This document shows, piece by piece, positions 1 through 64,000 of a stretch of 64,000 bases of DNA. Position 1 is the stretch's first letter. Each line of letters starts with the position of its first letter. The notes beneath the pieces are model-generated. The model was not told the DNA's origin. It made no database searches and worked only from the letters and a program-made list of their open reading frames with translations. Source of the stretch: Oscillospiraceae bacterium (GTDB lineage Bacteria; Bacillota; Clostridia; Oscillospirales; Oscillospiraceae); NCBI GenBank assembly GCA_910574635.1, contig CAJTCG010000006.1:124001-188000 (forward strand). Direction: 5' to 3'. A program made the position numbers and the translations under genes.

Positions 1-121
1 TGACCACCAGGCCTGTGAAGCCGTTTTGGACATAGCGGTCCACCACGTCGGCGGCGTAGAGGTGGCCGCAGCGGCTGGTTTCGGCGGTGTGGGTGTGGGG
101 GTCGTAGCGATAGCCGTTCAT
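1..121 (-). CDS. PHP-domain protein, N-terminal fragment
   Basis: The minus-strand frame starts at the ATG at 119-121 and runs off the window after 40 codons. It reads MNGYRYDPHTHTAETSRCGH and onward. The HTHTAETSxCGH motif is the first metal-binding motif of PHP (polymerase and histidinol phosphatase) phosphoesterases, here ten residues or fewer from the start as in stand-alone PHP proteins. An AGAGGG sequence lies about 10 bases upstream of the ATG. It follows the lacI gene on the same strand after 54 bases, so the two may be co-transcribed. The rest of the gene is outside the window, so the substrate cannot be judged. Confidence 0.75.
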   Translation of the reverse strand, partial: MNGYRYDPHTHTAETSRCGHLYAADVVDRYVQNGFTGLVV

Positions 122-175
122 AGTGAAAATTCCCTCTTTCCTCACGGGGAGCGGAAGCTCCCTGTGTGTGATAAT

Positions 176-1186
176 TTAAGACGCGTGCAGATCCCGGCAG
201 GTGCTGCGCTTGATCAGCGTCGGCATCAGAATCTGATGGACATAGCCCTGGGTGCCGTTTTCAATTTTGTCCCGGAGCATATCCACCGCCTGGACGGCCA
301 TGTCCCGCTTGGGCTGTTCCATGGTGGTCAGCTCAATCCGGGGCAGGGCGGTGGAGGAGATGTTGTCGAAGCCGATGAGGCTCAATTGACCGGGAATATT
401 AATGCGGGCGTCGTCCGCCGCCTTCAAAACGCCCAGGGCGTTGGAGTCCGTGGAGGCGAAGATGGCGGAATAGTCGATGGGCTTGGCAAAGAGCTCCTTG
501 GCCAGCTGGTAGCCGCCGGTGATGGAGGAGCGGGTGAATTCGCTGTTGAAGAACCGGGGGGTCAGCCCCAGCTCCCGGCAGGCCCGGATATACCCCTCCG
601 CCCGGAACTGGTGGGTGGTGGTGTGGCGGCGGCCAAAGTAGAGGATATCCCGGTGGCCCAGCTCATAGAGGTACTTCGTGCCGATATAGGTCCCCCGGCT
701 GTTGTCCACGGCCACGTAGCTTTGAGGCTGGTCCCGGAGGTTCTCGCTGAGGAAGACCGTGGGCACCTGGTCCGTGTAGGCCCGGATGTTCTCATAGGTC
801 TTTGGGCTCTGGGGGACGATGAGGATGCCGTCCACCTGCCGGCTGAGAAGGAGCTTCACCACCGTCTTCTCCTGCTTCAAATCCGGCCCGGAGTTGCAGA
901 GCATGATGTTGTACCCATGCCCCCTGGCGCTCATCTCGGCGTAATAGGCCAGCTCCGACATAAACTGGTTGTCGATGGAGGGAACCACCAGCCCGATGAG
1001 CCCCGTGCGCTTGGTCACCATGGAGCGGGCCACGTAGTTGGTGGTATAGCCCATCTCGTCGCAGAGCTTGATAATGCGCTCCCGGGTGTCGCTGCCAATC
1101 TGGTGGCTGCCGGAAAGGGCGCGGGAGACGGTGGCGTAAGATACGCCGGCGGCTTTGGCCACGTCCTTCAAAGTTACACTTTTCAT
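176..1186 (-). CDS. LacI-family transcriptional repressor
   Basis: A 336-residue protein of the usual LacI length. The N-terminal helix-turn-helix and hinge occupy about residues 1-60 (VTLKDVAKAAGVSYATVSRA), followed by a periplasmic-binding-protein-like sensor domain (about 62-335) with the family phrase GLVVPSIDNQFMSEL. It is divergently placed to the HAD/mutase/transketolase operon that starts at 1525. LacI-type palindromes with an AAACGTTT core lie in its own leader (1217-1232) and at the operon promoter (1426-1441), so autoregulation and control of that operon are likely. The inducer is unknown; from the operon it should be a sugar, sugar phosphate or related metabolite. Confidence 0.93.
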   Translation of the reverse strand: MKSVTLKDVAKAAGVSYATVSRALSGSHQIGSDTRERIIKLCDEMGYTTNYVARSMVTKRTGLIGLVVPSIDNQFMSELAYYAEMSARGHGYNIMLCNSGPDLKQEKTVVKLLLSRQVDGILIVPQSPKTYENIRAYTDQVPTVFLSENLRDQPQSYVAVDNSRGTYIGTKYLYELGHRDILYFGRRHTTTHQFRAEGYIRACRELGLTPRFFNSEFTRSSITGGYQLAKELFAKPIDYSAIFASTDSNALGVLKAADDARINIPGQLSLIGFDNISSTALPRIELTTMEQPKRDMAVQAVDMLRDKIENGTQGYVHQILMPTLIKRSTCRDLHAS

Positions 1187-1216
1187 AGCTTTTCATCCTT
1201 TCCGCGCCACTGGAAA

Positions 1217-1232
1217 TTGTAAACGTTTCCGC
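1217..1232. promoter_or_regulatory. LacI-type operator in the lacI leader
   Basis: TTGTAAACGTTTCCGC is centred on the CpG of AAACGTTT, the core typical of LacI/CcpA-family operators. It lies between the lacI promoter (1283-1311) and the lacI start codon at 1186, a position fitting negative autoregulation. It shares its core with the operator at 1426-1441. Confidence 0.65.
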
Positions 1233-1282
1233 TTTATTTTTTGGAACCGGCCAAACTCTGGCCGGTTCAAGTTGTCAAGTAA

Positions 1283-1311
1283 AGAATATCCGATTTTCCC
1301 GGCAATGTCAA
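1283..1311 (-). promoter_or_regulatory. Probable sigma-A promoter of lacI
   Basis: On the minus strand TTGACA (1306-1311) is followed after 17 bases by TATTCT (1283-1288). It would give a leader of about 90 bases containing the 1217-1232 operator. Confidence 0.6.
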
Positions 1312-1382
1312 TAACAATCTGGATTTTTCCCATCTTTGGGCAGAAAAACGAAAAATAATCGAAGTCTTCGGCGTTTGGCATA

Positions 1383-1412
1383 TTGACAAAGGACCTGTGT
1401 TTCATTTAGAAT
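1383..1412 (+). promoter_or_regulatory. Promoter of the HAD/mutase/transketolase operon
   Basis: A perfect TTGACA (1383-1388), an 18-base spacer and TAGAAT (1407-1412). The predicted start near 1419 is immediately followed by the palindrome at 1426-1441, so bound repressor would block initiation or escape. Confidence 0.75.
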
Positions 1413-1425
1413 AAAGCTGAAAAGG

Positions 1426-1441
1426 CCGCAAACGTTTACGG
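1426..1441. promoter_or_regulatory. LacI-type operator of the operon
   Basis: CCGCAAACGTTTACGG is a 16-base palindrome with one mismatched pair, centred on CpG. It lies just downstream of the operon -10 box and matches the core of the site in the lacI leader. Confidence 0.75.
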
Positions 1442-1524
1442 TTGGGCCGGAGACGGCCCGGCCGCCTCCTGGAACGCCGTTCCAGGGACCCGCGACGTCT
1501 ACCACATTATGAGGAGGAATTCTT

Positions 1525-2259
1525 ATGACCCCCGATATCAAAACGATCTTTTTCGACGTTGGCAACACGCTGCGCATCGTGCTGAAGGAGCAGGACTTCA
1601 TCGACCGGGCCGAGGCCGGGCTGATGGAGCTCATCCACACCACCGAGACCCATGACGAGCTCTTTGCCAAGCTGGAGGAGCGCTGGAAGAAGTACCGCAA
1701 GATGTCCAAGGAGACCCTGCTGGACGCCTCTGAGGGCGAGCTGTGGACCCAGTACATGCTGCCGGAGTACGACGCCAACATGATCTTTGCCAACGCGGCG
1801 AAGCTGACCCGCCTGTGGCGGGATCACGACGGCCGCCGGGTAGCCCGGGCCGACGCCGTGGATACCATTAAGGAGCTCTGCGCCCGGGGCTATACCCTGG
1901 GCATCATCGCCAACACCGTCACCGAGACGGAAATCCCCGACTGGATGGCCGCTGACGGCGTGGCCCAGTGCTTCAAGACCACCATCCTCTCCTCCAAGGT
2001 CCGCCTGCGCAAGCCCAACCCGGAGATTTACCACCTGGCCTGCCGCTGCATCGGCACCCCGGAGGCCAACTGCGCCTACGTGGGCGACAATCCGGTCCGG
2101 GACGTGGAGGGCACCCAGGCCGCGGGCTTCGGCATGATGATCCGCATCGACGAGCCGGACACCCTGAACATGGAGCACGCCACCGGCAAGGAATTCACCC
2201 CCGACCATGTGATTACCGCCCTGAGCCAGCTTCTCGATATTTTCCCCGCCCGCGCTTAA
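1525..2259 (+). CDS. HAD-family hydrolase, first of three tandem paralogues
   Basis: A 244-residue HAD-superfamily (type IA, cap C1) protein. Motif I is FFDVGNTL (nucleophile D11), motif II lies around GIIANTV, motif III Lys is in RLRKPNPEIY and motif IV is YVGDNPVRDVEG. The residue two after the nucleophile, usually the acid/base Asp of phosphatases, is Gly. The same position is Gly in DLGN-type phosphatases such as YihX, so loss of activity does not follow. It is preceded by GAGGAGG and is the first gene of the LacI-controlled operon. It is clearly related along its whole length to the next two genes (shared RxKGRR/HDGRR region, KELCARGYTxGII, LRKP). The substrate is unknown; a phosphorylated sugar intermediate is inferred from context. 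Confidence 0.85.
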   Translation: MTPDIKTIFFDVGNTLRIVLKEQDFIDRAEAGLMELIHTTETHDELFAKLEERWKKYRKMSKETLLDASEGELWTQYMLPEYDANMIFANAAKLTRLWRDHDGRRVARADAVDTIKELCARGYTLGIIANTVTETEIPDWMAADGVAQCFKTTILSSKVRLRKPNPEIYHLACRCIGTPEANCAYVGDNPVRDVEGTQAAGFGMMIRIDEPDTLNMEHATGKEFTPDHVITALSQLLDIFPARA

Positions 2260-2292
2260 AATACATAAAGATACACAAGGAGGGAACACGCC

Positions 2293-3030
2293 ATGGATAC
2301 GACTAAGCGTTACAAGGCCGTCTTCTTCGACCTGGGAGGCACCCTGCGCATCGCCCTGCTGGAGGAGGCTTGGATGAGGCACGCCCGCCGGAAGATGGCG
2401 GAGATTGCCGGGTCCCCCGTGCCCTGCGAGGAGTTCTACCAGATGATTGAGGAGCGCTACGAGCCCTATCGGGACTGGGCGCTGCGCGAGAATAAGGAGT
2501 CCGGGGACGAGGAGCTTTGGTGCAAGTGGCTGCTGCCGGACTATGACCAGGCCCGCGTCAAGCAGGTCTGCCATGAGCTGAGCTACCAGTACCGCCAGTG
2601 CAAGGGCCGCCGGATCGTGGTGGACGGCGGCGTGGAGGTCATCAAGGGGCTCCATGAGCGGGGCTACAAGCTGGGCATCATCTCCAACCTCATCGGGGAG
2701 AACGAGGTCCCCGACTGGCTGGAGGAGGACGGCCTGGCGGAGTACTTCGACACCGTTATCCTCTCCTCCGTCTGCGGTCTGCGCAAGCCCTGCTCCGAGA
2801 TTTACAACGTCGCCTGCAGGGACATCGGCGTGGCGCCGGAGGACTGCGTGTCCGTGGCGGACAATGTGAAGCGGGACATCACCGGGGCCAAGGAGGCGGG
2901 AATCGGCTGCAACATCATCTTCCGCTCCCCGGAGAAGAAGCACGCCGTGGAGTTCACCGAGGCCAACCGCCCCGACGCGGTGATCAGCGGCTTCCGGGAG
3001 ATTCTGGATTTGCTTCCCCCCTTGAATTAA
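2293..3030 (+). CDS. HAD-family hydrolase, second tandem paralogue
   Basis: A 245-residue HAD protein 33 bases after the first copy. Motif I is FFDLGGTL (D12, with Gly in place of the second Asp), motif II GIISNLIG with the expected Ser, motif III in LRKPCSEIY and motif IV SVADNVKRDITG. The cap region holds YQYRQCKGRR, shared almost exactly with the third copy. Similar length and shared blocks show that the three genes arose by tandem duplication, then diverged enough for separate roles or for a hetero-oligomer. The start is supported by AGGAGGG about 10 bases upstream. Confidence 0.85.
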   Translation: MDTTKRYKAVFFDLGGTLRIALLEEAWMRHARRKMAEIAGSPVPCEEFYQMIEERYEPYRDWALRENKESGDEELWCKWLLPDYDQARVKQVCHELSYQYRQCKGRRIVVDGGVEVIKGLHERGYKLGIISNLIGENEVPDWLEEDGLAEYFDTVILSSVCGLRKPCSEIYNVACRDIGVAPEDCVSVADNVKRDITGAKEAGIGCNIIFRSPEKKHAVEFTEANRPDAVISGFREILDLLPPLN

Positions 3031-3045
3031 AACCAATTTGGGATG

Positions 3046-3065
3046 CGTCCGGGGAGACCCGGACG
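3046..3065. other. Intra-operon hairpin
   Basis: CGTCCGGG and CCCGGACG form a perfect 8-bp stem with a 4-base loop between the second and third HAD genes. There is no T-run after it, so an mRNA-stability or processing element is likelier than a terminator. Confidence 0.4.
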
Positions 3066-3111
3066 ATCCCGCGTTTCAGAGGAATAGACTGAACAAGGAG
3101 GCCGATAGGAA

Positions 3112-3888
3112 ATGAACACCGATATTCGTTACATCTTCCTGGACCTGGGAGGCACCTTCCGGGTCATCGACGAGGACCCCGCCTATCTCTCCGCCGCCCG
3201 GGCCAAGATTGCCGAGCTCTGCGGCGTGGAAACCGACAACCCCAACCAGTGGTTCAGCGATGTCATCGACAAGCGGTACGACAAGTACCGGGACTGGGCC
3301 CTGAAATTCATGTGCGAGGCCCCGGAGGAGGTCCTGTGGACCCGGTGGCTGGCCTATGACATGGACCGGGAGCGCATTTTGAAGAACGCCGCCGAGCTGA
3401 CCTACCAGTACCGCCAGACCAAGGGCCGCCGCACAGTGGTGGAGGGCGGCGCGGACACCGTCAAGGAGCTCTGCGCCCGGGGTTATACCATGGGCATCAT
3501 CAGCGATCTGGTTGGCAAGCGGGAGGTGGACGAGTGGCTGGACGCCGACGGCCTCCGGCCCTACTTCAAGACCGTCCAGCAGTCCTCCATTACCTATATC
3601 CGCAAGCCCGGCCCCGCCATCTACTACTACGCCATGGAGGAAGCGGGAGCCCAGCCGGAGAACTGCTGCTACGTGGGCGACAATTTGAACCGGGACATTG
3701 TGGGCGCCAAGGCCGTGGACTTCGGCATGACGGTGGCCGTGCAGTACGACCGGAGCAAGCCCCTGAAGCTGACGGAGGAGAACATGCCCGACGGCAAAAT
3801 CTACACATTCCCCCAGCTGCTGGACATCTTCCCCGAGGGGGGCAAGGTGGCCGTGGATAAGCTCATCGCCCCCAACGACGGACAATAA
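3112..3888 (+). CDS. HAD-family hydrolase, third tandem paralogue
   Basis: A 258-residue HAD protein. Motif I is FLDLGGTF (D11, Gly instead of the second Asp), motif II GIISDLVG, motif III YIRKPGPAIYY and motif IV YVGDNLNRDIVG. It shares YQYRQTKGRR and CARGYTMGIIS with its two neighbours. The C-terminus is about 12 residues longer than in the other copies. It ends 38 bases before the permuted mutase gene and belongs to the same operon. A phosphatase-type reaction on an intermediate of the pathway is inferred, not shown. Confidence 0.85.
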   Translation: MNTDIRYIFLDLGGTFRVIDEDPAYLSAARAKIAELCGVETDNPNQWFSDVIDKRYDKYRDWALKFMCEAPEEVLWTRWLAYDMDRERILKNAAELTYQYRQTKGRRTVVEGGADTVKELCARGYTMGIISDLVGKREVDEWLDADGLRPYFKTVQQSSITYIRKPGPAIYYYAMEEAGAQPENCCYVGDNLNRDIVGAKAVDFGMTVAVQYDRSKPLKLTEENMPDGKIYTFPQLLDIFPEGGKVAVDKLIAPNDGQ

Positions 3889-3926
3889 GGATTTGATTGG
3901 CTAATTGACTATAGGAGGTTTTTCAT

Positions 3927-5495
3927 ATGGCAGACATGAAACGCGGCGGCGCTCAGCTGGCTGAGGCCGTCAAGAAGGCATACGAGCTGGGCCAGGACGA
4001 CTATCATCTGGAGCCCATGGTCCTGGTGGAGGACGGCAAGCCGGTGGGCAAAATCGGAGACGGCGACGCGGCCATCTTCTGCTGCCGCCGGGGTGAGCGG
4101 GAGATCGAACTCACCGAGATGTTCACCGAGCCGGATTTTGACAAGGCAGATCGCCGGATGCTCCGGGACCTGGACTTCGTTATCATGACCATGTACCACG
4201 ACAAGTTCAAGGACCTGCCCATCGCCTTCGCCCCCGCCAAGGTGGTGAAGCCCCTGGCCCAGGTCCTCAGCGAGGCGGGGAAGACCCAGTTCCACTGCGC
4301 CGAGAGCGAGAAGTTCGCCCATGTGACCTTCTTCTTCAACGGCGGCGAAAACAACCCCTTCCCCGGGGAGGACGATGTGTGCATCCCCTCTCCCAAGGGC
4401 ATCGACTTCGACCAGCAGCCGGAGCTGTCCCTGCCCAAGGTGGCGGACACCGTTATGGACGCCCTGGGCAAATACGACTTCGTGGTGACCAACTTCGCCA
4501 ACGGAGACGTCATTGGGCACACCCAGAACACCGAGGCGAAAATCAAGGCCTGCGGCTATGTGAGCCAGTACCTGGATAAAGTGGTCAGCGACGCCCTGGG
4601 CAAGGGCTACGTGGTGGCCATCACGGCGGACCACGGAAACATCGAAAAGCTCTACACCGCCGCCGGGAAGCCCGACGGGGCCCACACCACCAATCTGGTG
4701 CCCTTCATCATGATCGACCCCGCCGATAAGAGCCCCATCTCCCTGCGGGACGGCTCCCTGGGCGACGTGTCTCCCACGGTGCTGAACGTCCTGGGCATCC
4801 CCCAGCCCGCCGAGATGGACGGCAAGCCCCTCTGCGAGGGCAAAACCTGGGGCGAGGGCCGGAAGATGCTCCTCATCATCTGCGACGGCTGGGGCCTGGG
4901 CACCGGAGACGACGGCGACGCCATCCATCTGGCCGACACCCCCTACTGGGATTCCCTGCTGGCAGACCAGTCCTGGTCCAAGCTCCACGCCTCCGGCGAG
5001 TTCGTGGGCCTGGGCGCGGGCAAGGCCGGCAACTCCGAGGCGGGCCACTCCAACCTGGGCGCGGGCCGCTGCGTGATGCAGGACGACGTCCGGCTGGACG
5101 CCGCCGTGAAGGACGGCAGCTTCAAGCAGAATCCCATTTTCCTCCAGGCCATTGAGCACGCCAAGAAAAACGGCACCGCTTTGCACCTGCTGGCCTACCT
5201 GACCTACAAGTCCTCCCACGGCTGCATCGACTACCCCCTGAACATCTGCGAGATGGCCCGGGACAATGGGCTCAGCCGGGTGTATCTCCACATCATCTTC
5301 GACGGCCGCTCCACCGAGCCCGGCTCCGCTCCCGCCCTGCTGGCGGAAGTGGATGAGAGGCTGGAAGCCATCGGCGTGGGCCGCGTCGTGGACGGCGTGG
5401 GCCGGGGCGTGGTTCTGGACCGGGACAAGAACTACGACAAGGTGAAACGGGCCTACGACGCCATGGTCGAGGGCACCGGAACCCAGTACGAATAA
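3927..5495 (+). CDS. Circularly permuted cofactor-independent phosphoglycerate mutase-like enzyme
   Basis: A 522-residue alkaline-phosphatase-superfamily protein that matches iPGM (GpmI) in two blocks in reversed order. Residues 1-302 match the usual C-terminal part: GDGDAAIF, R55 and R58, ESEKFAHVTFFFNGG (K129), NFANGDVIGHT (D194, H198), TADHGN (D235, H236), AHTTNLVPF (H253) and LGIPQPAEMDGKPL. After a linker (about 303-313) residues 314-520 match the usual N-terminus: LLIICDGWG (D320), GDAIHLADTPYWD, AGNSEAGHSNLGAGR (S370), then FDGRSTEPGSA and YDAMVEG. Thus all seven bimetal ligands/nucleophile of iPGM are present. Substrate-site motifs differ: GGVHSH is replaced by KSSHGC, and GRD by GRS. 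No intact iPGM lies nearby. Phosphate transfer or hydrolysis on a non-standard substrate is inferred. The start has AGGAGG 9 bases upstream. Confidence 0.9.
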   Translation: MADMKRGGAQLAEAVKKAYELGQDDYHLEPMVLVEDGKPVGKIGDGDAAIFCCRRGEREIELTEMFTEPDFDKADRRMLRDLDFVIMTMYHDKFKDLPIAFAPAKVVKPLAQVLSEAGKTQFHCAESEKFAHVTFFFNGGENNPFPGEDDVCIPSPKGIDFDQQPELSLPKVADTVMDALGKYDFVVTNFANGDVIGHTQNTEAKIKACGYVSQYLDKVVSDALGKGYVVAITADHGNIEKLYTAAGKPDGAHTTNLVPFIMIDPADKSPISLRDGSLGDVSPTVLNVLGIPQPAEMDGKPLCEGKTWGEGRKMLLIICDGWGLGTGDDGDAIHLADTPYWDSLLADQSWSKLHASGEFVGLGAGKAGNSEAGHSNLGAGRCVMQDDVRLDAAVKDGSFKQNPIFLQAIEHAKKNGTALHLLAYLTYKSSHGCIDYPLNICEMARDNGLSRVYLHIIFDGRSTEPGSAPALLAEVDERLEAIGVGRVVDGVGRGVVLDRDKNYDKVKRAYDAMVEGTGTQYE

Positions 5496-5506
5496 GGTTT
5501 TTGGAG

Positions 5507-5537
5507 GGAAGGCCGGGACGTATTATCCCGGCCTTCC
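5507..5537 (+). terminator. Strong hairpin after the mutase gene
   Basis: GGAAGGCCGGGA pairs perfectly with TCCCGGCCTTCC across a 7-base loop. No T-run follows, so it may be only a partial or Rho-independent-like stop, or an mRNA 3' stabiliser. A second promoter lies downstream at 5608-5637. Confidence 0.5.
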
Positions 5538-5607
5538 AGAATTATGAAAATGCACGCAAATTCGAGGGAAATTGCACGCAGAAAGTTTGTTAAAAATATA
5601 ATTGTCA

Positions 5608-5637
5608 TTGACGGGAACGGCGCTGGTGGAGTAAAAT
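5608..5637 (+). promoter_or_regulatory. Possible internal promoter for the transketolase genes
   Basis: TTGACG (5608-5613), an 18-base spacer and TAAAAT (5632-5637), about 60 bases before the transketolase N start. No LacI-type palindrome was seen here, so this promoter may be independent of the repressor. Confidence 0.5.
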
Positions 5638-5696
5638 AATGCCCGAGGAAAAGCTCCGCAGCGTTCAACAACAAACTTGGAAAGGAAGCGACACCC

Positions 5697-6530
5697 ATGA
5701 ATGAGAAAAAGCTAAAAGTCCTGGCGGCTGAAATCCGGCTGGAGACGCTGAAGGTCATCCACAGCCGGGGCTTCGGCCACGTAGGCGGGTCCATGGACTT
5801 GGCGGACCTGATGGCGGTGCTGTACGGCGAAGTCATGAAGTTCGACCCGAAGAATCCCCGCTGGGAGGACCGGGACTGGCTGGTTTTGAGCAAGGGCCAC
5901 GCGGGACCTGTGGCCTACGCCACCTTCGGCCTGATGGGCTTCTATCCCATGGAAGACGCGTACACCCTGAATCAGCCGGGGACCAAGTTCCCCAGCCACA
6001 CGGACCGCAAGCTCACCCCCGGCGTGGACCTCACCACCGGCTCCCTGGGCCAGGGCGTCTCCACCGCTACCGGCGCGGCCCTGGGCAATAAGATCGACGG
6101 ACGGGACAGCACGGTCTTCTGCGTCATCGGCGACGGCGAGGCGGACGAGGGCCAGGTCTGGGAGGGCTTCCACTTCGCCTATGCCCACAAGCTGGACAAC
6201 ATCATCTACTTCATCGACAACAACGGCTACCAGCTGGACGGCTCTACGGACGATATCCTGGCCCACGGAGACATCGCGAAAAAGGTGGAGGGCTTCGGCC
6301 TGCACACCCAGGTCATTGACGGACACGACGTGACGGCCATCTACGAGGCCATCCAGAAAGCCAAGGAAACCAAGGGCGTGCCCTCCTGCATTGTGCTAAC
6401 TACCAGCAAGGGCAAGGGCGCGACGTTTGCGGAGCCCAAGCACGACCACTCCTCCCAGCCCAAGGAGGAGCAGTGGCTGGAGGCCATCGCCGCTTCCGAA
6501 AAAGAGCTGGAAGCCGCGAAGAACGCTTAA
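5697..6530 (+). CDS. Transketolase, N-terminal (TPP-binding) subunit
   Basis: A 277-residue protein equal to the N-terminal third of a full transketolase. It carries SKGHAGPVAYATF, the TPP motif GDGEADEGQVWEG running to FIDNNGYQLDG, and SLGQGVSTATGAALG. With the next gene it forms a split transketolase, a common arrangement in Clostridia, that transfers two-carbon ketol units between sugar phosphates. AAAGGAAG precedes the ATG. The position beside HAD, mutase and alcohol dehydrogenase genes suggests that it works on the substrate of this operon rather than only in the pentose phosphate pathway, but the sequence alone cannot show that. Confidence 0.93.
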   Translation: MNEKKLKVLAAEIRLETLKVIHSRGFGHVGGSMDLADLMAVLYGEVMKFDPKNPRWEDRDWLVLSKGHAGPVAYATFGLMGFYPMEDAYTLNQPGTKFPSHTDRKLTPGVDLTTGSLGQGVSTATGAALGNKIDGRDSTVFCVIGDGEADEGQVWEGFHFAYAHKLDNIIYFIDNNGYQLDGSTDDILAHGDIAKKVEGFGLHTQVIDGHDVTAIYEAIQKAKETKGVPSCIVLTTSKGKGATFAEPKHDHSSQPKEEQWLEAIAASEKELEAAKNA

Positions 6531-6545
6531 AGGAGGGTGAGAGAA

Positions 6546-7517
6546 ATGAATGTGAAACTGATTGGCAAGCATGAAAAGGATTCCCGGGCCTGCCGGGACG
6601 GCCTGGCTCTGACCCTGAACGAGCTGATGGCCGAGGACAAGAGCATCGTGTATGTAGACTGCGATCTGATGGGCTGCATCAATACCAAGCAGCTGGTCAA
6701 GAATTACCCCGACCGGGCCTTTGAGGCGGGCATCGCCGAGGGCAACGCCGCCGGCGTGGCCGCGGGCCTGGCCGCCACGGGGAAGAAGGTTTTCTTCCAC
6801 TCCTTCGGCACCTTCTCCAGCCGCCGGTGCTATGACCAGATCTACATGAGCGCCGCCTACGCGGGCCTGAGCGTCCGGGTGCTGGGCTCCGACGCGGGCG
6901 TGACGGCGGCCTTCAACGGCGGCACCCACATGCCCCTGGAGGACGCGGCCATGTACCTGAGCATCCCCACCGCCACGGTGATCGACCCCGCCGACTACGA
7001 CCAGCTGGCCAGCGTCACCAAGGGATTGGTGAATGTCGAGGGCGTGAGCTTCACCCGCTTCGTCCGCAAGGACGTGATTCGGGTCTATGACGAGGGCTCT
7101 GAGTTTGAAATCGGCAAGGGCGTGGTGCTCCACGAAAGCGATAAGGACCAGGCCACCATCATCACCTCCGGCATCATGGTGGACGAGAGCCTGAAAGCCT
7201 ATGAGGCCCTCCAGGCCGAGGGGATCAGCGTCCGGGTGATCGACATGTTCACCTGGAAGCCCCTGGACGAGGAGCTGGTCATCAAGGCCGCCAAGGAAAC
7301 CGGGGCCATTGTCACCGCCGAGAACCACAATACCTGCTGCGGCCTGGGTTCTGTCGTGGCCAACTGCCTGGCGAAGAACTGCCCCACGGTGCAGGAGTTC
7401 GTGGGCGTGCAGGACGAGTTCGGCCAGGTAGGTCCCCAGGCGTTCCTGATGGACACCTACGGCCTCCGCGCGGCCAACATCGTCGAGGCCGTGAAAAAGG
7501 CGATTGCCCGGAAGTAA
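6546..7517 (+). CDS. Transketolase, C-terminal subunit
   Basis: A 323-residue protein with the pyrimidine-binding and C-terminal transketolase domains: FEAGIAEGNAAGVAAGLA (the family Glu), FNGGTHMPLEDAAMYLSIP and TAENHNTCCGLGSVVANCL. It follows the N subunit by 15 bases and is certainly its partner. I chose the ATG at 6546, which is 9 bases after AGGAGG; the GTG at 6537 overlaps that ribosome-binding site. The normal ATG-proximal length of split C subunits (about 310-330 residues) supports this. Confidence 0.92.
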   Translation: MNVKLIGKHEKDSRACRDGLALTLNELMAEDKSIVYVDCDLMGCINTKQLVKNYPDRAFEAGIAEGNAAGVAAGLAATGKKVFFHSFGTFSSRRCYDQIYMSAAYAGLSVRVLGSDAGVTAAFNGGTHMPLEDAAMYLSIPTATVIDPADYDQLASVTKGLVNVEGVSFTRFVRKDVIRVYDEGSEFEIGKGVVLHESDKDQATIITSGIMVDESLKAYEALQAEGISVRVIDMFTWKPLDEELVIKAAKETGAIVTAENHNTCCGLGSVVANCLAKNCPTVQEFVGVQDEFGQVGPQAFLMDTYGLRAANIVEAVKKAIARK

Positions 7518-7554
7518 TTTTAGGCAACCCTACAAAATTGGCAGGTATCGAAAG

Positions 7555-7700
7555 ACGGGCCGCCGAGCACCCGCAAGGGGTACGCCGCCGCCGTAAGCGG
7601 CAAAGCCGCTAACGGCGGGCGCAGGGCGGCGGCCCCTACGGTACGCCTATCGTACAACGCAGCCTGTAGGGGCGGGCCCCCTGGCCCGCCTGTCCTCCGC
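7555..7700. repeat. GC-rich palindromic intergenic element
   Basis: The 222-base gap between transketolase C and the alcohol dehydrogenase holds nested inverted repeats: GGCCCCTAC near 7631 facing GTAGGGGC near 7666, and GGCGGGCC/GGCCCGCC around 7671-7691. It has no plausible gene. The pattern looks like a REP-like dispersed element inserted inside the operon. Whether it recurs in the genome cannot be tested here. Confidence 0.55.
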
Positions 7701-7739
7701 AAATGCCGTTCTAAAAATTTTAAAGGAGACTGATTCATT

Positions 7740-8927
7740 ATGGCTCAGAAAATGGACGCTTTTTCCGCCGCTCTGATGGCCGACAAGCGTGAAATCATCT
7801 TTGCTCCCACCGTGTACAAGTTCGACACCTTCGCCGCCATGGCGGAGGAGTTCAAGCTGGGCGAGCGGGACGTGGTGCTGACCAACGAGTTCATCTACAC
7901 CCCCTTCATGAAGGAGCTGAACCTCAAGTGCCAGTTCGTGTTCCAGGAGAAGTTCGGCGCGGGCGAGCCCAGCGAGGAAATGATCCAGGTCATGTACGAC
8001 GCCATCCCCTATGAGAGCTACGACCGGGTTATCGCCGTTGGCGGCGGCGCCATCATGGACCTTTGCAAGCTGCTGGGCTGCAAGCGCCCCGACACCGTGC
8101 ACAACCTGTATTTCAAGCGCTTCCCCGTCCAGCATGAAAAGGACGTCATTGCTATCCCCACCACCTGCGGAACGGGCTCCGAGTGCACCAATATCTCCGT
8201 GGCGATTGTCAAGGACGAAAAAGACGGCGTGCTCACCGGCGGCGAGACGAAGCTGGGCCTGGTGTCCGACGACATCATCCCCAACAAGGTCTGCCTGATT
8301 CCCGACCTCATCAAGACCCTTCCTTACAAGCCCTTCGCCTGCTCCGCCATTGACGCCCTGGTCCACGCCACCGAGTCCTTCCTGAGCCCCCACCGCAAGA
8401 CCATGACCTCCGAGCTCTTCTCCGAGAAAGCCATGGACATGATCCTCAAGGGCTTCAAGCTCATCGACGAGAAGGGCCAGGACGCCCGGTTCGAGTATCT
8501 GGACGAGTTCGTCACCGCCAGCTTCTACGCAGGCATCGCCTTCCTGAAGGCGGGCTGCGGCCCTGTCCACGGCATGAGCTTCCCCCTGGGCGGCACCTAT
8601 CACGTAGCCCACGGCGAGAGCAACTATATGCTCTTCGGCGCCATCATGGACTACTATGACGAAAAGAACCCCGACGGCGAGATCATGCGCTTCAAGGAGC
8701 TGGTGGCCCGGATTCTCGGCTGCGAGGCCAAGAACGCCATCCCCGAAATGAACGCCCTGCTCCAGCGCATCCTGCCCCTGCGTCCCCTGCGGGACTGCGG
8801 CTTCACCGAGGAGGACTTCAAAAAGTTCCCCCAGTCTGTCGAGGCCAACCAGCAGCGCCTCATGACCAACGCCTACTATCCCTTCGACCTGGAGAGCGAG
8901 GAAGCCATCTACCGCAAGTGCTTCTAA
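7740..8927 (+). CDS. Iron-containing alcohol dehydrogenase, 4-hydroxybutyrate dehydrogenase-like
   Basis: A 395-residue group III (Fe-ADH) protein. The nucleotide motif is GGGAIMD and the family signature is PTTCGTGSECTNISV. Metal ligands are in the segment SAIDALVHATE and in GPVHGMSFPLGGTYHVAHGE. From memory the closest family member is clostridial 4-hydroxybutyrate dehydrogenase (shared VYKFDT, LTNEFIY, FQEKFGAGEPS-like start and the LPYKPF segment). It should reduce a small aldehyde with NAD(P)H. As last gene of the operon it probably removes the aldehyde left by the transketolase step, which is inference. AAAGGAG lies 9 bases before the ATG. Confidence 0.9.
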   Translation: MAQKMDAFSAALMADKREIIFAPTVYKFDTFAAMAEEFKLGERDVVLTNEFIYTPFMKELNLKCQFVFQEKFGAGEPSEEMIQVMYDAIPYESYDRVIAVGGGAIMDLCKLLGCKRPDTVHNLYFKRFPVQHEKDVIAIPTTCGTGSECTNISVAIVKDEKDGVLTGGETKLGLVSDDIIPNKVCLIPDLIKTLPYKPFACSAIDALVHATESFLSPHRKTMTSELFSEKAMDMILKGFKLIDEKGQDARFEYLDEFVTASFYAGIAFLKAGCGPVHGMSFPLGGTYHVAHGESNYMLFGAIMDYYDEKNPDGEIMRFKELVARILGCEAKNAIPEMNALLQRILPLRPLRDCGFTEEDFKKFPQSVEANQQRLMTNAYYPFDLESEEAIYRKCF

Positions 8928-8946
8928 GCGGTTCGATGTGAATGAA

Positions 8947-8980
8947 AAACCGCCCGGCATGTTGAAATGCCGGGCGGTTT
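8947..8980. terminator. Bidirectional terminator
   Basis: AAACCGCCCGGCAT and ATGCCGGGCGGTTT form a 14-bp stem with a 6-base loop between two convergent genes. A-rich and T-rich ends allow use from both sides. Confidence 0.85.
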
Positions 8981-9024
8981 CTTGTTCTCACTGGCTTAGC
9001 GGCACCAGGCAGCGGGCGCGTTTG

Positions 9025-10695
9025 TCAGGCGTGGTAGCAGCCCCCGCCGATAAACTCCCGCATCAAGGAGGTCTTGGGGATGTTGTCCGCCGGAATGGGC
9101 AGGAAATAGTTCAGGAATTTCAAAAGCCGCTTGGCCTCGATATACTCCTCGCTATCCCTGGGAACGCCGAACAGCAGAGGCTGGACGTAGGGCTTCAGCA
9201 GGGCCGTCTCGTAGATGAGGGCGGAGTTGAAAATCATGTCCGCGCTGTCCTGGAAGGGGAAGATGTTGTTTTCCTCCCCCCGCCGGACGGAGGGCCACAT
9301 TTTGATGGTGGCTTGGGCGCTGTAGCCCCGGGTCCGGGCGTCCCGCTCAATGCGCCGCAGGAGCCGGGCGTCGGTGGTGGGAATGCGGTTGTGGTCGTCA
9401 ATGTTCAGCGTGGTGAGACAGCTGATATAAATTTTGTATTTGCTTTCCTTCGGGAGGGCATGGGTGAAAGCGTCGTTGAGGCAGTGGATGCCCTCGATGA
9501 CCAGCACGTCGCCTTCCGACAGATGCATGAAATTGCCGTTGTACTCTCTTGCGCCCTTCTTGAAATTGTAGGTGGGAATTTCCACAGTCTCGCCGTTGAG
9601 GAGGCGGATGCAGTCCTGATTGAACTGCTCCACGTCCATGGCCCCCAGGCCCTCGAAGTCGTAGTTGCCGTTTTCGTCCCGTGGGGTTTTGTCCCGGTTG
9701 ACGAAATAGTTGTCGGTGGCGATGGGGTAGGGCCGCAGGCCGCAGGCCCGCAGCTGGGTGGACAGCCGGTGGGAGAAGGTGGTCTTGCCGGAGGAGGAGG
9801 GGCCGGCGATCATGACGAAGCGGACCTCCTTCCGGGAGGCGATTTCGGCGGCGATGTCGCCGATCTTCTTTTCCATCATGGCCTCATGGGCCAGGATGAG
9901 GGGCGTCGCCCCGCCTTGGGAGATGGTAGTGTTCAGCTCCGCCACGTTGGAGGCGTTCAGGGCTTCGGAGCGGAGGGTGGATTCGTAGAGCTCCCGGAAG
10001 ACCTTGCGGGAGGGCTTGAAGTCCCCTAAATGGTTGGGGTCCTTCTGGGTGGGCAGGCGGAGGACAAAGCCGTTTTCAAAGAGCTCCAGTCCGAAGCACC
10101 GGATATAGCCGGTATCCGGGGCCATGTAGCCGTAGAAATAGTCCACAAAGCCGTCCAGGGAATAGACGTTGACGTGGGAGTTGATGCGGAAGCTGAGGAG
10201 CTGGGCCTTGTGGATCAGCCGGGCCCTGCGGAACAGCTCCATGGCGTCGTCGGTGTTGATGGTCTGCTTCTCGATGGGCAGCGCGGCGGCGGACAGCTCC
10301 CGCATCCGCTCCTCCACCCGGCCCAGCAGGGCCTGGTCCAGGGTGAAATTTCCCCGGGCCAGGAGAAAGAGGGCGCTGCTGAGGGAGTACTCCACGGAGA
10401 TGCGTTCCACATTCTCCCGGCCCGCCACGTCATAGAAGGCCTTCAGCATCAGGAAGACGGCGCTGCGCTCATAGGTCTGGATGCCGGGCCTGTCCTGGGC
10501 GGTGACCATTTTCAGCGAGCAGTCCCGATCCAGAACTTTGTGGAGCTCGCAGAGCTTCCCGTCACGGTTGACCAGCAGGATGTCGTAAGGGGTCCGGCCC
10601 TGAAAATCCGCCGCAATGGCGCGGTAGGGCGTTCCGTAAGGATAGGCGTATTCCACGCCGTCCACGGTGACCTTGATCATTTTTTTCTCTTCCAT
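9025..10695 (-). CDS. Nucleoside (uridine) kinase-like protein with TGS domain
   Basis: A 556-residue protein. Residues 1-65 form a TGS/ubiquitin-like domain (KVTVDGVEYAYPYGT). A threonyl-tRNA-synthetase-like second domain follows (the HINxxD-type motif is not evident). The C-terminal half is a uridine kinase/PRK P-loop domain with Walker A GPSSSGKTTFSHRLS, ATDNYFVNRDKTPRDENGNYDFE and VIEGIHCLND. It should phosphorylate a nucleoside with ATP, as in the ThrRS-linked uridine kinase family. The start at 10695 has GGAGG 7 bases upstream; the longer open frame upstream is not expected to be coding. Confidence 0.88.
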   Translation of the reverse strand: MEEKKMIKVTVDGVEYAYPYGTPYRAIAADFQGRTPYDILLVNRDGKLCELHKVLDRDCSLKMVTAQDRPGIQTYERSAVFLMLKAFYDVAGRENVERISVEYSLSSALFLLARGNFTLDQALLGRVEERMRELSAAALPIEKQTINTDDAMELFRRARLIHKAQLLSFRINSHVNVYSLDGFVDYFYGYMAPDTGYIRCFGLELFENGFVLRLPTQKDPNHLGDFKPSRKVFRELYESTLRSEALNASNVAELNTTISQGGATPLILAHEAMMEKKIGDIAAEIASRKEVRFVMIAGPSSSGKTTFSHRLSTQLRACGLRPYPIATDNYFVNRDKTPRDENGNYDFEGLGAMDVEQFNQDCIRLLNGETVEIPTYNFKKGAREYNGNFMHLSEGDVLVIEGIHCLNDAFTHALPKESKYKIYISCLTTLNIDDHNRIPTTDARLLRRIERDARTRGYSAQATIKMWPSVRRGEENNIFPFQDSADMIFNSALIYETALLKPYVQPLLFGVPRDSEEYIEAKRLLKFLNYFLPIPADNIPKTSLMREFIGGGCYHA

Positions 10696-10771
10696 AGGAT
10701 GGCCTCCTTCTATATGTGATGGTTCCGCCGGGTGAAGAGGGGCTTGCGCCATCTTCAGCCGGGCTGACTCT

Positions 10772-10800
10772 ATCATACGATATTTTGGCGGAAAATACAA
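10772..10800 (-). promoter_or_regulatory. Promoter of the uridine kinase-like gene
   Basis: Minus strand TTGTAT (10795-10800), 17-base spacer and TATGAT (10772-10777), about 75 bases before the start codon. Confidence 0.55.
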
Positions 10801-10815
10801 GGAGGATTCCGCTGT

Positions 10816-10850
10816 AAAAAGGCCGGGCGGACAGCTCCGCCCGGCCTTTT
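10816..10850 (-). terminator. Terminator of the sensor/binding-protein operon
   Basis: A 16-bp stem AAAAGGCCGGGCGGA with its complement and a CAGC loop, flanked by A and T tracts, lies 34 bases after the solute-binding protein stop. Confidence 0.85.
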
Positions 10851-10883
10851 GCCGCTTGGCTCCGCTTATGGCGGAATGCCGTG

Positions 10884-12200
10884 TTATTCCTTGGCAAGCG
10901 CCGCTTCCTGAAGCGCGTCGAAGGCGGCCATGCACTCGTCCACCGACGCGCCTTCCAGAAGCTCCCGCACGATGAGGCAGGTGTTTCCCCACTGCTCCAC
11001 ATTCATTCCCGCGTTGGAGCCCAGGACGTAGATCCCTTCTTCAATCCGGTCGTTGAGGGGCCGCAGGGAGGGGACGCAGTCCACCTTCACGTTTTTGGAG
11101 GGGGAGATGACCCGGTTGGTTTCCGAATAGAGCTGGAGGGCCTCGTCCGAGGTCATGATGTCCAGGGCTTTGGCCGCGTCTTCCCGGTGCTCCGCCTCCG
11201 CGCCGATGCCGTATCCGGTCATGGGTATCACCGGCATCTGGCCCCGGCTGCTGGGGAAGCCCACAACCTGCATTTCAAAATCGGTTTTTCCATAGCCGGT
11301 TTCCGAGTTGGCCGCGCCCCAGTAGGCCATGACAATAGGGGTTTTCCCCGCCAGGAAGTCCGGTCCCTCCGCCTCGATGGCCTCGCTGACCAGAGCCGTC
11401 TCCGCGTCGATGTAGCCCCGGTCAATCAGGATTTGCAGGAACTCAAATCCGGGGCGCATATAGTCGCTGTATTTGGCCTCGCCGCTGTTGAGGGCCGCGA
11501 TTTCCGCCTCCGCGTTCCCGCCGTTGTACAGGTCCGCGTAGGCCTGGGCGAAAACGAACGTCTCCAGCCACCAGCGGTTTGCCCCTATGGGCGTCTCGAA
11601 TCCGTTTTCCTTGAAAACGCGGCAGCACTCCAGGAACTCCTCCGGTGTTTCCGGCTGGGATAAGCCATACTGGTTGAAAAGATCCATGTTGAGGAACAGG
11701 CCGTAGGCCACGATCTCCTGGGGGATGGCGATCAGCTTCCCGTCCACCGTGTTGGCGACCCGGATGATCTCCCGCAGATTTTTCGCGCTGTCCAGCCCCG
11801 AGAGGTCCATCAGCTTTCCCTCCGCCCCCAAAATCAGGAGGGTATCCGGGTTCAGCAGATACAGGTCGTCCATATTGCTGCGCGCCCGGTCGAGAGTGAC
11901 CTCGTCATAGGTCTTGTCCTGATAGTTTTCCGCCGTATAGGTCCTGTACATCATGCTTACGCCCAGTTTTTCCTCGGCCATTGCCACCGTCAGGTCCGAC
12001 GCGGTCCGGGCGATGTTTTTCGCGTTGGGATCGGTTTTCTCCATAGGGCTGAACAGGTTCACCACCCGCGCCGCTTCCTTTTCCTGGGAAATCAGGTTTT
12101 TGGGCTTGGCGGAGCCTTGGCAGGCCGTCAGGGACAGCGCCGCCAGCACCGCCAGGAACAGAGCGGACCATTTCCGGCTCACGCTCTTGATAGGCGTCAT
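10884..12200 (-). CDS. Extracellular solute-binding lipoprotein, sugar type
   Basis: A 438-residue family 1 (carbohydrate) solute-binding protein. It has a lipoprotein signal, FLAVLAALSLTACQG, with the lipidated Cys near residue 27. The body shows typical features (FLAGKTPIVMAYWGA, GFPSSRGQMPVIPMTGYGIG). The ATG at 12200 overlaps the stop of the upstream histidine kinase as ATGA, with AGGAAG 7 bases before, so the two are translationally coupled. No ABC permease or ATPase is nearby. The protein may therefore work as a sensory ligand-binding partner of the kinase rather than in import. This is inference from gene order. Confidence 0.85.
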   Translation of the reverse strand: MTPIKSVSRKWSALFLAVLAALSLTACQGSAKPKNLISQEKEAARVVNLFSPMEKTDPNAKNIARTASDLTVAMAEEKLGVSMMYRTYTAENYQDKTYDEVTLDRARSNMDDLYLLNPDTLLILGAEGKLMDLSGLDSAKNLREIIRVANTVDGKLIAIPQEIVAYGLFLNMDLFNQYGLSQPETPEEFLECCRVFKENGFETPIGANRWWLETFVFAQAYADLYNGGNAEAEIAALNSGEAKYSDYMRPGFEFLQILIDRGYIDAETALVSEAIEAEGPDFLAGKTPIVMAYWGAANSETGYGKTDFEMQVVGFPSSRGQMPVIPMTGYGIGAEAEHREDAAKALDIMTSDEALQLYSETNRVISPSKNVKVDCVPSLRPLNDRIEEGIYVLGSNAGMNVEQWGNTCLIVRELLEGASVDECMAAFDALQEAALAKE

Positions 12201-14761
12201 GATCCATCTTCCTTTCGCTTGGTGCATTGTGTAATAACGCTCTTCAAATGCTCCATATTCAGCGGCTTGGCCACGTGGGCGGTCATCCCCGCGTCCAGGG
12301 CCGCTTTTTCATCTTCGGCAAAGGCGTTGGCCGTCATGGCGATGATGGGGATGCGCCCCGCGTCCTCCCGATCCAAAGAGCGGATGGCCCGGGCGGCCTC
12401 GTGACCGTTCATCACCGGCATCTGCACATCCATCAAGATGGCGTCGAACGCGCCCGCTTCCGCCTCCTGGAAGCGCTCCACCGCCAAACGGCCGTTTTCC
12501 ACGATTTCGCAGGAGGCCCCCTCGATCTCCAAAAGCTCCGTCAGGATCTCCGCGTTGATTTCGTTGTCCTCCGCGGCGAGGAAATGGAGCCCCTGCAGGC
12601 CGCCGTCTTCCTCCGGGACGGGGGCGGCGGCTTCGCTGGGGTCCGCCCAGAACTGCGCCACCTTCTCCCGGAAGGCGGAGACGAAGAACGGCTTTGTGAG
12701 AATGCCCGTGAATTTGATTTGCAGCGCTTCCTCCATTCCCTCCGCGCCGGATTCCGCCAGGAAGAGGATGGGCATGGAAAACGACTCCCGCAGATCCCGT
12801 GCCGCCTGGAGGCCGCAGGTCTCCCAGTCCAGCAGGACAATTTGGCAGTCTTCGCCGTTGTCCCGCAGCCAGGCGGCGGCTTCCTCCCAGCCGGCGGCGG
12901 TGTCCAGGCGGATTCCGGCGTCCTGCATCAGGGATTGAATGCTCTCCCGGCTCTCCGGGTCGGCGTCCACCGCCAGCACGCGGGAAATGCCCCGCTGTTC
13001 CCAGAAGCGCCGGTCCGCGTGCCCCTCCTGAATGCGCAGCTCCAGGTCGACCCGGAAGAGGGAGCCCCGGTCCACCTCGCTGAACACCTCAATGGTGCCT
13101 CCCATCAGCTCTACGATGCTTTTGGTGATGGCCATGCCCAGCCCGGTGCCCTGCACCTTGTTGGTGGTGCTGTTTTCCGCTCTGGTAAACGCGTCGAAAA
13201 TGGTTTCCAGGTATTCCGGCGTCATGCCGTAGCCGTCGTCCTCCACTTCCATGCGGATATGCTCATATTGGCTGGAGCGCTGCTTGAGCTCCATGATGCG
13301 GAAGCGGATATGCCCGCCCTCCGGCGTGTATTTTACGGCGTTGGAAAGGAGGTTGATCAAAATCTGATTGATTCGAGTTTCGTCGCCAATCAGGCGCTCG
13401 TGCCGGATGCCGGTTGCCTCCAGATGAAAGTCCTGCTTTCTGGCTTTGGCCATGGGCTGGATGATGGCGTCCACGGAGGAAATCACATCGTTCAGGGAGA
13501 ATTCCTCCAGGTTCAGCACGACTTTTCCGCTCTCGATTTTGGAGACGTCCAGGATGTCGTTGATGAGGCTGAGAAGGTGCTGGCCGGAGGCCATGATCTT
13601 CTGGGTATATTCCCGGACCTTGGCCGGGTTTTCCGCGTCCTTGGAAAGGAGGGAGGTGAATCCCAGCACCGCGTTCATGGGCGTGCGGATGTCATGGGAC
13701 ATGTTGGAGAGGAAGGTCGTCTTGGACTCGCTGGCGATCTGAGCGGCCTGGAGGGCCTCCGCCAGCTGCTGGCTGTGCAGCTTCCGCTCCGCCTCCTGCT
13801 CCTTCCGGAGCTTATCCTGCTGCCTCCAGCTGAGGTAGTACAGCAGGATGCACAGGAAGAAGGCCGCCAGCATGGAGGCTACCACGATGAAAATATTCTG
13901 GCTGACGGTTCGCCCCTCCTGCTGGATGGCCTGGATGGGCACGTAGCCCACCAGGAAGATGGTGCCGCCGTTTACCGACCACATGTAGTTCAGCGCCTGC
14001 ACGTCCCGGATATCGTGGTAGAAAAGAATGTTCTTCCCGCTTCCCAGGCACGCGTTTACCTCCGCCCGGATCTCCGGGTCCTGAATGTCGTTGGCGCGGT
14101 AGAAATCGGTCAGATTTAAATGGCCCGCGCTCCGCTGGCCCATGCCCTTGGGCTTTAGGACAAAGCGCTGGCTTTCCGCGTCCATAACGTACAGCGAGGC
14201 CTGCTTGTTGTAAAACCCCTCCGGAAGGGAGCGGTCGACGGCGTCGTAAATGTACTCGGCGTAAAGGGTGCCGATTTCCCGGCCGTCCCGTTCAACGGGG
14301 CACTTCATGGTATAGGACCAGGTGCCCATGTAATTCAGATAAGACTGGGAGATCGGCAGGCCCATAACCGTTTCGCCGGCGGAAAAATCCAGGCTGTCTT
14401 CGGTGAAGCGCTCTCCGGTATTGGAGATGCCTTCGGTTTTGCCGGAGAGAATCAAAGACATTTTGGACATGGTCTGGTTTTTCTCATAAGCGCGGATGTA
14501 CGCCTCCGGGTCGTCCACACGGGCGATCTCCTGGGCGATCAGGGTCTGAAACTCCGCTTCGCTGCGCAGGATCGCCTCGATGGTACTCTGAATGAGATCC
14601 AGGCTTTCGCTTAAGTTTTGTATGGCGGAATTGGACATTTCCCTGGCGGTCTTTCGCGACACCGAAAATATAATTGCCCCGAACATGCAGAAAACCAATA
14701 TAATGGAGAGGAGCAGGGAGAGGCCCCTCCGCTTGATTTGCTTATTTGGAATGTTCATCAT
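12197..14761 (-). CDS. Membrane hybrid sensor histidine kinase with two receiver domains
   Basis: An 854-residue protein. TM1 is at about 13-34 and TM2 at about 289-311, enclosing a 250-residue extracellular sensor domain. A cytoplasmic HisKA domain follows (NMSHDIRTPMN, H356), then HATPase_c (INQILINLLSNAVKYTPEGG, GTGLGMAITKSIVELMGG), a degenerate-looking receiver 1 (phosphoacceptor probably in LLDWE), and receiver 2 (AEDNEINAEIL, LMDVQMPVMNG). There is no Hpt or DNA-binding output in the protein or beside it. The start at 14761 is set by GGAG 7 bases upstream. Coupling to the downstream sugar-binding lipoprotein suggests that the kinase senses a bound sugar. Confidence 0.92.
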   Translation of the reverse strand: MMNIPNKQIKRRGLSLLLSIILVFCMFGAIIFSVSRKTAREMSNSAIQNLSESLDLIQSTIEAILRSEAEFQTLIAQEIARVDDPEAYIRAYEKNQTMSKMSLILSGKTEGISNTGERFTEDSLDFSAGETVMGLPISQSYLNYMGTWSYTMKCPVERDGREIGTLYAEYIYDAVDRSLPEGFYNKQASLYVMDAESQRFVLKPKGMGQRSAGHLNLTDFYRANDIQDPEIRAEVNACLGSGKNILFYHDIRDVQALNYMWSVNGGTIFLVGYVPIQAIQQEGRTVSQNIFIVVASMLAAFFLCILLYYLSWRQQDKLRKEQEAERKLHSQQLAEALQAAQIASESKTTFLSNMSHDIRTPMNAVLGFTSLLSKDAENPAKVREYTQKIMASGQHLLSLINDILDVSKIESGKVVLNLEEFSLNDVISSVDAIIQPMAKARKQDFHLEATGIRHERLIGDETRINQILINLLSNAVKYTPEGGHIRFRIMELKQRSSQYEHIRMEVEDDGYGMTPEYLETIFDAFTRAENSTTNKVQGTGLGMAITKSIVELMGGTIEVFSEVDRGSLFRVDLELRIQEGHADRRFWEQRGISRVLAVDADPESRESIQSLMQDAGIRLDTAAGWEEAAAWLRDNGEDCQIVLLDWETCGLQAARDLRESFSMPILFLAESGAEGMEEALQIKFTGILTKPFFVSAFREKVAQFWADPSEAAAPVPEEDGGLQGLHFLAAEDNEINAEILTELLEIEGASCEIVENGRLAVERFQEAEAGAFDAILMDVQMPVMNGHEAARAIRSLDREDAGRIPIIAMTANAFAEDEKAALDAGMTAHVAKPLNMEHLKSVITQCTKRKEDGS

Positions 14762-14862
14762 TGGCTTGCTCCATTCTAACGCTCCGGCAGTACGGCGCCT
14801 GATTGCCGGGGGAAGGGGCTCCTTCCCGTTCCGCAAACCGCGTCGAAGCCATACTACATCCC

Positions 14863-14892
14863 ATTATACTATTCCCTTCCTTTTAGTGTCAA
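14863..14892 (-). promoter_or_regulatory. Promoter of the histidine kinase operon
   Basis: Minus strand consensus TTGACA (14887-14892), 18-base spacer and consensus TATAAT (14863-14868), about 100 bases before the start codon. Confidence 0.75.
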
Positions 14893-14912
14893 TAGATGCG
14901 GGGCGGCGGAGC

Positions 14913-14941
14913 AAAAAAAGGCCGGCGCTAAAGCGCCGGCC
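14913..14941 (-). terminator. Terminator of the SLH surface-protein gene
   Basis: GGCCGGCGCT/AGCGCCGGCC is a 10-bp perfect stem with a 2-base loop. In the minus direction it is followed by seven U residues, giving a classical intrinsic terminator. Confidence 0.9.
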
Positions 14942-14997
14942 TCCTATGCTGTTTCCCAAAAGCTTCCTGTGGGTGCTCCCGCCCTGCGGCGGAAGGA

Positions 14998-17900
14998 TTA
15001 TGAATGATTCAAGAAGTTTACATACCGGGCCAGCATGGCCGCCGCCTGGGCGCGGGTGGCCTTGCCGCCGGGGGAGAAGGAGCCGTTTCCGTAGCCGCTG
15101 AGGATGCCGTTTTCCGAAGCCCAGCGGACCGCCTCGCGCGCATAGCCGCTGACGGCCTCCGCGTCGCTGAACCGCAGTTCCCGCTCCGTGGCGGCGGGAC
15201 TGCCCGCGCAGCGGTGGAGCATGGCCGCGAACTGCTCCCGCGTCACCGTGCTGTCCGGGTTCCGACCGTCGCTGATCCCCTGGGCGATTGCCCAGGCGGC
15301 GCCCTGTTCATAGGCGGACGCTCCGGAGGCGCTTACGCCGTCCAGCCGGGCCAGCACCGTCATCAGCATCGCGCGGGACATGGGTGCGTCGGGGCTGAAA
15401 GCGGTGGAAGTTTTGCCGGAGAAGAGCTCCCGGGCGGTGACGAAGCCGATGGCGTCCTCCGCCCAGTGGCCCCGGGTATCGCGGAAATTCTTGCCGTTGT
15501 CCCGGAGCCGCACCGTGGCGCCGTCGGGAACGCTGACGGCAATCCGGCCTCCGCTGAGAACGGCGGTTTTGAGCAGGGTTTCGGAGCCGTCGCCGCCGGC
15601 GAGGTAAGCCACGGTGGTGCCGGCGTCTCCCTCCGCGGGAATTTCCACCCGGACAAGCCGGACGCTGCCGGTGCGAATGACAATGTCGGCGTTCGCACCG
15701 GGCAGGGCCGGGATGGGCAGGACGATGGTCCCGCCGCTTCTCTGGCTCTCCTGAACCGCCTGGGAGGGAAGCCGCACGTCGGCCCGGGCGCCGTTCCGGT
15801 CCTCCCGGATGGAGGCGGTAAGGCCGTCGGACTGCTTCACGGTGGTTTCGGCGGTCCCGTCGGGCCGTTCCACCGTTTTGACGGTGGAGCCGTCCTTTGC
15901 CGTTTCCGTAGTGGTGACGGTGCCGTCCTTTTTCGTCTCCACCACGGTTTTGGAGCCGTCGGGCCGTCTGGTGGTCTCCGTCTCCGTGCCGGTGGTTTTG
16001 TTGACGGTGGTGGAGACGGTGGAGCCGTCGGGCTGTTTGACCGTTGTGGTATTGGAGGAGGAGCCGGAAGACGAGCTCCCGCCGGAAGAGGAACTCCCGC
16101 CGGAGGACGACCCTCCGCCGCTGGAACCGCCGGAGGAGGAACCGCCGCCGGTGGCGGGAAGCGTCTCCCGGACCATCTCGCAACCGCAGACGGTGCAGGA
16201 CTTGTGCCGGGTCCCGTTCTGGGAAGACGTGGCGGGCCGGTCCACCACCCAGTCTCCGGCGGTGTGGGCGGCGTAGCCGCTCTTTTCGCTGTTCGCCGTG
16301 ATGGGACAGCCGGAGGCGGCACAGTCGTGCCAGTGGTGGGAGGCGTTGGTTTTCCAGGCGGAGCCCCAGGCGTGGGTATGGCTGGGAGTGGGAGGCGTGA
16401 TGCCGCCGGGAGTCCAAATGGCGTTTAAGGTCACGTCCCGGGCGGGCATTTTAAAGCTCAGGTCCGGGCTGTTCCGGTTGTCCAGCGTCAGGTCCCCCGC
16501 GTCCCAGGCCGCGAAGGTTTTCCCAGCCTTGACGCCTGCCTGAACGGTAACGCCGGCCCCTTCCTTATAGGTGTAGGTTCCCGCGGGGGTGCCGCCCTCG
16601 CCGGTGTTGCCCACCGTCAGGCGATAGCTGGTCTCACCGGGCGGGTCAGGCTGGTCGGGAGGATCGGGAGGATCGGGCGGCTCCGTGGCGGCGGTGATCC
16701 GGACGGTGTAGGTCGTGGTCTTCCCCTGGTAGGTAATGGTCAGCGTCTGGCTCTCCGCCGCCTGATCGGAGTTGAAGCCGGAGACCATCGCCTCCGTGAC
16801 GTTCACCGTGTGTTTGCTTCCGTCGGAATAGGCCGCTTCAATCGTAAGGCCGGAGACGTCCAGGGCCTCGCCCACCTGATAGGCGGTCTTGTGCCCGGTG
16901 CTGTTGACGGAAATGGAGTTGAGCACAGGGTCCACGGGACCGGGGTCCGGATCTCCGCCGCCGCTTGTAACGGTGAGCACGGCGTCCTTGAAAAGCGCCT
17001 TTCCTTCAACCGTGTGCTCTTGGGGCACGATGATCCGGATGGTATAGCTGCCCGGGTCACAGGATTCATCGGGGGAAACGTAAAGATTATTTGTGTTGAT
17101 CTCCATGAAAAACTGGCCGAAGGAACCGCTGTAGCTGTATGTGTAATAGGTCTCCCCGTATTCGTTTTGTTCCGCTTTCGGACTAGCAGCCTTGTCATTG
17201 ATAGTGATGCCAAGAGGAATGTACTCCAGATACACAGGAACTCCGTTTGCGCTTTCGACGGTTAGGGGAAACTCGGCTTCGCCGCCCGCTTCCACGGTCT
17301 GCGCCGTTGTGTCGAAGCGGAAGTCCTGCACAAGGTCCCTGTTCCCGCCGGAGGAGTCCTCCACAGCCGTCCAGCTGCCGTTGGTATCACATTCCAACCT
17401 TACTCCGGGATTGAGGCTGTGGGGCAGAAGCTGGAAGGCAGCGCTGCTGGAGGCCGGGGTTTGGATATAGGTGTGGCCCACAGTGGGTTGGGAAGTGGAG
17501 TTGGTATTGGAATAGTCTGTTCCGCCGATGGCTACCTTAGCCGAACCCTCCGCCGACCGGGCGGCGGTCATGGTTTGATCTGCGCCCATAACCAGAATGC
17601 CGCCCCCTGCGCCATCTGCGGTGAAATCATCCACCGTGAAATTGTTCAGGTTGGAAACCGTCAATTTTGCGCCGGAGGAGATGGAGAGGGAGGCGTTCCC
17701 GCCCTGCCGGAAGCTGCTGCCCTGGGCCAGGACCAGATTGCCCGAACGTACCGACAGGCTGGAGATATCACAGAATACCTTGGTATCCAGATTTTCGCCC
17801 TCGTACTCCACACGGGTTTCCGTCGCGCCCGCGCCAACCACGCCGCCCACTTTGGAGAGTTTCGCGCCGGTGATGGTGACGGTTCCGTTTACGGTGTAGC

Positions 17901-18645
17901 GGTCAGGGTCCGGAAGCGTCACTTTTTGTCCCTGCACTTCCGGCGGATTCTTCTGCTGCGCGCCTCCAGCATAGATTTGGCCCACGGCGGAGACGCCGCC
18001 GGAGAGACTCGCGCAGCCGTCTATGCGGATGACGGGATCCCCGTCAAAGGAGTTTTCCGGGCCGTCTTGATGGCCGGTGTCCGGACCCATGCCGCCCATG
18101 CAGAGACTGCCGGCGTAGATATTGCCGGTGCCTACGACATGCGCGCTCGTGCCCTGGAGACTGGTGGTTCCCTGGATTGTGACGGTGTTGGCCGTGCCGG
18201 GGCTGGGAACCGGGAATTGCTCATAATCGTTTGGCAACAAGGTGCCGCCGAAGACATTAAAGGGATAGCCCGCGGCTGTTACGCTGTCCAGTGTCAGAGC
18301 GTACCCGTTGGCGATGACCGCGTTGCGGGTGCTGGTGGTAAAATCCAACTGGGCGTTTTGAATGGTCACGTTTCCGCCCAGCAGGACGCCTCCCGCACGG
18401 AGGGTAATTATGTGGCCCTGCCCGTCAATGGTGACGTCTTTTTCAATGATCCACGGAACATCCCCGGTATTGATCAAGGCGTCCTTGGTCAGCGTGATCG
18501 TGCCGCCGCTAGGCGCGGCGGCAATGGCGGCGGGCAGATCAAAATAGTCTTCAATATCCGCCGCCAGCCCCACAGAGGGGAACAGGGAGGCGGCGATGCA
18601 GAAGGCCAATAAGGCCGCGGCCAGCCTGAAGGTTTTTTTCCTCAT
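14998..18645 (-). CDS. Large secreted SLH-domain surface protein
   Basis: A 1215-residue mosaic. Signal peptide at about 1-29 (AAALLAFCIAASLFPSVGLA). Next is a beta-helix-like region of about 350 residues (DVTIDGQGH, NVTIQNAQLDF). A Big_3-type Ig fold (YQVGEALDVSGLTIEAAYSDGS) and an InlB-type repeat (AGKTFAAWDAG to MPARDVTLNAIW) follow, then a His/Cys-containing segment (HTHAWGSAWKTNASHHWHDC, CTVCGC). A Gly/Ser linker and a Thr-rich stretch lead to three C-terminal SLH repeats (GHWAEDAIGFVTARELFSG, REQFAAMLHRCAG, ASENGILSGYGNG). The SLH domains should bind secondary cell-wall polymer. AAAGGAG supports the start at 18645. Function is likely adhesion or surface structure; the substrate is unknown. 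Confidence 0.9.
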   Translation of the reverse strand: MRKKTFRLAAALLAFCIAASLFPSVGLAADIEDYFDLPAAIAAAPSGGTITLTKDALINTGDVPWIIEKDVTIDGQGHIITLRAGGVLLGGNVTIQNAQLDFTTSTRNAVIANGYALTLDSVTAAGYPFNVFGGTLLPNDYEQFPVPSPGTANTVTIQGTTSLQGTSAHVVGTGNIYAGSLCMGGMGPDTGHQDGPENSFDGDPVIRIDGCASLSGGVSAVGQIYAGGAQQKNPPEVQGQKVTLPDPDRYTVNGTVTITGAKLSKVGGVVGAGATETRVEYEGENLDTKVFCDISSLSVRSGNLVLAQGSSFRQGGNASLSISSGAKLTVSNLNNFTVDDFTADGAGGGILVMGADQTMTAARSAEGSAKVAIGGTDYSNTNSTSQPTVGHTYIQTPASSSAAFQLLPHSLNPGVRLECDTNGSWTAVEDSSGGNRDLVQDFRFDTTAQTVEAGGEAEFPLTVESANGVPVYLEYIPLGITINDKAASPKAEQNEYGETYYTYSYSGSFGQFFMEINTNNLYVSPDESCDPGSYTIRIIVPQEHTVEGKALFKDAVLTVTSGGGDPDPGPVDPVLNSISVNSTGHKTAYQVGEALDVSGLTIEAAYSDGSKHTVNVTEAMVSGFNSDQAAESQTLTITYQGKTTTYTVRITAATEPPDPPDPPDQPDPPGETSYRLTVGNTGEGGTPAGTYTYKEGAGVTVQAGVKAGKTFAAWDAGDLTLDNRNSPDLSFKMPARDVTLNAIWTPGGITPPTPSHTHAWGSAWKTNASHHWHDCAASGCPITANSEKSGYAAHTAGDWVVDRPATSSQNGTRHKSCTVCGCEMVRETLPATGGGSSSGGSSGGGSSSGGSSSSGGSSSSGSSSNTTTVKQPDGSTVSTTVNKTTGTETETTRRPDGSKTVVETKKDGTVTTTETAKDGSTVKTVERPDGTAETTVKQSDGLTASIREDRNGARADVRLPSQAVQESQRSGGTIVLPIPALPGANADIVIRTGSVRLVRVEIPAEGDAGTTVAYLAGGDGSETLLKTAVLSGGRIAVSVPDGATVRLRDNGKNFRDTRGHWAEDAIGFVTARELFSGKTSTAFSPDAPMSRAMLMTVLARLDGVSASGASAYEQGAAWAIAQGISDGRNPDSTVTREQFAAMLHRCAGSPAATERELRFSDAEAVSGYAREAVRWASENGILSGYGNGSFSPGGKATRAQAAAMLARYVNFLNHS

Positions 18646-18742
18646 GAAAATTCTCCTTTTCGGTTTGTCCGGAGGGCGCTTCGCCCGCGCTTCCCGCGCC
18701 GGTTGAGGGCCGTGATTTCCTCCGCGAGTGCTGCTGGTCAAC

Positions 18743-18771
18743 AATATATCAGAAAAAAGCCGGGTTTACAA
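18743..18771 (-). promoter_or_regulatory. Promoter of the SLH surface-protein gene
   Basis: Minus strand TTGTAA (18766-18771), 17-base spacer and TATATT (18743-18748), giving a leader of about 90 bases. Confidence 0.55.
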
Positions 18772-19150
18772 GATTTGCCTGGCGGAAATCCCAGGAAATA
18801 TTAGGAAAAACGTACATGTTCCTGGAGAAACGTCCCCGACCGCCGGAGGAGGAGCGGGCACGGTTTTCGCCGTCAGGCGAAAACGGAGATGAGCGGACTT
18901 TGCGACGACGAGGCGCCGGCCCGCCGGCTGACGCCTCTCCTTGCCAACGCCCGCAAGACCGGGATCATCCAGGGCCTCGACCGCCTATTTTCGCTCCGTT
19001 CTGCAATTACGGGCATTTTACCTACCAGGACGCTCCCTGGGAGCAGACGGTACCAGGCTTTCTGTGTCCACCATTTCTACACCCCCCGCTCATGTTTTCC
19101 TTGTTCCAGCATCTTTCTCACCCCTATCCTATTTTACTGCATTTACTGAG
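18772..19150. other. Non-coding stretch with hairpins
   Basis: No frame here has a convincing ribosome-binding site or protein family. A perfect 9-bp hairpin GTTTTCGCC/GGCGAAAAC lies at 18863-18884, followed by GC-rich short inverted repeats around 18900-18930. A small RNA or the remains of a dispersed element is possible. I see nothing else. Confidence 0.35.
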
Positions 19151-19176
19151 AAAAGTCTGCCGGATGGCAGACTTTT
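19151..19176. terminator. Bidirectional terminator-like hairpin
   Basis: AAAAGTCTGCC and GGCAGACTTTT form a perfect 11-bp stem with a GGAT loop and T5 on the plus side. It lies downstream of the DauR-like gene at 19288 on the minus strand, and would also stop anything transcribed rightward from the preceding gap. Confidence 0.75.
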
Positions 19177-19287
19177 TCGACAGGCTGAGGCCCTTCCGCA
19201 AGGGAGGGCTTGCTGATTCTTTCCGGGAGAAGCGGGGCCGCCGCCAGGCCCGCCGGGCGCATTCCCGAACCGCGAAGAGCCCCTCCG

Positions 19288-19962
19288 CTATTTCTTAACC
19301 TGGGACAGGTAGCGGTACACGCTGGCCTGGGAGCAGCCCAAGCCTGCGGCCACATCCTTCACGGCTCCCTTAAGCAGGAAAATCCCGCTCTCCTCCAGGG
19401 CGGCGATGATCAGCAGCCGCTCCTCGGAGGTCAGCCGTTTCGCCGGGACCCCCAGACGCTCCAGCTCGTGGGCGATGGCGTCCTGGGCCACGGCCTCGGT
19501 GGAGTTGCGGAAGGTCTCCGGCCGGGAGGCGTGTTCGCCCTCCGGCGGCTGTTCCAGGGCCTGAACGAACTGGTTCGGGTGGCAGAGGGTCAGGACCTGC
19601 TGGGCAAAGCTCTGAAAGCGGCTGTCGTCAAAGTTGATGCAGAGCATCCCGATGAGCTTCCCGTCCTCCTTAATGAACATGGTGCTGGAGCGCAGGGCGT
19701 TCCCGGCGGCGGAGACGCCGGAGTAGTGCAGGCGGTAGTCCTGCCACTCATAGCTCTCGTCCTTCAAGACGCTCAGGGCCATGTTGGTCAGCGGCGCGCC
19801 GATTTCCCGGCCGCTGATGTAGCCGTTGGCAATGGCGATAATGGAGCGGTTTTTGTCCGTCAGGTCGTGGAGGGCCACCTCATAGTCCGGGCCCAGGGCG
19901 GCGCCCAGAAATTCCGTCAGCTTCACGTACTGGCGCAGCAGGGCGTTGGCGGTATCCGGCAT
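19288..19962 (-). CDS. YheO/DauR-type transcriptional regulator
   Basis: A 224-residue protein. The N-terminal two thirds is a YheO-like PAS domain (LGPDYEVALHDLTDKNRSI, GNALRSSTMFIKEDGKLIGMLCINFD). The C-terminal part is a DauR-type HTH (GAVKDVAAGLGCSQASVYRYL). Members of this family sense small ligands, including D-amino acids in DauR. It is divergent from the tryptophanase-like gene and its promoter faces away from that one, with a palindrome between the two promoters (20058-20074). Regulation of the tryptophanase/NSS operon is the natural guess. The start is supported by AAAGGAGGC about 5-12 bases upstream. Confidence 0.88.
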   Translation of the reverse strand: MPDTANALLRQYVKLTEFLGAALGPDYEVALHDLTDKNRSIIAIANGYISGREIGAPLTNMALSVLKDESYEWQDYRLHYSGVSAAGNALRSSTMFIKEDGKLIGMLCINFDDSRFQSFAQQVLTLCHPNQFVQALEQPPEGEHASRPETFRNSTEAVAQDAIAHELERLGVPAKRLTSEERLLIIAALEESGIFLLKGAVKDVAAGLGCSQASVYRYLSQVKK

Positions 19963-20020
19963 AGGAGCCTCCTTTCCTTCCTGCGGGGGAATCCGTTCTT
20001 TCTTTTTTCCTCATTTTAGT

Positions 20021-20049
20021 ATTATATTCCGAAAAAGAACCTCTGTCAA
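20021..20049 (-). promoter_or_regulatory. Promoter of the DauR-like regulator
   Basis: Minus strand consensus TTGACA (20044-20049), 17-base spacer and consensus TATAAT (20021-20026). Confidence 0.8.
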
Positions 20050-20057
20050 AAAAATTT

Positions 20058-20074
20058 TTTCTCACCGTGAGAAA
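20058..20074. promoter_or_regulatory. Candidate operator between divergent promoters
   Basis: TTTCTCACCGTGAGAAA is a perfect palindrome of two 8-base arms around one base. It lies 9 bases upstream of the regulator's -35 box and about 84 bases upstream of the tryptophanase -35 box, a suitable place for the DauR-like protein. Confidence 0.55.
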
Positions 20075-20157
20075 GATCAACCTTTCAAGGGCTATTTATA
20101 TTTTCCATAAAAATTATATCAGGAAAATAGTGATTCATACAAAACGCACAAAAGGGA

Positions 20158-20186
20158 TTGACATTTTTTAGGAGTGCTGATAAAAT
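20158..20186 (+). promoter_or_regulatory. Promoter of the tryptophanase/NSS operon
   Basis: Consensus TTGACA (20158-20163), 17-base spacer and TAAAAT (20181-20186). It yields a leader of nearly 200 bases. Confidence 0.8.
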
Positions 20187-20192
20187 TACCTC

Positions 20193-20390
20193 ACATTAAG
20201 AAGCAAATGCAGCCATTTTTGTGTCATTTGCTCCTTTGCTCCCTTCCCAGGAGCGCCCGCAAAGCCCCGTCCCTCACACCAGGTACTGTCCGCTAGGCGC
20301 CCCGTCCGGCCATGGGAAAGCCGGACCGGCGACGACCGGGGTACCTCCTGAACATCTGGCGAAAGCCACACTTTATGGAGGTAAATCAAA
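20193..20390 (+). other. Long 5' leader with hairpins
   Basis: The leader holds AGCAAATG/CATTTGCT (20202-20232) and GTCCGGC/GCCGGAC (20304-20326, 9-base loop). Neither is followed by a T-run. A 29-codon frame from the ATG at 20207 has no Trp codon and a poor ribosome-binding site, so a TnaC-like leader peptide is not supported. Post-transcriptional control is possible but unproven. Confidence 0.35.
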
Positions 20391-22046
20391 ATGGACAAGA
20401 ACATGACGCACTATCCCCTGGACGTTCCCGCTCCCCATCACTTCACCTTCGCCGTCCGCGATCTGCCCACCGTCACCGTGGAGCAGCGTGAGCGGGCCCT
20501 GAAGGCCACGCATTACAACGAGTTCGCTTTCCCCTCCGGAATGCTGACCGTGGATATGCTGTCCGACTCCGGCACCACCGCCATGACCAACCAGCAGTGG
20601 GCCACCCTCTTCCTGGGCGACGAGGCCTATGGCCGGAACACCGGCTATTATGTCCTGCTGGATACCTTCCGCGACATCTTTGAGCGGGGCGGGGAGAAGA
20701 ACTGGAAGAAGTCCATCGACCTGGTGCGCACCGACTGCCGGGACGTGGAGAAGATGATGAACGAGCTGTACCTGTGCGAGTATGAGGGCGGCCTCTTCAA
20801 CGGCGGCGCCGCGCAGATGGAGCGCCCCAACAGCTTTATCATCCAGCAGGGCCGGGCCGCCGAGTCCGTGCTGATGGAGATTGTGAAGAAGATTCTGGCC
20901 CAGCGCCACCCCGGCAAGGTCTTTACCATCCCCTCCAACGGCCACTTCGACACCACCGAGGGCAACATCAAGCAGATGGGCTCCATCCCCCGCAACCTCT
21001 ATCACAAGGAGCTGCTGTATCAAGTTCCCGAGGGCGGCAAATATGAGAAAAACCCCTTCAAGGGCAACATGGACATCGACAAGCTGGAGCAGCTGATCCA
21101 GGGCGTCGGCCCCGAGAATGTGCCCCTGATCTTCACCTGCATCACCAATAACCCCATCTGCGGCCACCCCGTCTCCATGGGCAACATCAAGGAGATTCAC
21201 CGGATTTCCCGGAAGTATGACATCCCCCTGATCTTCGACGTGGCCCGCTGGGCGGAGAACTGCTACTTCATCAAGATGAACGAGCCCGGCTATGAGGACA
21301 AATCCATCGCCGAGATCGCCACGGAAATGTTCTCCTACTGCGACGGCTTCTCCATGTCCGCCAAGAAGGACGGCCACTCCAACATGGGCGGCATGCTGGC
21401 CTTCCGTGATAAGGGCCTGTTCTGGCAGAAGTTCTCCGACTTCAACGAGGACGGAAGCGTCAAGACCGACGTGGGCGTGCTGCTGAAGGTCAAGCAGATC
21501 TCCTGCTACGGCAACGACTCCTACGGCGGCATGAGCGGCCGGGACATCATGGCCCTGGCCTGCGGCCTGTATGAGAGCTGCGACTTCCGCTACATGGACG
21601 GCCGCGTGAAGCAGTGCGAGTATCTGGCCCAGGGCTTCTACAAGGCCGGGGTCAAGGGCGTGGTTCTGCCCGCCGGCGGCCACGCCGTGTATATCAACAT
21701 GGACGAGTTCTTCGACGGCAAGCGGGGCCACGACACCTTCGCCGGAGAGGGCTTCTCCCTGGAGCTCATCCGCCGGTACGGCATCCGCGTCTCGGAGCTT
21801 GGCGACTACTCCATGGAGTATGACCTGAAGACCCCCGAGCAGCAGGCGGAGCTTGCCAACGTGGTCCGGTTCGCCATTGACCGCGACCGCCTGACCCAGG
21901 AGCACCTGGACTACGTCATCGCCGCTGTCAAGGCCCTCTATGAGGACCGGGAGAGCATCCCCAACATGCGCATCGTCTGGGGCCACAAGCTGCCCATGCG
22001 CCACTTCCACGCCTTCCTCGAGCCCTATCCCAACGAGGAGAAGTAA
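20391..22046 (+). CDS. Tryptophanase/tyrosine phenol-lyase family PLP lyase, long variant
   Basis: A 551-residue beta-eliminating lyase. Family features: LSDSGTTAMTNQQWATLFLGDEAY near 58-80, a GRAAE segment (154-158), FDTTEGN (186-192), FDVARWAENCYFIK (D283, R286) and the PLP site SMSAKKDGHSNMGG, where K326 should form the Schiff base. Typical TnaA/TPL proteins have about 460-475 residues; about 45 extra residues lie between roughly 100 and 146 (before the GRAAE segment). It is followed by an NSS-family symporter, the usual amino acid importer partner. Release of indole or phenol plus pyruvate and ammonia from an aromatic amino acid is likely; the exact substrate cannot be read off. Confidence 0.85.
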   Translation: MDKNMTHYPLDVPAPHHFTFAVRDLPTVTVEQRERALKATHYNEFAFPSGMLTVDMLSDSGTTAMTNQQWATLFLGDEAYGRNTGYYVLLDTFRDIFERGGEKNWKKSIDLVRTDCRDVEKMMNELYLCEYEGGLFNGGAAQMERPNSFIIQQGRAAESVLMEIVKKILAQRHPGKVFTIPSNGHFDTTEGNIKQMGSIPRNLYHKELLYQVPEGGKYEKNPFKGNMDIDKLEQLIQGVGPENVPLIFTCITNNPICGHPVSMGNIKEIHRISRKYDIPLIFDVARWAENCYFIKMNEPGYEDKSIAEIATEMFSYCDGFSMSAKKDGHSNMGGMLAFRDKGLFWQKFSDFNEDGSVKTDVGVLLKVKQISCYGNDSYGGMSGRDIMALACGLYESCDFRYMDGRVKQCEYLAQGFYKAGVKGVVLPAGGHAVYINMDEFFDGKRGHDTFAGEGFSLELIRRYGIRVSELGDYSMEYDLKTPEQQAELANVVRFAIDRDRLTQEHLDYVIAAVKALYEDRESIPNMRIVWGHKLPMRHFHAFLEPYPNEEK

Positions 22047-22214
22047 GTCCCCCCTGAAAAGTAAGTGCCACTGTACCGCAGGTTGAGTGTACAGCTTAGA
22101 GAGGGCGCCCGCCCTGTTCCAAAGTCAAATGACGTGGACCCGGCGGACAGCCCTCTCTTTCTCGTTTTTGGCCGGCGGTTGTGTGTATATCGAGAAAGAG
22201 GAGGAAATTGTTAC

Positions 22215-23615
22215 ATGAGCAACGAGACCTTGCAAACCCGCGACGGGTTTAAGAGCCAGTGGGGCTTTATCCTGGCCTGCATCGGCTCCGCCGTCGGCAT
22301 GGGCAACATCTGGCGCTTCCCCATCATGGTTGCCAAGTGGGGCGGCCTGACCTTCCTGATTCCCTATTTCATCATCGTTCTTCTGGTGGGCAACTCCGGC
22401 GTTATGGAGGAGTTCGCCCTGGGCCGCCGGGCCCAGGCGGGCCCCATCGGCGCGTTCGGCCACGCTACCGAGGCCAGAAACGGCAACCGGAAGTTGGGCG
22501 AAGCCATCGGCCTGATTCCCATTGTGGGCTCTATGATGCTGGCAATCGGCTACACCGTGGTCATGAGCTGGATTTTCAAGTACACCTTCATGTCCCTCAC
22601 TGGCGGCCTGTACGCCTTGGGTCAAGACATGGGCGCCATCGGCGGCACCTTTGGCGGCGCGGCTCCCGAGGCCGCGACTCTGGGCGAGGCCGTCAGCATG
22701 ATGCTCCAGGGGGGAATCTTCGGTGTGGGCAACAGCATGTGGCTGATCATCGGCCTGGTGGTAGCGATGATTATTATGGCCATGGGCGTGGCCAACGGCA
22801 TTGAAAAAGCCAACAAGATCATGATGCCCGTGCTGTTCGGCCTGTTTGTCATCCTGGCCGTCTACATCGGCTTCCAGCCCGGCGCTTCCGAGGGATACAA
22901 GTTCCTGTTCACCCTGGACCCCGCGGGTCTGGTGAGCCCCCAGGTGTGGATTTACGCCTTCGGCCAGGCGTTCTTCTCCCTGTCCGTGGCGGGCAACGGC
23001 TCCGTTATCTATGGTTCCTACCTGCCCAAGGACGAGGACATCCCCTCCTCCGCCCGGCGTGTGGCTTTGTTTGATACCCTGGCCGCCCTGCTGGCCGCTT
23101 TCGTCATCATCCCCGCCATCGGTGCGTCCGGCTTTGCCATGAGCGACGTGACCCCCGGCCCCGGCCTGATGTTCGTCTATCTGGTCAACATCCTCAACGG
23201 CATGCCCGGCGGACGGATCATCGGCATCATCTTCTATGTGGCCGTCCTCTTCGCGGGCATCAGCTCCATCATCAACCTGTACGAGGCCCCCGTGGCCACT
23301 ATGCAGGAGCAGTTCAAGCTGAAGCGGCTTCCCGCCGTGGGGATCATCGGCGTTGTTGGCGTCATCGTGGCCCTGCTGATTCAGCCCTGGACCTCCCAGT
23401 GGATGGACGTGGTTTCCATCTACATCTGCCCCTTGGGAGCTGGTCTCGCCGCCATTATGTTCTTCTTCGTTCTGCCCCGCAAGGAGGCCCTGGAAGAGGT
23501 CAACCACGGCGCCAAGAAGCCTGTCGGCAAATGGTTCGAGTATCTGGGCTACCTGTTCATCGTCATGTGCTTCATTGCCCTGGTGGCCGGCGCCATGCTG
23601 GGCGGCATCGGCTGA
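22215..23615 (+). CDS. Sodium-dependent NSS-family amino acid transporter
   Basis: A 466-residue membrane protein of the neurotransmitter:sodium symporter family (LeuT/MhsT/TnaT type). TM1 carries the hallmark GSAVGMGNIWRFP with the unwound segment that binds substrate and sodium. FALGRRAQAGPIG follows TM2, and TM6 carries GQAFFSLSVAGNGSVIYGSY. About 11-12 membrane segments are visible. The ATG at 22215 is preceded by AGGAGG; the open frame upstream is not expected to be coded. It lies 168 bases after the tryptophanase-like gene, and tryptophan or another aromatic amino acid is the probable cargo. Confidence 0.92.
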   Translation: MSNETLQTRDGFKSQWGFILACIGSAVGMGNIWRFPIMVAKWGGLTFLIPYFIIVLLVGNSGVMEEFALGRRAQAGPIGAFGHATEARNGNRKLGEAIGLIPIVGSMMLAIGYTVVMSWIFKYTFMSLTGGLYALGQDMGAIGGTFGGAAPEAATLGEAVSMMLQGGIFGVGNSMWLIIGLVVAMIIMAMGVANGIEKANKIMMPVLFGLFVILAVYIGFQPGASEGYKFLFTLDPAGLVSPQVWIYAFGQAFFSLSVAGNGSVIYGSYLPKDEDIPSSARRVALFDTLAALLAAFVIIPAIGASGFAMSDVTPGPGLMFVYLVNILNGMPGGRIIGIIFYVAVLFAGISSIINLYEAPVATMQEQFKLKRLPAVGIIGVVGVIVALLIQPWTSQWMDVVSIYICPLGAGLAAIMFFFVLPRKEALEEVNHGAKKPVGKWFEYLGYLFIVMCFIALVAGAMLGGIG

Positions 23616-23657
23616 GCTTGGCTGACCGCGAACCGTTACCCCTGTGTTCTGAAAAAA

Positions 23658-23691
23658 AGAACGCCCGCTGTCTTCCGACAGCGGGCGTTCT
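23658..23691. terminator. Bidirectional terminator
   Basis: AGAACGCCCGCTGTC pairs perfectly over 15 bp with GACAGCGGGCGTTCT around a TTCC loop. It has A7 on the left and TTT on the right and separates the convergent NSS and HxlR genes. Confidence 0.9.
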
Positions 23692-23692
23692 T

Positions 23693-24070
23693 TCACTGGT
23701 CCGGACCCTCGTAAGGGGAAACATAGCCCGGCGGGCAGAGCCGCTCCGCGCTCCATTGGAGCATCTGCTCCAGGATGGGCCGGAAGCTCTCTCCCAGCTC
23801 CGTCAGGGAGTACTCCACCCGGGGCGGCACCTCCCCGTAGACCTCCCGGTGCAAAAACCCGTCCCGCTCCAGCTCCCGGAGCTGCTTGGTCAGGGAAGAC
23901 TGGGTGATGCCGTCCAGGCGGCGCAGGAGCTGGCCGAAGCGCTGGACCTTGTAGAAGGACACATACCAGAGGATGAGGATTTTCCACTTGCCTCCCAGCA
24001 CCGCCTGGAGGCTGGCCATGGGGACGCAGCGGGCCATCATATCCGGCGTCTGAAATTTGTTCCCGTCCAC
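23693..24070 (-). CDS. HxlR-family transcriptional regulator
   Basis: A 125-residue single-domain winged-helix protein. The family signature runs from LGGKWKILILWYV through RFGQLLRRLDGITQSSLTKQLRELERDG to PPRVEYSLTELGESF. The start is a GTG with AAAGGAGG 5 bases upstream. It is divergent from the radical SAM gene at 24190. The spacer contains two GTAC elements 22 bases apart (24101-24104 and 24123-24126) that could be part of its operator. HxlR proteins often answer electrophile or redox stress; the signal here is unknown. Confidence 0.92.
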   Translation of the reverse strand: MDGNKFQTPDMMARCVPMASLQAVLGGKWKILILWYVSFYKVQRFGQLLRRLDGITQSSLTKQLRELERDGFLHREVYGEVPPRVEYSLTELGESFRPILEQMLQWSAERLCPPGYVSPYEGPDQ

Positions 24071-24189
24071 GGGGGCCTCCTTTCATTGGTGCAAAAAAGG
24101 GTACTGACGCTAAAAAAATTGCGTACTTGCGGCGCTGCGCGGCCCGGAGTAATATGGCGGCAGAATCGAACTTGAGAGGAGACGCGTTT

Positions 24190-25125
24190 ATGCACTTTTA
24201 TGGAACCATCTGGCGGCCGCCCTATGAGGCGGATTCCCTTTTGATCCAAGCCACGGCGGGCTGCACCCACCACGCCTGCAAGTTCTGCACGCTGTACGAG
24301 GACCTGCCCTTCCGCTTCCGCATGTCGCCCCTGGAGGAGGTGGAGGCGGACCTCCAGGAGGCCCAGCTCTGGGGCACGGACCCCATGGCCCGGCTCTCCG
24401 TCCGGCTCCAGGGCCTCCCCGAGCCCCAGGGGCCCCGGCGGGTCTTTCTGGTGGGGGCAAATCCGTTCGTGCTGCTGCCGGGGCGTCTGGAGGAAATCGC
24501 CGGGCTTATCCGGCGGTACCTTCCAACGGTGAAGAGCATCGGCTGCTTTGCCCGGGTGACGGACGTGGGGCTCAAGAGCGATGAGGAGCTGCGCCGCCTC
24601 CGGTCCCTGGGCTATGACGGGCTGACCGTGGGCGTGGAGACCGGGGACGGGGAAGCCCTGGCCTTTATGAACAAAGGCTATCAGGCCCGGGACATCGTGG
24701 AACAGGCGGCGCGGCTGGACGGGGCGGGCATCTCTTACAGCTTCTTCTACCTGGCGGGCATTTCCGGCGCGGGCCGGGGGAGGGAAGGCGCCCTGCGGAG
24801 CGCGGAGGTCTTCAACCGGACCCGCCCTGTGCGCGTCGGGTCCTCCATGCTGACCGTCTTCCCGGATTCGGAGCTGTACCGGGAGATACAGGCGGGAAAC
24901 TGGAAGGAAGAGAGCGAGCTGGAAAAGCTGGAGGAGCTGAAGGTCCTGATAGAACACCTGGTTATCCCCACCCGTTTCGAGACGGACGGGGCCTCCAATC
25001 TGGTTCATGTCCGGGGGGAACTGCCCCGGGACCGGGCGGCGCTGGCCGGATATCTGGAGCGCCTGATCGCCGGGGCGGATGAGGAGTCCCTCCGGGCCTA
25101 CCGGGTCAATCTAAAACATCTATAA
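24190..25125 (+). CDS. Radical SAM protein, Elp3-like cluster motif
   Basis: A 311-residue radical SAM enzyme. The 4Fe-4S motif is CTHHACKFC, a CX4CX2C spacing used by several B12-independent Elp3/HemN-type families, followed by TLYEDLPFRFR. Later motifs are VGANPFVLLP (strand 2), GLTVGVETGDGEAL (the Gly/Glu SAM-binding part) and YSFFYLAGISGAGRG. The ATG at 24190 has GAGAGGAG 8 bases upstream. The last 20 bases overlap the convergent phosphodiester glycosidase gene. The substrate is not recognisable. The divergent HxlR gene is the likely regulator. Confidence 0.85.
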   Translation: MHFYGTIWRPPYEADSLLIQATAGCTHHACKFCTLYEDLPFRFRMSPLEEVEADLQEAQLWGTDPMARLSVRLQGLPEPQGPRRVFLVGANPFVLLPGRLEEIAGLIRRYLPTVKSIGCFARVTDVGLKSDEELRRLRSLGYDGLTVGVETGDGEALAFMNKGYQARDIVEQAARLDGAGISYSFFYLAGISGAGRGREGALRSAEVFNRTRPVRVGSSMLTVFPDSELYREIQAGNWKEESELEKLEELKVLIEHLVIPTRFETDGASNLVHVRGELPRDRAALAGYLERLIAGADEESLRAYRVNLKHL

Positions 25126-26287
25126 AGGGGATGCCCTTCACCACCCAGGCGTCGGGCAGGTAGCGGCCCTGTGGCATGGCGCTGCTGTTTTTCGTGATGC
25201 TCCGCCCGTTGTAGGTCATGGAGGAGCTGGACCCGCCGTCCATGTTCATGGCGGTCCAGCAGCCGTAGCGCAGCAGGATGTCCGCGCACTCCGACACGGT
25301 GGTCCCCAGGCTGTGGCCCACGCGGCGGCCGTCGATGACCAGCAGGAGCGCGGCCTTGTCCGCCGTCTGGCCGATGACCGTCCGGGGCTGGATGCCCATG
25401 CCGAAGGAGCCGTCGATGTTCTTCTCCCCGTTCAGCACGATGATGGGATAGAACTGCACCGCGTCCCGCATCTCGTCCAGGTCCAGGCCCCGGCCCGCCC
25501 GAAAGTTGTCGTCATAATCAAACCCGGCGGTTTGGTAGCGGCCCTTGAGGGCCTGGCCGGAGTACTCGCCGCCGGAGAGGACGAAGCCCATGGGCACGTT
25601 GCCCCGGCCCTTGCCCTCCGGGTCGTAGAAGCCGCTGGCGTTGACGCCCAGCACGGCGCCATAGGCGTCGCAGAGCTCCGTCACCGTCTGCCCCCGGCCG
25701 GAGAGGGTATTCTTCGCCAGGATAACCTGAGAACTGTCCTTGGCGATGGCCAGCTTGCCCTGATACCCCTCGCCGGAGACGGTGAGAATGAGGATTTTGT
25801 TCGGCACGTCGATGGCCCAGACCTTGTCCCCGGCGGTGGTGCGGACCCCTTCCAGCTTTTCCTTCTCCAGGACGGGCAGGTCCTCCCAGGTGATGGACTC
25901 CGGCAGGGTGGACAGGTCCACCTCCGGGAACAGGGCGGCAAAGTCCGCGATGGCCTGCTCCTCCAGGGTCCGGGCGGACTCTGAGGGGGGCGGCGCTTCC
26001 GTCCCCTGGGCGATGTCGCTGGCCTCAATGAGGTTGTCCTGGAAGCGGGCCTCCACGTCCTTCATGGCCTCTTCAATGGCGGAGTCCGGCAGGAAGGCCG
26101 TGGCCAGCCACTGGTGGGTCATGGTGCCCATAGCCGTCTCAATGTACAGCGTCCGCCACTTGGCGATAAACGGGATGCCGGAGAAGGCGAACAGCAGATA
26201 TAACGCCGCCAGCAGAACGACCGCGGCGGCTGCGACGGCGGCGATCCGCCGTCCGCGCTTAGAGGGGGAACGGGTTTCTTCGTTCAT
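25106..26287 (-). CDS. Membrane-anchored phosphodiester glycosidase (NAGPA-like) protein
   Basis: A 393-residue protein with a Lys/Arg-rich N-terminus and one membrane segment at about 16-35, so the bulk lies outside. The C-terminal 220 residues are a NAGPA/phosphodiester glycosidase domain: GVNASGFYDPEGKG, GIQPRTVIGQT, LLLVIDGRRVGHSLGTTVSECADIL and NMDGGSSSSM near the C-terminus. In related proteins this domain removes N-acetylglucosamine linked by a phosphodiester, in bacteria probably in cell-wall polymers. GGAGG supports the ATG at 26287. Its stop overlaps the converging radical SAM gene. Confidence 0.88.
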   Translation of the reverse strand: MNEETRSPSKRGRRIAAVAAAAVVLLAALYLLFAFSGIPFIAKWRTLYIETAMGTMTHQWLATAFLPDSAIEEAMKDVEARFQDNLIEASDIAQGTEAPPPSESARTLEEQAIADFAALFPEVDLSTLPESITWEDLPVLEKEKLEGVRTTAGDKVWAIDVPNKILILTVSGEGYQGKLAIAKDSSQVILAKNTLSGRGQTVTELCDAYGAVLGVNASGFYDPEGKGRGNVPMGFVLSGGEYSGQALKGRYQTAGFDYDDNFRAGRGLDLDEMRDAVQFYPIIVLNGEKNIDGSFGMGIQPRTVIGQTADKAALLLVIDGRRVGHSLGTTVSECADILLRYGCWTAMNMDGGSSSSMTYNGRSITKNSSAMPQGRYLPDAWVVKGIPFIDVLD

Positions 26288-26499
26288 AAACAGGGCCTCC
26301 GCCAGGAAAATCACGCGCTTTTATCTGGTAAGTATATCAGCCGGACAAGGCTGTTGTCAAGGCGGCGGAAAAGAGCGCGCCCCGGCGCGGAAGCCTTCCC
26401 GGTATCCTTTCGGGCCGTGAAAGTTCCGGCCGGTTGGCCGTCTTGGCGGGCCTGGTTTTAGTGGAACGGGGCCCCTCGGCGTCCAGTACAAAATTGGAC

Positions 26500-26528
26500 T
26501 TGAATTTTTTGGGATTTTCGGCTATAAT
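26500..26528 (+). promoter_or_regulatory. Promoter of the KamA-like gene
   Basis: TTGAAT (26500-26505), 17-base spacer and consensus TATAAT (26523-26528). It lies about 230 bases before the start codon, leaving a long leader. Confidence 0.7.
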
Positions 26529-26683
26529 AATGAAAACAGCATTTGCGGCGTATTGTTTTCCGACGCCCCGGCGGCGGGCCGCGTAAATTTGGGAGGACCA
26601 TTCGGCAGTTATATGAACACCGTTTAAAGCGTCTTATCTGATTTGATTTATCTTATTTGAAAAGATCTGAACAACGTTTATGT

Positions 26684-26727
26684 AAAGCGCAGGAGCCGGA
26701 CGGTCAGGGCCGGATCTGCGCTTTTTT
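26684..26727 (+). promoter_or_regulatory. Possible attenuator hairpin before the KamA-like gene
   Basis: AAAGCGCAG (26684-26692) pairs with CTGCGCTTT (26716-26724). CCGG elements inside can extend the stem, and a T6 run starts at 26722. This terminator-shaped hairpin stands in the 5' leader, after the promoter and 30 bases before the start codon, so it may control read-through. The leader did not match a lysine riboswitch by eye. Confidence 0.5.
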
Positions 26728-26758
26728 CCGTATTTTTTTAGAAAGGTGGTGGCAGCTG

Positions 26759-27868
26759 ATGAGCTGGCAGAACGAATTGAGGAACGGATACCGGACGGCG
26801 GAGGAGTTGGCGCCCATCCTGGGATGGACGCCGGAGGAAACCGCCCGCTACGCCGCGGTGATCGAGCGGTATCCCATGCTGATCCCACCCTATTACCTGT
26901 CCCTGGTGGACCCCAAGGACCCGGAGGACCCCATCGGCCGGATGTGCGTCCCCTCCCTGGCGGAGCTGGACGCCGGAGGCGAAACGGACACCAGCGGCGA
27001 GGCGGACAACACCATGGTGGAGGGCCTCCAGCACAAATACACCCAGACGGCCCTGCTCCTCTCCACCAACCAGTGCGCCATGTACTGCCGCCACTGCTTC
27101 CGCAAGCGGATGGTGGGCCTCACCGACGCGGAGCTGAACAAGCGGGTGGACGAGGCCGTGGCCTATGTCTCGGAGCACAAGGAGATCAACAACATCCTGG
27201 TTTCCGGCGGGGACGCCTTTATGAACCCCAACCACATCCTGGAGCGCTACCTCCGGGAGCTTACCGCCATCGAGCACCTGGACCTGATCCGCTTCGGCTC
27301 CCGGATGCCGGTGACCTTGCCGGAGCGCATTTACGGGGATCCGGAGTTTTTGGATCTGTTCGAGGCGTACGGGAAGAAAAAAACCCTGGTCCTGGTGACC
27401 CACTTTAACCACCCCCGGGAGCTGACGGCTGAAGCGGCCCGGGCCCTCCGGGCCATGATTGGGCGGGGCGTGCCGGTGCGGAACCAGACGGTGCTGATGC
27501 GGGGCGTCAACGACGACGGGGAAACCCTGGGGAAGCTCCTCTCCGGCCTGGTCCGGCTGGGAGTCATGCCCTACTACATCTTCCAGTGCCGCCCGGTCAC
27601 CGGGGTCAAGGGCCGCTTCCAGGTCCCCCTCGCCGAGGGAATCCGGATCGTGGACGACGCCAAGTCCCGGCAGAACGGCCTGGGCAAGGCGGTGCGCTAC
27701 GCCATGAGCCACCCCCGGGGCAAGATCGAGATTGTCTGCGCGCTTCCCGGCGGGGAGACCCTCTTCAAGTTCCACCAGAACAAGGACCCGGAGGACCGCT
27801 CCCGGGCTTTCACCGTCCGGCTGTCCCCCACGGACACCTGGCTGGACGGGGAGCTCCGGGGCATGTGA
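26759..27868 (+). CDS. KamA-family radical SAM protein (lysine 2,3-aminomutase-like)
   Basis: A 369-residue protein with the KamA/EpmB cluster motif CAMYCRHCFRKRMVG (CX3CX2C), SGGDAFMNPNHIL and PVRNQTVLMRGVNDD. It is shorter than lysine 2,3-aminomutase (about 416) and nearer to EpmB in size. In KamA the PLP lysine sits in a PGGGGK motif; here the region reads LPGGETLFKFHQN, so the lysine is either K-shifted or absent. Start at ATG 26759 with AAAGGTGGTGG upstream. It is an aminomutase-like enzyme of uncertain substrate and stands alone between a terminator-like leader hairpin and a downstream terminator. Confidence 0.82.
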   Translation: MSWQNELRNGYRTAEELAPILGWTPEETARYAAVIERYPMLIPPYYLSLVDPKDPEDPIGRMCVPSLAELDAGGETDTSGEADNTMVEGLQHKYTQTALLLSTNQCAMYCRHCFRKRMVGLTDAELNKRVDEAVAYVSEHKEINNILVSGGDAFMNPNHILERYLRELTAIEHLDLIRFGSRMPVTLPERIYGDPEFLDLFEAYGKKKTLVLVTHFNHPRELTAEAARALRAMIGRGVPVRNQTVLMRGVNDDGETLGKLLSGLVRLGVMPYYIFQCRPVTGVKGRFQVPLAEGIRIVDDAKSRQNGLGKAVRYAMSHPRGKIEIVCALPGGETLFKFHQNKDPEDRSRAFTVRLSPTDTWLDGELRGM

Positions 27869-27892
27869 GAAACTGGGGGAGAAAACAGGCAT

Positions 27893-27916
27893 GCGGCGGG
27901 CCGAAGGGCCCGCCGC
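27893..27916. terminator. Terminator after the KamA-like gene
   Basis: GCGGCGGGCC and GGCCCGCCGC form a 10-bp stem with a GAAG loop followed by GTTTT. It lies between convergent genes. Confidence 0.75.
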
Positions 27917-27926
27917 GTTTTGCCGC

Positions 27927-28802
27927 TCAGAGATCGGGGGACGGGGAGGACTCCGGCAGGGCCGGGGGCGTCCACTCCCGGAAGCACTTGGCGGTCCGCC
28001 AGAGGTAGACCATCCGCATGACGGCGCAGTAGATGGCCAGGACCAGGGCGGCCAGCCCTACGATTACGGCGATAAAGGGACCCATGAACAAGGAGAGGAA
28101 AAACAGGAGCAGCGCCCCCATGGAAAACAGGAGGAGCTTCCACAGCTTCCGCCAGTTGGCGGCCAGCTCCATGTCCAGGGGCTCCACGGCCTGGGCGTGG
28201 GTGTGGAACTCCACGTAATCCCCATAGAAGCTCACGATGAGGGAGGGAACGCCCAGCAGGAAAAGCAGGCCGGACCCCTCGGGGATGACCAGCAGGAACA
28301 GGTCCATGAGCGTGACCACCAGCAGGCAGAGGGCGGCGGTGCGGTAGCCCCTTAGCACCGGCGTCAGCTTCCACAAAAACAGGACGTAGGCCAAGCCGCA
28401 GAGGAATCTCAGCACCGTTCCCGCGGCCTCGGCGGCGGGAAACGCCTGGGCCACAAGATCCACCGTCAGCAGAGCCGCCAGATTCGACGGAACCACCAGC
28501 CAGAACATCAGCCAGGTCCATTTCCCCATCAGCGGGGCGATCTCCGCCAGGCGGCGATATTTGGCCGCCTCGCTGTCCCGGCGCTGGAGCTCCTGCCGGG
28601 GAACGCCGTCCCGCTGGGCCTGGCGGGGGCAGCCGGAAACGTACGTGCAGGTCTCACACCGCTCATGCCCCTTTTCCCGGCAGCAGGCGGCGATGCCGCA
28701 GGGGCCGGAGAAGGGCCGCCCCATGTCCTCCTGGCAGCCGGCACAGTTCAGATGATCCTTCCATCCGCAGGACTCGCAGCTTTTTCCACAGATGCCTTCC
28801 AC
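27927..28802 (-). CDS. Membrane protein with N-terminal cysteine-rich domain
   Basis: A 291-residue protein that I do not recognise beyond its layout. Residues 1-65 contain 13 cysteines in the pattern CGKSCESCGWKDHLNCAGC, then PCGIAACC and CETCTYVSGCP, resembling a metal-binding DUF3795-type domain. After a charged stretch come about six membrane helices (roughly 90-275). The start is GTG with AGGAGGG about 8 bases upstream. It is monocistronic between a terminator and the MATE gene's downstream side. A metal-sensing or redox role is possible but not shown. Confidence 0.7.
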   Translation of the reverse strand: MEGICGKSCESCGWKDHLNCAGCQEDMGRPFSGPCGIAACCREKGHERCETCTYVSGCPRQAQRDGVPRQELQRRDSEAAKYRRLAEIAPLMGKWTWLMFWLVVPSNLAALLTVDLVAQAFPAAEAAGTVLRFLCGLAYVLFLWKLTPVLRGYRTAALCLLVVTLMDLFLLVIPEGSGLLFLLGVPSLIVSFYGDYVEFHTHAQAVEPLDMELAANWRKLWKLLLFSMGALLLFFLSLFMGPFIAVIVGLAALVLAIYCAVMRMVYLWRTAKCFREWTPPALPESSPSPDL

Positions 28803-28937
28803 GTTGCGCCCTCCTTTTTTGGCCCGGTAACGGCCTTTTATTGATCTCTATTTTAGCACAGAAAGATGCAGGATTCGCAACAGAAGAATTACATTTTATG
28901 ACAAAAAGTTACACCCTTCCAACGCGGCGCGAACGGC

Positions 28938-30272
28938 TCAGTAGCCGTAGCGCTTTTGGTGCCTTGCCAGCAGCGCCGCCGACATGAGCAGACCCAGCAG
29001 CTCCGCCGCCGGGGTGGCCAGCCAGACCCCGGTTACCCCCAGCAGCAGGGGCAGAAGCTGGACGCAGGCCACGGTGAACAGGAAGGACCGGGAGAAGGCC
29101 AGAACGGCGGAAACCACGCCGTTGGACAGGGCGGTGAACATGCTGCTGGCGAAGACATTCAGCCCCAGGAAGAGCAGGGCGATGGAGCACAGGCGGTTCC
29201 CCGTCACCGCCAGGGCGTAGACCGGGCTGTCCGGCCGGGTGAAGACGCCCACCAGCGCCGGGGTGGCCAGGGCGGAGACGGCGGCGCAGAGGGCGGAGGC
29301 CCCCAGGATGAACCGCACGCTGAAGCGCACCAGCTTTTTCAGCTTCTCGTGGTTCCCCTCCCCGTGGTAGTAGCTGATCATGGGCGCCGCGCCGTAGGAG
29401 TAGCCGATAAACAGGGCGCTGACAAACATCAATACGTACATGATGATGGTGATGGCGGCCACGCCGTCCTCTCCGATGTATTTCAGCATGGCCAGGTTGA
29501 ACAGCAACGTGGTGATGCCGGAAACCAGGGAGGTGGCCAGCTCGGAAAGGCCGTTGGCGGAGGCGTGGAACAGCACGCCTCCCCGAAAGACCGGCTTCTG
29601 GAAGTGGAGCAGGCTGTCCCGTTTACGGAAGACCAAAAGGCCCGCCGCCGCGGTGAGGGAGTACCCCAGCCCCGTGGCGGCGGCGGCCCCCCGGATGCCC
29701 AGGCCCGCCATGGCGATGAGCACATAGTCCAGGACGATGTTGCTCACGCCCCCCGCCACGGTGCAGATGAGGGACAGCCGTGACCGATCCGCGGCGATGA
29801 GGTAGAGGGAGAAGTTGTACATCAGCAAAATGGGGATGGTGAAGAGCAGATAGTCGCTGAGGTAGGCATGGCAGTATCCGAAGACCTCCGGCGACAGGCC
29901 CATGGACCCCAGCAGGACGTCCATCAGGCCGTAGCCCAGGGCCATCATGACGGCCCCCACCACGGCGTTGGTCAAAATCAGCAGGGTGAAGTCCTGCCGG
30001 GCCTCCTCTTCCCGGCCCTCCCCCATCTTTTTCATTACCACGGCGCTGCCGCCGGTGGCCAGCATCCCGGACACCGCCGTGATGAGCCCGATGGCCGGGG
30101 CCGTGAGGTTGATGGCCGACAGGGCGGCGGTGCCGATGAGGTTGGAGACGAACAGGCCGTCCACCATGGTGTAGAACGTGTTGAACACCGTCATGACAAT
30201 GGTGGGAAAAACAAAGCGCAGGATGTTCCGTCCCGTCACCGGGAGGTGGTAAGAATCCAGACTGGCTTTCAC
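28938..30272 (-). CDS. MATE-family multidrug/sodium efflux transporter
   Basis: A 444-residue transporter with about 12 membrane segments in two halves. N-terminal half: NILRFVFPTIVMTVFNTFYTMVDGLFVSN, a standard MATE opening. Second half contains FIGYSYGAAPMISYYHGEGN. The start is GTG at 30272 with GAGGGGAG upstream; upstream in-frame codons are inside the acylase gene. It lies 14 bases after the penicillin-V-acylase-like gene and is surely co-transcribed with it from the MerR-type promoter. Export of a toxic amide, bile acid or antibiotic product is a fair inference. Confidence 0.92.
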   Translation of the reverse strand: MKASLDSYHLPVTGRNILRFVFPTIVMTVFNTFYTMVDGLFVSNLIGTAALSAINLTAPAIGLITAVSGMLATGGSAVVMKKMGEGREEEARQDFTLLILTNAVVGAVMMALGYGLMDVLLGSMGLSPEVFGYCHAYLSDYLLFTIPILLMYNFSLYLIAADRSRLSLICTVAGGVSNIVLDYVLIAMAGLGIRGAAAATGLGYSLTAAAGLLVFRKRDSLLHFQKPVFRGGVLFHASANGLSELATSLVSGITTLLFNLAMLKYIGEDGVAAITIIMYVLMFVSALFIGYSYGAAPMISYYHGEGNHEKLKKLVRFSVRFILGASALCAAVSALATPALVGVFTRPDSPVYALAVTGNRLCSIALLFLGLNVFASSMFTALSNGVVSAVLAFSRSFLFTVACVQLLPLLLGVTGVWLATPAAELLGLLMSAALLARHQKRYGY

Positions 30273-30286
30273 AGCGCTCCCCTCCC

Positions 30287-31288
30287 TCAATTCCGGTAGT
30301 CCACGTCCTGGCGGTCCCCCAGGCCGAAATACCGGATCTCGTTCCCCTCCGCCAGCGGCCGGACGGCGGAGATCCGCCGGTTCCAGGCGGGGGCGAAGTA
30401 GTAGACGCCGCTCTCCGCGCACATCACGCTGGTGCACAGGGTCTGTTCATACACGTCGTAGTCCGGATCGGCCTTGGCCAGTCCCTCGGGGATATCCACC
30501 GGGGCAAAGGCCCGGAACATCCGGGACACGCCGTCCAGCTCGTCCCTCCCCCGGACGGAGAACTCCTTCATGAAGGCCGTCCGCACAAAGCGGGCGGGAG
30601 AGGAGTAGCCCCCCGGCAGGCCGAAGCCGCCCCCCAGCCGCTCCCCAAACTCCCGGACCTCGCGGCCCGCAATGGTCCGGGGCGCCTTGGGCAGGTTCGT
30701 GACTCCCGCGTAATTCCGCAGATTGGTTTCATGCCACGGGTAGTCCGGGCTGTTGGTCAGCACCCCGGCGGTCCGCCGGTAGACGGACAGGCCTCCTTGA
30801 TCGGGCTCCAGGATGAGGGCTTCGCCGGTCCTGCCGCTTAGGATATAGTGGGCGGGCAGGGGCTTTCCCTGGATGGGCTCGTCCACCAGGGTAAGGCCGT
30901 CCAGGGCCTCCACTGCCTCTTCCAAAGAGCCGCACCGGCTGAGGAGCCAGGCCAGGAGGCGGCCGGGATGGACCGCCGTCTTCCCCGGCCCGGCGGCTTC
31001 CTCATAGGCCGCGTACTCCGGGTAGTGGAGCAGGGCCCCCATAAGCCCGGCGGCGTTCACGCCGTCCACCAAAATGGGCTCTCCAAAGCCCAGCACCGCC
31101 ATGCCGGTATACCCGTAGCGTCCCCGGGGGTCCTCCCGCCCCGCCCGGAGCCCGGGGGAGCAGGGAATTCCGGCGGGGACGGCGAGAACGCGGTTCGCCT
31201 TCAGGTCCCCGAACTGGTCATAGGTCCGGCCCAGAAGGTGGCGTCCGTCCGCCGTCTCCCAGGAAAAGCTGCTGCATCCAAAATTCAT
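30287..31288 (-). CDS. Penicillin V acylase/bile salt hydrolase-family Ntn hydrolase
   Basis: A 333-residue choloylglycine hydrolase (CGH) family protein. The N-terminus is MNFGCSSFSWETADGRHLLG, and the Cys is the expected nucleophile exposed after removal of a short pre-peptide, as in the Bacillus sphaericus penicillin V acylase (MLGCSS). Other family parts: DGVNAAGLMGALLHYPEYA, LSGRTGEALILEPDQGG, VLTNSPDYPWHETNLRNY (the catalytic Asn/Asp region) and SSPARFVRTAF. I chose the second ATG (31288), 7 bases from GGAGG; the first is only 4 bases away. It should cut an amide bond in penicillin V, a conjugated bile acid or an acyl-homoserine lactone. It is the first gene of an operon with a MATE exporter, under a MerR-type promoter. 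Confidence 0.9.
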   Translation of the reverse strand: MNFGCSSFSWETADGRHLLGRTYDQFGDLKANRVLAVPAGIPCSPGLRAGREDPRGRYGYTGMAVLGFGEPILVDGVNAAGLMGALLHYPEYAAYEEAAGPGKTAVHPGRLLAWLLSRCGSLEEAVEALDGLTLVDEPIQGKPLPAHYILSGRTGEALILEPDQGGLSVYRRTAGVLTNSPDYPWHETNLRNYAGVTNLPKAPRTIAGREVREFGERLGGGFGLPGGYSSPARFVRTAFMKEFSVRGRDELDGVSRMFRAFAPVDIPEGLAKADPDYDVYEQTLCTSVMCAESGVYYFAPAWNRRISAVRPLAEGNEIRYFGLGDRQDVDYRN

Positions 31289-31356
31289 CATGATACCTCC
31301 ATGTTCCTTTCGCCTTAGTCTGCCGTTCAGGCTTGTAAAAATTCCTTGTGTGAGGT

Positions 31357-31387
31357 ATCATAAACCGTGTGGCCGCCACACAGTCAA
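31357..31387 (-). promoter_or_regulatory. MerR-type promoter of the acylase/MATE operon
   Basis: Minus strand TTGACT (31382-31387) and TATGAT (31357-31362) are 19 bases apart, too long for ordinary sigma-A use but standard for MerR-family activation. The spacer carries a perfect dyad, GTGTGGCCGCCACAC (31367-31381, 7-bp arms). The MerR-family gene starts at 31420 in the opposite direction. Confidence 0.85.
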
Positions 31388-31419
31388 GAGGGGATTTGCC
31401 ATTTGGGGAGGAATATTTT

Positions 31420-32277
31420 ATGGAGCGGAAAACGGGCCGTCTGACCTCCGGGGACTTTGCCGCCCTGTGCGGCACAACCAAGGAGACCCTGCGGCACTAC
31501 AAGGACCTGGGTCTGCTGCTCCCGGCCCACCGGGGGGAAAACGGGTATTTCTACTATGACGCGGAACAGTTCTATGACTACTACGCCATCGCCATCTTCC
31601 GCCAGACGGGCACGCCCCTGGAGGACATCCGCCGCTGCCTCCGGGGGCAGGACGCCGCCGGAACCCTGGAGCGCCTCCGGGAACAGCGGGTGCGGCTGGA
31701 GGCGGAGCGGCGGAAGCTGGAGCAGATGGAATTCGTTCTCTCCGGCATGATCGGGGGCCTGGAGCTGGGGGCGGAGCCGGATCTGGTCCCCCGGACGGCC
31801 CGGTTCGAGGCGGAGCATCTGCTGGCCCTCCCGGCGGAGGAGCTGGAGGGCCTGATGGACCCCGGCGCGGAAGAGGATGCCATGCTGATGACCGTGCTGG
31901 AGCGCTGCCGGACCCTCTGCCGGGAGTACGGCCTGCGGACGGACTACCGGCTGGGGGCCATCCACCGCCCCGGGGAACCGGCGGGGCCGGGCACCGTCAG
32001 CCATCTCACCATGCGCCTGGCGGAGCGAACGGACTGCCCCTATTATTGGGAAAAGCCCGCCGGGACCTACCTCCTTCTCTGCTGCCGGGGCCGCTGGGAC
32101 CTCACCCAGGGCTACGCCGCCCTGGCGCGGCACATCGCGGAGAAGGAACTGAGAACGTCGGGGCGCGTCTATGCCTGCGACCTGGCGGGCTTTATCCTGA
32201 ACGGGGTGGAATCCAACGCGGCCACCGTGCTGTCCGTCCGGCTGGCGGAAAAACCAAAAAGGGCCGCGCCGTTATAG
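31420..32277 (+). CDS. MerR-family transcriptional activator with large effector domain
   Basis: A 285-residue regulator. The N-terminal MerR winged helix is at about 5-75 (LTSGDFAALCGTTKETLRHYKDLGLL, then FYDYYAIAIFRQTGTPLEDIRR). A dimerising coiled coil follows at about 80-120 (QRVRLEAERRKLEQMEFVL). The C-terminal domain of about 150 residues looks like a GyrI/BmrR-type ligand-binding domain. GGGAGG lies 8 bases before the ATG. It faces the acylase/MATE operon across the promoter with a 19-bp spacer and dyad, so it almost certainly activates that operon in response to a hydrophobic ligand. Confidence 0.9.
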   Translation: MERKTGRLTSGDFAALCGTTKETLRHYKDLGLLLPAHRGENGYFYYDAEQFYDYYAIAIFRQTGTPLEDIRRCLRGQDAAGTLERLREQRVRLEAERRKLEQMEFVLSGMIGGLELGAEPDLVPRTARFEAEHLLALPAEELEGLMDPGAEEDAMLMTVLERCRTLCREYGLRTDYRLGAIHRPGEPAGPGTVSHLTMRLAERTDCPYYWEKPAGTYLLLCCRGRWDLTQGYAALARHIAEKELRTSGRVYACDLAGFILNGVESNAATVLSVRLAEKPKRAAPL

Positions 32278-32292
32278 CGGCGCGGCCCTTTT
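32257..32292. terminator. Bidirectional terminator
   Basis: AAAAGGGCCGCGCCG and its complement form a 15-bp stem with a TTATAG loop that includes the MerR gene's stop codon. T6 on the right and A5 on the left serve both converging genes. Confidence 0.9.
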
Positions 32293-32293
32293 T

Positions 32294-33652
32294 TCAATTC
32301 CGCAGGCTGTGCAGCGGGGCGGGAATCCGTCCGCCCCGTGCGATAAAGGCGGCGGAGGACTCCCGGTGGACCGGCATTACCGGAGCGCTGCCCAGCAGCC
32401 CGCCCATCTCAATGGTACCCCCCACGTCCTTCCCCGGGGCGGGGAGGATGCGAACGGCGGTGGTTTTGTTGTTCACCATGCCAATCGCCGCCTCGTCGGC
32501 GATGATCGCCGCGATGGTTTCCGCCGGGGTGTCCCCGGGAATGGCGATCATGTCCAGCCCCACGGAGCAGACGCAGGTCATGGCCTCCAGCTTGTCGATG
32601 CACAGCGTCCCGGAGCGGGCGGCGGCAATCATGCCCTCGTCCTCGCTGACGGGGATGAAGGCCCCGGAGAGGCCCCCCACGCTGGAGGAGGCCATGACGC
32701 CGCCCTTTTTCACCGCGTCGTTCAGCATGGCCAGGGCCGCCGTGGTGCCGTGGGTGCCGCAGACCTCCAGGCCCAGCTCCTCCAGAATCCGGGCCACGCT
32801 GTCCCCGACGGCGGGGGTGGGGGCCAGGCTCAAATCCACGATTCCAAACGGCGTGTCCAGCCGCCGGCTGGCCTCCTGGGCCACCAGCTGGCCCATGCGG
32901 GTCACCCGGAAGGCGGTCTTCTTGATGGTCTCCGCCACAACGTCCAGGGGCTTATCCCTAACGGCCTGGAGGGCGTGGCAGACAACGCCGGGCCCGGAGA
33001 CGCCCACGTTGATGACCTTCTCCGCCTCTCCGGCGCCGTGGAAGGCCCCGGCCATGAAGGGGTTGTCCTCCACGGCGTTGCAGAACACCACCAGCTTGGC
33101 GCAGCCCAGGCCGTCCCGGTCCGCCGTGCGGTCCGCGGTCTCCTTGACAATTCGGCCCATGAGAGCCACGGCGTCCATGTTGACGCCCGCCCGGGTGGAG
33201 CCCACGTTGACGGAGGAGCAGACCAGCTCCGTCCGGGCCAGAGCCTCGGGGATGGAGCGGATGAGGCGCTCGTCCGCCTGGGTCATCCCCTTCTGGACCA
33301 GGGCGGAGTAGCCCCCGATGAAGTTCACGCCGCAGCTCTGGGCCGCCTTATCCAGGGCCAGGGCGAAGGGCACATAGTCCTCCGTCTCGCTGGCCCCGGC
33401 CACCAGGGCCATGGGGGTGACGGAGATGCGCTTGTTCACAATGGGGATGCCGAACTCGTCCTCAATGTCCTGGCCGGTTTTCACCAGCCGTTCGGCGCAG
33501 CGGCAGATCTTCTCATAGACCTTCTCACAGGCCCGCTTGGGGTCCGGGTCGCAGCAGGAGAGCAGGGAGATGCCCATGGTGATGGTGCGGATATCCAGGT
33601 GCTGCTGGTCGATCATCTCAATGGTGGAGAGAATTTCCTTCTGATTCAGCAT
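32294..33652 (-). CDS. UPF0210 (PFL-like) family protein
   Basis: A 452-residue protein of the conserved UPF0210/DUF711 family, with [70 protein letters not shown] and [12 protein letters not shown]. The fold is related to pyruvate formate-lyase-like proteins, but the radical Gly loop is not evident. It follows the small UPF0237 ACT protein by 12 bases; this two-gene pair is widely conserved in Firmicutes and its function is unknown. Here it ends the lysC region. Confidence 0.92.
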
Positions 33653-33664
33653 GGGGTTCCCTCC

Positions 33665-33934
33665 TTAAATGCTGTGCATGGCATTGAAAATTTCCTCCCG
33701 CTGGATGCGGATGGAGAGGCCCAGCTCCGCCCCCAGGTCGTTCAGGCCCTTCCCCAGCTCGCCGAAGCTGGCGGTGGACTGGCTGACGTCCACGGCCATG
33801 ACCATGGTAAAGGCCCCCTGGAGAATGGTCTGGGAGATGTCCAGAATGTTGACGTTATAGTTTGCCAGGCGGTTGCAGACGGCGGCGATGATGCCCACCC
33901 GGTCCTGCCCCAGGACGGTGACAATGGCGTTCAT
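33665..33934 (-). CDS. UPF0237 ACT-domain protein
   Basis: An 89-residue stand-alone ACT domain (VTVLGQDRVGIIAAVCNRLANYNVNILDISQ). ACT domains bind amino acids and regulate partner proteins. It is paired with the UPF0210 gene downstream and follows aspartate kinase after 69 bases, all on the minus strand. A regulatory role in the aspartate-family pathway is an inference from place. Confidence 0.9.
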   Translation of the reverse strand: MNAIVTVLGQDRVGIIAAVCNRLANYNVNILDISQTILQGAFTMVMAVDVSQSTASFGELGKGLNDLGAELGLSIRIQREEIFNAMHSI

Positions 33935-34003
33935 GGTTGCTCCTCCTTTATTTTAAAAACAGCCTCCGGCGAGGGGAAACAGATTCCCCCCGCCGGACGC
34001 GAA

Positions 34004-35215
34004 TTACAGCTCGTCGAAGAACTTGTCGTGGATGGCCCGGACCGCCCGGTTCACGTCCGTCTCGTCCAGAAGGACGGAGACCCGGATCTCCGAGGTGTTG
34101 ATCATCTGGATATTGATGCCCGCCTCATAGAGGGCCTCGAACATTTTGGCGGCCACGCCGCAGTTGCTCATCAGTCCCACGCCCACGATGGAGACTTTTC
34201 CGATCCGGTCGTCGGCCTCAATGTGGTCAAAGCGCAGGGCTTCCTTGTGCTCGTTCAGGATGCCCTCCACCTCCTGCTGGTCTTTCCGGTGGATGGTGAA
34301 GGTGATATCCTTGGTATCCTCCCGGCCGATGGATTGGAGAATCACGTCCACATTGATGTTGTGTTTGCTCAGCAGGTCGAAGACCTGGAAGGCGACGCCG
34401 GGGTTGTGCTGGAGGCCCACCAGGGCCACCCGGGCGATGCTGGTATCCTTGGCGACGCCGGCAATGTTGGTCTTTTCCACTTTTGTAACCTCCTTGACTT
34501 TCGTGCCGGGCTTCCGCTCCAGGCTGGAAAGCACTTCCAAATTCACTCTGAACTTTTTCGCCAGCTCCACGCTGCGGTTGTGGAGCACCTGGGCCCCCTG
34601 AGACGCCAGCTCCAGCATCTCGTCGTAAGTAATCTCTTCCAGCTTCCGGGCCGTGGGGACCAGGCGGGGGTCCGCGGTGTACACGCCGTCCACGTCGGTG
34701 TAAATCTGGCACAGGTCCGCCCGGAAAGCCGCCGCCAGGGCCACGGCGCTGGTGTCGGAGCCCCCCCGGCCCAGGGTGGTCACGTCCCCGTTCCGGTCCA
34801 CGCCCTGGAAGCCCGTGACGATGACGATGCGGTGCTGGTCCAGCTCCGCCTGGATGCGCTCGGCGTCGATGCGCTTGATGCGGGCGTCGGCGTGGACGGT
34901 GGTGGACTGGATGCCCACCTGCCAGGCCGCCAGGGACACGCAGGGCAGGCCCATGGCCTCCAGCGCCATGGCGCAAAGAGCCACGGAAATCTGCTCCCCC
35001 GTGGAAAGGAGCATATCCAGCTCCCGCTTGGAGGCGTTGGGGTTGACCTCCTTCGCCTTTTCAATCAGGTCGTCGGTGGTGTCCCCCTGGGCGGACAGGA
35101 CCACGATGACATCGTTGCCCTTTACATAGGCCTCCGCGATGATTCGGGCGACATTTTGGATACGCTGGGCGTCCCTCACGGAGCTGCCGCCGAATTTCTG
35201 TACGATCAAACTCAT
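34004..35215 (-). CDS. lysC: Aspartate kinase
   Basis: A 403-residue monofunctional aspartate kinase of normal length, catalysing ATP-dependent phosphorylation of aspartate, the first step to Lys, Met and Thr. The catalytic domain starts VQKFGGSSVRDAQRI and contains STGEQISVALCAMAL, LGRGGSDTSAVALA and YTDVDGVYTADPR. Two ACT domains occupy about 265-400 (GLQHNPGVAFQVFDLL, VGVGLMSNCGVAAKMFEAL), where end products inhibit. The start has AAGGAAGATAG upstream. It lies 91 bases downstream of hom on the same strand. Confidence 0.96.
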   Translation of the reverse strand: MSLIVQKFGGSSVRDAQRIQNVARIIAEAYVKGNDVIVVLSAQGDTTDDLIEKAKEVNPNASKRELDMLLSTGEQISVALCAMALEAMGLPCVSLAAWQVGIQSTTVHADARIKRIDAERIQAELDQHRIVIVTGFQGVDRNGDVTTLGRGGSDTSAVALAAAFRADLCQIYTDVDGVYTADPRLVPTARKLEEITYDEMLELASQGAQVLHNRSVELAKKFRVNLEVLSSLERKPGTKVKEVTKVEKTNIAGVAKDTSIARVALVGLQHNPGVAFQVFDLLSKHNINVDVILQSIGREDTKDITFTIHRKDQQEVEGILNEHKEALRFDHIEADDRIGKVSIVGVGLMSNCGVAAKMFEALYEAGINIQMINTSEIRVSVLLDETDVNRAVRAIHDKFFDEL

Positions 35216-35306
35216 GAATCTATCTTCCTTTTCCGCTTGAAATCAGGTTGGACGGGGGAAGGGCCTTCTTCCCCGCTCTATCCTATGCGGCGGGCCGCGC
35301 GCCGGG

Positions 35307-36503
35307 TCAGCCGTCCAATACCCTCATACAGGCCAGCACGTTCAGGGATCGGGACTGCTGGGCCGCCTCGTCCCCGCTGAGGGGGTCGGTCAAAAAGGCG
35401 GTCTCGCCGTCCTCGCTGAGGACCTCCACCTGCCCGAAGGCCAGGGCCGCGTCGGTGAGGCTGCCCTCAATGCGGAAATAGTGCCGCATCTTCAAAACCG
35501 ACGGGTCCTGGAATCCCGCCGCGTCCGCCGACCAGCCGATCTCCTCCCGCTTGGGACTGGCCTGGAGGCACTCCATCACGTCCGCCACACAGGCGGAGGC
35601 GGTGGGCAGCTCCCCGGCTCCCCGGCCATAGAACATCACCTCGCCGGTGGCGTTGCCCCGGACCATCACGGCGTTGAACACGTCCTCCACATTGGCCATG
35701 GGGTTGTCCTCGGGAATTAAATGCGGGGCCACATAGGCCGTCCGCCCGCCGCCGGGGAGGCGCGCCGCCCGGCCCAGCAGCTTAATGCGGTAGCCCGCCC
35801 GCTGGGCGATTTTCACATCCCGGAGGCTCAGCTTGCTGATGCCCTCCATGGGCACCCGCTCCGGGTCGATCTGGCTGCCGAAGGCTAAATCCCCCAGGAT
35901 GCAGATTTTCCGCCCCGCGTCGATGCCCTCCACGTCGGCGGTGGGGTCCGCCTCGGCGTAGCCCTTGGCCTGGGCCTCCCGGAGGGCGTCGGAGAAGAAG
36001 GCCCCGGTGCGGACCATCCGGGTGAGGATATAGTTGGTGGTCCCGTTTAAGATGCCGTAGACCTCGTCGATGCGGTTGGCCGCCATGCACTGGGTCAGGG
36101 GGTGGAGCACCGGAATGCCGCCGCCCACGCTGGCCTCGAAGAGGTAGCTGACGTTTTTCCGCCGGGCCAGGGCCAGCAGCTCACAGCCCTTCTCCGCCAC
36201 CAGCTGCTTGTTGGCGGTAACCACATGCTTCCCGGCGGACAGGGCCCGCTTTGTGTATTCGTAAGCCGCCTCCACCCCGCCGATGGTCTCCACCACCACC
36301 CGGATGGCGTCGTCCTCCTCGATTTTCTTAAAGTCGTCGGTCATCAGCTGGCGGTAGGGCCCGTCCTTAAAGCGCCGGACCAGAACGCTTTTCACCTGTA
36401 AGGGTTCCCCCAGCTTCCGCTCGATCTGCCGGGCGTTCTCCGCCACCACCTTGGCAACGCCGGTGCCCACGGTGCCAAGGCCCAGAATCGCAATCTGTAT
36501 CAT
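35307..36503 (-). CDS. hom: Homoserine dehydrogenase
   Basis: A 398-residue NAD(P)-dependent enzyme converting aspartate semialdehyde to homoserine. The Rossmann motif is ILGLGTVGTGVAKVV. The catalytic region holds TANKQLVAEKG, SVGGGIPVLHPL, NGTTNYILTRM and GYAEADPTADVEGIDAGRKI. A C-terminal ACT-like domain (LTDAALAFGQVEVLSEDGE) allows threonine feedback. The gene begins 16 bases after the pheB-type ACT gene, so the order pheB-hom-lysC forms a pathway operon. Confidence 0.96.
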   Translation of the reverse strand: MIQIAILGLGTVGTGVAKVVAENARQIERKLGEPLQVKSVLVRRFKDGPYRQLMTDDFKKIEEDDAIRVVVETIGGVEAAYEYTKRALSAGKHVVTANKQLVAEKGCELLALARRKNVSYLFEASVGGGIPVLHPLTQCMAANRIDEVYGILNGTTNYILTRMVRTGAFFSDALREAQAKGYAEADPTADVEGIDAGRKICILGDLAFGSQIDPERVPMEGISKLSLRDVKIAQRAGYRIKLLGRAARLPGGGRTAYVAPHLIPEDNPMANVEDVFNAVMVRGNATGEVMFYGRGAGELPTASACVADVMECLQASPKREEIGWSADAAGFQDPSVLKMRHYFRIEGSLTDAALAFGQVEVLSEDGETAFLTDPLSGDEAAQQSRSLNVLACMRVLDG

Positions 36504-36519
36504 CTCGAAAACCTCTCTG

Positions 36520-36960
36520 TCAACCCGCTAATATCTCGAATTTCAGCACGCCCTCCAAGGCGGTCACGTCCCCCATCAGCTGCTCCAGGGACTCCGAAAG
36601 ACCGCTGGTCTCGGCGGAGATAGTCACCGCCGCGCAGCCGTTGGTGGGAATGCTCTGGTTGATGGTCAGGATATTGGCCCCGGAGGCGGCGAACCGCGCC
36701 AGCACGCCGGAAAGCACCCCCGCCACGTCCTTGAGCATGGCGTAGAAGGTGATGATGTGCTCCGCCTTCATGTCGTTGAAGGGCTGGACGGAGTCCTTAT
36801 ATTTATAGAAGGCGCTGCGGCTGATGCCCGCCTGCTTTGTGGCCGCGCCCACGGTGTCCGCCTCGCCGGTCTGCATCAACCGCTTGGCCTCCGCCACCTT
36901 GACGAAAATCTCCGGCAGCGCCTCCGCCGCCACAATGTAGTATTTGATCGTCTTTGCCAT
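36520..36960 (-). CDS. PheB-type (UPF0735) ACT-domain protein
   Basis: A 146-residue protein, KYYIVAAEALPEIFVKVAEAKRLMQTGEADTV at the N-terminus with a short HTH-like segment (QAGISRSAFYKYKDSV), then an ACT domain (GVLSGVLARFAASGANILTINQSIPTNG). This is the UPF0735/PheB pattern that often precedes hom. I chose the ATG at 36960, 5 bases from GGAGG, rather than the longer open frame. It probably acts as an amino-acid-responsive regulator of the operon. Confidence 0.88.
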   Translation of the reverse strand: MAKTIKYYIVAAEALPEIFVKVAEAKRLMQTGEADTVGAATKQAGISRSAFYKYKDSVQPFNDMKAEHIITFYAMLKDVAGVLSGVLARFAASGANILTINQSIPTNGCAAVTISAETSGLSESLEQLMGDVTALEGVLKFEILAG

Positions 36961-37283
36961 CGCATCCTCCATCACGGGCCGCCCCCCGGCGGCGTTCAGT
37001 CCGTCCATTGCGGTCATTTGTCTTCCCTGCATGGTATCACATTTTCCGCCGCTTCGCAACTGTCGGAATCGGGAAAACTGATCAAAAAATCCCCCCTTTC
37101 CGTGGGCAAAATGCCGGGAAGCGCCGGATCGGCGGCCTGTCTCATAATGAATATTCATCCAGATATTCACACTTGTCCGAACATTAGGCCTGAAAAATGC
37201 ACAAAGGGCAGGGGCTAATCCGGAATTTTTCGGCGATTCTGGAGAAATGCGCCAAATAAATATGCAAGGGTTCTGAAAAAGTA

Positions 37284-37312
37284 TTGACAGACGGGCGAGT
37301 CCGTGTTAAGGT
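37284..37312 (+). promoter_or_regulatory. Promoter of the amino acid ABC importer
   Basis: Consensus TTGACA (37284-37289), 17-base spacer and TAAGGT (37307-37312), about 90 bases before the binding-protein start. Confidence 0.6.
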
Positions 37313-37405
37313 AGCCACAGCCTGCGGGGAAACTCCCCCGGAGCTTTGAAACCCAGCGCCCGGTCCGCCGGGCAAAGACTTTTGGATGAAAAGGATGATT
37401 GTATC

Positions 37406-38272
37406 ATGAAGAAGTTTATGACTCTGCTTTTGGCCCTGGCCATGGTCCTGAGCCTGGCCGCCTGCGGCGGCGGAGACAAGCCCGCCGGCGACGCCGGGGA
37501 TTCCGCCCCCGCCGGCACCTCCGATCCTGCCGACTCCTCCGCCCCCGCCGATTCCGGCACCGACGCCCCCGCCTTCACCACCGTGGAAGAGGGCAAGCTC
37601 CACATGTCCACCAACGCCGCCTTCCCTCCCTATGAGATGACCACCGACGCCGGCGGCTTCGAGGGCATCGACGTGGAAGTGGCCCAGGCCATCGCCGGCA
37701 AGCTGAGCCTGGAGCTGGTGGTGGACGACATGGGCTTTGACGCGGCCCTGACCGCCGTCCAGACCGGACAGAGCGACATCGCCATGGCGGGCATCACCGT
37801 CACCGAGGACCGCCAGCAGGTTATGGACTTCTCCGACAGCTACGCCACCGGCATCCAGGTGGTCATCGTCAAGGAGGATTCCCCCATCGCCACCGTGGCC
37901 GACCTGTCCAATGCCCAGATGATCGGCTGCCAGAAGGCCACCACCGGCTATATTTACTGCTCCGACACCCCGGAAAACGGCGGCTATGGCGAAGATCATG
38001 TCACCGCCTATGAGACCGGCGCCCTGGCCGTCATGGCCCTGGTGAACGGCCAGGTGGACGCGGTGGTCATCGACAACGAGCCCGCCAAGAGCTTTGTGGC
38101 CTCCAATGACGGGCTGAAAATCCTGGACACCGAGTTTGCCGTGGAGGACTACGCCATCGGCTTTGCCAAGGGAAATACCGCCCTGCTGGAGGCTGTCAAC
38201 GCCGCCATGGCGGAGCTGAAAGCCGACGGTACCTTCCAGGGCATCGTGGATAAGTATATCACCGCCGAATAA
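37406..38272 (+). CDS. Polar amino acid ABC transporter, substrate-binding lipoprotein
   Basis: A 288-residue family 3 (SBP_bac_3) protein. Lipoprotein signal LALAMVLSLAACGGG with the lipid Cys at about residue 20, then a Ala/Pro/Ser/Asp-rich linker to about 60. The binding fold follows: MSTNAAFPPYEMTTDAGGFEGIDVEVA, DAALTAVQTGQSDIAMAGIT and AVVIDNEPAKSFV. It is the first gene of a three-gene importer. A hairpin between this gene and the permease (38283-38307) probably lets more binding protein than membrane parts be made. Confidence 0.94.
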   Translation: MKKFMTLLLALAMVLSLAACGGGDKPAGDAGDSAPAGTSDPADSSAPADSGTDAPAFTTVEEGKLHMSTNAAFPPYEMTTDAGGFEGIDVEVAQAIAGKLSLELVVDDMGFDAALTAVQTGQSDIAMAGITVTEDRQQVMDFSDSYATGIQVVIVKEDSPIATVADLSNAQMIGCQKATTGYIYCSDTPENGGYGEDHVTAYETGALAVMALVNGQVDAVVIDNEPAKSFVASNDGLKILDTEFAVEDYAIGFAKGNTALLEAVNAAMAELKADGTFQGIVDKYITAE

Positions 38273-38282
38273 ACGCGCCGAG

Positions 38283-38310
38283 AAGGGCGGCCTTCCGGGC
38301 CGCCCTTTTT
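38283..38310 (+). terminator. Intra-operon partial terminator
   Basis: AAGGGCGGCC and GGCCGCCCTT form a 10-bp stem followed by T5, directly after the binding-protein gene and 28 bases before the permease start. Confidence 0.75.
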
Positions 38311-38337
38311 CCCGCGCAACGAGAAAGGAGCCCCGCC

Positions 38338-39048
38338 ATGAAACCTTCGCTCGCGCAGCGGTTCGTCACGGCCTTCTTGGAAGGCGGCCGCTGGAAGCTT
38401 TACCTCCAGGGACTGGGAACCACCCTGGAGCTGACCGTTGTGGCCCTGATTTTCGGCGTACTGCTGGGATTGGTGGTGGCGGTGGTCCGCTCCGCCCACG
38501 ACCAGCAGCGCATCGGCCGGAAGAATCCCGTGCTGGGCATTTTAAACGTCCTCTGCCAGATTTATACCACCGTCATCCGGGGCACGCCCATGCTGGTGCA
38601 GCTTTTCATCTGGACCTTTGTCATCTTCCCCACCCAGCGCAACAAGATTCTGGTGGCCTTCATTGGCCTGGGAGTCAACTCCGGAGCCTATGTGGCGGAA
38701 ATCATCCGGGGCGGGCTGATGAGCGTGGACGCGGGCCAGTCCGAGGCGGGCCGCTCCCTGGGCCTTGGGTACTTTGACACCATGCGCTTCATCGTCATTC
38801 CCCAAGCCTTCAAGAACATCCTGCCGTCTCTTGGCAACGAGTTTATCACCTTGTTCAAGGACACCTCCCTGGCCCAGGCCATCGGCGGCATGGAAATGCT
38901 GTATTACGCCAGCACCATCGGCGGGCGGACCTTTGACTATATGCCGCCCCTGCTGGGCATCGCCGCCATGTACTTAGCCATTGTCATCATCTTCACCTGG
39001 CTCCAGGGGAAACTGGAAAGGAGGCTGCGGGAAAGTGATCGACGTTAA
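38338..39048 (+). CDS. Polar amino acid ABC transporter permease
   Basis: A 236-residue HisMQ-type permease with about five membrane helices. It shows [19 protein letters not shown], the EAA loop [34 protein letters not shown] and the family phrase [25 protein letters not shown] precedes the ATG. The last 14 bases overlap the ATPase gene, a common arrangement for tight coupling. Confidence 0.95.
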
Positions 39049-39757
39049 GAACCTCTCCAAGTCCTTCGGGGACCACCTGGTGCTGGACGGCATTTCCCAG
39101 CACATCTACCCCGGCGAGAAAGTGGTTGTGATCGGGCCCTCCGGCTCCGGCAAGTCCACCTTCCTGCGGTGCTTGAACCTGCTGGAAACGCCCAGCGCGG
39201 GAACCATCTCCTTCCAGGGCACCGTCATTACGGACCCCAAGGTGAAGATCGACCAGGTGCGCCAGCAGATGGGCATGGTGTTCCAGCACTTCAACCTGTT
39301 TCCCAACATGACCATTCGGAAGAACATCACCCTGGCCCCGGTGCGGACGGGATTGATGAAGCAGGAGGAGGCCGACGAGCTGGCGGGAAGCCTTTTGCAG
39401 CGGGTGGATTTGACGGACAAGGCCGACGCCTATCCCAGCCAGCTCTCCGGCGGGCAGAAGCAGCGGGTGGCCATCGTCCGGGCCCTGGCCATGAAGCCCC
39501 AGCTGATGCTGTTCGATGAGCCCACCTCCGCCCTGGACCCGGAGATGGTGGGCGAGGTTCTGGACGTGATGAAGGAGCTGGCCCGGGGCGGCATGACCAT
39601 GGTGGTGGTGACCCACGAGATGGGCTTTGCCCGGGAGGTGGGCAGCCGGGTGCTGTTCATGGCCGGCGGGAAGGTGCTGGAGGAAGCGCCTCCGGCGGAG
39701 CTCTTTGGGAATCCCAAGCATCCCAGATTGAAGGATTTTCTCAGCAAGGTGCTGTAA
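39035..39757 (+). CDS. Polar amino acid ABC transporter ATP-binding protein
   Basis: A 240-residue GlnQ-type ATPase. Walker [14 protein letters not shown]-loop [17 protein letters not shown], signature [19 protein letters not shown], Walker [20 protein letters not shown] and switch His in [13 protein letters not shown] chose the GTG at 39035 (AGGAGG 10 bases upstream); residue 1 then directly precedes [10 protein letters not shown], the normal start of the family. It energises the importer made by the two genes before it. Confidence 0.94.
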
Positions 39758-39768
39758 ACGGAAAACGA

Positions 39769-39798
39769 AAGCCCTCCGGCCCATTTGCCGGAGGGCTT
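39769..39798. terminator. Bidirectional terminator
   Basis: AAGCCCTCCGGC and GCCGGAGGGCTT make a 12-bp stem with a 6-base loop between the converging ATPase and upp genes. Confidence 0.85.
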
Positions 39799-39803
39799 GT
39801 CTC

Positions 39804-40436
39804 TTATTTCGTTCCGAAAATCCGGTCTCCCGCGTCCCCCAGGCCAGGGACAATGTAGCCGCTCTCGTTCAGCTTTTCATCCACCGCGCCGCAGTAGATG
39901 TCCACGTCCGGGTGGCTCTTCTGGATGCGGGCGATGCCCTCCGGCGCGGCCAGGAGGACCATCAGCTTGATGGTGGTGCAGCCGTATTCCTTCATGAAGC
40001 CGATGGCCGCCTCGGCGCTGCCGCCGGTAGCAAGCATGGGGTCCACAATGAGCACGTCCCGCTCCGCCACGTCCTTGGGCATCTTGCAGAAGTACTTCAC
40101 CGGCTCCAGGGTCTCCTCATTCCGGTAGAGGCCGATGTGGCCCACCCGGGCGGAGGGCACCATCCTGAGCACGCCGTCCACCAGCCCCAGGCCCGCCCGG
40201 AGGATGGGCACCACGGCGAACTTTTTCCCCTTGAGCATGGGGGCGGTGGTCTTGCAGATGGGGGTTTCCACCTCGCAGGTGGTCAGGGGCAGATCCCGGG
40301 TGGCCTCGTAGGTAATCAGCATGCCAATCTCGGAAACCAGCTCCCGGAAATCCTTGACGCTGGTGTTCTTGTCCCGGAGAATCGTCAGCTTGTGGGCAAC
40401 CAGGGGGTGGTCCATGACGTGTACTTTTCCGTTCAT
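39804..40436 (-). CDS. upp: Uracil phosphoribosyltransferase
   Basis: A 210-residue enzyme making UMP from uracil and PRPP. Family signs are the N-terminal [28 protein letters not shown], the PRPP loop [14 protein letters not shown] and the C-terminal uracil-binding [23 protein letters not shown] lies 7 bases before the ATG at 40436. It follows the tsaB/tsaE pair on the same strand after 42 bases. Confidence 0.97.
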
Positions 40437-40478
40437 AAAAACGCTCCTTCTATTTGAAATTTCCAAAGCCAAGCATAT

Positions 40479-41180
40479 TCAGCCGCCCTGCTTCTCCCGC
40501 CGCAGCCTCTCGGCCTGGGGAGGCCGCAGGTACACCGGAGCCAGCTCCTGGGCCGTCACCAGTCCGCCCGCCCGGGCGATATCCTCCGCCTCCAGGGCAA
40601 CGCTCACGGCATTTTCCTTCACCAGATGGGCCGGGGCCAGGCGGCAGGGCACCCCCGCCGCCTTCAAAAAGTCATAGGTCATCCGCCCTCCGTCCCCCAG
40701 GACGGTCTTGGGCCTGGGGTCGCTTCGCAGCTCCTCCGCCAGCTCCGCCAGGGCGATGGCCCGGTCCTCCGTCAATCGGGTGAGGGCGCCGTCCTTTGCC
40801 TCGAAGAGGGCGTTGTAGACCTGCTGCCGCCGGGCGTCCATGGCGCAGACCACCAGCCCATCCCCAAAGGACACGTTCCGGGCCAGGGCCGCCAGGGTGG
40901 ACACCGCCGCGCAGGGCTTATCCACCGCCCAGGCCAGTCCCTTGGCGGCGGAAACGCCGATGCGGACGCCGGTAAAGGACCCCGGCCCCGCCGAGACGGC
41001 AATCACGTCCAGGTCCGCCGCCGTCATATCCGTATTGCGCAGCAGCAGCTCCACCAGGGGCATCAGGGTCCGGCTGTGGGTCAGCCCTGTGTCCTGATAG
41101 GCGGAGGCCAGCACCTTCCCCTCCTCGGTAACGGCGGCGGAGACGGCCTTGGCAGCGGTCTCCAGAGCCAAAATTCTCAT
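40479..41180 (-). CDS. tsaB: tRNA threonylcarbamoyladenosine biosynthesis protein TsaB
   Basis: A 233-residue ASKHA-fold protein needed, with TsaD and TsaE, for t6A37 in tRNAs. It begins MRILALETAAKAVSAAVTE and carries THSRTLMPLVELLLRN and SAGPGSFTGVRIGVSAAKGLAWA, the TsaB fingerprint. Its ATG overlaps the tsaE stop as ATGA, so the two are translationally coupled. Confidence 0.95.
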   Translation of the reverse strand: MRILALETAAKAVSAAVTEEGKVLASAYQDTGLTHSRTLMPLVELLLRNTDMTAADLDVIAVSAGPGSFTGVRIGVSAAKGLAWAVDKPCAAVSTLAALARNVSFGDGLVVCAMDARRQQVYNALFEAKDGALTRLTEDRAIALAELAEELRSDPRPKTVLGDGGRMTYDFLKAAGVPCRLAPAHLVKENAVSVALEAEDIARAGGLVTAQELAPVYLRPPQAERLRREKQGG

Positions 41181-41608
41181 ACCGGCCCCACTCCTTCCAT
41201 GGCAATGACCCGCCAGTTTTCCTCTTCCGGGCAGCGGGCAAAGGAGACGGTTACCGCGTCCTCCGGCAGGGCCTCCTCCACCCGTTCGCTCCACTCCACG
41301 GCGCACACGCCCCCCCGGTCCAGGTAATCCTCCCAGCCGATGTCAAAGAGGTCCCCCGCGTCCTCCAGGCGGTACATGTCGAAGTGGAACAGGGGCAGCC
41401 CCCCGCCCTCGTATTCGTTGACAATGGTAAAGGTGGGGCTGGTCACCCGGCCCTCATAGCCCAGCCCCCGGGCAAGGCCCCGGGTGAAGGCCGTCTTTCC
41501 CATCCCCAGATCTCCCCGGTAGGCCACCACGGCCCCGGGGGCCAGGACGGCGGCCAGGCGGCGGCCCAGGGCCTCGGTCTCCGCCTCGCTGTGGGAAACG
41601 TAGTCCAC
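41177..41608 (-). CDS. tsaE: tRNA threonylcarbamoyladenosine biosynthesis ATPase TsaE
   Basis: A 143-residue P-loop ATPase. Walker A is YRGDLGMGKTAFTRGLARGL, followed by SPTFTIVNEYEGG, PLFHFDMYRL and VCAVEWSERV. It cycles the TsaBD complex. The start is GTG at 41608, 7 bases after AAAGGAGG; the frame is open further upstream but without a ribosome-binding site. Confidence 0.94.
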   Translation of the reverse strand: MDYVSHSEAETEALGRRLAAVLAPGAVVAYRGDLGMGKTAFTRGLARGLGYEGRVTSPTFTIVNEYEGGGLPLFHFDMYRLEDAGDLFDIGWEDYLDRGGVCAVEWSERVEEALPEDAVTVSFARCPEEENWRVIAMEGVGPV

Positions 41609-41684
41609 AGGCGGGCCTCCTTTCTTGTATGGTCGATTCAGTATACCACAAATTAAATAAAGTGTAAAAAGAAATTTTCCGGCG

Positions 41685-41713
41685 TTTACAGGTTTTTTCA
41701 TGTATGGTAGAAT
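41685..41713 (+). promoter_or_regulatory. Promoter of the FtsW/RodA gene
   Basis: TTTACA (41685-41690), 17-base spacer and TAGAAT (41708-41713), about 35 bases before the start codon. Confidence 0.6.
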
Positions 41714-41753
41714 ATGTTGTTGTAGTACAAGACCGGATTTCAAGGAGCGTATC

Positions 41754-42941
41754 ATGCTGAACCGATTGAAAGACACCCTGGCAGACTTCATCCAGCAGGC
41801 CGACCTGGTGCTGCTGGGCCTTTGCAGCACCGCCACTTTGTACGGCATCGTCCTGGTATTCAGCGCCACCCGGTATCTGGACCCCTCCAAGGGACTGCGG
41901 CGGATGATCACCCAGTGCGCGGCCCTGGGCCTGGGGGTCTGCGTTTATATTTTTTTCTCCATGCTGGACCTGGAATCCATCACCCGGAAGTGGAAATGGA
42001 TTTTGGCTTTCAACGTGGGCTTCATCCTCCTGCTGCGGACGCCCTTCGGCGTAGCGGGGGGCACCGGCAACCGGGCCTGGCTGAAATTCCCCGGCATCCC
42101 CTTCCAGATCGGCCCGGCGGAGGTGGTGAAGATCACCTTCGTCCTGCTGCTTGCCAAACAGATCGAATGGCTCTGGCAGGAGAAGGAGGACGTGAAATCC
42201 TTCTCCTCCGCTTTCGCTGTGGCCGCCCACACCCTCGGCCTCTGCGGGCTGTACTTCGTGGTTTCCCACGACATGGGCAACGGCCTGGTGTTTGTGTTCA
42301 TTTTTTTGTGCATGGCCTTTGTGGCGGGCTTTGCCCTGCGGTGGTTTTTGCTGCTCTTCTCCGGAGTCGGCGGGGTCATCGCCACCGTGCTGCTGCTGGA
42401 CCTGGTGCCGAAGGACATGAAATACATGCTGAACCGCTTCATCGTCCTTTTCGACCACAGCTTCGATCCCCAGGGAGTGGGCTGGCAGCAGACCCGGAGC
42501 TTGCTGGCCATCGGCTCCGGCGGGCTCTGGGGCCAGGGCTATCTGAACGGCAGCCAGACCCAGAGCGGCAGCACCTCCCTTCCCGCCAAGCAGACGGACC
42601 TGATTTTCTCCGTGGCGGGGGAGGAGCTGGGCCTTTTCGGCTGCCTTGCCATCATGCTGCTGCTGCTGGCCATCATCCTTCGCATCCTGCTGGTGGCCCG
42701 GAAGGCCCGGACCCCCTTCTACCGCTATGTCTGCGTGGGCATGGCCTCCATCCTGATTTTCCAGACCGTCATCAACATCGGCATGTGCCTTTTCGTCATG
42801 CCCACCATCGGCATTACGCTGCCCTTTTTCAGCTATGGAGGGTCCTCCGTCCTGACGCTGTATATGGCCATGGGGGTGGTGTCGGGCATCAAGAAGCGCT
42901 CGCCGGAGATGCGCCGGGTGGCAAGGTCGCCCCTGCGCTAG
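41754..42941 (+). CDS. FtsW/RodA/SpoVE-family peptidoglycan polymerase
   Basis: A 395-residue SEDS protein with about 10 membrane helices. Family marks are RAWLKFPGIPFQIGPAEVVKI, the extracellular loop QQTRSLLAIGSGGLWGQGYLNG leading to PAKQTDLIFSVAGEELG, and the end PFFSYGGSSVLTLYMAMGVV. It polymerises lipid II, usually with a class B PBP, but no PBP gene is near. RodA and FtsW/SpoVE cannot be told apart safely; the lone setting and short N-terminus favour RodA. AAGGAG lies 6 bases before the ATG. Confidence 0.92.
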   Translation: MLNRLKDTLADFIQQADLVLLGLCSTATLYGIVLVFSATRYLDPSKGLRRMITQCAALGLGVCVYIFFSMLDLESITRKWKWILAFNVGFILLLRTPFGVAGGTGNRAWLKFPGIPFQIGPAEVVKITFVLLLAKQIEWLWQEKEDVKSFSSAFAVAAHTLGLCGLYFVVSHDMGNGLVFVFIFLCMAFVAGFALRWFLLLFSGVGGVIATVLLLDLVPKDMKYMLNRFIVLFDHSFDPQGVGWQQTRSLLAIGSGGLWGQGYLNGSQTQSGSTSLPAKQTDLIFSVAGEELGLFGCLAIMLLLLAIILRILLVARKARTPFYRYVCVGMASILIFQTVINIGMCLFVMPTIGITLPFFSYGGSSVLTLYMAMGVVSGIKKRSPEMRRVARSPLR

Positions 42942-42977
42942 CGGAAGACTTCATCAACGGGAAGGAAGGGTGTGTGC

Positions 42978-43090
42978 GGGGAACCCAGGAGGGGTTCCCC
43001 GTACCATTTAAATTCAAAGTTTTCAGAACTTTTTATAAAGTTCTGAAAACTTGTCCCGCTTGTCGAAAATGCTTTTTCGACAAGCGGGAC
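42978..43090. repeat. Three consecutive inverted repeats
   Basis: GGGGAACC/GGTTCCCC (42978-43000), a perfect 16-bp stem AAGTTTTCAGAACTTT with its complement (43017-43052, TTAT loop) and a perfect 17-bp stem starting GTCCCGCTTGTCG (43053-43090) stand side by side. They fill most of the 225-base gap. One may terminate the SEDS gene, but three such stems suggest a dispersed structured element. Confidence 0.7.
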
Positions 43091-43166
43091 GGTGGTTTTT
43101 CGCATAATTTCAAAGAATGGGAAAACACTACTCCCGTACCAATTCATACAGGAGGATGATTTTCCT

Positions 43167-44150
43167 ATGAAGCACCAACTGACACGAGCCGCCGCCCTGC
43201 TGGCATTGACGGCGGTGCTGCTGACCGGCAGCGCCTCGGCGCTGTTCGGCAAAAAGGCCGAAGAGGCCCCCCCGGAGGGTGCGCCCCAGGTCTGGGACCT
43301 GGAAATCCGGACCTACCGGGGCATCCCCGGCCAGGGCCAGTTCCTGGCCTCGGACCCGGAGGGGGACGAGATGACCTTCGCTCTGGCGGACGAGCCCCGG
43401 AAGGGCGTGGCCGTCATTGAGGGGGACGGCTTCACCTACACCCCGGACGAGGGCGCCACCGGCACTGACCGCTTCACCTACACCGCCACGGACAGCCAGG
43501 GCCATGTCTCGGCCCCCGCCAAAGTTACGGTGACCATCGACAAAACCCGCTCCGGCGTGAATTATGCCGACACCAAGGACAGCCCCGCCGCCCGGGCCGC
43601 CCAAACCCTGGCGGAAAAGGGCGTCTTTACCGGCGGGAAGATTGGGGATTCCTACTACTTCCAGCCGGACCAGCCGGTAAGCCGCAGCGAATTTCTCGCC
43701 ATGGCCCTGGAGACGGCGGGCCGGAAGGTCACCGGCGTCACCATGACGGGCTTTTGTGACGACCCCGTCATTCCCACCTGGGCCAAGGCCTACGCCGCCG
43801 CCGGGGCGGCGGACGGCATCATCCGGGGCAGCTCCACCGCCGAGGGCGTAGCCTTCCGGGGGGACGAGACCGTCACCTTCAACGAGGCCGCCACCATCCT
43901 GGACCGGGTGCTGGATCTGGGGGACGTGGACCTGGACGTGTGGTATGCGGACCGGAGCGCGGCCCCCTCCTGGGCGGCCCAGGCCGTGGGGAACATGGAG
44001 GCCGTCAGCGTCCTCTCCGCCGGGAGCTTTGGAAGCCAGTCCATGGAACAGGCGGTGACCCGGGCCGACGCGGCCCAGATGCTGGAAGCCGCCGGCATCC
44101 TGCTGGAGGGCGGAGAGGAATCCCGCGGGTTTTTCAGCTGGCTGGCCTAA
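43167..44150 (+). CDS. Secreted SLH-type protein with cadherin-like repeat
   Basis: A 327-residue protein. Signal peptide at about 1-26 (AAALLALTAVLLTGSASA). A cadherin/Ig-like domain is at about 45-130 (LASDPEGDEMTFALADEP, FTYTPDEGATGTDRFTYTATDSQGHVS). Divergent SLH-like segments follow (AAQTLAEKGVFTGG, PVSRSEFLAMALETAG, TFNEAATILDRVLDL, VTRADAAQMLEAAGIL). It should be held on the cell wall. AGGAGG precedes the ATG. It shares the SLH principle with the 1215-residue protein at 14998-18645, but its SLH repeats are weaker. Confidence 0.82.
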   Translation: MKHQLTRAAALLALTAVLLTGSASALFGKKAEEAPPEGAPQVWDLEIRTYRGIPGQGQFLASDPEGDEMTFALADEPRKGVAVIEGDGFTYTPDEGATGTDRFTYTATDSQGHVSAPAKVTVTIDKTRSGVNYADTKDSPAARAAQTLAEKGVFTGGKIGDSYYFQPDQPVSRSEFLAMALETAGRKVTGVTMTGFCDDPVIPTWAKAYAAAGAADGIIRGSSTAEGVAFRGDETVTFNEAATILDRVLDLGDVDLDVWYADRSAAPSWAAQAVGNMEAVSVLSAGSFGSQSMEQAVTRADAAQMLEAAGILLEGGEESRGFFSWLA

Positions 44151-44187
44151 GCCTCCGGCAAAGGCAGGCTCCTCTTGATCATAAAAG

Positions 44188-44211
44188 CCGGCGCGGCCTA
44201 AGCCGCGCCGG
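44188..44211. terminator. Bidirectional terminator
   Basis: CCGGCGCGGC and GCCGCGCCGG form a 10-bp stem with a CTAA loop, AAAA before and TTT after, between converging genes. Confidence 0.85.
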
Positions 44212-44237
44212 TTTCCGCTTCCCCGGGCCCTCCCCCG

Positions 44238-45401
44238 TCAAGCGACCTTTCCGCCGCTCCTCAGCAGCGTCTCATAGGCCAGCACCATCAGGGCCCATAG
44301 GGCCAGCAGATAAACGGGGAACAGGGACGCCGTGATGTGATTGGCAATCAGGCCGAACAGGGGCGGCATCAAGCAAGTGCCCGCGTAGGCGCTGGCCATC
44401 TGAACGCCAATGACGGCCTGGGATTTCTCCGCGCCGAAATGGTCCGGCGTGGAGTGGATGATGCAGGGGTAAATGGGGGCGCAGCCCAGGCCGATGAAAA
44501 TCAGTCCCGCCAGGGCAGCGCGTTCCCCCAGGGGCAGCAAAAGGGCGGCGGTTCCGGCCGCGATAATCCCCTGCCCCAGCCGGATCATCCGGCTGTCGCT
44601 CAGCTTCATGGTCAAAAAGCCGCTCAGGGCCCGGCCAACCGTAATGCCGGCGAAAAACAGGCTGGCGTAGCCCGCCGCCGTCTCTGCCGGAACGCCCTTT
44701 TGCAAAACCAGATAGCTGCTGGCCCACAGCCCGGCGGTCTGCTCTATGGCGCAGTAGCAGAAAAATGCCGCCATAACGGCTTTCGCGCCGGGGATTCGGA
44801 GGATTTGCCCCAGGGTCATCGCCGGTCCCGGTTCCGCTTCCGTTCCGCCGTCTGCCGGAGTCCTCCACAGGGGGAGGCTCAACAGCAAAAACAATGTCAG
44901 CACGATTTGCAGCAGGGCGATATAGCGGTAACCCAGATTCCAGCCCCCTCCGCCGGTCAGGGCGTACCCCATGACATACGGCCCCAGAGAGGCCCCGACG
45001 CCCCACATGCAGTGGAGCCAGCTCATATGGCGGCTGGCAAAGTGAAGGGCCACGTAGTTGTTCAGCGCCGCGTCCACGCTCCCCGCCCCCAGGCCGTAGG
45101 GAACCGCCCAAAGGCAGAGCTGGAGAAAAGACCGGCTGGCGGAAAAACCGAAAAGCGCCGCCGCCGTCATGCCCACGCTGACGGCCGTCACCTTCCCGGC
45201 CCCCAGCCTCCGGGTGAGCCGGTTGCTTTGCAGGCTGGATATAATCGTCCCAACCGCGATAATCATGGACACGGCCCCCGCGCAGGAGACCGGAACGCCG
45301 AATTCGCCGTACATAGACGGCCAGGCCGATCCCAGCAGCGCGTCGGGCAGGCCCAGGCTGATAAAAGAGATATAGATAACTGCCAGAAGTAAGTGAAGCA
45401 T
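44238..45401 (-). CDS. MFS transporter
   Basis: A 387-residue major-facilitator protein with 12 predicted helices. It starts LLAVIYISFISLGLPDALLGSAWPSM and contains NRLTRRLGAGKVTAVSV in the conserved loop 2-3 position, GAGSVDAALNNYVALH, and in the second half FAGITVGRALSGFLTMKLSD and GLGCAPIYPCIIH. The pattern resembles FucP/YfkF-like carriers of sugars or small acids, but the cargo is not clear. GGAGG lies 8 bases before the ATG. It has its own promoter. Confidence 0.9.
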   Translation of the reverse strand: MLHLLLAVIYISFISLGLPDALLGSAWPSMYGEFGVPVSCAGAVSMIIAVGTIISSLQSNRLTRRLGAGKVTAVSVGMTAAALFGFSASRSFLQLCLWAVPYGLGAGSVDAALNNYVALHFASRHMSWLHCMWGVGASLGPYVMGYALTGGGGWNLGYRYIALLQIVLTLFLLLSLPLWRTPADGGTEAEPGPAMTLGQILRIPGAKAVMAAFFCYCAIEQTAGLWASSYLVLQKGVPAETAAGYASLFFAGITVGRALSGFLTMKLSDSRMIRLGQGIIAAGTAALLLPLGERAALAGLIFIGLGCAPIYPCIIHSTPDHFGAEKSQAVIGVQMASAYAGTCLMPPLFGLIANHITASLFPVYLLALWALMVLAYETLLRSGGKVA

Positions 45402-45429
45402 TCCGCGTTCCTCCTTGGTTTCCGGTACG

Positions 45430-45459
45430 ATAATACCACAGAATCCCCGGATGTGTCAG
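45430..45459 (-). promoter_or_regulatory. Promoter of the MFS gene
   Basis: Minus strand CTGACA (45454-45459), 18-base spacer and TATTAT (45430-45435), about 30 bases before the start. Confidence 0.6.
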
Positions 45460-45583
45460 AAAAAAGTCTATAGGTTCCCGCCGCAAGCCCTATGATTGAC
45501 GCCCGGCAGCCGCATCCGCCGGGACAAAAGTGCGCTTACCCTCGCGCAGCTGGGAAGCGGCCCGCTTTCCCCACTCCGGGAGA

Positions 45584-45620
45584 CAAACGAAAAGAGAGGC
45601 CTGCGCCTCTCTTTTGTTTG
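45584..45620 (-). terminator. rplS terminator
   Basis: GAGAGGC/GCCTCTC with CTGC loop, extended by AAAA/TTTT and CAAAC/GTTTG arms, directly after the rplS stop. Confidence 0.85.
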
Positions 45621-45621
45621 C

Positions 45622-45963
45622 TTACAGCTTTTCCTTGATCTTGGCGGCCTTGCCCACGCGGCCCCGCAGATAATACAGCTTGGCCCGGCGGACGGAACCG
45701 TTGCGGACGACCTGGATGTTGTCGATGGAGGGGGAGTGGATGGGGAACACCTTCTCCACACCTACGCCATAGGAGATACGGCGGACGGTGATGGTCTCCT
45801 CGATGCCGCCGTGCTTCTTGGCGATGACGGTGCCCTCGAAGACCTGAATACGCTCCCGGGAGCCTTCCTTGACCTTCACATGGACACGGACAGTGTCGCC
45901 GATCTGCACCTTGGGCGTCTCCTTACCCAGCGCCTCTTTGTTCAGTTCCTTGATGAGATCCAT
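45622..45963 (-). CDS. rplS: 50S ribosomal protein L19
   Basis: A 113-residue protein of standard length. Family text: [50 protein letters not shown] and [19 protein letters not shown]. It sits at the 30S-50S interface. AGGAGG precedes the ATG. It is alone here, without the usual rimM/trmD neighbours, between its own promoter and terminator. Confidence 0.98.
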
Positions 45964-46053
45964 GGATATTTCCTCCTGTTTAATAGGCGTTCTTGCCCGC
46001 TTTTCTGCGCGTTTCTCCGCGCGCGGCAGAGGACCGCCCTTTGTAGCCTGAAT

Positions 46054-46082
46054 AGGATATCACAGTCTCTTAGAAATTGCAA
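46054..46082 (-). promoter_or_regulatory. Promoter of rplS
   Basis: Minus strand TTGCAA (46077-46082), 17-base spacer and TATCCT (46054-46059). The leader of about 85 bases includes a GC-rich stem (CCGCGCGCGG region near 46018-46025) and might hold an L19 leader element. Confidence 0.5.
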
Positions 46083-46114
46083 GCACTTTTTCGCAAGATC
46101 CCCTAAAATCTGCC

Positions 46115-47212
46115 TTACCCCAAATCCCGGTGGTCCAGGGCCGCCAAGCCGAAGCGCACCGCCTGGGTGACGGCCTCCCGCTCCGACGCGTCCCCGGCGG
46201 CGTCCCACCTGGTCCGGAGCTCCCGGAGGAACAGGCCCCGGAGGGAGTCCTCCCCCGCCCGGGCCCAGACGTCCGCCGCCACCCGGGTGCGGTCCCGGAC
46301 CTCCAGGGCGTAAAAATTCCCGGCCAGGGCCGTCTCCAGCGCCTTCGCGTCCGCGCCGCCCTCCCCGGTTTCGCCGGTGAGGAGGATGCGGTAAAGATCA
46401 TTGGCCGTGTCTTCCGGCAGCGCGGCCTCCACGGCGGAGCGGGGAGAGCGGCCCGTCACGTCCGCCTCCAAAACCTCATACCGCCGCCGGGCGAAGGGCA
46501 CGAAGGTCAAGGAGACTGTCCTCCCGCCGTCGGTTACCCCCTCATAAAAGCCCTTTTCCCCCAGCTCGTCAAAGCCCCGGCCCTCGATGCAGCCGGGCCA
46601 GGCGCAGAGCGTGCCGCCGTACCGCTTCGGCTCCCCCCGCTTATGGATGTGTCCCAGGGCCAGATAGGAAAGGCCGGAGGCGGCAATCTCCTCCCTCCGA
46701 ATCGGGTTGTAGCGCCCCTCCGCCGGGTCGATTTCGCCGTGGAGAACACCCAGGTGAACCCTCCCGTCCTCCGGCGCGGAAAAGCCCGCCAGGAGGCCGC
46801 TTCCCTGCTCCGCGGAGGTGAACGCCGCCCCGTGGACGGCGGCGCCCAGCTCCGGCAGGTCCACGGAGGTCATGGCATTCTCCCGGAAAATGTGGACGTT
46901 CTCGGGCCAGTCCACTGTGACCCAGGGGCTTCCTGGGCCGCACCAGTCATGATTCCCCGGCGCGGCGAAGACCTGGGCGTTCATCCGCCCCAGGGCCTCC
47001 GCCAGGGCCTCGCCGGTCTCCCGGTAAGGGGCGGCGCTGTCAAAGAGGTCTCCCGCCAGCAGCACCAGCTGCACGCCGTGGGCGTTCACATAGTCCGCCA
47101 GCCGGAAGGCCAGCTCCCGGCTCTCCCGCCGCCGCTCCGCCGCCCGCCCGGGAGGCAGGGCGGCAAAGGCGCTGTCCAGATGGAAGTCCGCCGCGTGGAT
47201 GAATTTCAGCAT
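46115..47212 (-). CDS. SbcD/Mre11-type DNA repair exonuclease
   Basis: A 365-residue metallophosphoesterase of the SbcD/YhaO type. Metal motifs are FIHAADFHLDSAF, VLLAGDLFDSA, APGNHDWCGPGSP, VLHGEID and YLALGHIHKRGE. The SbcC/Rad50 ATPase partner is not in the window. The ATG at 47212 starts one base after the stop of the YbaK-type gene (GGAGG 6 bases upstream), so they share an operon with ymdB. Confidence 0.88.
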   Translation of the reverse strand: MLKFIHAADFHLDSAFAALPPGRAAERRRESRELAFRLADYVNAHGVQLVLLAGDLFDSAAPYRETGEALAEALGRMNAQVFAAPGNHDWCGPGSPWVTVDWPENVHIFRENAMTSVDLPELGAAVHGAAFTSAEQGSGLLAGFSAPEDGRVHLGVLHGEIDPAEGRYNPIRREEIAASGLSYLALGHIHKRGEPKRYGGTLCAWPGCIEGRGFDELGEKGFYEGVTDGGRTVSLTFVPFARRRYEVLEADVTGRSPRSAVEAALPEDTANDLYRILLTGETGEGGADAKALETALAGNFYALEVRDRTRVAADVWARAGEDSLRGLFLRELRTRWDAAGDASEREAVTQAVRFGLAALDHRDLG

Positions 47213-47213
47213 A

Positions 47214-47696
47214 TCAGCCCTCCGTCTGCCACGCCTTGCAGACGTCAACCCACCCGGCAAAGTTAGAGGAATATTTCTCCAGCTCGCCGCAGGTCAGCTC
47301 GATGGCGCTGTTGTCGCTGCCCGCAGCGGGAAAGACCGTCTCAAACCGCTTCAGCGACACGTCAAGGTAGACCTTCACGTCCTCCGGCAGAGCGAAGGAG
47401 CACACGCCTCCCACGTCGTGTCCGATGAGGCTGTGGGCCTCCTCATGGGTGAGCATTTTCGCCTTGGTGTGGAACCGGGACTTGTATTTGCTGTTGTCGA
47501 TTTTGGCGTCTCCAGCCACCACGATGATGACGGGCTTGTCCTCCACCTTAAAGCTCAGGCTCTTGGCAATCCGCGCGCCCTCCACGCCCACGGCCACCGC
47601 CGCCAGCTCCACCGTGGCGGAGGAAACCTCAAACTCCCGGATGCGGTCCTCAATGCCGAAGCGCTTGAAATAGGCTCTTACTTTCTCGATAGACAT
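47214..47696 (-). CDS. YbaK/ProX-type aminoacyl-tRNA deacylase
   Basis: A 160-residue editing-domain protein. Signs are VELAAVAVGVEGARIAKSLSFK, the catalytic Lys region TKAKMLTHEEAHSLIGHDVGGVCSFALPEDV and SDNSAIELTCGELEKY. It removes wrong amino acids from tRNA, in relatives from tRNA-Pro or tRNA-Cys. The ATG at 47696 has only a moderate AGAGG ribosome-binding site; spacing to ymdB is 22 bases. Confidence 0.9.
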   Translation of the reverse strand: MSIEKVRAYFKRFGIEDRIREFEVSSATVELAAVAVGVEGARIAKSLSFKVEDKPVIIVVAGDAKIDNSKYKSRFHTKAKMLTHEEAHSLIGHDVGGVCSFALPEDVKVYLDVSLKRFETVFPAAGSDNSAIELTCGELEKYSSNFAGWVDVCKAWQTEG

Positions 47697-47718
47697 GTGT
47701 GAAACGACCTCTCTTTTG

Positions 47719-48492
47719 TTATCTAATATCAATCCGCTCCACGGAGGCGCACAGGCCCGTGGCGCTGTCCAGGGTAAAGAGGGCCCCCTGCATCTTGCAG
47801 GGCCCCTCCGGGTTCCTGTACCGCCCGGGCAGCCCTCCCAAAAAGCCCTCCACCGACTGCTGGGGCTCGATGCCCAGGACGGATTCCACAGGCCCCGTCA
47901 TCCCCAGGTCCGTGATATAGCCGGTGCCATTGGGATAGACCCGCTCGTCGGCGGTGGGGACATGGGTGTGGGTGCCCCAGAGGGCGGAGACCCGCCCGTC
48001 CAGATAGTAGCCCAGGGCCAGCTTCTCGCTGGTGGCCTCGGCGTGGAAGTCTATCAGGGTGAAATCCGCCTCTCCCCGCTCCAGCAGACGGTCCGCCAGG
48101 GTGAAGGGGTTGTCCGCACCCCAGGCCAGGCCGCAGCGGCCGATGAGGTTCACCACCCGGATGCGCACGCTCCCCAGGTCGAAGATTTCGCAGCCGTGGC
48201 CCGGCGCCCGGCCGGAATAATTGGCGGGCCGGAGAAGCCAGGACGCGCCGTCCAGCAGATTCCCAATCTGGGCCTTGCCGAAAGCGTGGTTGCCCAGAGT
48301 CACCGCGTCGGCGCCGGCATCCCGGATGCGCTCCGCCTGGTCCCGGGTCAGCCCCACGCCGGAGGCGTTCTCCCCGTTCACCACGGTGAACGAGACGTCC
48401 TTTAATTTTTGCAGGGGCCGCAGCACCTTTTCCAGGTGCCGGAGTCCCGGCTCCCCCACTACATCGCCCACGGCGAGAATGTGATACAGCAT
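47719..48492 (-). CDS. ymdB: YmdB-type metallophosphoesterase
   Basis: A 257-residue TIGR00282-family phosphodiesterase. Family motifs: LAVGDVVGEPGLRHLEKVL, NGENASGVGLT, TLGNHAFGK, DFHAEATSEKLALGYYLDG and GTHTHVPTADERV. In Bacillus it hydrolyses cyclic nucleotides (2',3'-cAMP type) and affects RNA turnover and biofilm. GGAGG lies 6 bases before the ATG at 48492. It is the first gene of a three-gene run with the deacylase and the nuclease. Confidence 0.94.
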   Translation of the reverse strand: MLYHILAVGDVVGEPGLRHLEKVLRPLQKLKDVSFTVVNGENASGVGLTRDQAERIRDAGADAVTLGNHAFGKAQIGNLLDGASWLLRPANYSGRAPGHGCEIFDLGSVRIRVVNLIGRCGLAWGADNPFTLADRLLERGEADFTLIDFHAEATSEKLALGYYLDGRVSALWGTHTHVPTADERVYPNGTGYITDLGMTGPVESVLGIEPQQSVEGFLGGLPGRYRNPEGPCKMQGALFTLDSATGLCASVERIDIR

Positions 48493-48555
48493 AAACGTCC
48501 TCCAATCCAAGGACTATAGTATAGCAAAGATTCGGGGCTTTGCAAAGGGAAAAAC

Positions 48556-48588
48556 GGCGGCCCGCCGGAATTTTTCCGGCAGGCCGCT
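48556..48588 (-). terminator. nrdR terminator
   Basis: GCGGCC-GCCGGAA pairs with its near-complement (one bulged base) and is followed in the minus direction by a T5 run. Confidence 0.75.
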
Positions 48589-48593
48589 TTTGC

Positions 48594-49058
48594 TTACCGC
48601 TGGTTCTGCTCCGCCAGCAGCTTGGTCAGCTCCTCCATGAAGCTGTCGATATCCTTAAACTGCCGGTAGACCGAGGCAAAGCGGACATAGGCCACCTGGT
48701 CGATGTTCCGCAGGTTCTCCATAACCCGCTCGCCGATGACCTCCGTGCTGATCTCCCGCTCCATGGCGTTTTGAAGCTCCTGCTCGATCTCCGCGGCCAC
48801 CTTCTCCAGCCGGGCCAGGGGTACGGGCCGCTTCTCACAGGCCCGGATCATGCCGCCCAGAACCTTTCCCCGGTCAAAGCTCTGGCGGCTGCCGTCCTTT
48901 TTCACCACCACCACCGGGAGGCTTTCCACCGTCTCGTAGGTCGTGAAGCGCCGGGAGCAGGAAAGGCACTCTCTCCGCCGGCGGATGCTGTTGTTTTCAT
49001 CGGCCGGCCGGGAGTCGATGACCTTGCTCTCATTAAAGCCGCAATAGGGACATTTCAT
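48594..49058 (-). CDS. nrdR: Transcriptional repressor NrdR
   Basis: A 154-residue protein. It has the N-terminal zinc ribbon [18 protein letters not shown] and [17 protein letters not shown], then an ATP-cone ([30 protein letters not shown]). It senses (d)ATP and represses ribonucleotide reductase genes, which are not in the window. Length and motifs are standard. Confidence 0.98.
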
Positions 49059-49169
49059 AAAGGACCTCCTGATTCTCCGCCGGGCTTCCGGCGGCCCGCG
49101 TCCGTACCTACGGGCACCTTCGGTACTTCCCGGGGCGGTTTCGGAGGCATCCCGGGAACGTTCGGGTGT

Positions 49170-49178
49170 ATTATATCA
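49170..49178 (-). promoter_or_regulatory. Extended -10 promoter of nrdR
   Basis: Minus strand TGATATAAT, an extended -10 with consensus TATAAT (49170-49175). The -35 region is weak. It lies about 110 bases before the nrdR start. Confidence 0.5.
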
Positions 49179-49265
49179 CGGAAATTTCAAAATTGATAGA
49201 ATTTTGTCAAATCTTTTTCGAAAATTTTTCCTATTTCTGGAAAGCTTCTCCAGGAAGCGGCGCGC

Positions 49266-49787
49266 TTAAAAAACGGGCCGGTCCTGCCTGTCGAAGGCGA
49301 AGACGATATACGTCCCCCCGCCGATGCTCCTCAGGCGGGCAAAGCAGAACAGGGTAGTCAGGGGGAAGGGCTTTGCCGGGTCATAGGGCAGGGCCAGATA
49401 CCGGGTTTCGCCCGATAGCCGGACCTTGGCGCCCTGGGCGCCCTTCAGCCTCTGGCGGAGCCAGGGGGCCCGAAAGAGCTGCTCTGGGGCGGGGGCGGGC
49501 TCCCAGTTCTCCGGCTCCTTCGCCCCCGCCGGGCGGACCTCCCCCCGGAGGAGGCGGCCCAGGGGGGCGGTGAGCCTCCCGGAGAAGCGGCGGCGGATGT
49601 GGCCCTGGGCCCCCTCCGGCTCCAGCACCCCCAGGCGCAGCTCTCCCCGGTCCCCCACGGCCCAGGCGCACCAGAGCCCATCCGGCCGCAGGGGGCAGCG
49701 GGCGGAGAACCAGGTGTAGAGCCCCTCCCGCTCCGCAGTCAGCTCCCCGGTGGGTTTGCCGTCCATCAGTAAGGGGAATTTGTCCAT
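49266..49787 (-). CDS. Hypothetical protein
   Basis: A 173-residue soluble protein that I do not recognise. It begins MDKFPLLMDGKPTGELTAE, contains LYTWFSARCPLRPDGLWCAWAVG and LRLGVLEPEG, is rich in Arg, Pro and Gly in the middle, and ends with a hydrophobic GGTYIVFAFD. The ATG at 49787 has GGGAGGG about 10 bases upstream; the open frame further up has only a TTG start. Lying between nrdR and a secreted-protein gene, it has no context to suggest a role. Confidence 0.55.
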   Translation of the reverse strand: MDKFPLLMDGKPTGELTAEREGLYTWFSARCPLRPDGLWCAWAVGDRGELRLGVLEPEGAQGHIRRRFSGRLTAPLGRLLRGEVRPAGAKEPENWEPAPAPEQLFRAPWLRQRLKGAQGAKVRLSGETRYLALPYDPAKPFPLTTLFCFARLRSIGGGTYIVFAFDRQDRPVF

Positions 49788-49865
49788 GTCCGCCGTCCCT
49801 CCCGCCGTTATAAAATACAAACCCGCTTACGCCATTCTATGCGCAAGCGGGCGGGACTATGTGAT

Positions 49866-50348
49866 TCAGGACACGGTATAACTCCCCCGGGCCAGGACCT
49901 TGACCGTCCCGGCGGTGGCCCGGACGCCCCGGCCCTCGATGGTCATCATGTACAGGTGGTTCTGGGCCAGCGCGCCCCCGTTTGCCAGGGTGGAGGCAGT
50001 AGTTTCGTCGACGAGCCCCGGGTCCGAGGGGGAGACGCAGACGGCGCTGCCCACCCGCAGCATCACCTCGCAGCCGACGCCGCCGGTGAGGGTCTGTCCC
50101 TCGTTCAGGGTCACCACCACGAAGGAGGCGGAGGCCCCGCCGCCGGGAAGGGCTTGTCCCGTCCGTTCGGCGATCCTCTGGTCCACACGCTGCATAAGCT
50201 GAGAGAAGAAGGTGTCGTTCAAATAGCTCAGGGTCACCAGGGGGTCCTGGGGGGAACCCGCCTCCGCCGCCAGGGACACGCCGCTCATCAGCGCGGCGCT
50301 GAGGGCCAGCAGGACCGCGGCGCGCAGCAGCCACCTGTCTTTTTTCAT
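49866..50348 (-). CDS. Hypothetical secreted protein
   Basis: A 160-residue protein with a clear signal peptide (AAVLLALSAALMSGVSLAAEA, cleavage near residue 28). The mature part is acidic/neutral with a Gly/Val-rich domain: NEGQTLTGGVGCEVMLRVGSAVCVSP, STLANGGALAQNHLYMMTIEGRGVRATAG. The end resembles small SH3-like or SpoIID-neighbour domains seen in Clostridia, but I cannot name the family. It follows mazF by 55 bases on the same strand. Confidence 0.7.
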   Translation of the reverse strand: MKKDRWLLRAAVLLALSAALMSGVSLAAEAGSPQDPLVTLSYLNDTFFSQLMQRVDQRIAERTGQALPGGGASASFVVVTLNEGQTLTGGVGCEVMLRVGSAVCVSPSDPGLVDETTASTLANGGALAQNHLYMMTIEGRGVRATAGTVKVLARGSYTVS

Positions 50349-50403
50349 ATGTACCTCCTCCGTACGCCCTCCCGGCGGAAGGAACTTCCGCCGGGAGGGA
50401 ACC

Positions 50404-50781
50404 TCAAACCAACTGGTCGTGGGGCAGCCCGAAGCTGACCGCGATGGCCGTGTCCACCTTGTTCATCACATTTTCCTCCACGTGGCCCATGCGTTCCCGC
50501 AGCCGTTTTTTGTCCAGGGTCCGCACCTGCTCCAGCAGGACCACGGAATCCCGGCTCAGGCCGCAGCTCTGGTCCACAGGGAGGTCGATATGTGTGGGCA
50601 GCCGGGTCTTCCCGGTCTGGGAAGTAATGGCCGCCGCGATCACGGTGGGGCTGTAACGGTTTCCGGTGTCGTTCTGAATAATCAGAACGGGCCGGACGCC
50701 GCCCTGCTCGCTGCCCACCACCGGGGAGAGATCGGCATAGTAAATATCGCCGCGCTTGACACTCGTATCCACAAAGTTCAC
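50404..50781 (-). CDS. MazF/PemK-type endoribonuclease (EndoA-like)
   Basis: A 125-residue toxin-type RNase. The family core reads [47 protein letters not shown] and [17 protein letters not shown], matching chromosomal EndoA/NdoA of Firmicutes. Candidate starts are GTG at 50781 and GTG at 50772; the GGAG upstream suits the latter better (10 bases). No antitoxin frame lies upstream: the 196-base gap is non-coding and the next gene is a lipoprotein. It may have an unlinked antitoxin. Confidence 0.92.
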
Positions 50782-50807
50782 ACTCCGCCGAAAGAAGTAC
50801 CCGCCAT

Positions 50808-50935
50808 CGAAAGGGGAAGCGCGTCCCCCTTCGGTGAGGCCACTTTCATTCTCCCACGCAGTTTCGGAATTTATACGCCTCTTCCCGCAAACTTGCGTCC
50901 TCGCCGTGGGAGGGGCAAATTCCGGCGTCCTCGCC
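50808..50935 (-). other. Structured non-coding spacer upstream of mazF
   Basis: This gap holds CGAAAGGGG/CCCCCTTCG (50808-50833), CTCCCACG (50851-50858) with CGTGGGAG (50905-50912), CGGAATTT (50865-50872) with AAATTCCG (50917-50924), CGCAA/TTGCG (50886-50897), and an 11-base direct repeat GCGTCCTCGCC (50895-50905 and 50925-50935). The two 8-bp pairs cross (A-B-A'-B'), the layout of a pseudoknot. A cis-regulatory RNA or a dispersed element is possible. A 32-codon frame here lacks family support. Confidence 0.45.
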
Positions 50936-50977
50936 CCACGTCATCCTATGCGGGGGGAGGCCGGTCTGTGCGGAGCG

Positions 50978-51592
50978 TCAAGCGCCGTCTTTCGCTATTG
51001 TATCATAAAAGGAGAAGCTCGTAAAGTCCGCCGTCAAAATGATTTCCCCGTCCACGGCGATTTCCCCCCGGACCGGGGTTCCGTCCGCCAGGTTCAGCCA
51101 AACGGTGGAGAGAATTTTCCCGTCCTTCACCCCCGTCTGGTCCACGGTGAGGCGGAGGCAGGGCACGCCGTTCCACTCCTCCTGGTTCTCCTCCAGCAGC
51201 CACCCGTCCCGGAGGGCGCTCATCAGCCGGGGCAGGCAGGCGGCGGGGCTGATCTCCTCGTCGCCGAGGGTCCCGGCGTTGAGGCTGGCGTCCTCATACT
51301 CCAGCCGCCAGTCCGTGTCGCTGAGCACGGCCCGCACCCCGGCGATAGCCTCCGGCGCCAGCACCTCCACCGTGCTCTCCCCGCCGGGGACGTACTCGCA
51401 GCGAAGCTCCGCCTCCCAGGCCAGGCCCTCCTGATCGCAGGAGACAACCGCCTCCATGGCACAGCCCGCGCAGTCGTGATAGCGGTCCCGCAGGTCCGCC
51501 GTTTGGGACGCTCCGTCCCCGCCGTCTCCGCCGCCGCAGGCCGCCAGCAGCAAGAGCAGGGTTATCATTGGTACGCACTTCCATAGGCGCAC
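50978..51592 (-). CDS. Hypothetical lipoprotein
   Basis: A 204-residue protein with lipobox MITLLLLLAACGGGDGGDGAS (Cys at about residue 18). The mature part has CAGCAMEAVVSCDQEGLAWEAELRCEY and an LDLR-like beta pattern ending in LTVDQTGVKDGKILSTVWLNLADGTPVRGEIAVDGE. It looks like an outer-face lipid-anchored carrier-type fold, but the family is not recognised. The start is GTG at 51592 with AGGAGG 7 bases upstream, 19 bases after nnr, so it is in that operon. Confidence 0.75.
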   Translation of the reverse strand: MRLWKCVPMITLLLLLAACGGGDGGDGASQTADLRDRYHDCAGCAMEAVVSCDQEGLAWEAELRCEYVPGGESTVEVLAPEAIAGVRAVLSDTDWRLEYEDASLNAGTLGDEEISPAACLPRLMSALRDGWLLEENQEEWNGVPCLRLTVDQTGVKDGKILSTVWLNLADGTPVRGEIAVDGEIILTADFTSFSFYDTIAKDGA

Positions 51593-51611
51593 CGGAAAAC
51601 CTCCTTGATAT

Positions 51612-53159
51612 TCAATTTCCTTGAAGCTCTGAAAATACCCTGGGGAACGCGGCAATGACGTCCTCCGGCGTGACGCAGTACTCCGTCAGCGCCTCCGCCG
51701 CCAGGTCCCCGGCCCGGCCGTGCATCCACACGGCCCCCGCCGCCGCCATCACCGGGCCGGCCCCCTGGGCAAGCAATGAGGCGATGAGCCCCGTCAGCAC
51801 GTCGCCGCTTCCTCCCTTGGCCAGGCCGGAATTGCCGGTGGTGTTCACCAGCACGTTCCCCTCCGGCCCGGCGGTGACGGTCCGGTGGCCCTTCAGGACT
51901 AAAAAGCAGCCGTGCTCCCGGGCAAAGGCCCGGGCCGCGCCCACCGGGTCCCCGGCGGGATTTCCGCCGATGCGGGCAAACTCCCCGCCATGGGGGGTCA
52001 GGATGGTGACCCGCCCCCGGCGGCTGTCCAAACTATCTATATGTCCCTCCAGCGCGTTTATGCCGTCGGCGTCCAGAACCACCGGCTTTTCCGTCTGCCG
52101 GAGGAGGTCCCAGACCAGCTGCCGGGCGGACGCCCCCCGCCCCAGCCCCGGCCCCAGGGCCAGGACGCCGCAGCCCTCCAGCCGCTCCAGGAGCTCCGGC
52201 AGGGCCCGCCGGCTCAGCCGCCCCCGCCGGTCCGCCAGGGGGAAGGGCATGGCGGAGACACAGCGGACCGTCTCGATCTCCCAGATGCTCTCCGGCACCC
52301 CCAGGTACACCAGCCCGCAGCCGGACCGCACCGCCGCCGAGGCCGTGAGGTAGGGCGCGCCGGTATAGCCCACGGCCCCGCCCACGACGAGGACCTTGCC
52401 GAAATCCCCCTTGTGGCCGTCCTTCTTCCGGGGCGGCAGGGCCGCCCGGGCGAAGTCCGCCTCCACCGTCTGGACGGGGCAGGAAACCTCCCGGACCAGG
52501 GCGGCGGGGACGCCAATGTCATGGACGGTAACCCGCCCGGAGAGGACGGCCCCGTCCCCGGCGAACTGCCCGGTTTTTGGCATGGAGAAGGTGACGGTCC
52601 GATCCGCCCGGACGGCCCGGCCCAAAATCCGCCCCGTGTCCGCCTCCACGCCGCTGGCAATGTCGGCGGCAATCACCGTCCCCCTGCGGCAGGAGTTGAT
52701 AAGGTCCACGGCGGCGGCGAATTTGGAATCCGGGGCGATGTTCCGGGAGAGGCCCACACCGAAGACGGCGTCGACGACCACCTGGCTTCCCCGGGCCCAG
52801 GCGGCCTGGGCCTTGTCCTGGGGGTTGAAGTCCTCCAGCTCCACGCCGCACTCGCTGAGACGGCCCGTCTCCTCCATGGCGTCGGGGGTGAGGCGGTTAT
52901 AGTCCCCCACCAGGAAGACCCGAACCTTGAGGCCCATCAAAAAGAGGAGCCTTGCCGCGCCGATGCCGTCCCCGCCGTTGTTCCCCGCGCCGCAGAACAC
53001 CGCCGCCCGGCACTTCTGAGGCTTATCCGGCAGGGCGTCCAGAGCCGCCTGGGCCACCGCCGCCGCCGCCCGCTCCATCAGGTCGATGGAGGGAATCTTC
53101 CGCTCTTCTATGCCCCTTCGGTCCAGTTCCCGCATCTGCGCCGCCGCCGCCAGCTTCAT
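51612..53159 (-). CDS. nnr: Bifunctional NAD(P)HX epimerase/dehydratase
   Basis: A 515-residue fusion that repairs hydrated NADH and NADPH. The N-terminal YjeF_N epimerase (1-about 215) shows GAGNNGGDGIGAARLLFLMG, DAVFGVGLSRN and ADIASGVEADTG. The C-terminal ribokinase-like dehydratase (about 225-515) shows KVLVVGGAVGYTGAPYLTA, ALGPGLGR, VLDADGIN, LTPHGGEFAR and GNSGLAKGGSGDVLTGLIA. GGGAGG lies about 10 bases before the ATG. The gene heads the run nnr-lipoprotein-mazF. Confidence 0.96.
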   Translation of the reverse strand: MKLAAAAQMRELDRRGIEERKIPSIDLMERAAAAVAQAALDALPDKPQKCRAAVFCGAGNNGGDGIGAARLLFLMGLKVRVFLVGDYNRLTPDAMEETGRLSECGVELEDFNPQDKAQAAWARGSQVVVDAVFGVGLSRNIAPDSKFAAAVDLINSCRRGTVIAADIASGVEADTGRILGRAVRADRTVTFSMPKTGQFAGDGAVLSGRVTVHDIGVPAALVREVSCPVQTVEADFARAALPPRKKDGHKGDFGKVLVVGGAVGYTGAPYLTASAAVRSGCGLVYLGVPESIWEIETVRCVSAMPFPLADRRGRLSRRALPELLERLEGCGVLALGPGLGRGASARQLVWDLLRQTEKPVVLDADGINALEGHIDSLDSRRGRVTILTPHGGEFARIGGNPAGDPVGAARAFAREHGCFLVLKGHRTVTAGPEGNVLVNTTGNSGLAKGGSGDVLTGLIASLLAQGAGPVMAAAGAVWMHGRAGDLAAEALTEYCVTPEDVIAAFPRVFSELQGN

Positions 53160-53197
53160 GTGTCTGTACCTCCCGCGTGTCGATATTTGATAGATTG

Positions 53198-53226
53198 ATT
53201 ATAGCGGATTTCCGGCGGGAACGCAA
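53198..53226 (-). promoter_or_regulatory. Promoter of nnr
   Basis: Minus strand TTGCGT (53221-53226), 17-base spacer and TATAAT (53198-53203), about 40 bases before the nnr start. Confidence 0.6.
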
Positions 53227-53235
53227 TCGGGAACC

Positions 53236-53264
53236 TTGCGTTTGTCCGGAAAAGCCGCTAAAAT
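53236..53264 (+). promoter_or_regulatory. Promoter of the XRE gene
   Basis: TTGCGT (53236-53241), 17-base spacer and TAAAAT (53259-53264). It is back to back with the nnr promoter, only 10 bases apart. Confidence 0.6.
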
Positions 53265-53378
53265 GGGGAGCGCAACCCAAAGTTTACATGGATTTCTTCA
53301 AACGCAACACCAAATCGCTGGCGCTGCGCCGCCCGCTCCGGCAGAATAAGGGCACCAAATTCAAGGAGGATTACCCAA

Positions 53379-54266
53379 ATGTCGTTTTCCGAAAACCTGC
53401 AGTTCATCCGGGCCCAGGCCGGAATCACCCAGGAGCAGCTGGCGGAACAGCTGGACGTCAGCCGCCAGTCTGTCAGCAAGTGGGAGGGCGGTCAGAGCTT
53501 TCCCGAGATGGACACCCTGCTGCACATCTGCGACCTCTATAACGTGAACCTGGACACGCTCCTCCGAGGCAGCGTGGAGGAAAGCCGGGTGGCCGACACG
53601 GCCAAGTACGACGGCTTCATGACCCGCTTCGCCTGGAGAATCTCCCTGGCAGTTTCCGCCATCATCGCCGGCGTGGGCGTGAGCGGCCTGCTGGAGGTCC
53701 TGGGCGCACCGGAGGCCCTGGCGGGCGCGGCGCTCCTGCTGGTCATCACGGTGTGCGTGGTGGTCCTGGTGGTTTCCGGCATCGAGCTTGAAAACTTCCG
53801 CAGGAAAAACCCCGTGATCGCCGACTTCTACACCGAGGAGCAGAAGGAGGCCTTTCAGCGGAGATTCGTCTGGCACATCGCCGGAGGCGTGGGGGCAATC
53901 CTGTTCGCCGTGGTCCTGCTGCTGCTGTTTTTCTCCGCCTTCCCGGAGCGGGAGCCCTATGAGTCCTACAGCATGGCCTTTTTCCTGCTGATCATCGCCG
54001 GGGCGGTGTGGTCCTTCATCTACGGAAGCATCCAGCACGACAAATACGATGTGGAAAAGTACAACCGGGAGAACAATCCCTCGCCGGAGGCCAAGCGGCG
54101 AAACAATCTGGTGGGGACCGTCTGCACCGTCATCATGCTGCTGGCCACGGCCATTTACGTAGGGCTGGGCCTGGCCCTGTACATGTGGACGGCCTGGTGG
54201 GTGTTCGCCGTGGGGGGCATCCTCTGCGCTGTGGCCGCCGTGGTCCTGGGTCCCAAGGAGGAGTAA
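53379..54266 (+). CDS. XRE-family HTH regulator with membrane domain
   Basis: A 295-residue protein. The N-terminal XRE helix-turn-helix is at about 5-60 (FIRAQAGITQEQLAEQLDVSRQSVSKWEGGQ). Residues 85-290 hold about five membrane helices in pairs (FAWRISLAVSAIIAGVGVSG, LLLVITVCVVVLVVSGIEL, GAILFAVVLLLLFFSAF, IIAGAVWSFIYG, and two near the end). It should be a membrane-tethered repressor-like protein; the target is unknown. CAAGGAGG precedes the ATG. Confidence 0.9.
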   Translation: MSFSENLQFIRAQAGITQEQLAEQLDVSRQSVSKWEGGQSFPEMDTLLHICDLYNVNLDTLLRGSVEESRVADTAKYDGFMTRFAWRISLAVSAIIAGVGVSGLLEVLGAPEALAGAALLLVITVCVVVLVVSGIELENFRRKNPVIADFYTEEQKEAFQRRFVWHIAGGVGAILFAVVLLLLFFSAFPEREPYESYSMAFFLLIIAGAVWSFIYGSIQHDKYDVEKYNRENNPSPEAKRRNNLVGTVCTVIMLLATAIYVGLGLALYMWTAWWVFAVGGILCAVAAVVLGPKEE

Positions 54267-54270
54267 AAGC

Positions 54271-54299
54271 AAGCCCCGCCGGAGTACCCGGCGGGGCTT
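54271..54299. terminator. Bidirectional terminator
   Basis: AAGCCCCGCCGG and CCGGCGGGGCTT make a 12-bp stem with a 5-base loop between converging genes. Confidence 0.85.
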
Positions 54300-54305
54300 G
54301 TCTAT

Positions 54306-54923
54306 TCAGGCTTTCACCGGGACCCCGGCATCGTTCAGCGCCCGGCGGAGGCGGGGCAGGTCCCCGTCGAAAATCGCGCCGTCCATCCCCACAAACCAGG
54401 CCCCTTCAATGTTGATGTTCAAATCGTCGATGAAAAAGCACTCCTCCGCCCGGAGGCCGTACTCCCGGAGGAGGGTCTCATAAATCTCCGGCTGGGGCTT
54501 CAAAAGCTTCCAGTCGGCGGAGACAATTTTCCCGTCGAAGCACTCGCTCCCCGGGATGCGGTCAAAATACAGCGGCAGGTCCAGCTTGGCGTTGGACAGC
54601 AGATAAACGCCGTACCCCAAGCCTTTCAGCTCCCGGACAAGGTCCGCCATGCCCTCCATGGGCAGCAGCCAGCGCCGCCACCAGTTCAGGGTCAGCTCCC
54701 GGGCGGGGCCGTGGAGACGCTCCGGCAGGCGGCGGCAGATGACCGCCAGCCCATCCTCAAAGGAGAGCGTCCCCCGGTCCATCTGAATCCACTCCACGGA
54801 GCCGAAGACCTCCCGCAGAAGCAGGGCCCGATCCCCCTCCGGGACGCCCAGATCCTCCACGAATAAATAGGGCTTCCAGTGGATCAGCACGTTGCCCATG
54901 TCGAATACAACATTGCGGATCAT
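54306..54923 (-). CDS. HAD-family hydrolase, YihX-like
   Basis: A 205-residue HAD-IA protein. Motif I is VVFDMGNVLIHW (D9 nucleophile; the second Asp is Gly, as in YihX-type phosphatases), with YLLSNAKLDLPLYF (motif II), KLLKPQPEIYETLL (motif III) and EECFFIDDLNINIEGA (motif IV). YihX of E. coli is an alpha-glucose-1-phosphate phosphatase. This gene overlaps the GH13 glucosidase stop as ATGA, so a role in glucose-phosphate metabolism is plausible but inferred. Confidence 0.9.
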   Translation of the reverse strand: MIRNVVFDMGNVLIHWKPYLFVEDLGVPEGDRALLLREVFGSVEWIQMDRGTLSFEDGLAVICRRLPERLHGPARELTLNWWRRWLLPMEGMADLVRELKGLGYGVYLLSNAKLDLPLYFDRIPGSECFDGKIVSADWKLLKPQPEIYETLLREYGLRAEECFFIDDLNINIEGAWFVGMDGAIFDGDLPRLRRALNDAGVPVKA

Positions 54924-56623
54924 AGCGCCTCCTGTTCTCCGGCCCCGCAGGCCAGGACCACGATTTGATAGGTACGCAGCCACAGGCGGCCCTCCCGGTT
55001 CTCCAGGCCGCCGCAGTTGTTCAGCAGCACCCGGAAGGGCTCCGGGAAAGGTACGGAAGCCGTCCCCCGGCCATAGTGGCAGAGGACCAGAACCCGCGAC
55101 GTCTCCCCGGTCCGCCAGTAGGCAAAGATCTCCGGCTCCTCCCGGAACGCGGGGCAAAAGCCGCCATGGACCAGCACGTCCTCCCACTCCGGATCCTTCC
55201 GCAGGGCAAGCAAGCGCTTATACCACCCCCGGACGGACCGCTCCGAGGCGGCGTCGGCCTCCACGTTCAGCTCCGGATAGTTGGGGTTCACCGGGAACCA
55301 GGGCGTGCCGGAGGTGAACCCGGCGTGCTTGCCGCCGGTCCACTGCATGGGGGTCCGGGCGTTGTCCCGGCTGTGGCGGCGGCAGACCGCCATGGCCTCC
55401 GCCTCCGTCCGCCCGGCGGACCGCGCCGCCTGGTACTGGTCATGGGTGTTCAGATCCTCAAAGTCCTCCACCGTGCGGAAATCCCCGTTCCGCATGCCGA
55501 TCTCCTGGCCCTGGTAGAGGAAGGGGATGCCCCGCAGCAGCACGGACAGCGCCGCCAGGGCGGTGACGCTCTCATAGCAAGCGTCCCCCTCGGGAAGGAA
55601 GATGCCGGGGGCCCGGGGCCGGTCGTGGTTTTCCAGGACGTTGGCCAGGAAAACAGCGCTCCCGGCGTTCTCCTGGGCCTGGAAAATCGCGTCCCGCCAG
55701 GTCTTGAAATCAAAGGGCTTGTACTGATACCAGAAGGGCCCCCGGTGGCCGGCGAGAAAGTGCCCAAAGTCGAAGAGGGTGGAGAAATAGCCCTCCGGCC
55801 CGCCGAACTCCGCCACCCGCTCCGGGGTAATGCTGTATACCTCGCCCACGGTAAAGGCATCGTGGGGCAGGAAGCACTCCCGTTTCAGCTGGTTCAAAAA
55901 CGCGCCGATCTCCGCCGTCCGGGGCAGCATTTTGGACACGGCGCAGGTGCCGTCGGGGCTGTCGGCGGGGCCGTCCTGGAAACGCAGGTCCTTTTTCAGA
56001 TTGATGATGGCGTCCAGCCGGAAGCCGGAAACCCCCTTGTCCAGCCACCAGTTTACCATATCGCAGATCTCCCGCCGGACCTCCGGGTTTTCCCAGTTCA
56101 GGTCCGGCTGCTCCTTGGCGAAGGTGTGGAAGTAATAGAGGTCCGATCCGGGCAGACGCTCCCAGCAGCTCCCGCCGAACTCCGCCCGCCAGTTGTTGGG
56201 CGGGCCGCCGTTCCGCCCCGGTTTTAAGTAGAAGTACTGCCCGTACTTGCCCGCCGGGTCCCGGACGGCCTCCCGGAACCAGGGATGCTGGTCGGAGCAG
56301 TGGCTGACCACCAGGTCCATCACCAGGTACATTTCCCAGCGCTTCAACTCCCGGATCAGGGCCTCCAGGTCCTCCATGGTCCCGAAGCAGGGATCGACGC
56401 CGTAATAGTCGGAAATGTCATACCCCTGGTCCACCATGGGAGAGGGATAGACCGGGGAGAGCCAGAGGATGTCCACCCCCAGGTCCTTCAAATAGTCCAG
56501 CTTGGAGAGGACGCCGGGCAGGTCCCCGATTCCGTCCCCGTTGCCGTCCAGGAAGCTCTTGGGGTAGATTTGGTACGCAATTTTGTTCCGCCACCAGGGG
56601 CGGGAGGCATTTGCCATCGTCAT
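54920..56623 (-). CDS. GH13 alpha-glucosidase (oligo-1,6-glucosidase type)
   Basis: A 567-residue GH13 enzyme of typical length. The start (WWRNKIAYQIYPKSFLDGNGDGIGDLPGV) is that of the GH13_31 subfamily. Catalytic parts: nucleophile Asp in GVSGFRLDAIINL, acid Glu in FTVGEVYSI and the transition-state Asp in VLENHDRPR. The conserved region I reads DLVVSHCSDQHPW where relatives have DLVVNHTS. It should hydrolyse short alpha-1,6 or alpha-1,4 glucosides in the cytoplasm. It is coupled to the HAD gene. Confidence 0.93.
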   Translation of the reverse strand: MTMANASRPWWRNKIAYQIYPKSFLDGNGDGIGDLPGVLSKLDYLKDLGVDILWLSPVYPSPMVDQGYDISDYYGVDPCFGTMEDLEALIRELKRWEMYLVMDLVVSHCSDQHPWFREAVRDPAGKYGQYFYLKPGRNGGPPNNWRAEFGGSCWERLPGSDLYYFHTFAKEQPDLNWENPEVRREICDMVNWWLDKGVSGFRLDAIINLKKDLRFQDGPADSPDGTCAVSKMLPRTAEIGAFLNQLKRECFLPHDAFTVGEVYSITPERVAEFGGPEGYFSTLFDFGHFLAGHRGPFWYQYKPFDFKTWRDAIFQAQENAGSAVFLANVLENHDRPRAPGIFLPEGDACYESVTALAALSVLLRGIPFLYQGQEIGMRNGDFRTVEDFEDLNTHDQYQAARSAGRTEAEAMAVCRRHSRDNARTPMQWTGGKHAGFTSGTPWFPVNPNYPELNVEADAASERSVRGWYKRLLALRKDPEWEDVLVHGGFCPAFREEPEIFAYWRTGETSRVLVLCHYGRGTASVPFPEPFRVLLNNCGGLENREGRLWLRTYQIVVLACGAGEQEAL

Positions 56624-56678
56624 ACACCGCCTATCGGGAAACCGCGCCTGGAGGCCGGGCCTCCGGGCGCGGTTCCAT

Positions 56679-59093
56679 TTATTTTTTTCCGCCGAAAATG
56701 CTCTTGAGGAAGCCGCCCTTTTCCCGTTCCTTTTTCTCCGGCGGCTTTTTCCCCTCCGGCTTGGGGGGGGCTTTGGGCTTCCCGCCGCTTTTCAGGCGCT
56801 CCAGCGCCTCCACGGCGTGCTGGTAGTCCTGCCGGGCGGCGGCTTCGTAGAGCTCTCTGGCCCGCTCCTCGCTGGCGTCCACGCCCTTGCCGTGCTCATA
56901 GCACCAGCCCAGGAGGTACTGCCCCCGGGCCTGGCCCTGGGCCGCGGCGTGGTTGTACCAGAACACGGCGTTCTGCCAGCTCTGCTCCACACCCTCCCCG
57001 GTTTCGTAGAGATAGCCCAGGTTGCAGGCCCCCGTGGCGTCCCCGGCCTCGGCGGCTTTTCTGTACCACTCCGCCGCCTCGGCGGGGTCCTTTTTCGCCA
57101 CGCCCTGGCCCGACTCGCAGCAGTACCCGTAGTTGCACATGGCCCGGGGATAGCCCGCCTCCGCCGACAGCTTGTAAAGCCGGGCGGCTTCCAGGGCGCT
57201 TTTCTCCACGCCCCGGCCCGTCTCATACATATAGCCCAGGTTGCACTGGCCCGCCGGGTCTCCCTTTTCCGCCGCCCGGCGGTAAAAGTCCACGGCCCGC
57301 TCCAGGCTCTGTTCCACACCCTCGCCGAACTCATAGCACACGCCCAGGTTGCACAGCGCCCGGAGATAGCCCCCGTCCGCCGCCCGCTGGTACCACCGGG
57401 CCGCCTCGGCGTCGTCCCGTTCCATGCCCTTGCCGTACTTGCAGCACAGTCCCAGGCAGAACATGCCCCTGGGATCGTCCTGCTCGGCGGCCTTGCGGTA
57501 CCAGTGGACCGCCCGGGTTAGGTTCTCCTCCACGCCGCTTCCCGTCTCATAGCACCAGGCCAGGTTGCACATGGCCCGGGAGAAGCCCTGCTGGGCGGCG
57601 GCGCTGTACCACTTTACCGCTTCCTCCCAGCTCTGCTCCACGCCCCGGCCGGATTCGTACATAAAGCCCAGGTTGCACATGCCGGGGGCGTTGCCCATCT
57701 CGGCGGCTTTGCGGTAGAGCTCCGCCGCCTTCTCGTCGCTCTGGGGCACGCCCTCCCCCCGCTCATAGCACACGCCCAGATCGCAGATGGCCGGGGCGGA
57801 CCCCGCGTCGGCGGCCTTCTGATACCACCGGGCGGCCTCCTCCGCGTCCTGGGCGGCGCCGATGCCGTAGTCATAGGCCCGGGCTACGCTGAAAAGGCCC
57901 CTGGGGTCCCCCTGGTCCGCGGCCCGTTTGTACCAGGTGAAGGACTCCTCCAGGTTTTTCTCCACACCCTTGCCGTGCTCATAGCACCAGGCCAGGTTGC
58001 ACATCCCCCGCGACAGCCCGCCGGCGGCGGCCCGTTTGTACCACTCCGCGGCGCTCTCCCAGCTCTGCTCCACGCCCTCGCCGCACTCATACATAAAGCC
58101 CAGGCAGCACGCGCCGTCCTCGTCCCCCTGGTCGGCGGCCTTGCGGTAGAACTCCGCCGCCGCGGCCTTGTCCGCGGGCACGCCCCGCCCCCGCTCATAG
58201 CACAGCCCCAGGCACAGATAGCCCCGGGGGTATTCCTGGTCCGCCGCCGCCCGATAGAGCCGCACGGCCTCGGCGAAGTCCCGCTTCACCCCCTCGCCAT
58301 GCTCATAGCACCAGGCCAGGTTGCACAGCGCCCGGGGATAGCCCTTATCCGCCGCTTTTCTATACCAGTCCACGGCGCTCTCCCAGCTCTGCTCCACGCC
58401 CCGGCCGGACTCATACATAAAGCCCAGGCAGCACATGCCGGGGGCGCTGCCCTGCTCGGCGGCGGCGGTGTACCATTTCACGGCCTGTTCCACGTCCTGC
58501 TCTACGCCCTCGCCGAACTCCAGGCAGCGGCCCAGCTCCGTCTGGGCGCCGGGATAGCCCAGCCACGCGGCGGACTGATACCATTTGGCGGCCTCCGCTT
58601 CGTCGGGCTCCACGCCGCTGCCCCGGCGGTAAGCCTCCGCCAGGAGGAACTGGGCCCGGGGAAAGCCCTGCTCCGCCCCCTTCTGGAAGCATTTCAGAGC
58701 CTTGTCATAGTCCGTCTCCACGCCGATGCCGTATGTATAGCAGTAGCCCAGGTTCGTCAAGGCGGGCATGTACTCCTGCTCCGCCGCCTGGGCATAGAGC
58801 ATCACGGCCTGCTTGGGGTCCGCCGGCACGCCCACGCCCGCCTCCAGGCACCAGCCCAGATTCGTCAGGCCCAGGGGATCGTTCAGCGCCGCCGCCCGCT
58901 GGTAGGCGGCCAGGGCGTCGGTTTCCCGCTTCTCGTCCACCGCCTGGTTTCCCAGGTTCACCCAGTCGGAGGCGGTCATCTCCTCCTCTGTCAGGGCGGT
59001 GAAGAAGGTCCCCCCGCAGCGGGGGCAGATATCCGGCTCCTCCTCGGCCACAAAGCCGCAGTCGGGGTTTTCACAGCGATAGAAATCCATCAT
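56679..59093 (-). CDS. Sel1-repeat (SLR) protein with N-terminal zinc ribbon
   Basis: An 804-residue protein. Residues 7-26 form a zinc-ribbon-like pair (CENPDC and CPRC). From about residue 71 to 755 stand 19 Sel1-like repeats of 36 residues, each near AxGxCNLGxxYExGxGVxxxxxxAxxWYxxAAxxG. A basic Pro/Lys tail closes it (KPKAPPKPEGKKPPEKKERE). Higher-order copying is visible: repeats 5, 8, 12 and 18 all carry GVEQSW, and repeats 6, 9 and 13 all carry CNLAWCYE. SLR proteins act as scaffolds for other proteins. It lies 55 bases before the GH13 gene and 11 bases after ttcA-like, all minus strand. Confidence 0.92.
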   Translation of the reverse strand: MMDFYRCENPDCGFVAEEEPDICPRCGGTFFTALTEEEMTASDWVNLGNQAVDEKRETDALAAYQRAAALNDPLGLTNLGWCLEAGVGVPADPKQAVMLYAQAAEQEYMPALTNLGYCYTYGIGVETDYDKALKCFQKGAEQGFPRAQFLLAEAYRRGSGVEPDEAEAAKWYQSAAWLGYPGAQTELGRCLEFGEGVEQDVEQAVKWYTAAAEQGSAPGMCCLGFMYESGRGVEQSWESAVDWYRKAADKGYPRALCNLAWCYEHGEGVKRDFAEAVRLYRAAADQEYPRGYLCLGLCYERGRGVPADKAAAAEFYRKAADQGDEDGACCLGFMYECGEGVEQSWESAAEWYKRAAAGGLSRGMCNLAWCYEHGKGVEKNLEESFTWYKRAADQGDPRGLFSVARAYDYGIGAAQDAEEAARWYQKAADAGSAPAICDLGVCYERGEGVPQSDEKAAELYRKAAEMGNAPGMCNLGFMYESGRGVEQSWEEAVKWYSAAAQQGFSRAMCNLAWCYETGSGVEENLTRAVHWYRKAAEQDDPRGMFCLGLCCKYGKGMERDDAEAARWYQRAADGGYLRALCNLGVCYEFGEGVEQSLERAVDFYRRAAEKGDPAGQCNLGYMYETGRGVEKSALEAARLYKLSAEAGYPRAMCNYGYCCESGQGVAKKDPAEAAEWYRKAAEAGDATGACNLGYLYETGEGVEQSWQNAVFWYNHAAAQGQARGQYLLGWCYEHGKGVDASEERARELYEAAARQDYQHAVEALERLKSGGKPKAPPKPEGKKPPEKKEREKGGFLKSIFGGKK

Positions 59094-59104
59094 TTCTTCC
59101 TCCC

Positions 59105-59977
59105 TCAGATGTCCGCTCCGCCGCCGAAAACCGGGGAGCCGTTGTATAGATCGGTAAAGGTATGGGCCGCGCCCCGGTACTTGAAGCCGGGGAAGGTGTC
59201 CAGCTGGACCCCGTGGATGGCCCGGAAAATGCTTTTTTCAATGTTGGGGTTGGTCTTTTTCAGCTCCCGCAGGAGGAGCTTGATCTCCTGGCGCTTGCTC
59301 TCCCCGATCCCGTCGCCGGAGGCGTCCCGGGCTTCGGTAAAGCGGCAGGCGCACTGGAGAAAATGAAGTTCGTTGTAATCCCGCCAGCGGACAATGGCGT
59401 CCTCATGGACGCAGTACAGCGGGCGGATCAGCTCCATGCCGGGGAAATTTTTGCTGCGGAGCTTGGGGGGCATGGCCTGGAGCTGCGCGCCGTAAAAAAG
59501 GCCCAGCAGCGTAGTCTCGATGACATCGGAGAAGTGATGGCCCAGGGCGATTTTGTTGCAGCCTAAGTCCCGGGCCCTGGCATAGAGGCAGCCCCGGCGC
59601 ATCCGGGCGCAGAGGTAGCAGGGGTTTTTGTCCACCTGGACCGTCACGTCGAAGATATCGCTTTCAAACAGCGTCAGGGGGATGCCCAGACGCCCGGCGC
59701 TCTCCTCCAGCACGCGGCGGTTTGCCGGGTTGTAGCCCGGGTCCATAGCCAGGAAGGTGAGGGCAAAGGGCCGGTCCGTGTGCTTTTGCAGTTCCTGCAT
59801 CAGCTTGGCCAGGACGAAGGAGTCCTTCCCGCCGGAGACGCACACGGCGATATGGTCCCCCGGGGAAACCAGCTCGTACCGCTTCACGGCGGCGATGAAG
59901 GGATTCCACAGGGATTTTCGATAGGTCTTGATGAGACTGCGCTCGGCAGTCTCCTGTGGGGTAAGCTCACGGGACAT
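59105..59977 (-). CDS. TtcA-like tRNA thiolation (PP-loop) protein
   Basis: A 290-residue PP-loop ATPase of the TtcA/TilS/Ncs6 group. ATP motif is CVSGGKDSFVLAKLM, followed by YNPANRR, a CYLCARMRRG Cys pair and GHHFSDVIETTLLGLFYG, with a later CACRF. Relatives thiolate tRNA cytidine 32 using an Fe-S cluster. The ATG at 59977 has AGGAG 8 bases upstream. It is the second gene of the run starting with the cardiolipin synthase, 26 bases downstream of it. Confidence 0.88.
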   Translation of the reverse strand: MSRELTPQETAERSLIKTYRKSLWNPFIAAVKRYELVSPGDHIAVCVSGGKDSFVLAKLMQELQKHTDRPFALTFLAMDPGYNPANRRVLEESAGRLGIPLTLFESDIFDVTVQVDKNPCYLCARMRRGCLYARARDLGCNKIALGHHFSDVIETTLLGLFYGAQLQAMPPKLRSKNFPGMELIRPLYCVHEDAIVRWRDYNELHFLQCACRFTEARDASGDGIGESKRQEIKLLLRELKKTNPNIEKSIFRAIHGVQLDTFPGFKYRGAAHTFTDLYNGSPVFGGGADI

Positions 59978-60003
59978 ATGTGATTCTCCTAGCCAAAGAC
60001 GTT

Positions 60004-61578
60004 TTACAGCCATATGGAACCCAGGCGGAACACGGAGGCGCACATTTTGCGGAACCAGGACCGCTGGTTCCAGTCCTCCAGAGTATAGGGCCGGCTCTCG
60101 GCCAAAATGCCGTCCAGATCCTCCAGCAGCTCCTCCACCACCGGCATGTGGTACAGCAGCACGCCGCATTCGTAGTGGAGCTGGAAGGTCCGATAGTCCA
60201 TATTCGTGCTGCCGACCAGAGCCACCTCCCGGTCCGCCATGACGCTTTTGGCGTGGAGGAAGCCAGGGGTGTATTTATAGATCTTCACGCCGTGGCTCAA
60301 AAGCTCCCCCCAGTAAGTCTCGGCCACCATGTAGGTAAACTTGTGGTGGTCCGGGATGCCGGGGATAAAAATCCGCACATCCACCCCCGCGTCAGCGGCG
60401 ATGCACAGGGCTTTTTGCATGGACTCCTCCACGGCGTAATAGGGGGTGGTGAGGTAGAGCATCTTCTGGGCAGAGGCGATGAGCTGCAAATAGATTTCCT
60501 CAATGGGATTGTCCGGGTTGTTCAGGGGCCCGTCGGTAAAGGGCTGGCACCAGCCCCGGGCGCTTTCCACCTCGTGCCGGGGGCGGTAGTAGTCGTCCTC
60601 GTTGTGGAAGGAGCCCCCCATCATCTTCCACATCTGCATAAACTGGGTGGCGAACCCCCAGACCCCCGCGCCCTCGATGCGGACGGCGGTGTCCTTCCAG
60701 TGTCCGAAGCGGACGATGAGGTTGGCGTATTCGTCGGCGATGTTGATGCCCCCGGTATAGGCGAACTGCCCGTCGATGACGGCGATTTTCCGGTGATCCC
60801 GGTAGTTGAAGTAGATGCGGTTCACATAGCGGTGAACGGGGTTGAAGGCCTTCACCTCAATGCCCGCGTTCTGGAGAGTCTGGAGCGTCTCGTCGGAAAA
60901 GCGGGTGAGGTTGCCGAAATCATCGAAGGTGATGTGGATTTCCACGCCGGCGGCGGCCCGCTCCTTCAAAATGGCGAAGATGCGGTCCCAGAGCTGTCCC
61001 TCCGCCAGAATATAGTACTCCAGAAAAATATAGATCTCCGCCTTCTCCAAATGCTGGATCAGGTCCTCGAAAAACTCCGCGCCCTCCTTGAAATAGACGG
61101 CGTCCGTGTTCCGGTAGAGCAGGAAGCCCCGCTTTTCCAGGTACGCCGCCAGCCGTCCCCAGGCCGGGGACTGCCGCCGGAGGCGGCCGAGGTCGATTTC
61201 GCTGGACAGGCGCTGGCTCTCCCCGCAGGGGATGGGGGGCACCGTCTGAAGGCTGAGCTGCTTCACCTGATGGGCCCCGCCCCAGAGGCAGAACAAAATT
61301 ATGCCGGACACCGGCATGGCCAGCAAAAGGCACATCCACACCAGCTTGTAGGTGGGGCTGCCGGGCCGCTGGTAGACCCAGATGGCCACCGCCGCGCCGG
61401 CGATGAGCAGCAGGGCGTAGACAAGGCTGGAATACTCCGCCAGAAGGAAGGAGATCAAAATCGAGGTGGCGATTTGGGCGATCACCGTCAGCGCGCACAT
61501 GGAAATGCTGGTAAAGGCGGAAATTTTTCGTTCGACCCGCTCTTCCACCGGGGGGATATGGGGAATGTTCTTATGCAC
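60004..61578 (-). CDS. cls: Cardiolipin synthase
   Basis: A 524-residue phospholipase D-type enzyme joining two phosphatidylglycerols. Two N-terminal membrane helices lie at about 30-90, followed by the PLD domains with both HKD motifs: YRDHRKIAVIDGQFAYTGGIN and FLHAKSVMADREVALVGSTN. I chose the GTG at 61578 (GGAGG 9 bases upstream) as start; upstream in-frame codons overlap that site. It has its own promoter and heads the run to ttcA-like, SLR, GH13 and HAD. Confidence 0.93.
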   Translation of the reverse strand: MHKNIPHIPPVEERVERKISAFTSISMCALTVIAQIATSILISFLLAEYSSLVYALLLIAGAAVAIWVYQRPGSPTYKLVWMCLLLAMPVSGIILFCLWGGAHQVKQLSLQTVPPIPCGESQRLSSEIDLGRLRRQSPAWGRLAAYLEKRGFLLYRNTDAVYFKEGAEFFEDLIQHLEKAEIYIFLEYYILAEGQLWDRIFAILKERAAAGVEIHITFDDFGNLTRFSDETLQTLQNAGIEVKAFNPVHRYVNRIYFNYRDHRKIAVIDGQFAYTGGINIADEYANLIVRFGHWKDTAVRIEGAGVWGFATQFMQMWKMMGGSFHNEDDYYRPRHEVESARGWCQPFTDGPLNNPDNPIEEIYLQLIASAQKMLYLTTPYYAVEESMQKALCIAADAGVDVRIFIPGIPDHHKFTYMVAETYWGELLSHGVKIYKYTPGFLHAKSVMADREVALVGSTNMDYRTFQLHYECGVLLYHMPVVEELLEDLDGILAESRPYTLEDWNQRSWFRKMCASVFRLGSIWL

Positions 61579-61622
61579 GGCAGCTCGCCTCCTCACAGGC
61601 AGTTTCAGCGTTTGGCTTTTTT

Positions 61623-61651
61623 ATTATACAAAAAGACGCCGCCGTCTTCAA
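61623..61651 (-). promoter_or_regulatory. Promoter of the cls-led gene run
   Basis: Minus strand TTGAAG (61646-61651), 17-base spacer and TATAAT (61623-61628), 45 bases before the cls start. Confidence 0.7.
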
Positions 61652-61678
61652 CAGCAAAATATTAAAATTAGTTAAAAT

Positions 61679-61705
61679 CCGGGCCGGGCAAAACGCCCGG
61701 CCCGG
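61679..61705 (-). terminator. pncB terminator
   Basis: CCGGGCCGGGC and GCCCGGCCCGG form an 11-bp stem with a 5-base loop, followed on the minus strand by a T-rich stretch. Confidence 0.8.
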
Positions 61706-61709
61706 GTTC

Positions 61710-63158
61710 TTACTCGCTCTGGCGCAGAAGGCCCTGCTTGATGTCCCACAGCTTCTGGCTGAGATCCACGTAATACGTGTGGGGATTCTCGAAGCGCTTC
61801 ACCTCGTCCCAGAGGGTCTCCACCTGGGTCCTGCAATAGTCCTGAATCTCCGTGAGGCCGGGGCGTTCGTAGACCAGCTTCCCCCCCTGGAAAACGGGGA
61901 CCTGGAGGGGCTTTGCCGTGAAGCCGGTGTAGGTCTTCCGCTTCCAGGTGGCCCGGGGATCGAAGAGCTCCAGGCTCCGGCTCTCGTCCACGGCTTCGTC
62001 CCAGACGGTGATATAGTCCGCCTCCGCCTTGCCGGTGGCCCGGTCAAAGATGCGGTAGACTTTTTTAAAGTGGGGGTTGGTAATCTTGTCCACATTTTCG
62101 CTGACCTTGATTTTGGGGACGACGGACCCGCCCTCGTCCTCCACCGCCACCAGCTTGTACACCCCGCCGAAAACCGGCTGGCTGCTGGCGGTGATCATCC
62201 GCTCGCCCACGCCGAACATGTCGATTTGGGCCCCCTGGATCAGCAAGTCCCGGATGATGTACTCGTCCAGGGAGTTGGAGGCGGAGATCCGGCACTCTGT
62301 CCAGCCCGCATCGTCCAGCATCTTCCTGGCCTTCCGCGTCAGGTAGGCAATGTCTCCCGAGTCCAGGCGGATGCCGCACTTTTTAATCCCCAAAGGCTTC
62401 AGCACCGCGTTGAAGGCCCGGATGGCGTCGGGCACGCCGGATTTCAGCGTGTTGTAGGTATCCACCAGGAGGGTGGCGTTGTTGGGATAGAGCTTGCAGT
62501 AAGTCTCAAACGCCTCATACTGGGTGTCGAACATCTGGACCCAGGCGTGGGCCATGGTGCCCCCGGCAGGCACGCCGTAGAGCTGGTCGGAGATGGTGCA
62601 GGCCGTCCCGGCGCAGCCGCCGATGTAGGCCGCCCGGGCCCCGGTGATGGCCCCGTCGGTGCCCTGGGCCCGGCGGGAGCCGAATTCCAGCACCGTCCGC
62701 CCCTGAGCCGCCCGGACGATGCGGTTGGCCTTGGTGGCGATGAGGCTCTGGTGGTTGATGGCCAGCAGGGTAAAGGTCTCAATGAGCTGGGCCTGGATGG
62801 TGGGGGCCCGGACGGTCACCACGGGCTCCTGGGGGAAAATGGGGGTCCCCTCGGGGATGGCCCAGATGTCCCCGGTGAAACGGAAGTCCTTCAAATAGGC
62901 CAGGAACTCCTCGGAAAACAGATTCCGGTCCCGGAGGTACGCGATGTCCTCCTCGTCAAAATGCAGATCCAGAATATACTCAATGAGCTGGTCCAGGCCC
63001 GCGCAGATGGCAAAGCCCCCCTTGTCCGGCACGTCCCGGAAGAACACGTCGAAATAGGTCATCCGGTCCTGAAAGCCCGCCTGGAAATAGCCGTTGCCCA
63101 TGGTCAGCTCATAGAAGTCACAGAGCATGGTCATGTTCAGCTTTTGTTCGGTGCGCAT
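61710..63158 (-). CDS. pncB: Nicotinate phosphoribosyltransferase
   Basis: A 482-residue enzyme making nicotinate mononucleotide from nicotinate, PRPP and ATP. Family text: MTMLCDFYELTMGNGYF, FGSRRAQGTDGAI, GTMAHAWVQMFDTQYEAF, LLVDTYNTLKSG, IRLDSGDIAYLTRKARKML and MFGVGERMITASS. The ATG at 63158 is chosen over the longer open frame, with AGGGGG 8 bases upstream. It is a single gene with its own promoter and terminator. Confidence 0.95.
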   Translation of the reverse strand: MRTEQKLNMTMLCDFYELTMGNGYFQAGFQDRMTYFDVFFRDVPDKGGFAICAGLDQLIEYILDLHFDEEDIAYLRDRNLFSEEFLAYLKDFRFTGDIWAIPEGTPIFPQEPVVTVRAPTIQAQLIETFTLLAINHQSLIATKANRIVRAAQGRTVLEFGSRRAQGTDGAITGARAAYIGGCAGTACTISDQLYGVPAGGTMAHAWVQMFDTQYEAFETYCKLYPNNATLLVDTYNTLKSGVPDAIRAFNAVLKPLGIKKCGIRLDSGDIAYLTRKARKMLDDAGWTECRISASNSLDEYIIRDLLIQGAQIDMFGVGERMITASSQPVFGGVYKLVAVEDEGGSVVPKIKVSENVDKITNPHFKKVYRIFDRATGKAEADYITVWDEAVDESRSLELFDPRATWKRKTYTGFTAKPLQVPVFQGGKLVYERPGLTEIQDYCRTQVETLWDEVKRFENPHTYYVDLSQKLWDIKQGLLRQSE

Positions 63159-63192
63159 GGCAGGAGCCCCCTCTTCTGAAGTTGTTCCCTTG

Positions 63193-63221
63193 ATTATAAG
63201 CAAAGCGCCGCGGAAATGCAA
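63193..63221 (-). promoter_or_regulatory. Promoter of pncB
   Basis: Minus strand TTGCAT (63216-63221), 17-base spacer and TATAAT (63193-63198), 35 bases before the start. Confidence 0.7.
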
Positions 63222-63285
63222 TCTCTTTTTTGGGAAAAATTCACGAAAAATGCAGGGAATATCGGGTGCGTTTTTATCAACAGCG

Positions 63286-63319
63286 GCAGGGCCCGCCTAA
63301 AGGCGGGCCCTGCGTTTTT
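63286..63319. terminator. Hairpin terminator after the lipoprotein gene
   Basis: GCAGGGCCCGCCT and AGGCGGGCCCTGC form a perfect 13-bp stem with a 2-base loop. The T6 run follows on the plus side; on the minus side, where the gene is, only a distant T-run follows. Confidence 0.65.
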
Positions 63320-63679
63320 TCAGGATGCTTGGTCGTGCTCCAGCTGCCAGAAGCCCTCCGCCCGGTCCGCCCGAAGGTACACGGCCGTTTCCTCCGCAAA
63401 GCTGTCGGTGAAGCTCTCGCGGACGGTTTCGCCCTCCGCCGTCTCGAAGGAAACCGTATAGGTCAGGCCGTCCTCCTCCGGCAGGGTAAAGGAGCAGAGC
63501 TGGGTGTCGGAAATAGCCGCCTCCGACGAGAGGGTTTCGCCGCCGTATTCCACGGTGATGTTGGAGATGGCCTCCGGGGCGTAGTTTGTGAGAATCAGGT
63601 TGCCCTCCACGGCTTCCTCCCTCTGCCCGCAGGCGGCAAGAAGAAGCAGGAGGCCGAACGCCCAAAACAGCTTTCTCAT
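63320..63679 (-). CDS. Small hypothetical lipoprotein
   Basis: A 119-residue protein with lipobox LLLLLAACGQ (Cys at about 17). The mature part is a small beta-rich domain (LILTNYAPEAISNITVEYGGETLSSEA, TYTVSFETAEGETVRES). The family is not recognised. Its ATG overlaps the stop of the FtsX-type permease as ATGA, so it is translationally coupled and probably serves that ABC system. Confidence 0.75.
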   Translation of the reverse strand: MRKLFWAFGLLLLLAACGQREEAVEGNLILTNYAPEAISNITVEYGGETLSSEAAISDTQLCSFTLPEEDGLTYTVSFETAEGETVRESFTDSFAEETAVYLRADRAEGFWQLEHDQAS

Positions 63680-64000
63680 CCCTCCGCCTCCCGCAGACGC
63701 TCCACAATGGTTCGTTTTGACACGGAGCGGTAGGTCCAAAGGGGCACCAGGGCCCCCAGAGCCAGGAAGATGGGCAGGATCACCAGGATAGGCGTCACGG
63801 TAAGCCGGTAGGAGAAGAACCAGAAGACATCCGACAGGACGGTCCCCATCAGGGGGCCGATGCACACCGTCATCACCAGGGACACCGCCAGGGCCAGGAG
63901 CGTGTAATAAAGGCCTTCGTACACCAGCATGATTTTCAGCTGCTTCCCGGTCATGCCGATGGACTGGAGCACCGCCAGCTCCCGCTTCCGGGTGAGGATG
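63676..64000 (-). CDS. FtsX-like ABC permease, C-terminal fragment
   Basis: The last 107 residues of a MacB/FtsX-type permease. It enters from the window edge with ILTRKRELAVLQSIGMT, the conserved start of the terminal FtsX domain, followed by three membrane helices and a short basic tail. Such proteins drive lipoprotein or antimicrobial-peptide transport by mechanotransmission. The rest and the ATPase lie outside the window. Confidence 0.88.
   Translation of the reverse strand, partial: ILTRKRELAVLQSIGMTGKQLKIMLVYEGLYYTLLALAVSLVMTVCIGPLMGTVLSDVFWFFSYRLTVTPILVILPIFLALGALVPLWTYRSVSKRTIVERLREAEG

Follow-up and report, generated by a model that had tools for sequence, protein, structure and literature searches.

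A gene of an Oscillospiraceae bacterium encodes a natural circular permutation of a relative of cofactor-independent phosphoglycerate mutase (iPGM), in which the C-terminal block of the family precedes the N-terminal block. The gene lies in the 64,000-nucleotide stretch of DNA analysed here (the window), and the parts of its product, named cpPGM, were delimited by alignment to the iPGM of B. stearothermophilus (1ejj) as the reference:

3927..5495, + strand: circularly permuted iPGM-like protein (cpPGM), 522 amino acids
3963..4832, + strand: iPGM C-terminal block, placed first; residues 13-302, aligned to 1ejj 218-508
4833..4865, + strand: linker between the old C- and N-termini; residues 303-313
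4866..5489, + strand: iPGM N-terminal block, placed last; residues 314-521, aligned to 1ejj 6-213

The first block contains the end of the transferase domain and then the phosphatase-domain residues E128, K129, D194, H198, D235, H236, and H253, and the last block contains D320, the nucleophile S370, and the transferase residues K428, H431, R461, S462, R493, and R499. An earlier note on this DNA had read the order as C-terminal half followed by N-terminal half, with a linker at residues 303-313 and a new N-terminus inside the segment between the YDAxVxG and (D/E)EFV-type regions of iPGM, and had proposed an alignment to GpmI structures as a check; in that alignment the blocks pair in swapped order, the linker is identified by its lack of alignment between the two HMMER stretches, and the block edges at 1ejj 218 and 213 support the placement of the new termini. 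The linker varies in sequence and length among permuted homologues. The swap was also seen with the TIGR01307 and Pfam models, and neither solved structures nor profiles yielded an end-to-end alignment in the normal iPGM order. As in other naturally permuted proteins, the blocks are exchanged within a single frame, the old termini are joined, and the arrangement is conserved in relatives.

The protein scores 459.6 bits against TIGR01307 (cut-off, 330.65), a score made of two stretches, 387.6 bits against NF003897 (below the cut-off of 862), and 196 bits against the Metalloenzyme family of the alkaline phosphatase superfamily (PF01676; gathering threshold, 24.3), with the metal ligands kept. 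Because the TIGR01307 cut-off is passed, annotation that scores both stretches together could well call cpPGM-like proteins phosphoglycerate mutase and so mask them. Two domains, a serine nucleophile, and the metal ligands are shared with iPGM/GpmI (TIGR01307; 1ejj, 1o98), whereas the swapped halves, the new linker, a serine in place of Asp154, a rebuilt transferase side, and the company of HAD and inositol genes set cpPGM apart. The match to phosphopentomutase, a mutase of the same superfamily, is much weaker and shorter than that to iPGM.

The new termini arose within the transferase domain, which spans about 77-310 in the B. stearothermophilus enzyme, and the short linker joins the old ones. 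Since the chain break falls inside the transferase domain, that domain is divided in cpPGM into two segments (about 1-102 and 385-522), and the phosphatase domain forms a single uninterrupted stretch (about 103-384). Normal iPGM has the opposite arrangement, a phosphatase domain split by the transferase insert, as in the C. elegans enzyme (phosphatase part, 27-95 and 339-538; transferase part, 96-338, according to the available text of PMC8113725). An AlphaFold2 model built from 31 permuted sequences was confident (pLDDT 91.5, pTM 0.83), and Foldseek superposed it on 1ejj over about 297 columns (TM 0.51-0.53); a second sequential structure aligner matched the first block alone, with 43% identity across the superposed part. 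A comparison of a predicted structure with iPGM had also been suggested in the earlier note; with sequential aligners the superposition covers the first block, which is what such aligners are expected to return for a permutation.

Many related Clostridia carry the permuted form. A search of 400 genomes of the family with the whole cpPGM protein recovered it in 10 genomes, including that of the window; scoring was limited to three candidates for each genome, and a carrier may therefore be missed. The nine other proteins are 66 to 90% identical; seven are full length, one (L013) is cut at a contig end, and one (L007) is frame-broken. The break in the latter (L007:1360-3055, in the one-contig genome G355) falls near residue 470 and may be a sequencing error or gene decay. 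A scan of GTDB species genomes, with search patterns spanning K428 and S462, provided 155 relatives, the best 80 of which were analysed; the gene was uninterrupted at 75 of these loci and permuted in all 75, and the remaining five were cut at a contig end or had a broken frame. Six family-draw loci recur among the 80 (L034/L075, L035/L060, L037/L104, L039/L098, L040/L111, and L042/L076). By name, most carriers are assigned to Oscillospiraceae, Oscillibacter, Lachnospiraceae, or unclassified Clostridia, and rumen, rectum, and faeces are the sources of many. Oscillibacter sp. 1-3, O. valericigenes, and [Clostridium] asparagiforme DSM 15981 are among the isolates, the last with two copies.

This breadth, found by the genome search for the permuted order that the earlier note had called for, upholds its view that the continuous frame is genuine and leads us to reject, with next to no residual doubt, an assembly or annotation artefact fusing two gene fragments: the order is identical in every uninterrupted gene across many assemblies, which include isolate genomes and, for C. 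asparagiforme, a complete chromosome, and a second copy of either half is absent from the 80 loci, except the frame-broken L084. A remnant of tandem duplication was likewise rejected, as L084 is the sole locus with an extra half and the upstream extensions of long frames have no convincing similarity to iPGM (best E-value, 0.4). A phage or plasmid origin was rejected as well, with no relative among viral contigs; the plasmid (44) and phage (22) records that match cpPGM are all below 60% identity, and the matches listed (eight of each kind) are all in two pieces.

Phylogenetically, cpPGM is a paralogue of iPGM whose permuted form arose once. Separate trees for each half (31 permuted and 41 canonical rows; a quick search, with a long-branch warning for the C-half tree) both separate the permuted from the canonical rows by a branch with SH-aLRT support of 100, and this shared, fully supported split indicates one origin, with both halves having moved together. 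The stem leading to the permuted clade is long, at about 2.5 changes per column. No permuted ancestor lacking the pocket signature described below was found, either in a draw of genomes from the class, where a search at an E-value of 1e-100 returned the window's own genome only, or among the best 80 of the 155 GTDB relatives. A normal iPGM of full length is encoded on a different contig of the own genome, and residues 12-303 of cpPGM are 44% identical to it. Unpermuted iPGM was sought in 30 carriers, a subset of 50 carriers standing for 50 of the 80 loci, and 24 of them have a copy that exceeds the cut-off, scoring 673-746 bits in 22 and about 435 in two with divergent copies; two others have fragments, and none was seen in four. 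The two divergent relatives (G439:C10:15624-17162 and G446:C45:37050-38588), full length at about 435 bits to TIGR01307, are the only unpermuted copies over the cut-off in their genomes, the other full-length ones scoring 673 to 746.

The column-by-column comparison of the active site drew on 76 permuted sequences and 41 canonical ones, the latter remaining from 51 loci after 10 were dropped (motif filter, no complete frame); 30 of the 51 were best-scoring matches of a phylum search. Residue roles (nucleophile, metal ligands, Glu335/Lys336, and substrate residues) are those we assume for iPGM in 1ejj numbering. All nine compared residues on the phosphatase side (D12, S62, E335, K336, D403, H407, D444, H445, and H462) are invariant in both groups, and six of seven on the transferase side (H123, R153, R185, R191, R261, and R264) are kept and identical, such that cpPGM retains 15 of the 16 compared catalytic residues. 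The exception is position 154, where all 41 canonical sequences have Asp and all 76 permuted ones have Ser. Asp154 presumably has a substrate-side role in iPGM; among the matches listed in a search of the full-text literature, no paper treating it was found. Four further positions changed between canonical and permuted forms: 120 (Gly to Lys), 260 (Phe/Tyr to Arg), 186 (Tyr/Phe to Gly), and 187 (Tyr to Val/Ile/Leu). All five changes lie on the substrate-binding transferase side, and two aromatics are lost. The constancy of the S462 and K428 columns is partly a product of selection, as the GTDB loci were found with patterns including both, and the two residues are also present in the nine aligned family genomes (the window's own included), which were found with the whole protein, and in the tenth (L007), upstream of its frame break.

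The restriction of changes to the transferase side has the appearance of a new substrate handled by the old phosphoserine chemistry: the unchanged phosphatase side suggests, by analogy with the family, that the phosphoserine should still form, and the gain of Lys and Arg with the loss of Asp would suit a substrate larger and more negative than phosphoglycerate. Judged from sequence, the pocket should be larger and more basic. The possibility that cpPGM is a catalytically dead or regulatory relative retained for binding would fit the loss of Asp154, which never varies among the canonical sequences, but is very improbable given that the nucleophile, metal ligands, Lys336, and the compared arginines and histidine are invariant in 76 of 76 sequences and that the gene is conserved beside enzyme genes.

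Within the window, cpPGM is the last gene of a block with three HAD-family hydrolases and is followed by transketolase genes:

176..1186, − strand: LacI-family regulator, divergent from the HAD and cpPGM genes
1525..2259, + strand: HAD-family hydrolase 1, upstream, motif FFDVGNTL; conserved neighbour
2293..3030, + strand: HAD-family hydrolase 2, motif FFDLGGTL; conserved neighbour
3112..3888, + strand: HAD-family hydrolase 3, motif FLDLGGTF; directly upstream of cpPGM
3913..3918, + strand: AGGAGG ribosome-binding site, 8 nt upstream of the cpPGM start codon (ATG)
5507..5537, + strand: strong hairpin without a T run, directly 3' of cpPGM (z -4.45; 88 nt folded)
5697..6530, + strand: transketolase N-terminal subunit, with a relative inside the iol operon of genome G358
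6537..7517, + strand: transketolase C-terminal subunit, downstream of the N-terminal subunit gene
7740..8927, + strand: iron-containing alcohol dehydrogenase, with a 90% identical relative adjoining the iol genes of G358

Where there was room for the neighbour on the contig, a HAD match lies directly upstream of cpPGM at 67 of 73 loci (absent in L070, L071, L094, L096, L103, and L118) and a divergent LacI match at 52 of 56, and a transketolase occurs within 6 kb downstream at 16 of 50 loci. The number of HAD genes per operon is three in the window and up to five elsewhere. The HADs of the window (1525-3888) have Gly at position +2 of the nucleophile motif (DVGNT, DLGGT, and DLGGT), where DxD phosphatases have Asp; YihX of E. 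coli, with a DLGN motif, is an active sugar phosphatase. The hairpin, which is not among the predicted terminator-like sites, separates the HAD-cpPGM block from the transketolase genes and is possibly an operon boundary or attenuator. A promoter-like site (10/12 match) occurs at 5608-5637; the region has six sites of this kind, where 1.8 would be expected. PHP-like and PfkB-like kinase genes are located at the start of the window and beyond it, neither product with an NCBIfam name, the kinase matching Pfam PfkB at 35.5 bits. Upstream of the LacI gene at four loci (L058, L059, L071, and L075, the last being the L034 contig) are genes whose products resemble, by eye, a PiT phosphate transporter and a DUF47 (PhoU-like) protein; their presence would be in keeping with the release of phosphate by the pathway.

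The presence of cpPGM nearly implies that of iolE, and not the reverse. In the family draw, iolE was over the cut-off in nine of 400 genomes, comprising seven of the 10 carriers (G000, G014, G029, G155, G210, G355, and G358) and two of the 390 non-carriers (G018 and G241; Fisher p = 1.4e-11, with genomes treated as independent of kinship); the carriers without it are G234, G258, and G329, the last 73% complete. Among the 50 carriers drawn from the GTDB loci, of which at least four (L060, L075, L104, and L111) are also in the family draw, iolE was over the cut-off in 42, present as fragments or with a broken frame in two, and without a match near the cut-off in six. Of 291 genomes drawn from the class, 23 have iolE and cpPGM was detected in the own genome only, and the 22 iolE-positive genomes without a detected cpPGM indicate that it is not needed for inositol use.

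The two are also physically linked in some carriers, with iolE within 17 kb of cpPGM in eight of 30 (G421, G426, G428, G432, G439, G446, G448, and G449), 442 kb away on one contig in G402, and in others on separate draft contigs. In the own genome, contig C5 carries iolE, iolB, and iolD, and iolG matches over the cut-off are found on C1 and C3. Four genomes (G439, G421, G428, and G432) share the order GAPDH-II, PGK, transketolase, LarA, iolE, iolB, iolD, iolG-like, ABC importer, HAD, LacI, HADs, and cpPGM, with an extra malic enzyme gene between LarA and iolE in G439. At locus L120, cpPGM is followed by iolG, type II GAPDH, PGK, the transketolase halves, LarA, malic enzyme (a best match below the cut-off), iolE, iolB, and the first part of iolD (iolB and iolD named by eye). 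In G426, neither GAPDH-II nor PGK accompanies the iol genes and the importer, and in G358 the iol genes are followed by the transketolase halves and the alcohol dehydrogenase, with adjoining CoA-transferase-like and enoyl-CoA-hydratase-like genes that are both below curated cut-offs. Inositol clusters with an archaeal-type GAPDH-II, PGK, a split transketolase, and a LarA-family racemase were seen at L120 (11531-18091), L127, L130-L132, and L134; the racemase of L120 corresponds to NF052593 malate racemase, and a malic-enzyme gene is present in L120 and L127. Such clusters are possibly an extended inositol fermentation module. In comparison with known iol clusters, such as that for inositol conversion to propionate in Anaerostipes described in the available text of PMC8355322, iolG, iolE, iolD, and iolB are in common, as are the CoA-transferase-like and enoyl-CoA-hydratase-like genes in the case of G358, whereas the cpPGM-linked clusters add cpPGM, HADs, a split transketolase, and an iron-type ABC importer; the main text of PMC8355322, as available, has no mention of phosphoglycerate, transketolase, or haloacid. 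Collectively, these distributions make it highly probable that cpPGM has a role in the inositol-catabolic network of these Clostridia.

As a more specific function, cpPGM may act on inositol phosphates in concert with the HADs, as a phosphatase or mutase that forms a serine phosphoenzyme, a reading to which we assign a probability of roughly 0.4. An inositol phosphate is a tentative choice of substrate, proposed because it fits the charge of the pocket, the vicinal oxygens needed by iPGM chemistry, the phosphatase-type partners, and the Iol enzymes downstream. In this proposal cpPGM, together with the operon HADs, would remove or move phosphate on an inositol phosphate, possibly derived from phytate, and the freed inositol would then enter the IolG-E-D-B route. 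The protein is not a member of the known phytase families (histidine acid, beta-propeller, and PTP-like) by Pfam at an E-value of 0.001, its only matches being Metalloenzyme, iPGM_N, and a sub-cut-off Sulfatase. In a bolder reading, cpPGM as inositol-phosphate mutase or phosphatase would pass the phosphate between vicinal oxygens of the inositol ring by way of the phosphoserine, within a hitherto undescribed intracellular pathway of importer, HADs, cpPGM, and Iol enzymes in gut Clostridia; this is somewhat unlikely.

The importer component is only suggestive as evidence for the uptake of inositol phosphates. A plain sequence search with the binding protein from the clusters gave no believable relative of known structure; its fold is that of ferric, metal-citrate, and hexose-phosphate binders (AfuA, VcA0625), with metal-citrate and iron binders as the nearest structures in a fold search that does not discriminate among metal-citrate, iron, and hexose phosphate. 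The AfuABC-type hexose-phosphate importers (4r72-4r75) are described systems comparable with this importer. The C. asparagiforme copies (L094 and L118) have no HAD or LacI match nearby and the genome has no iolE over the cut-off; one adjoins an iron/AfuA-type ABC importer without iol genes, its binding protein closest in sequence to Fe3+-type binding proteins, and the other adjoins an RpiR-type regulator and a tripartite-tricarboxylate-type transporter (both named by eye). The hexose-phosphate and metal-citrate binders among the relatives, and the copy beside such an importer without iol genes, would fit a cpPGM that acts, as phosphatase or mutase, on a different phosphorylated compound, such as a sugar phosphate, a phospho-sugar acid, or a phosphorylated intermediate of inositol breakdown, and that belongs to the inositol network for some other reason. 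This we regard as somewhat unlikely, as the association with iolE is strong and iol genes co-cluster with cpPGM in several lineages.

The main rival to an inositol-phosphate enzyme is a phosphoglycerate mutase dedicated to triose phosphates derived from inositol, with the permutation and pocket changes as drift in a mutase that is still active. GAPDH-II, PGK, and cpPGM would then catalyse three successive steps of glycolysis controlled by inositol, the genes are co-clustered in several genomes so that a plain glycolytic role also fits some clusters, and the protein passes the TIGR01307 equivalog cut-off with nearly all of the compared catalytic residues kept. Nonetheless, this explanation is unlikely, since the exchange of Asp154 for Ser is absolute between the two groups and neighbouring residues change with it, an unpermuted iPGM over the cut-off is already present in most of the carriers tested, the constant partners are HAD genes and not GAPDH or PGK, and the NF003897 cut-off is missed by a protein that passes TIGR01307. 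It follows that, of the identification as a phosphoglycerate mutase in the earlier note, membership in the iPGM family stands and the mutase role is doubtful, given the separate normal iPGM, the loss of Asp154, and the inositol-linked context; cpPGM is probably not an ordinary or second glycolytic mutase.

A full-text search, judged by titles and the openings of abstracts and with most subscription literature outside it, found no report of circular permutation in phosphoglycerate mutase, iPGM, or the alkaline phosphatase superfamily, and the terms 'permut' and 'fusion' are absent from the main text, as available, of a survey of bacterial phosphoglycerate mutases (PMC2964296). A natural permutation in a family of central metabolism, fixed as a widespread subfamily, represents a clean natural experiment on how the order of domain insertion may be inverted while an active site formed between domains is retained. 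In a 2026 study of pig gut isolates (PMC12838507), strains are reported to have phytase activity although no phytase gene could be recognised in them, and the existence of unknown phytate phosphatases is proposed. With its rebuilt substrate side and its association with inositol catabolism, cpPGM offers a testable lead to the missing inositol-phosphate enzymes.
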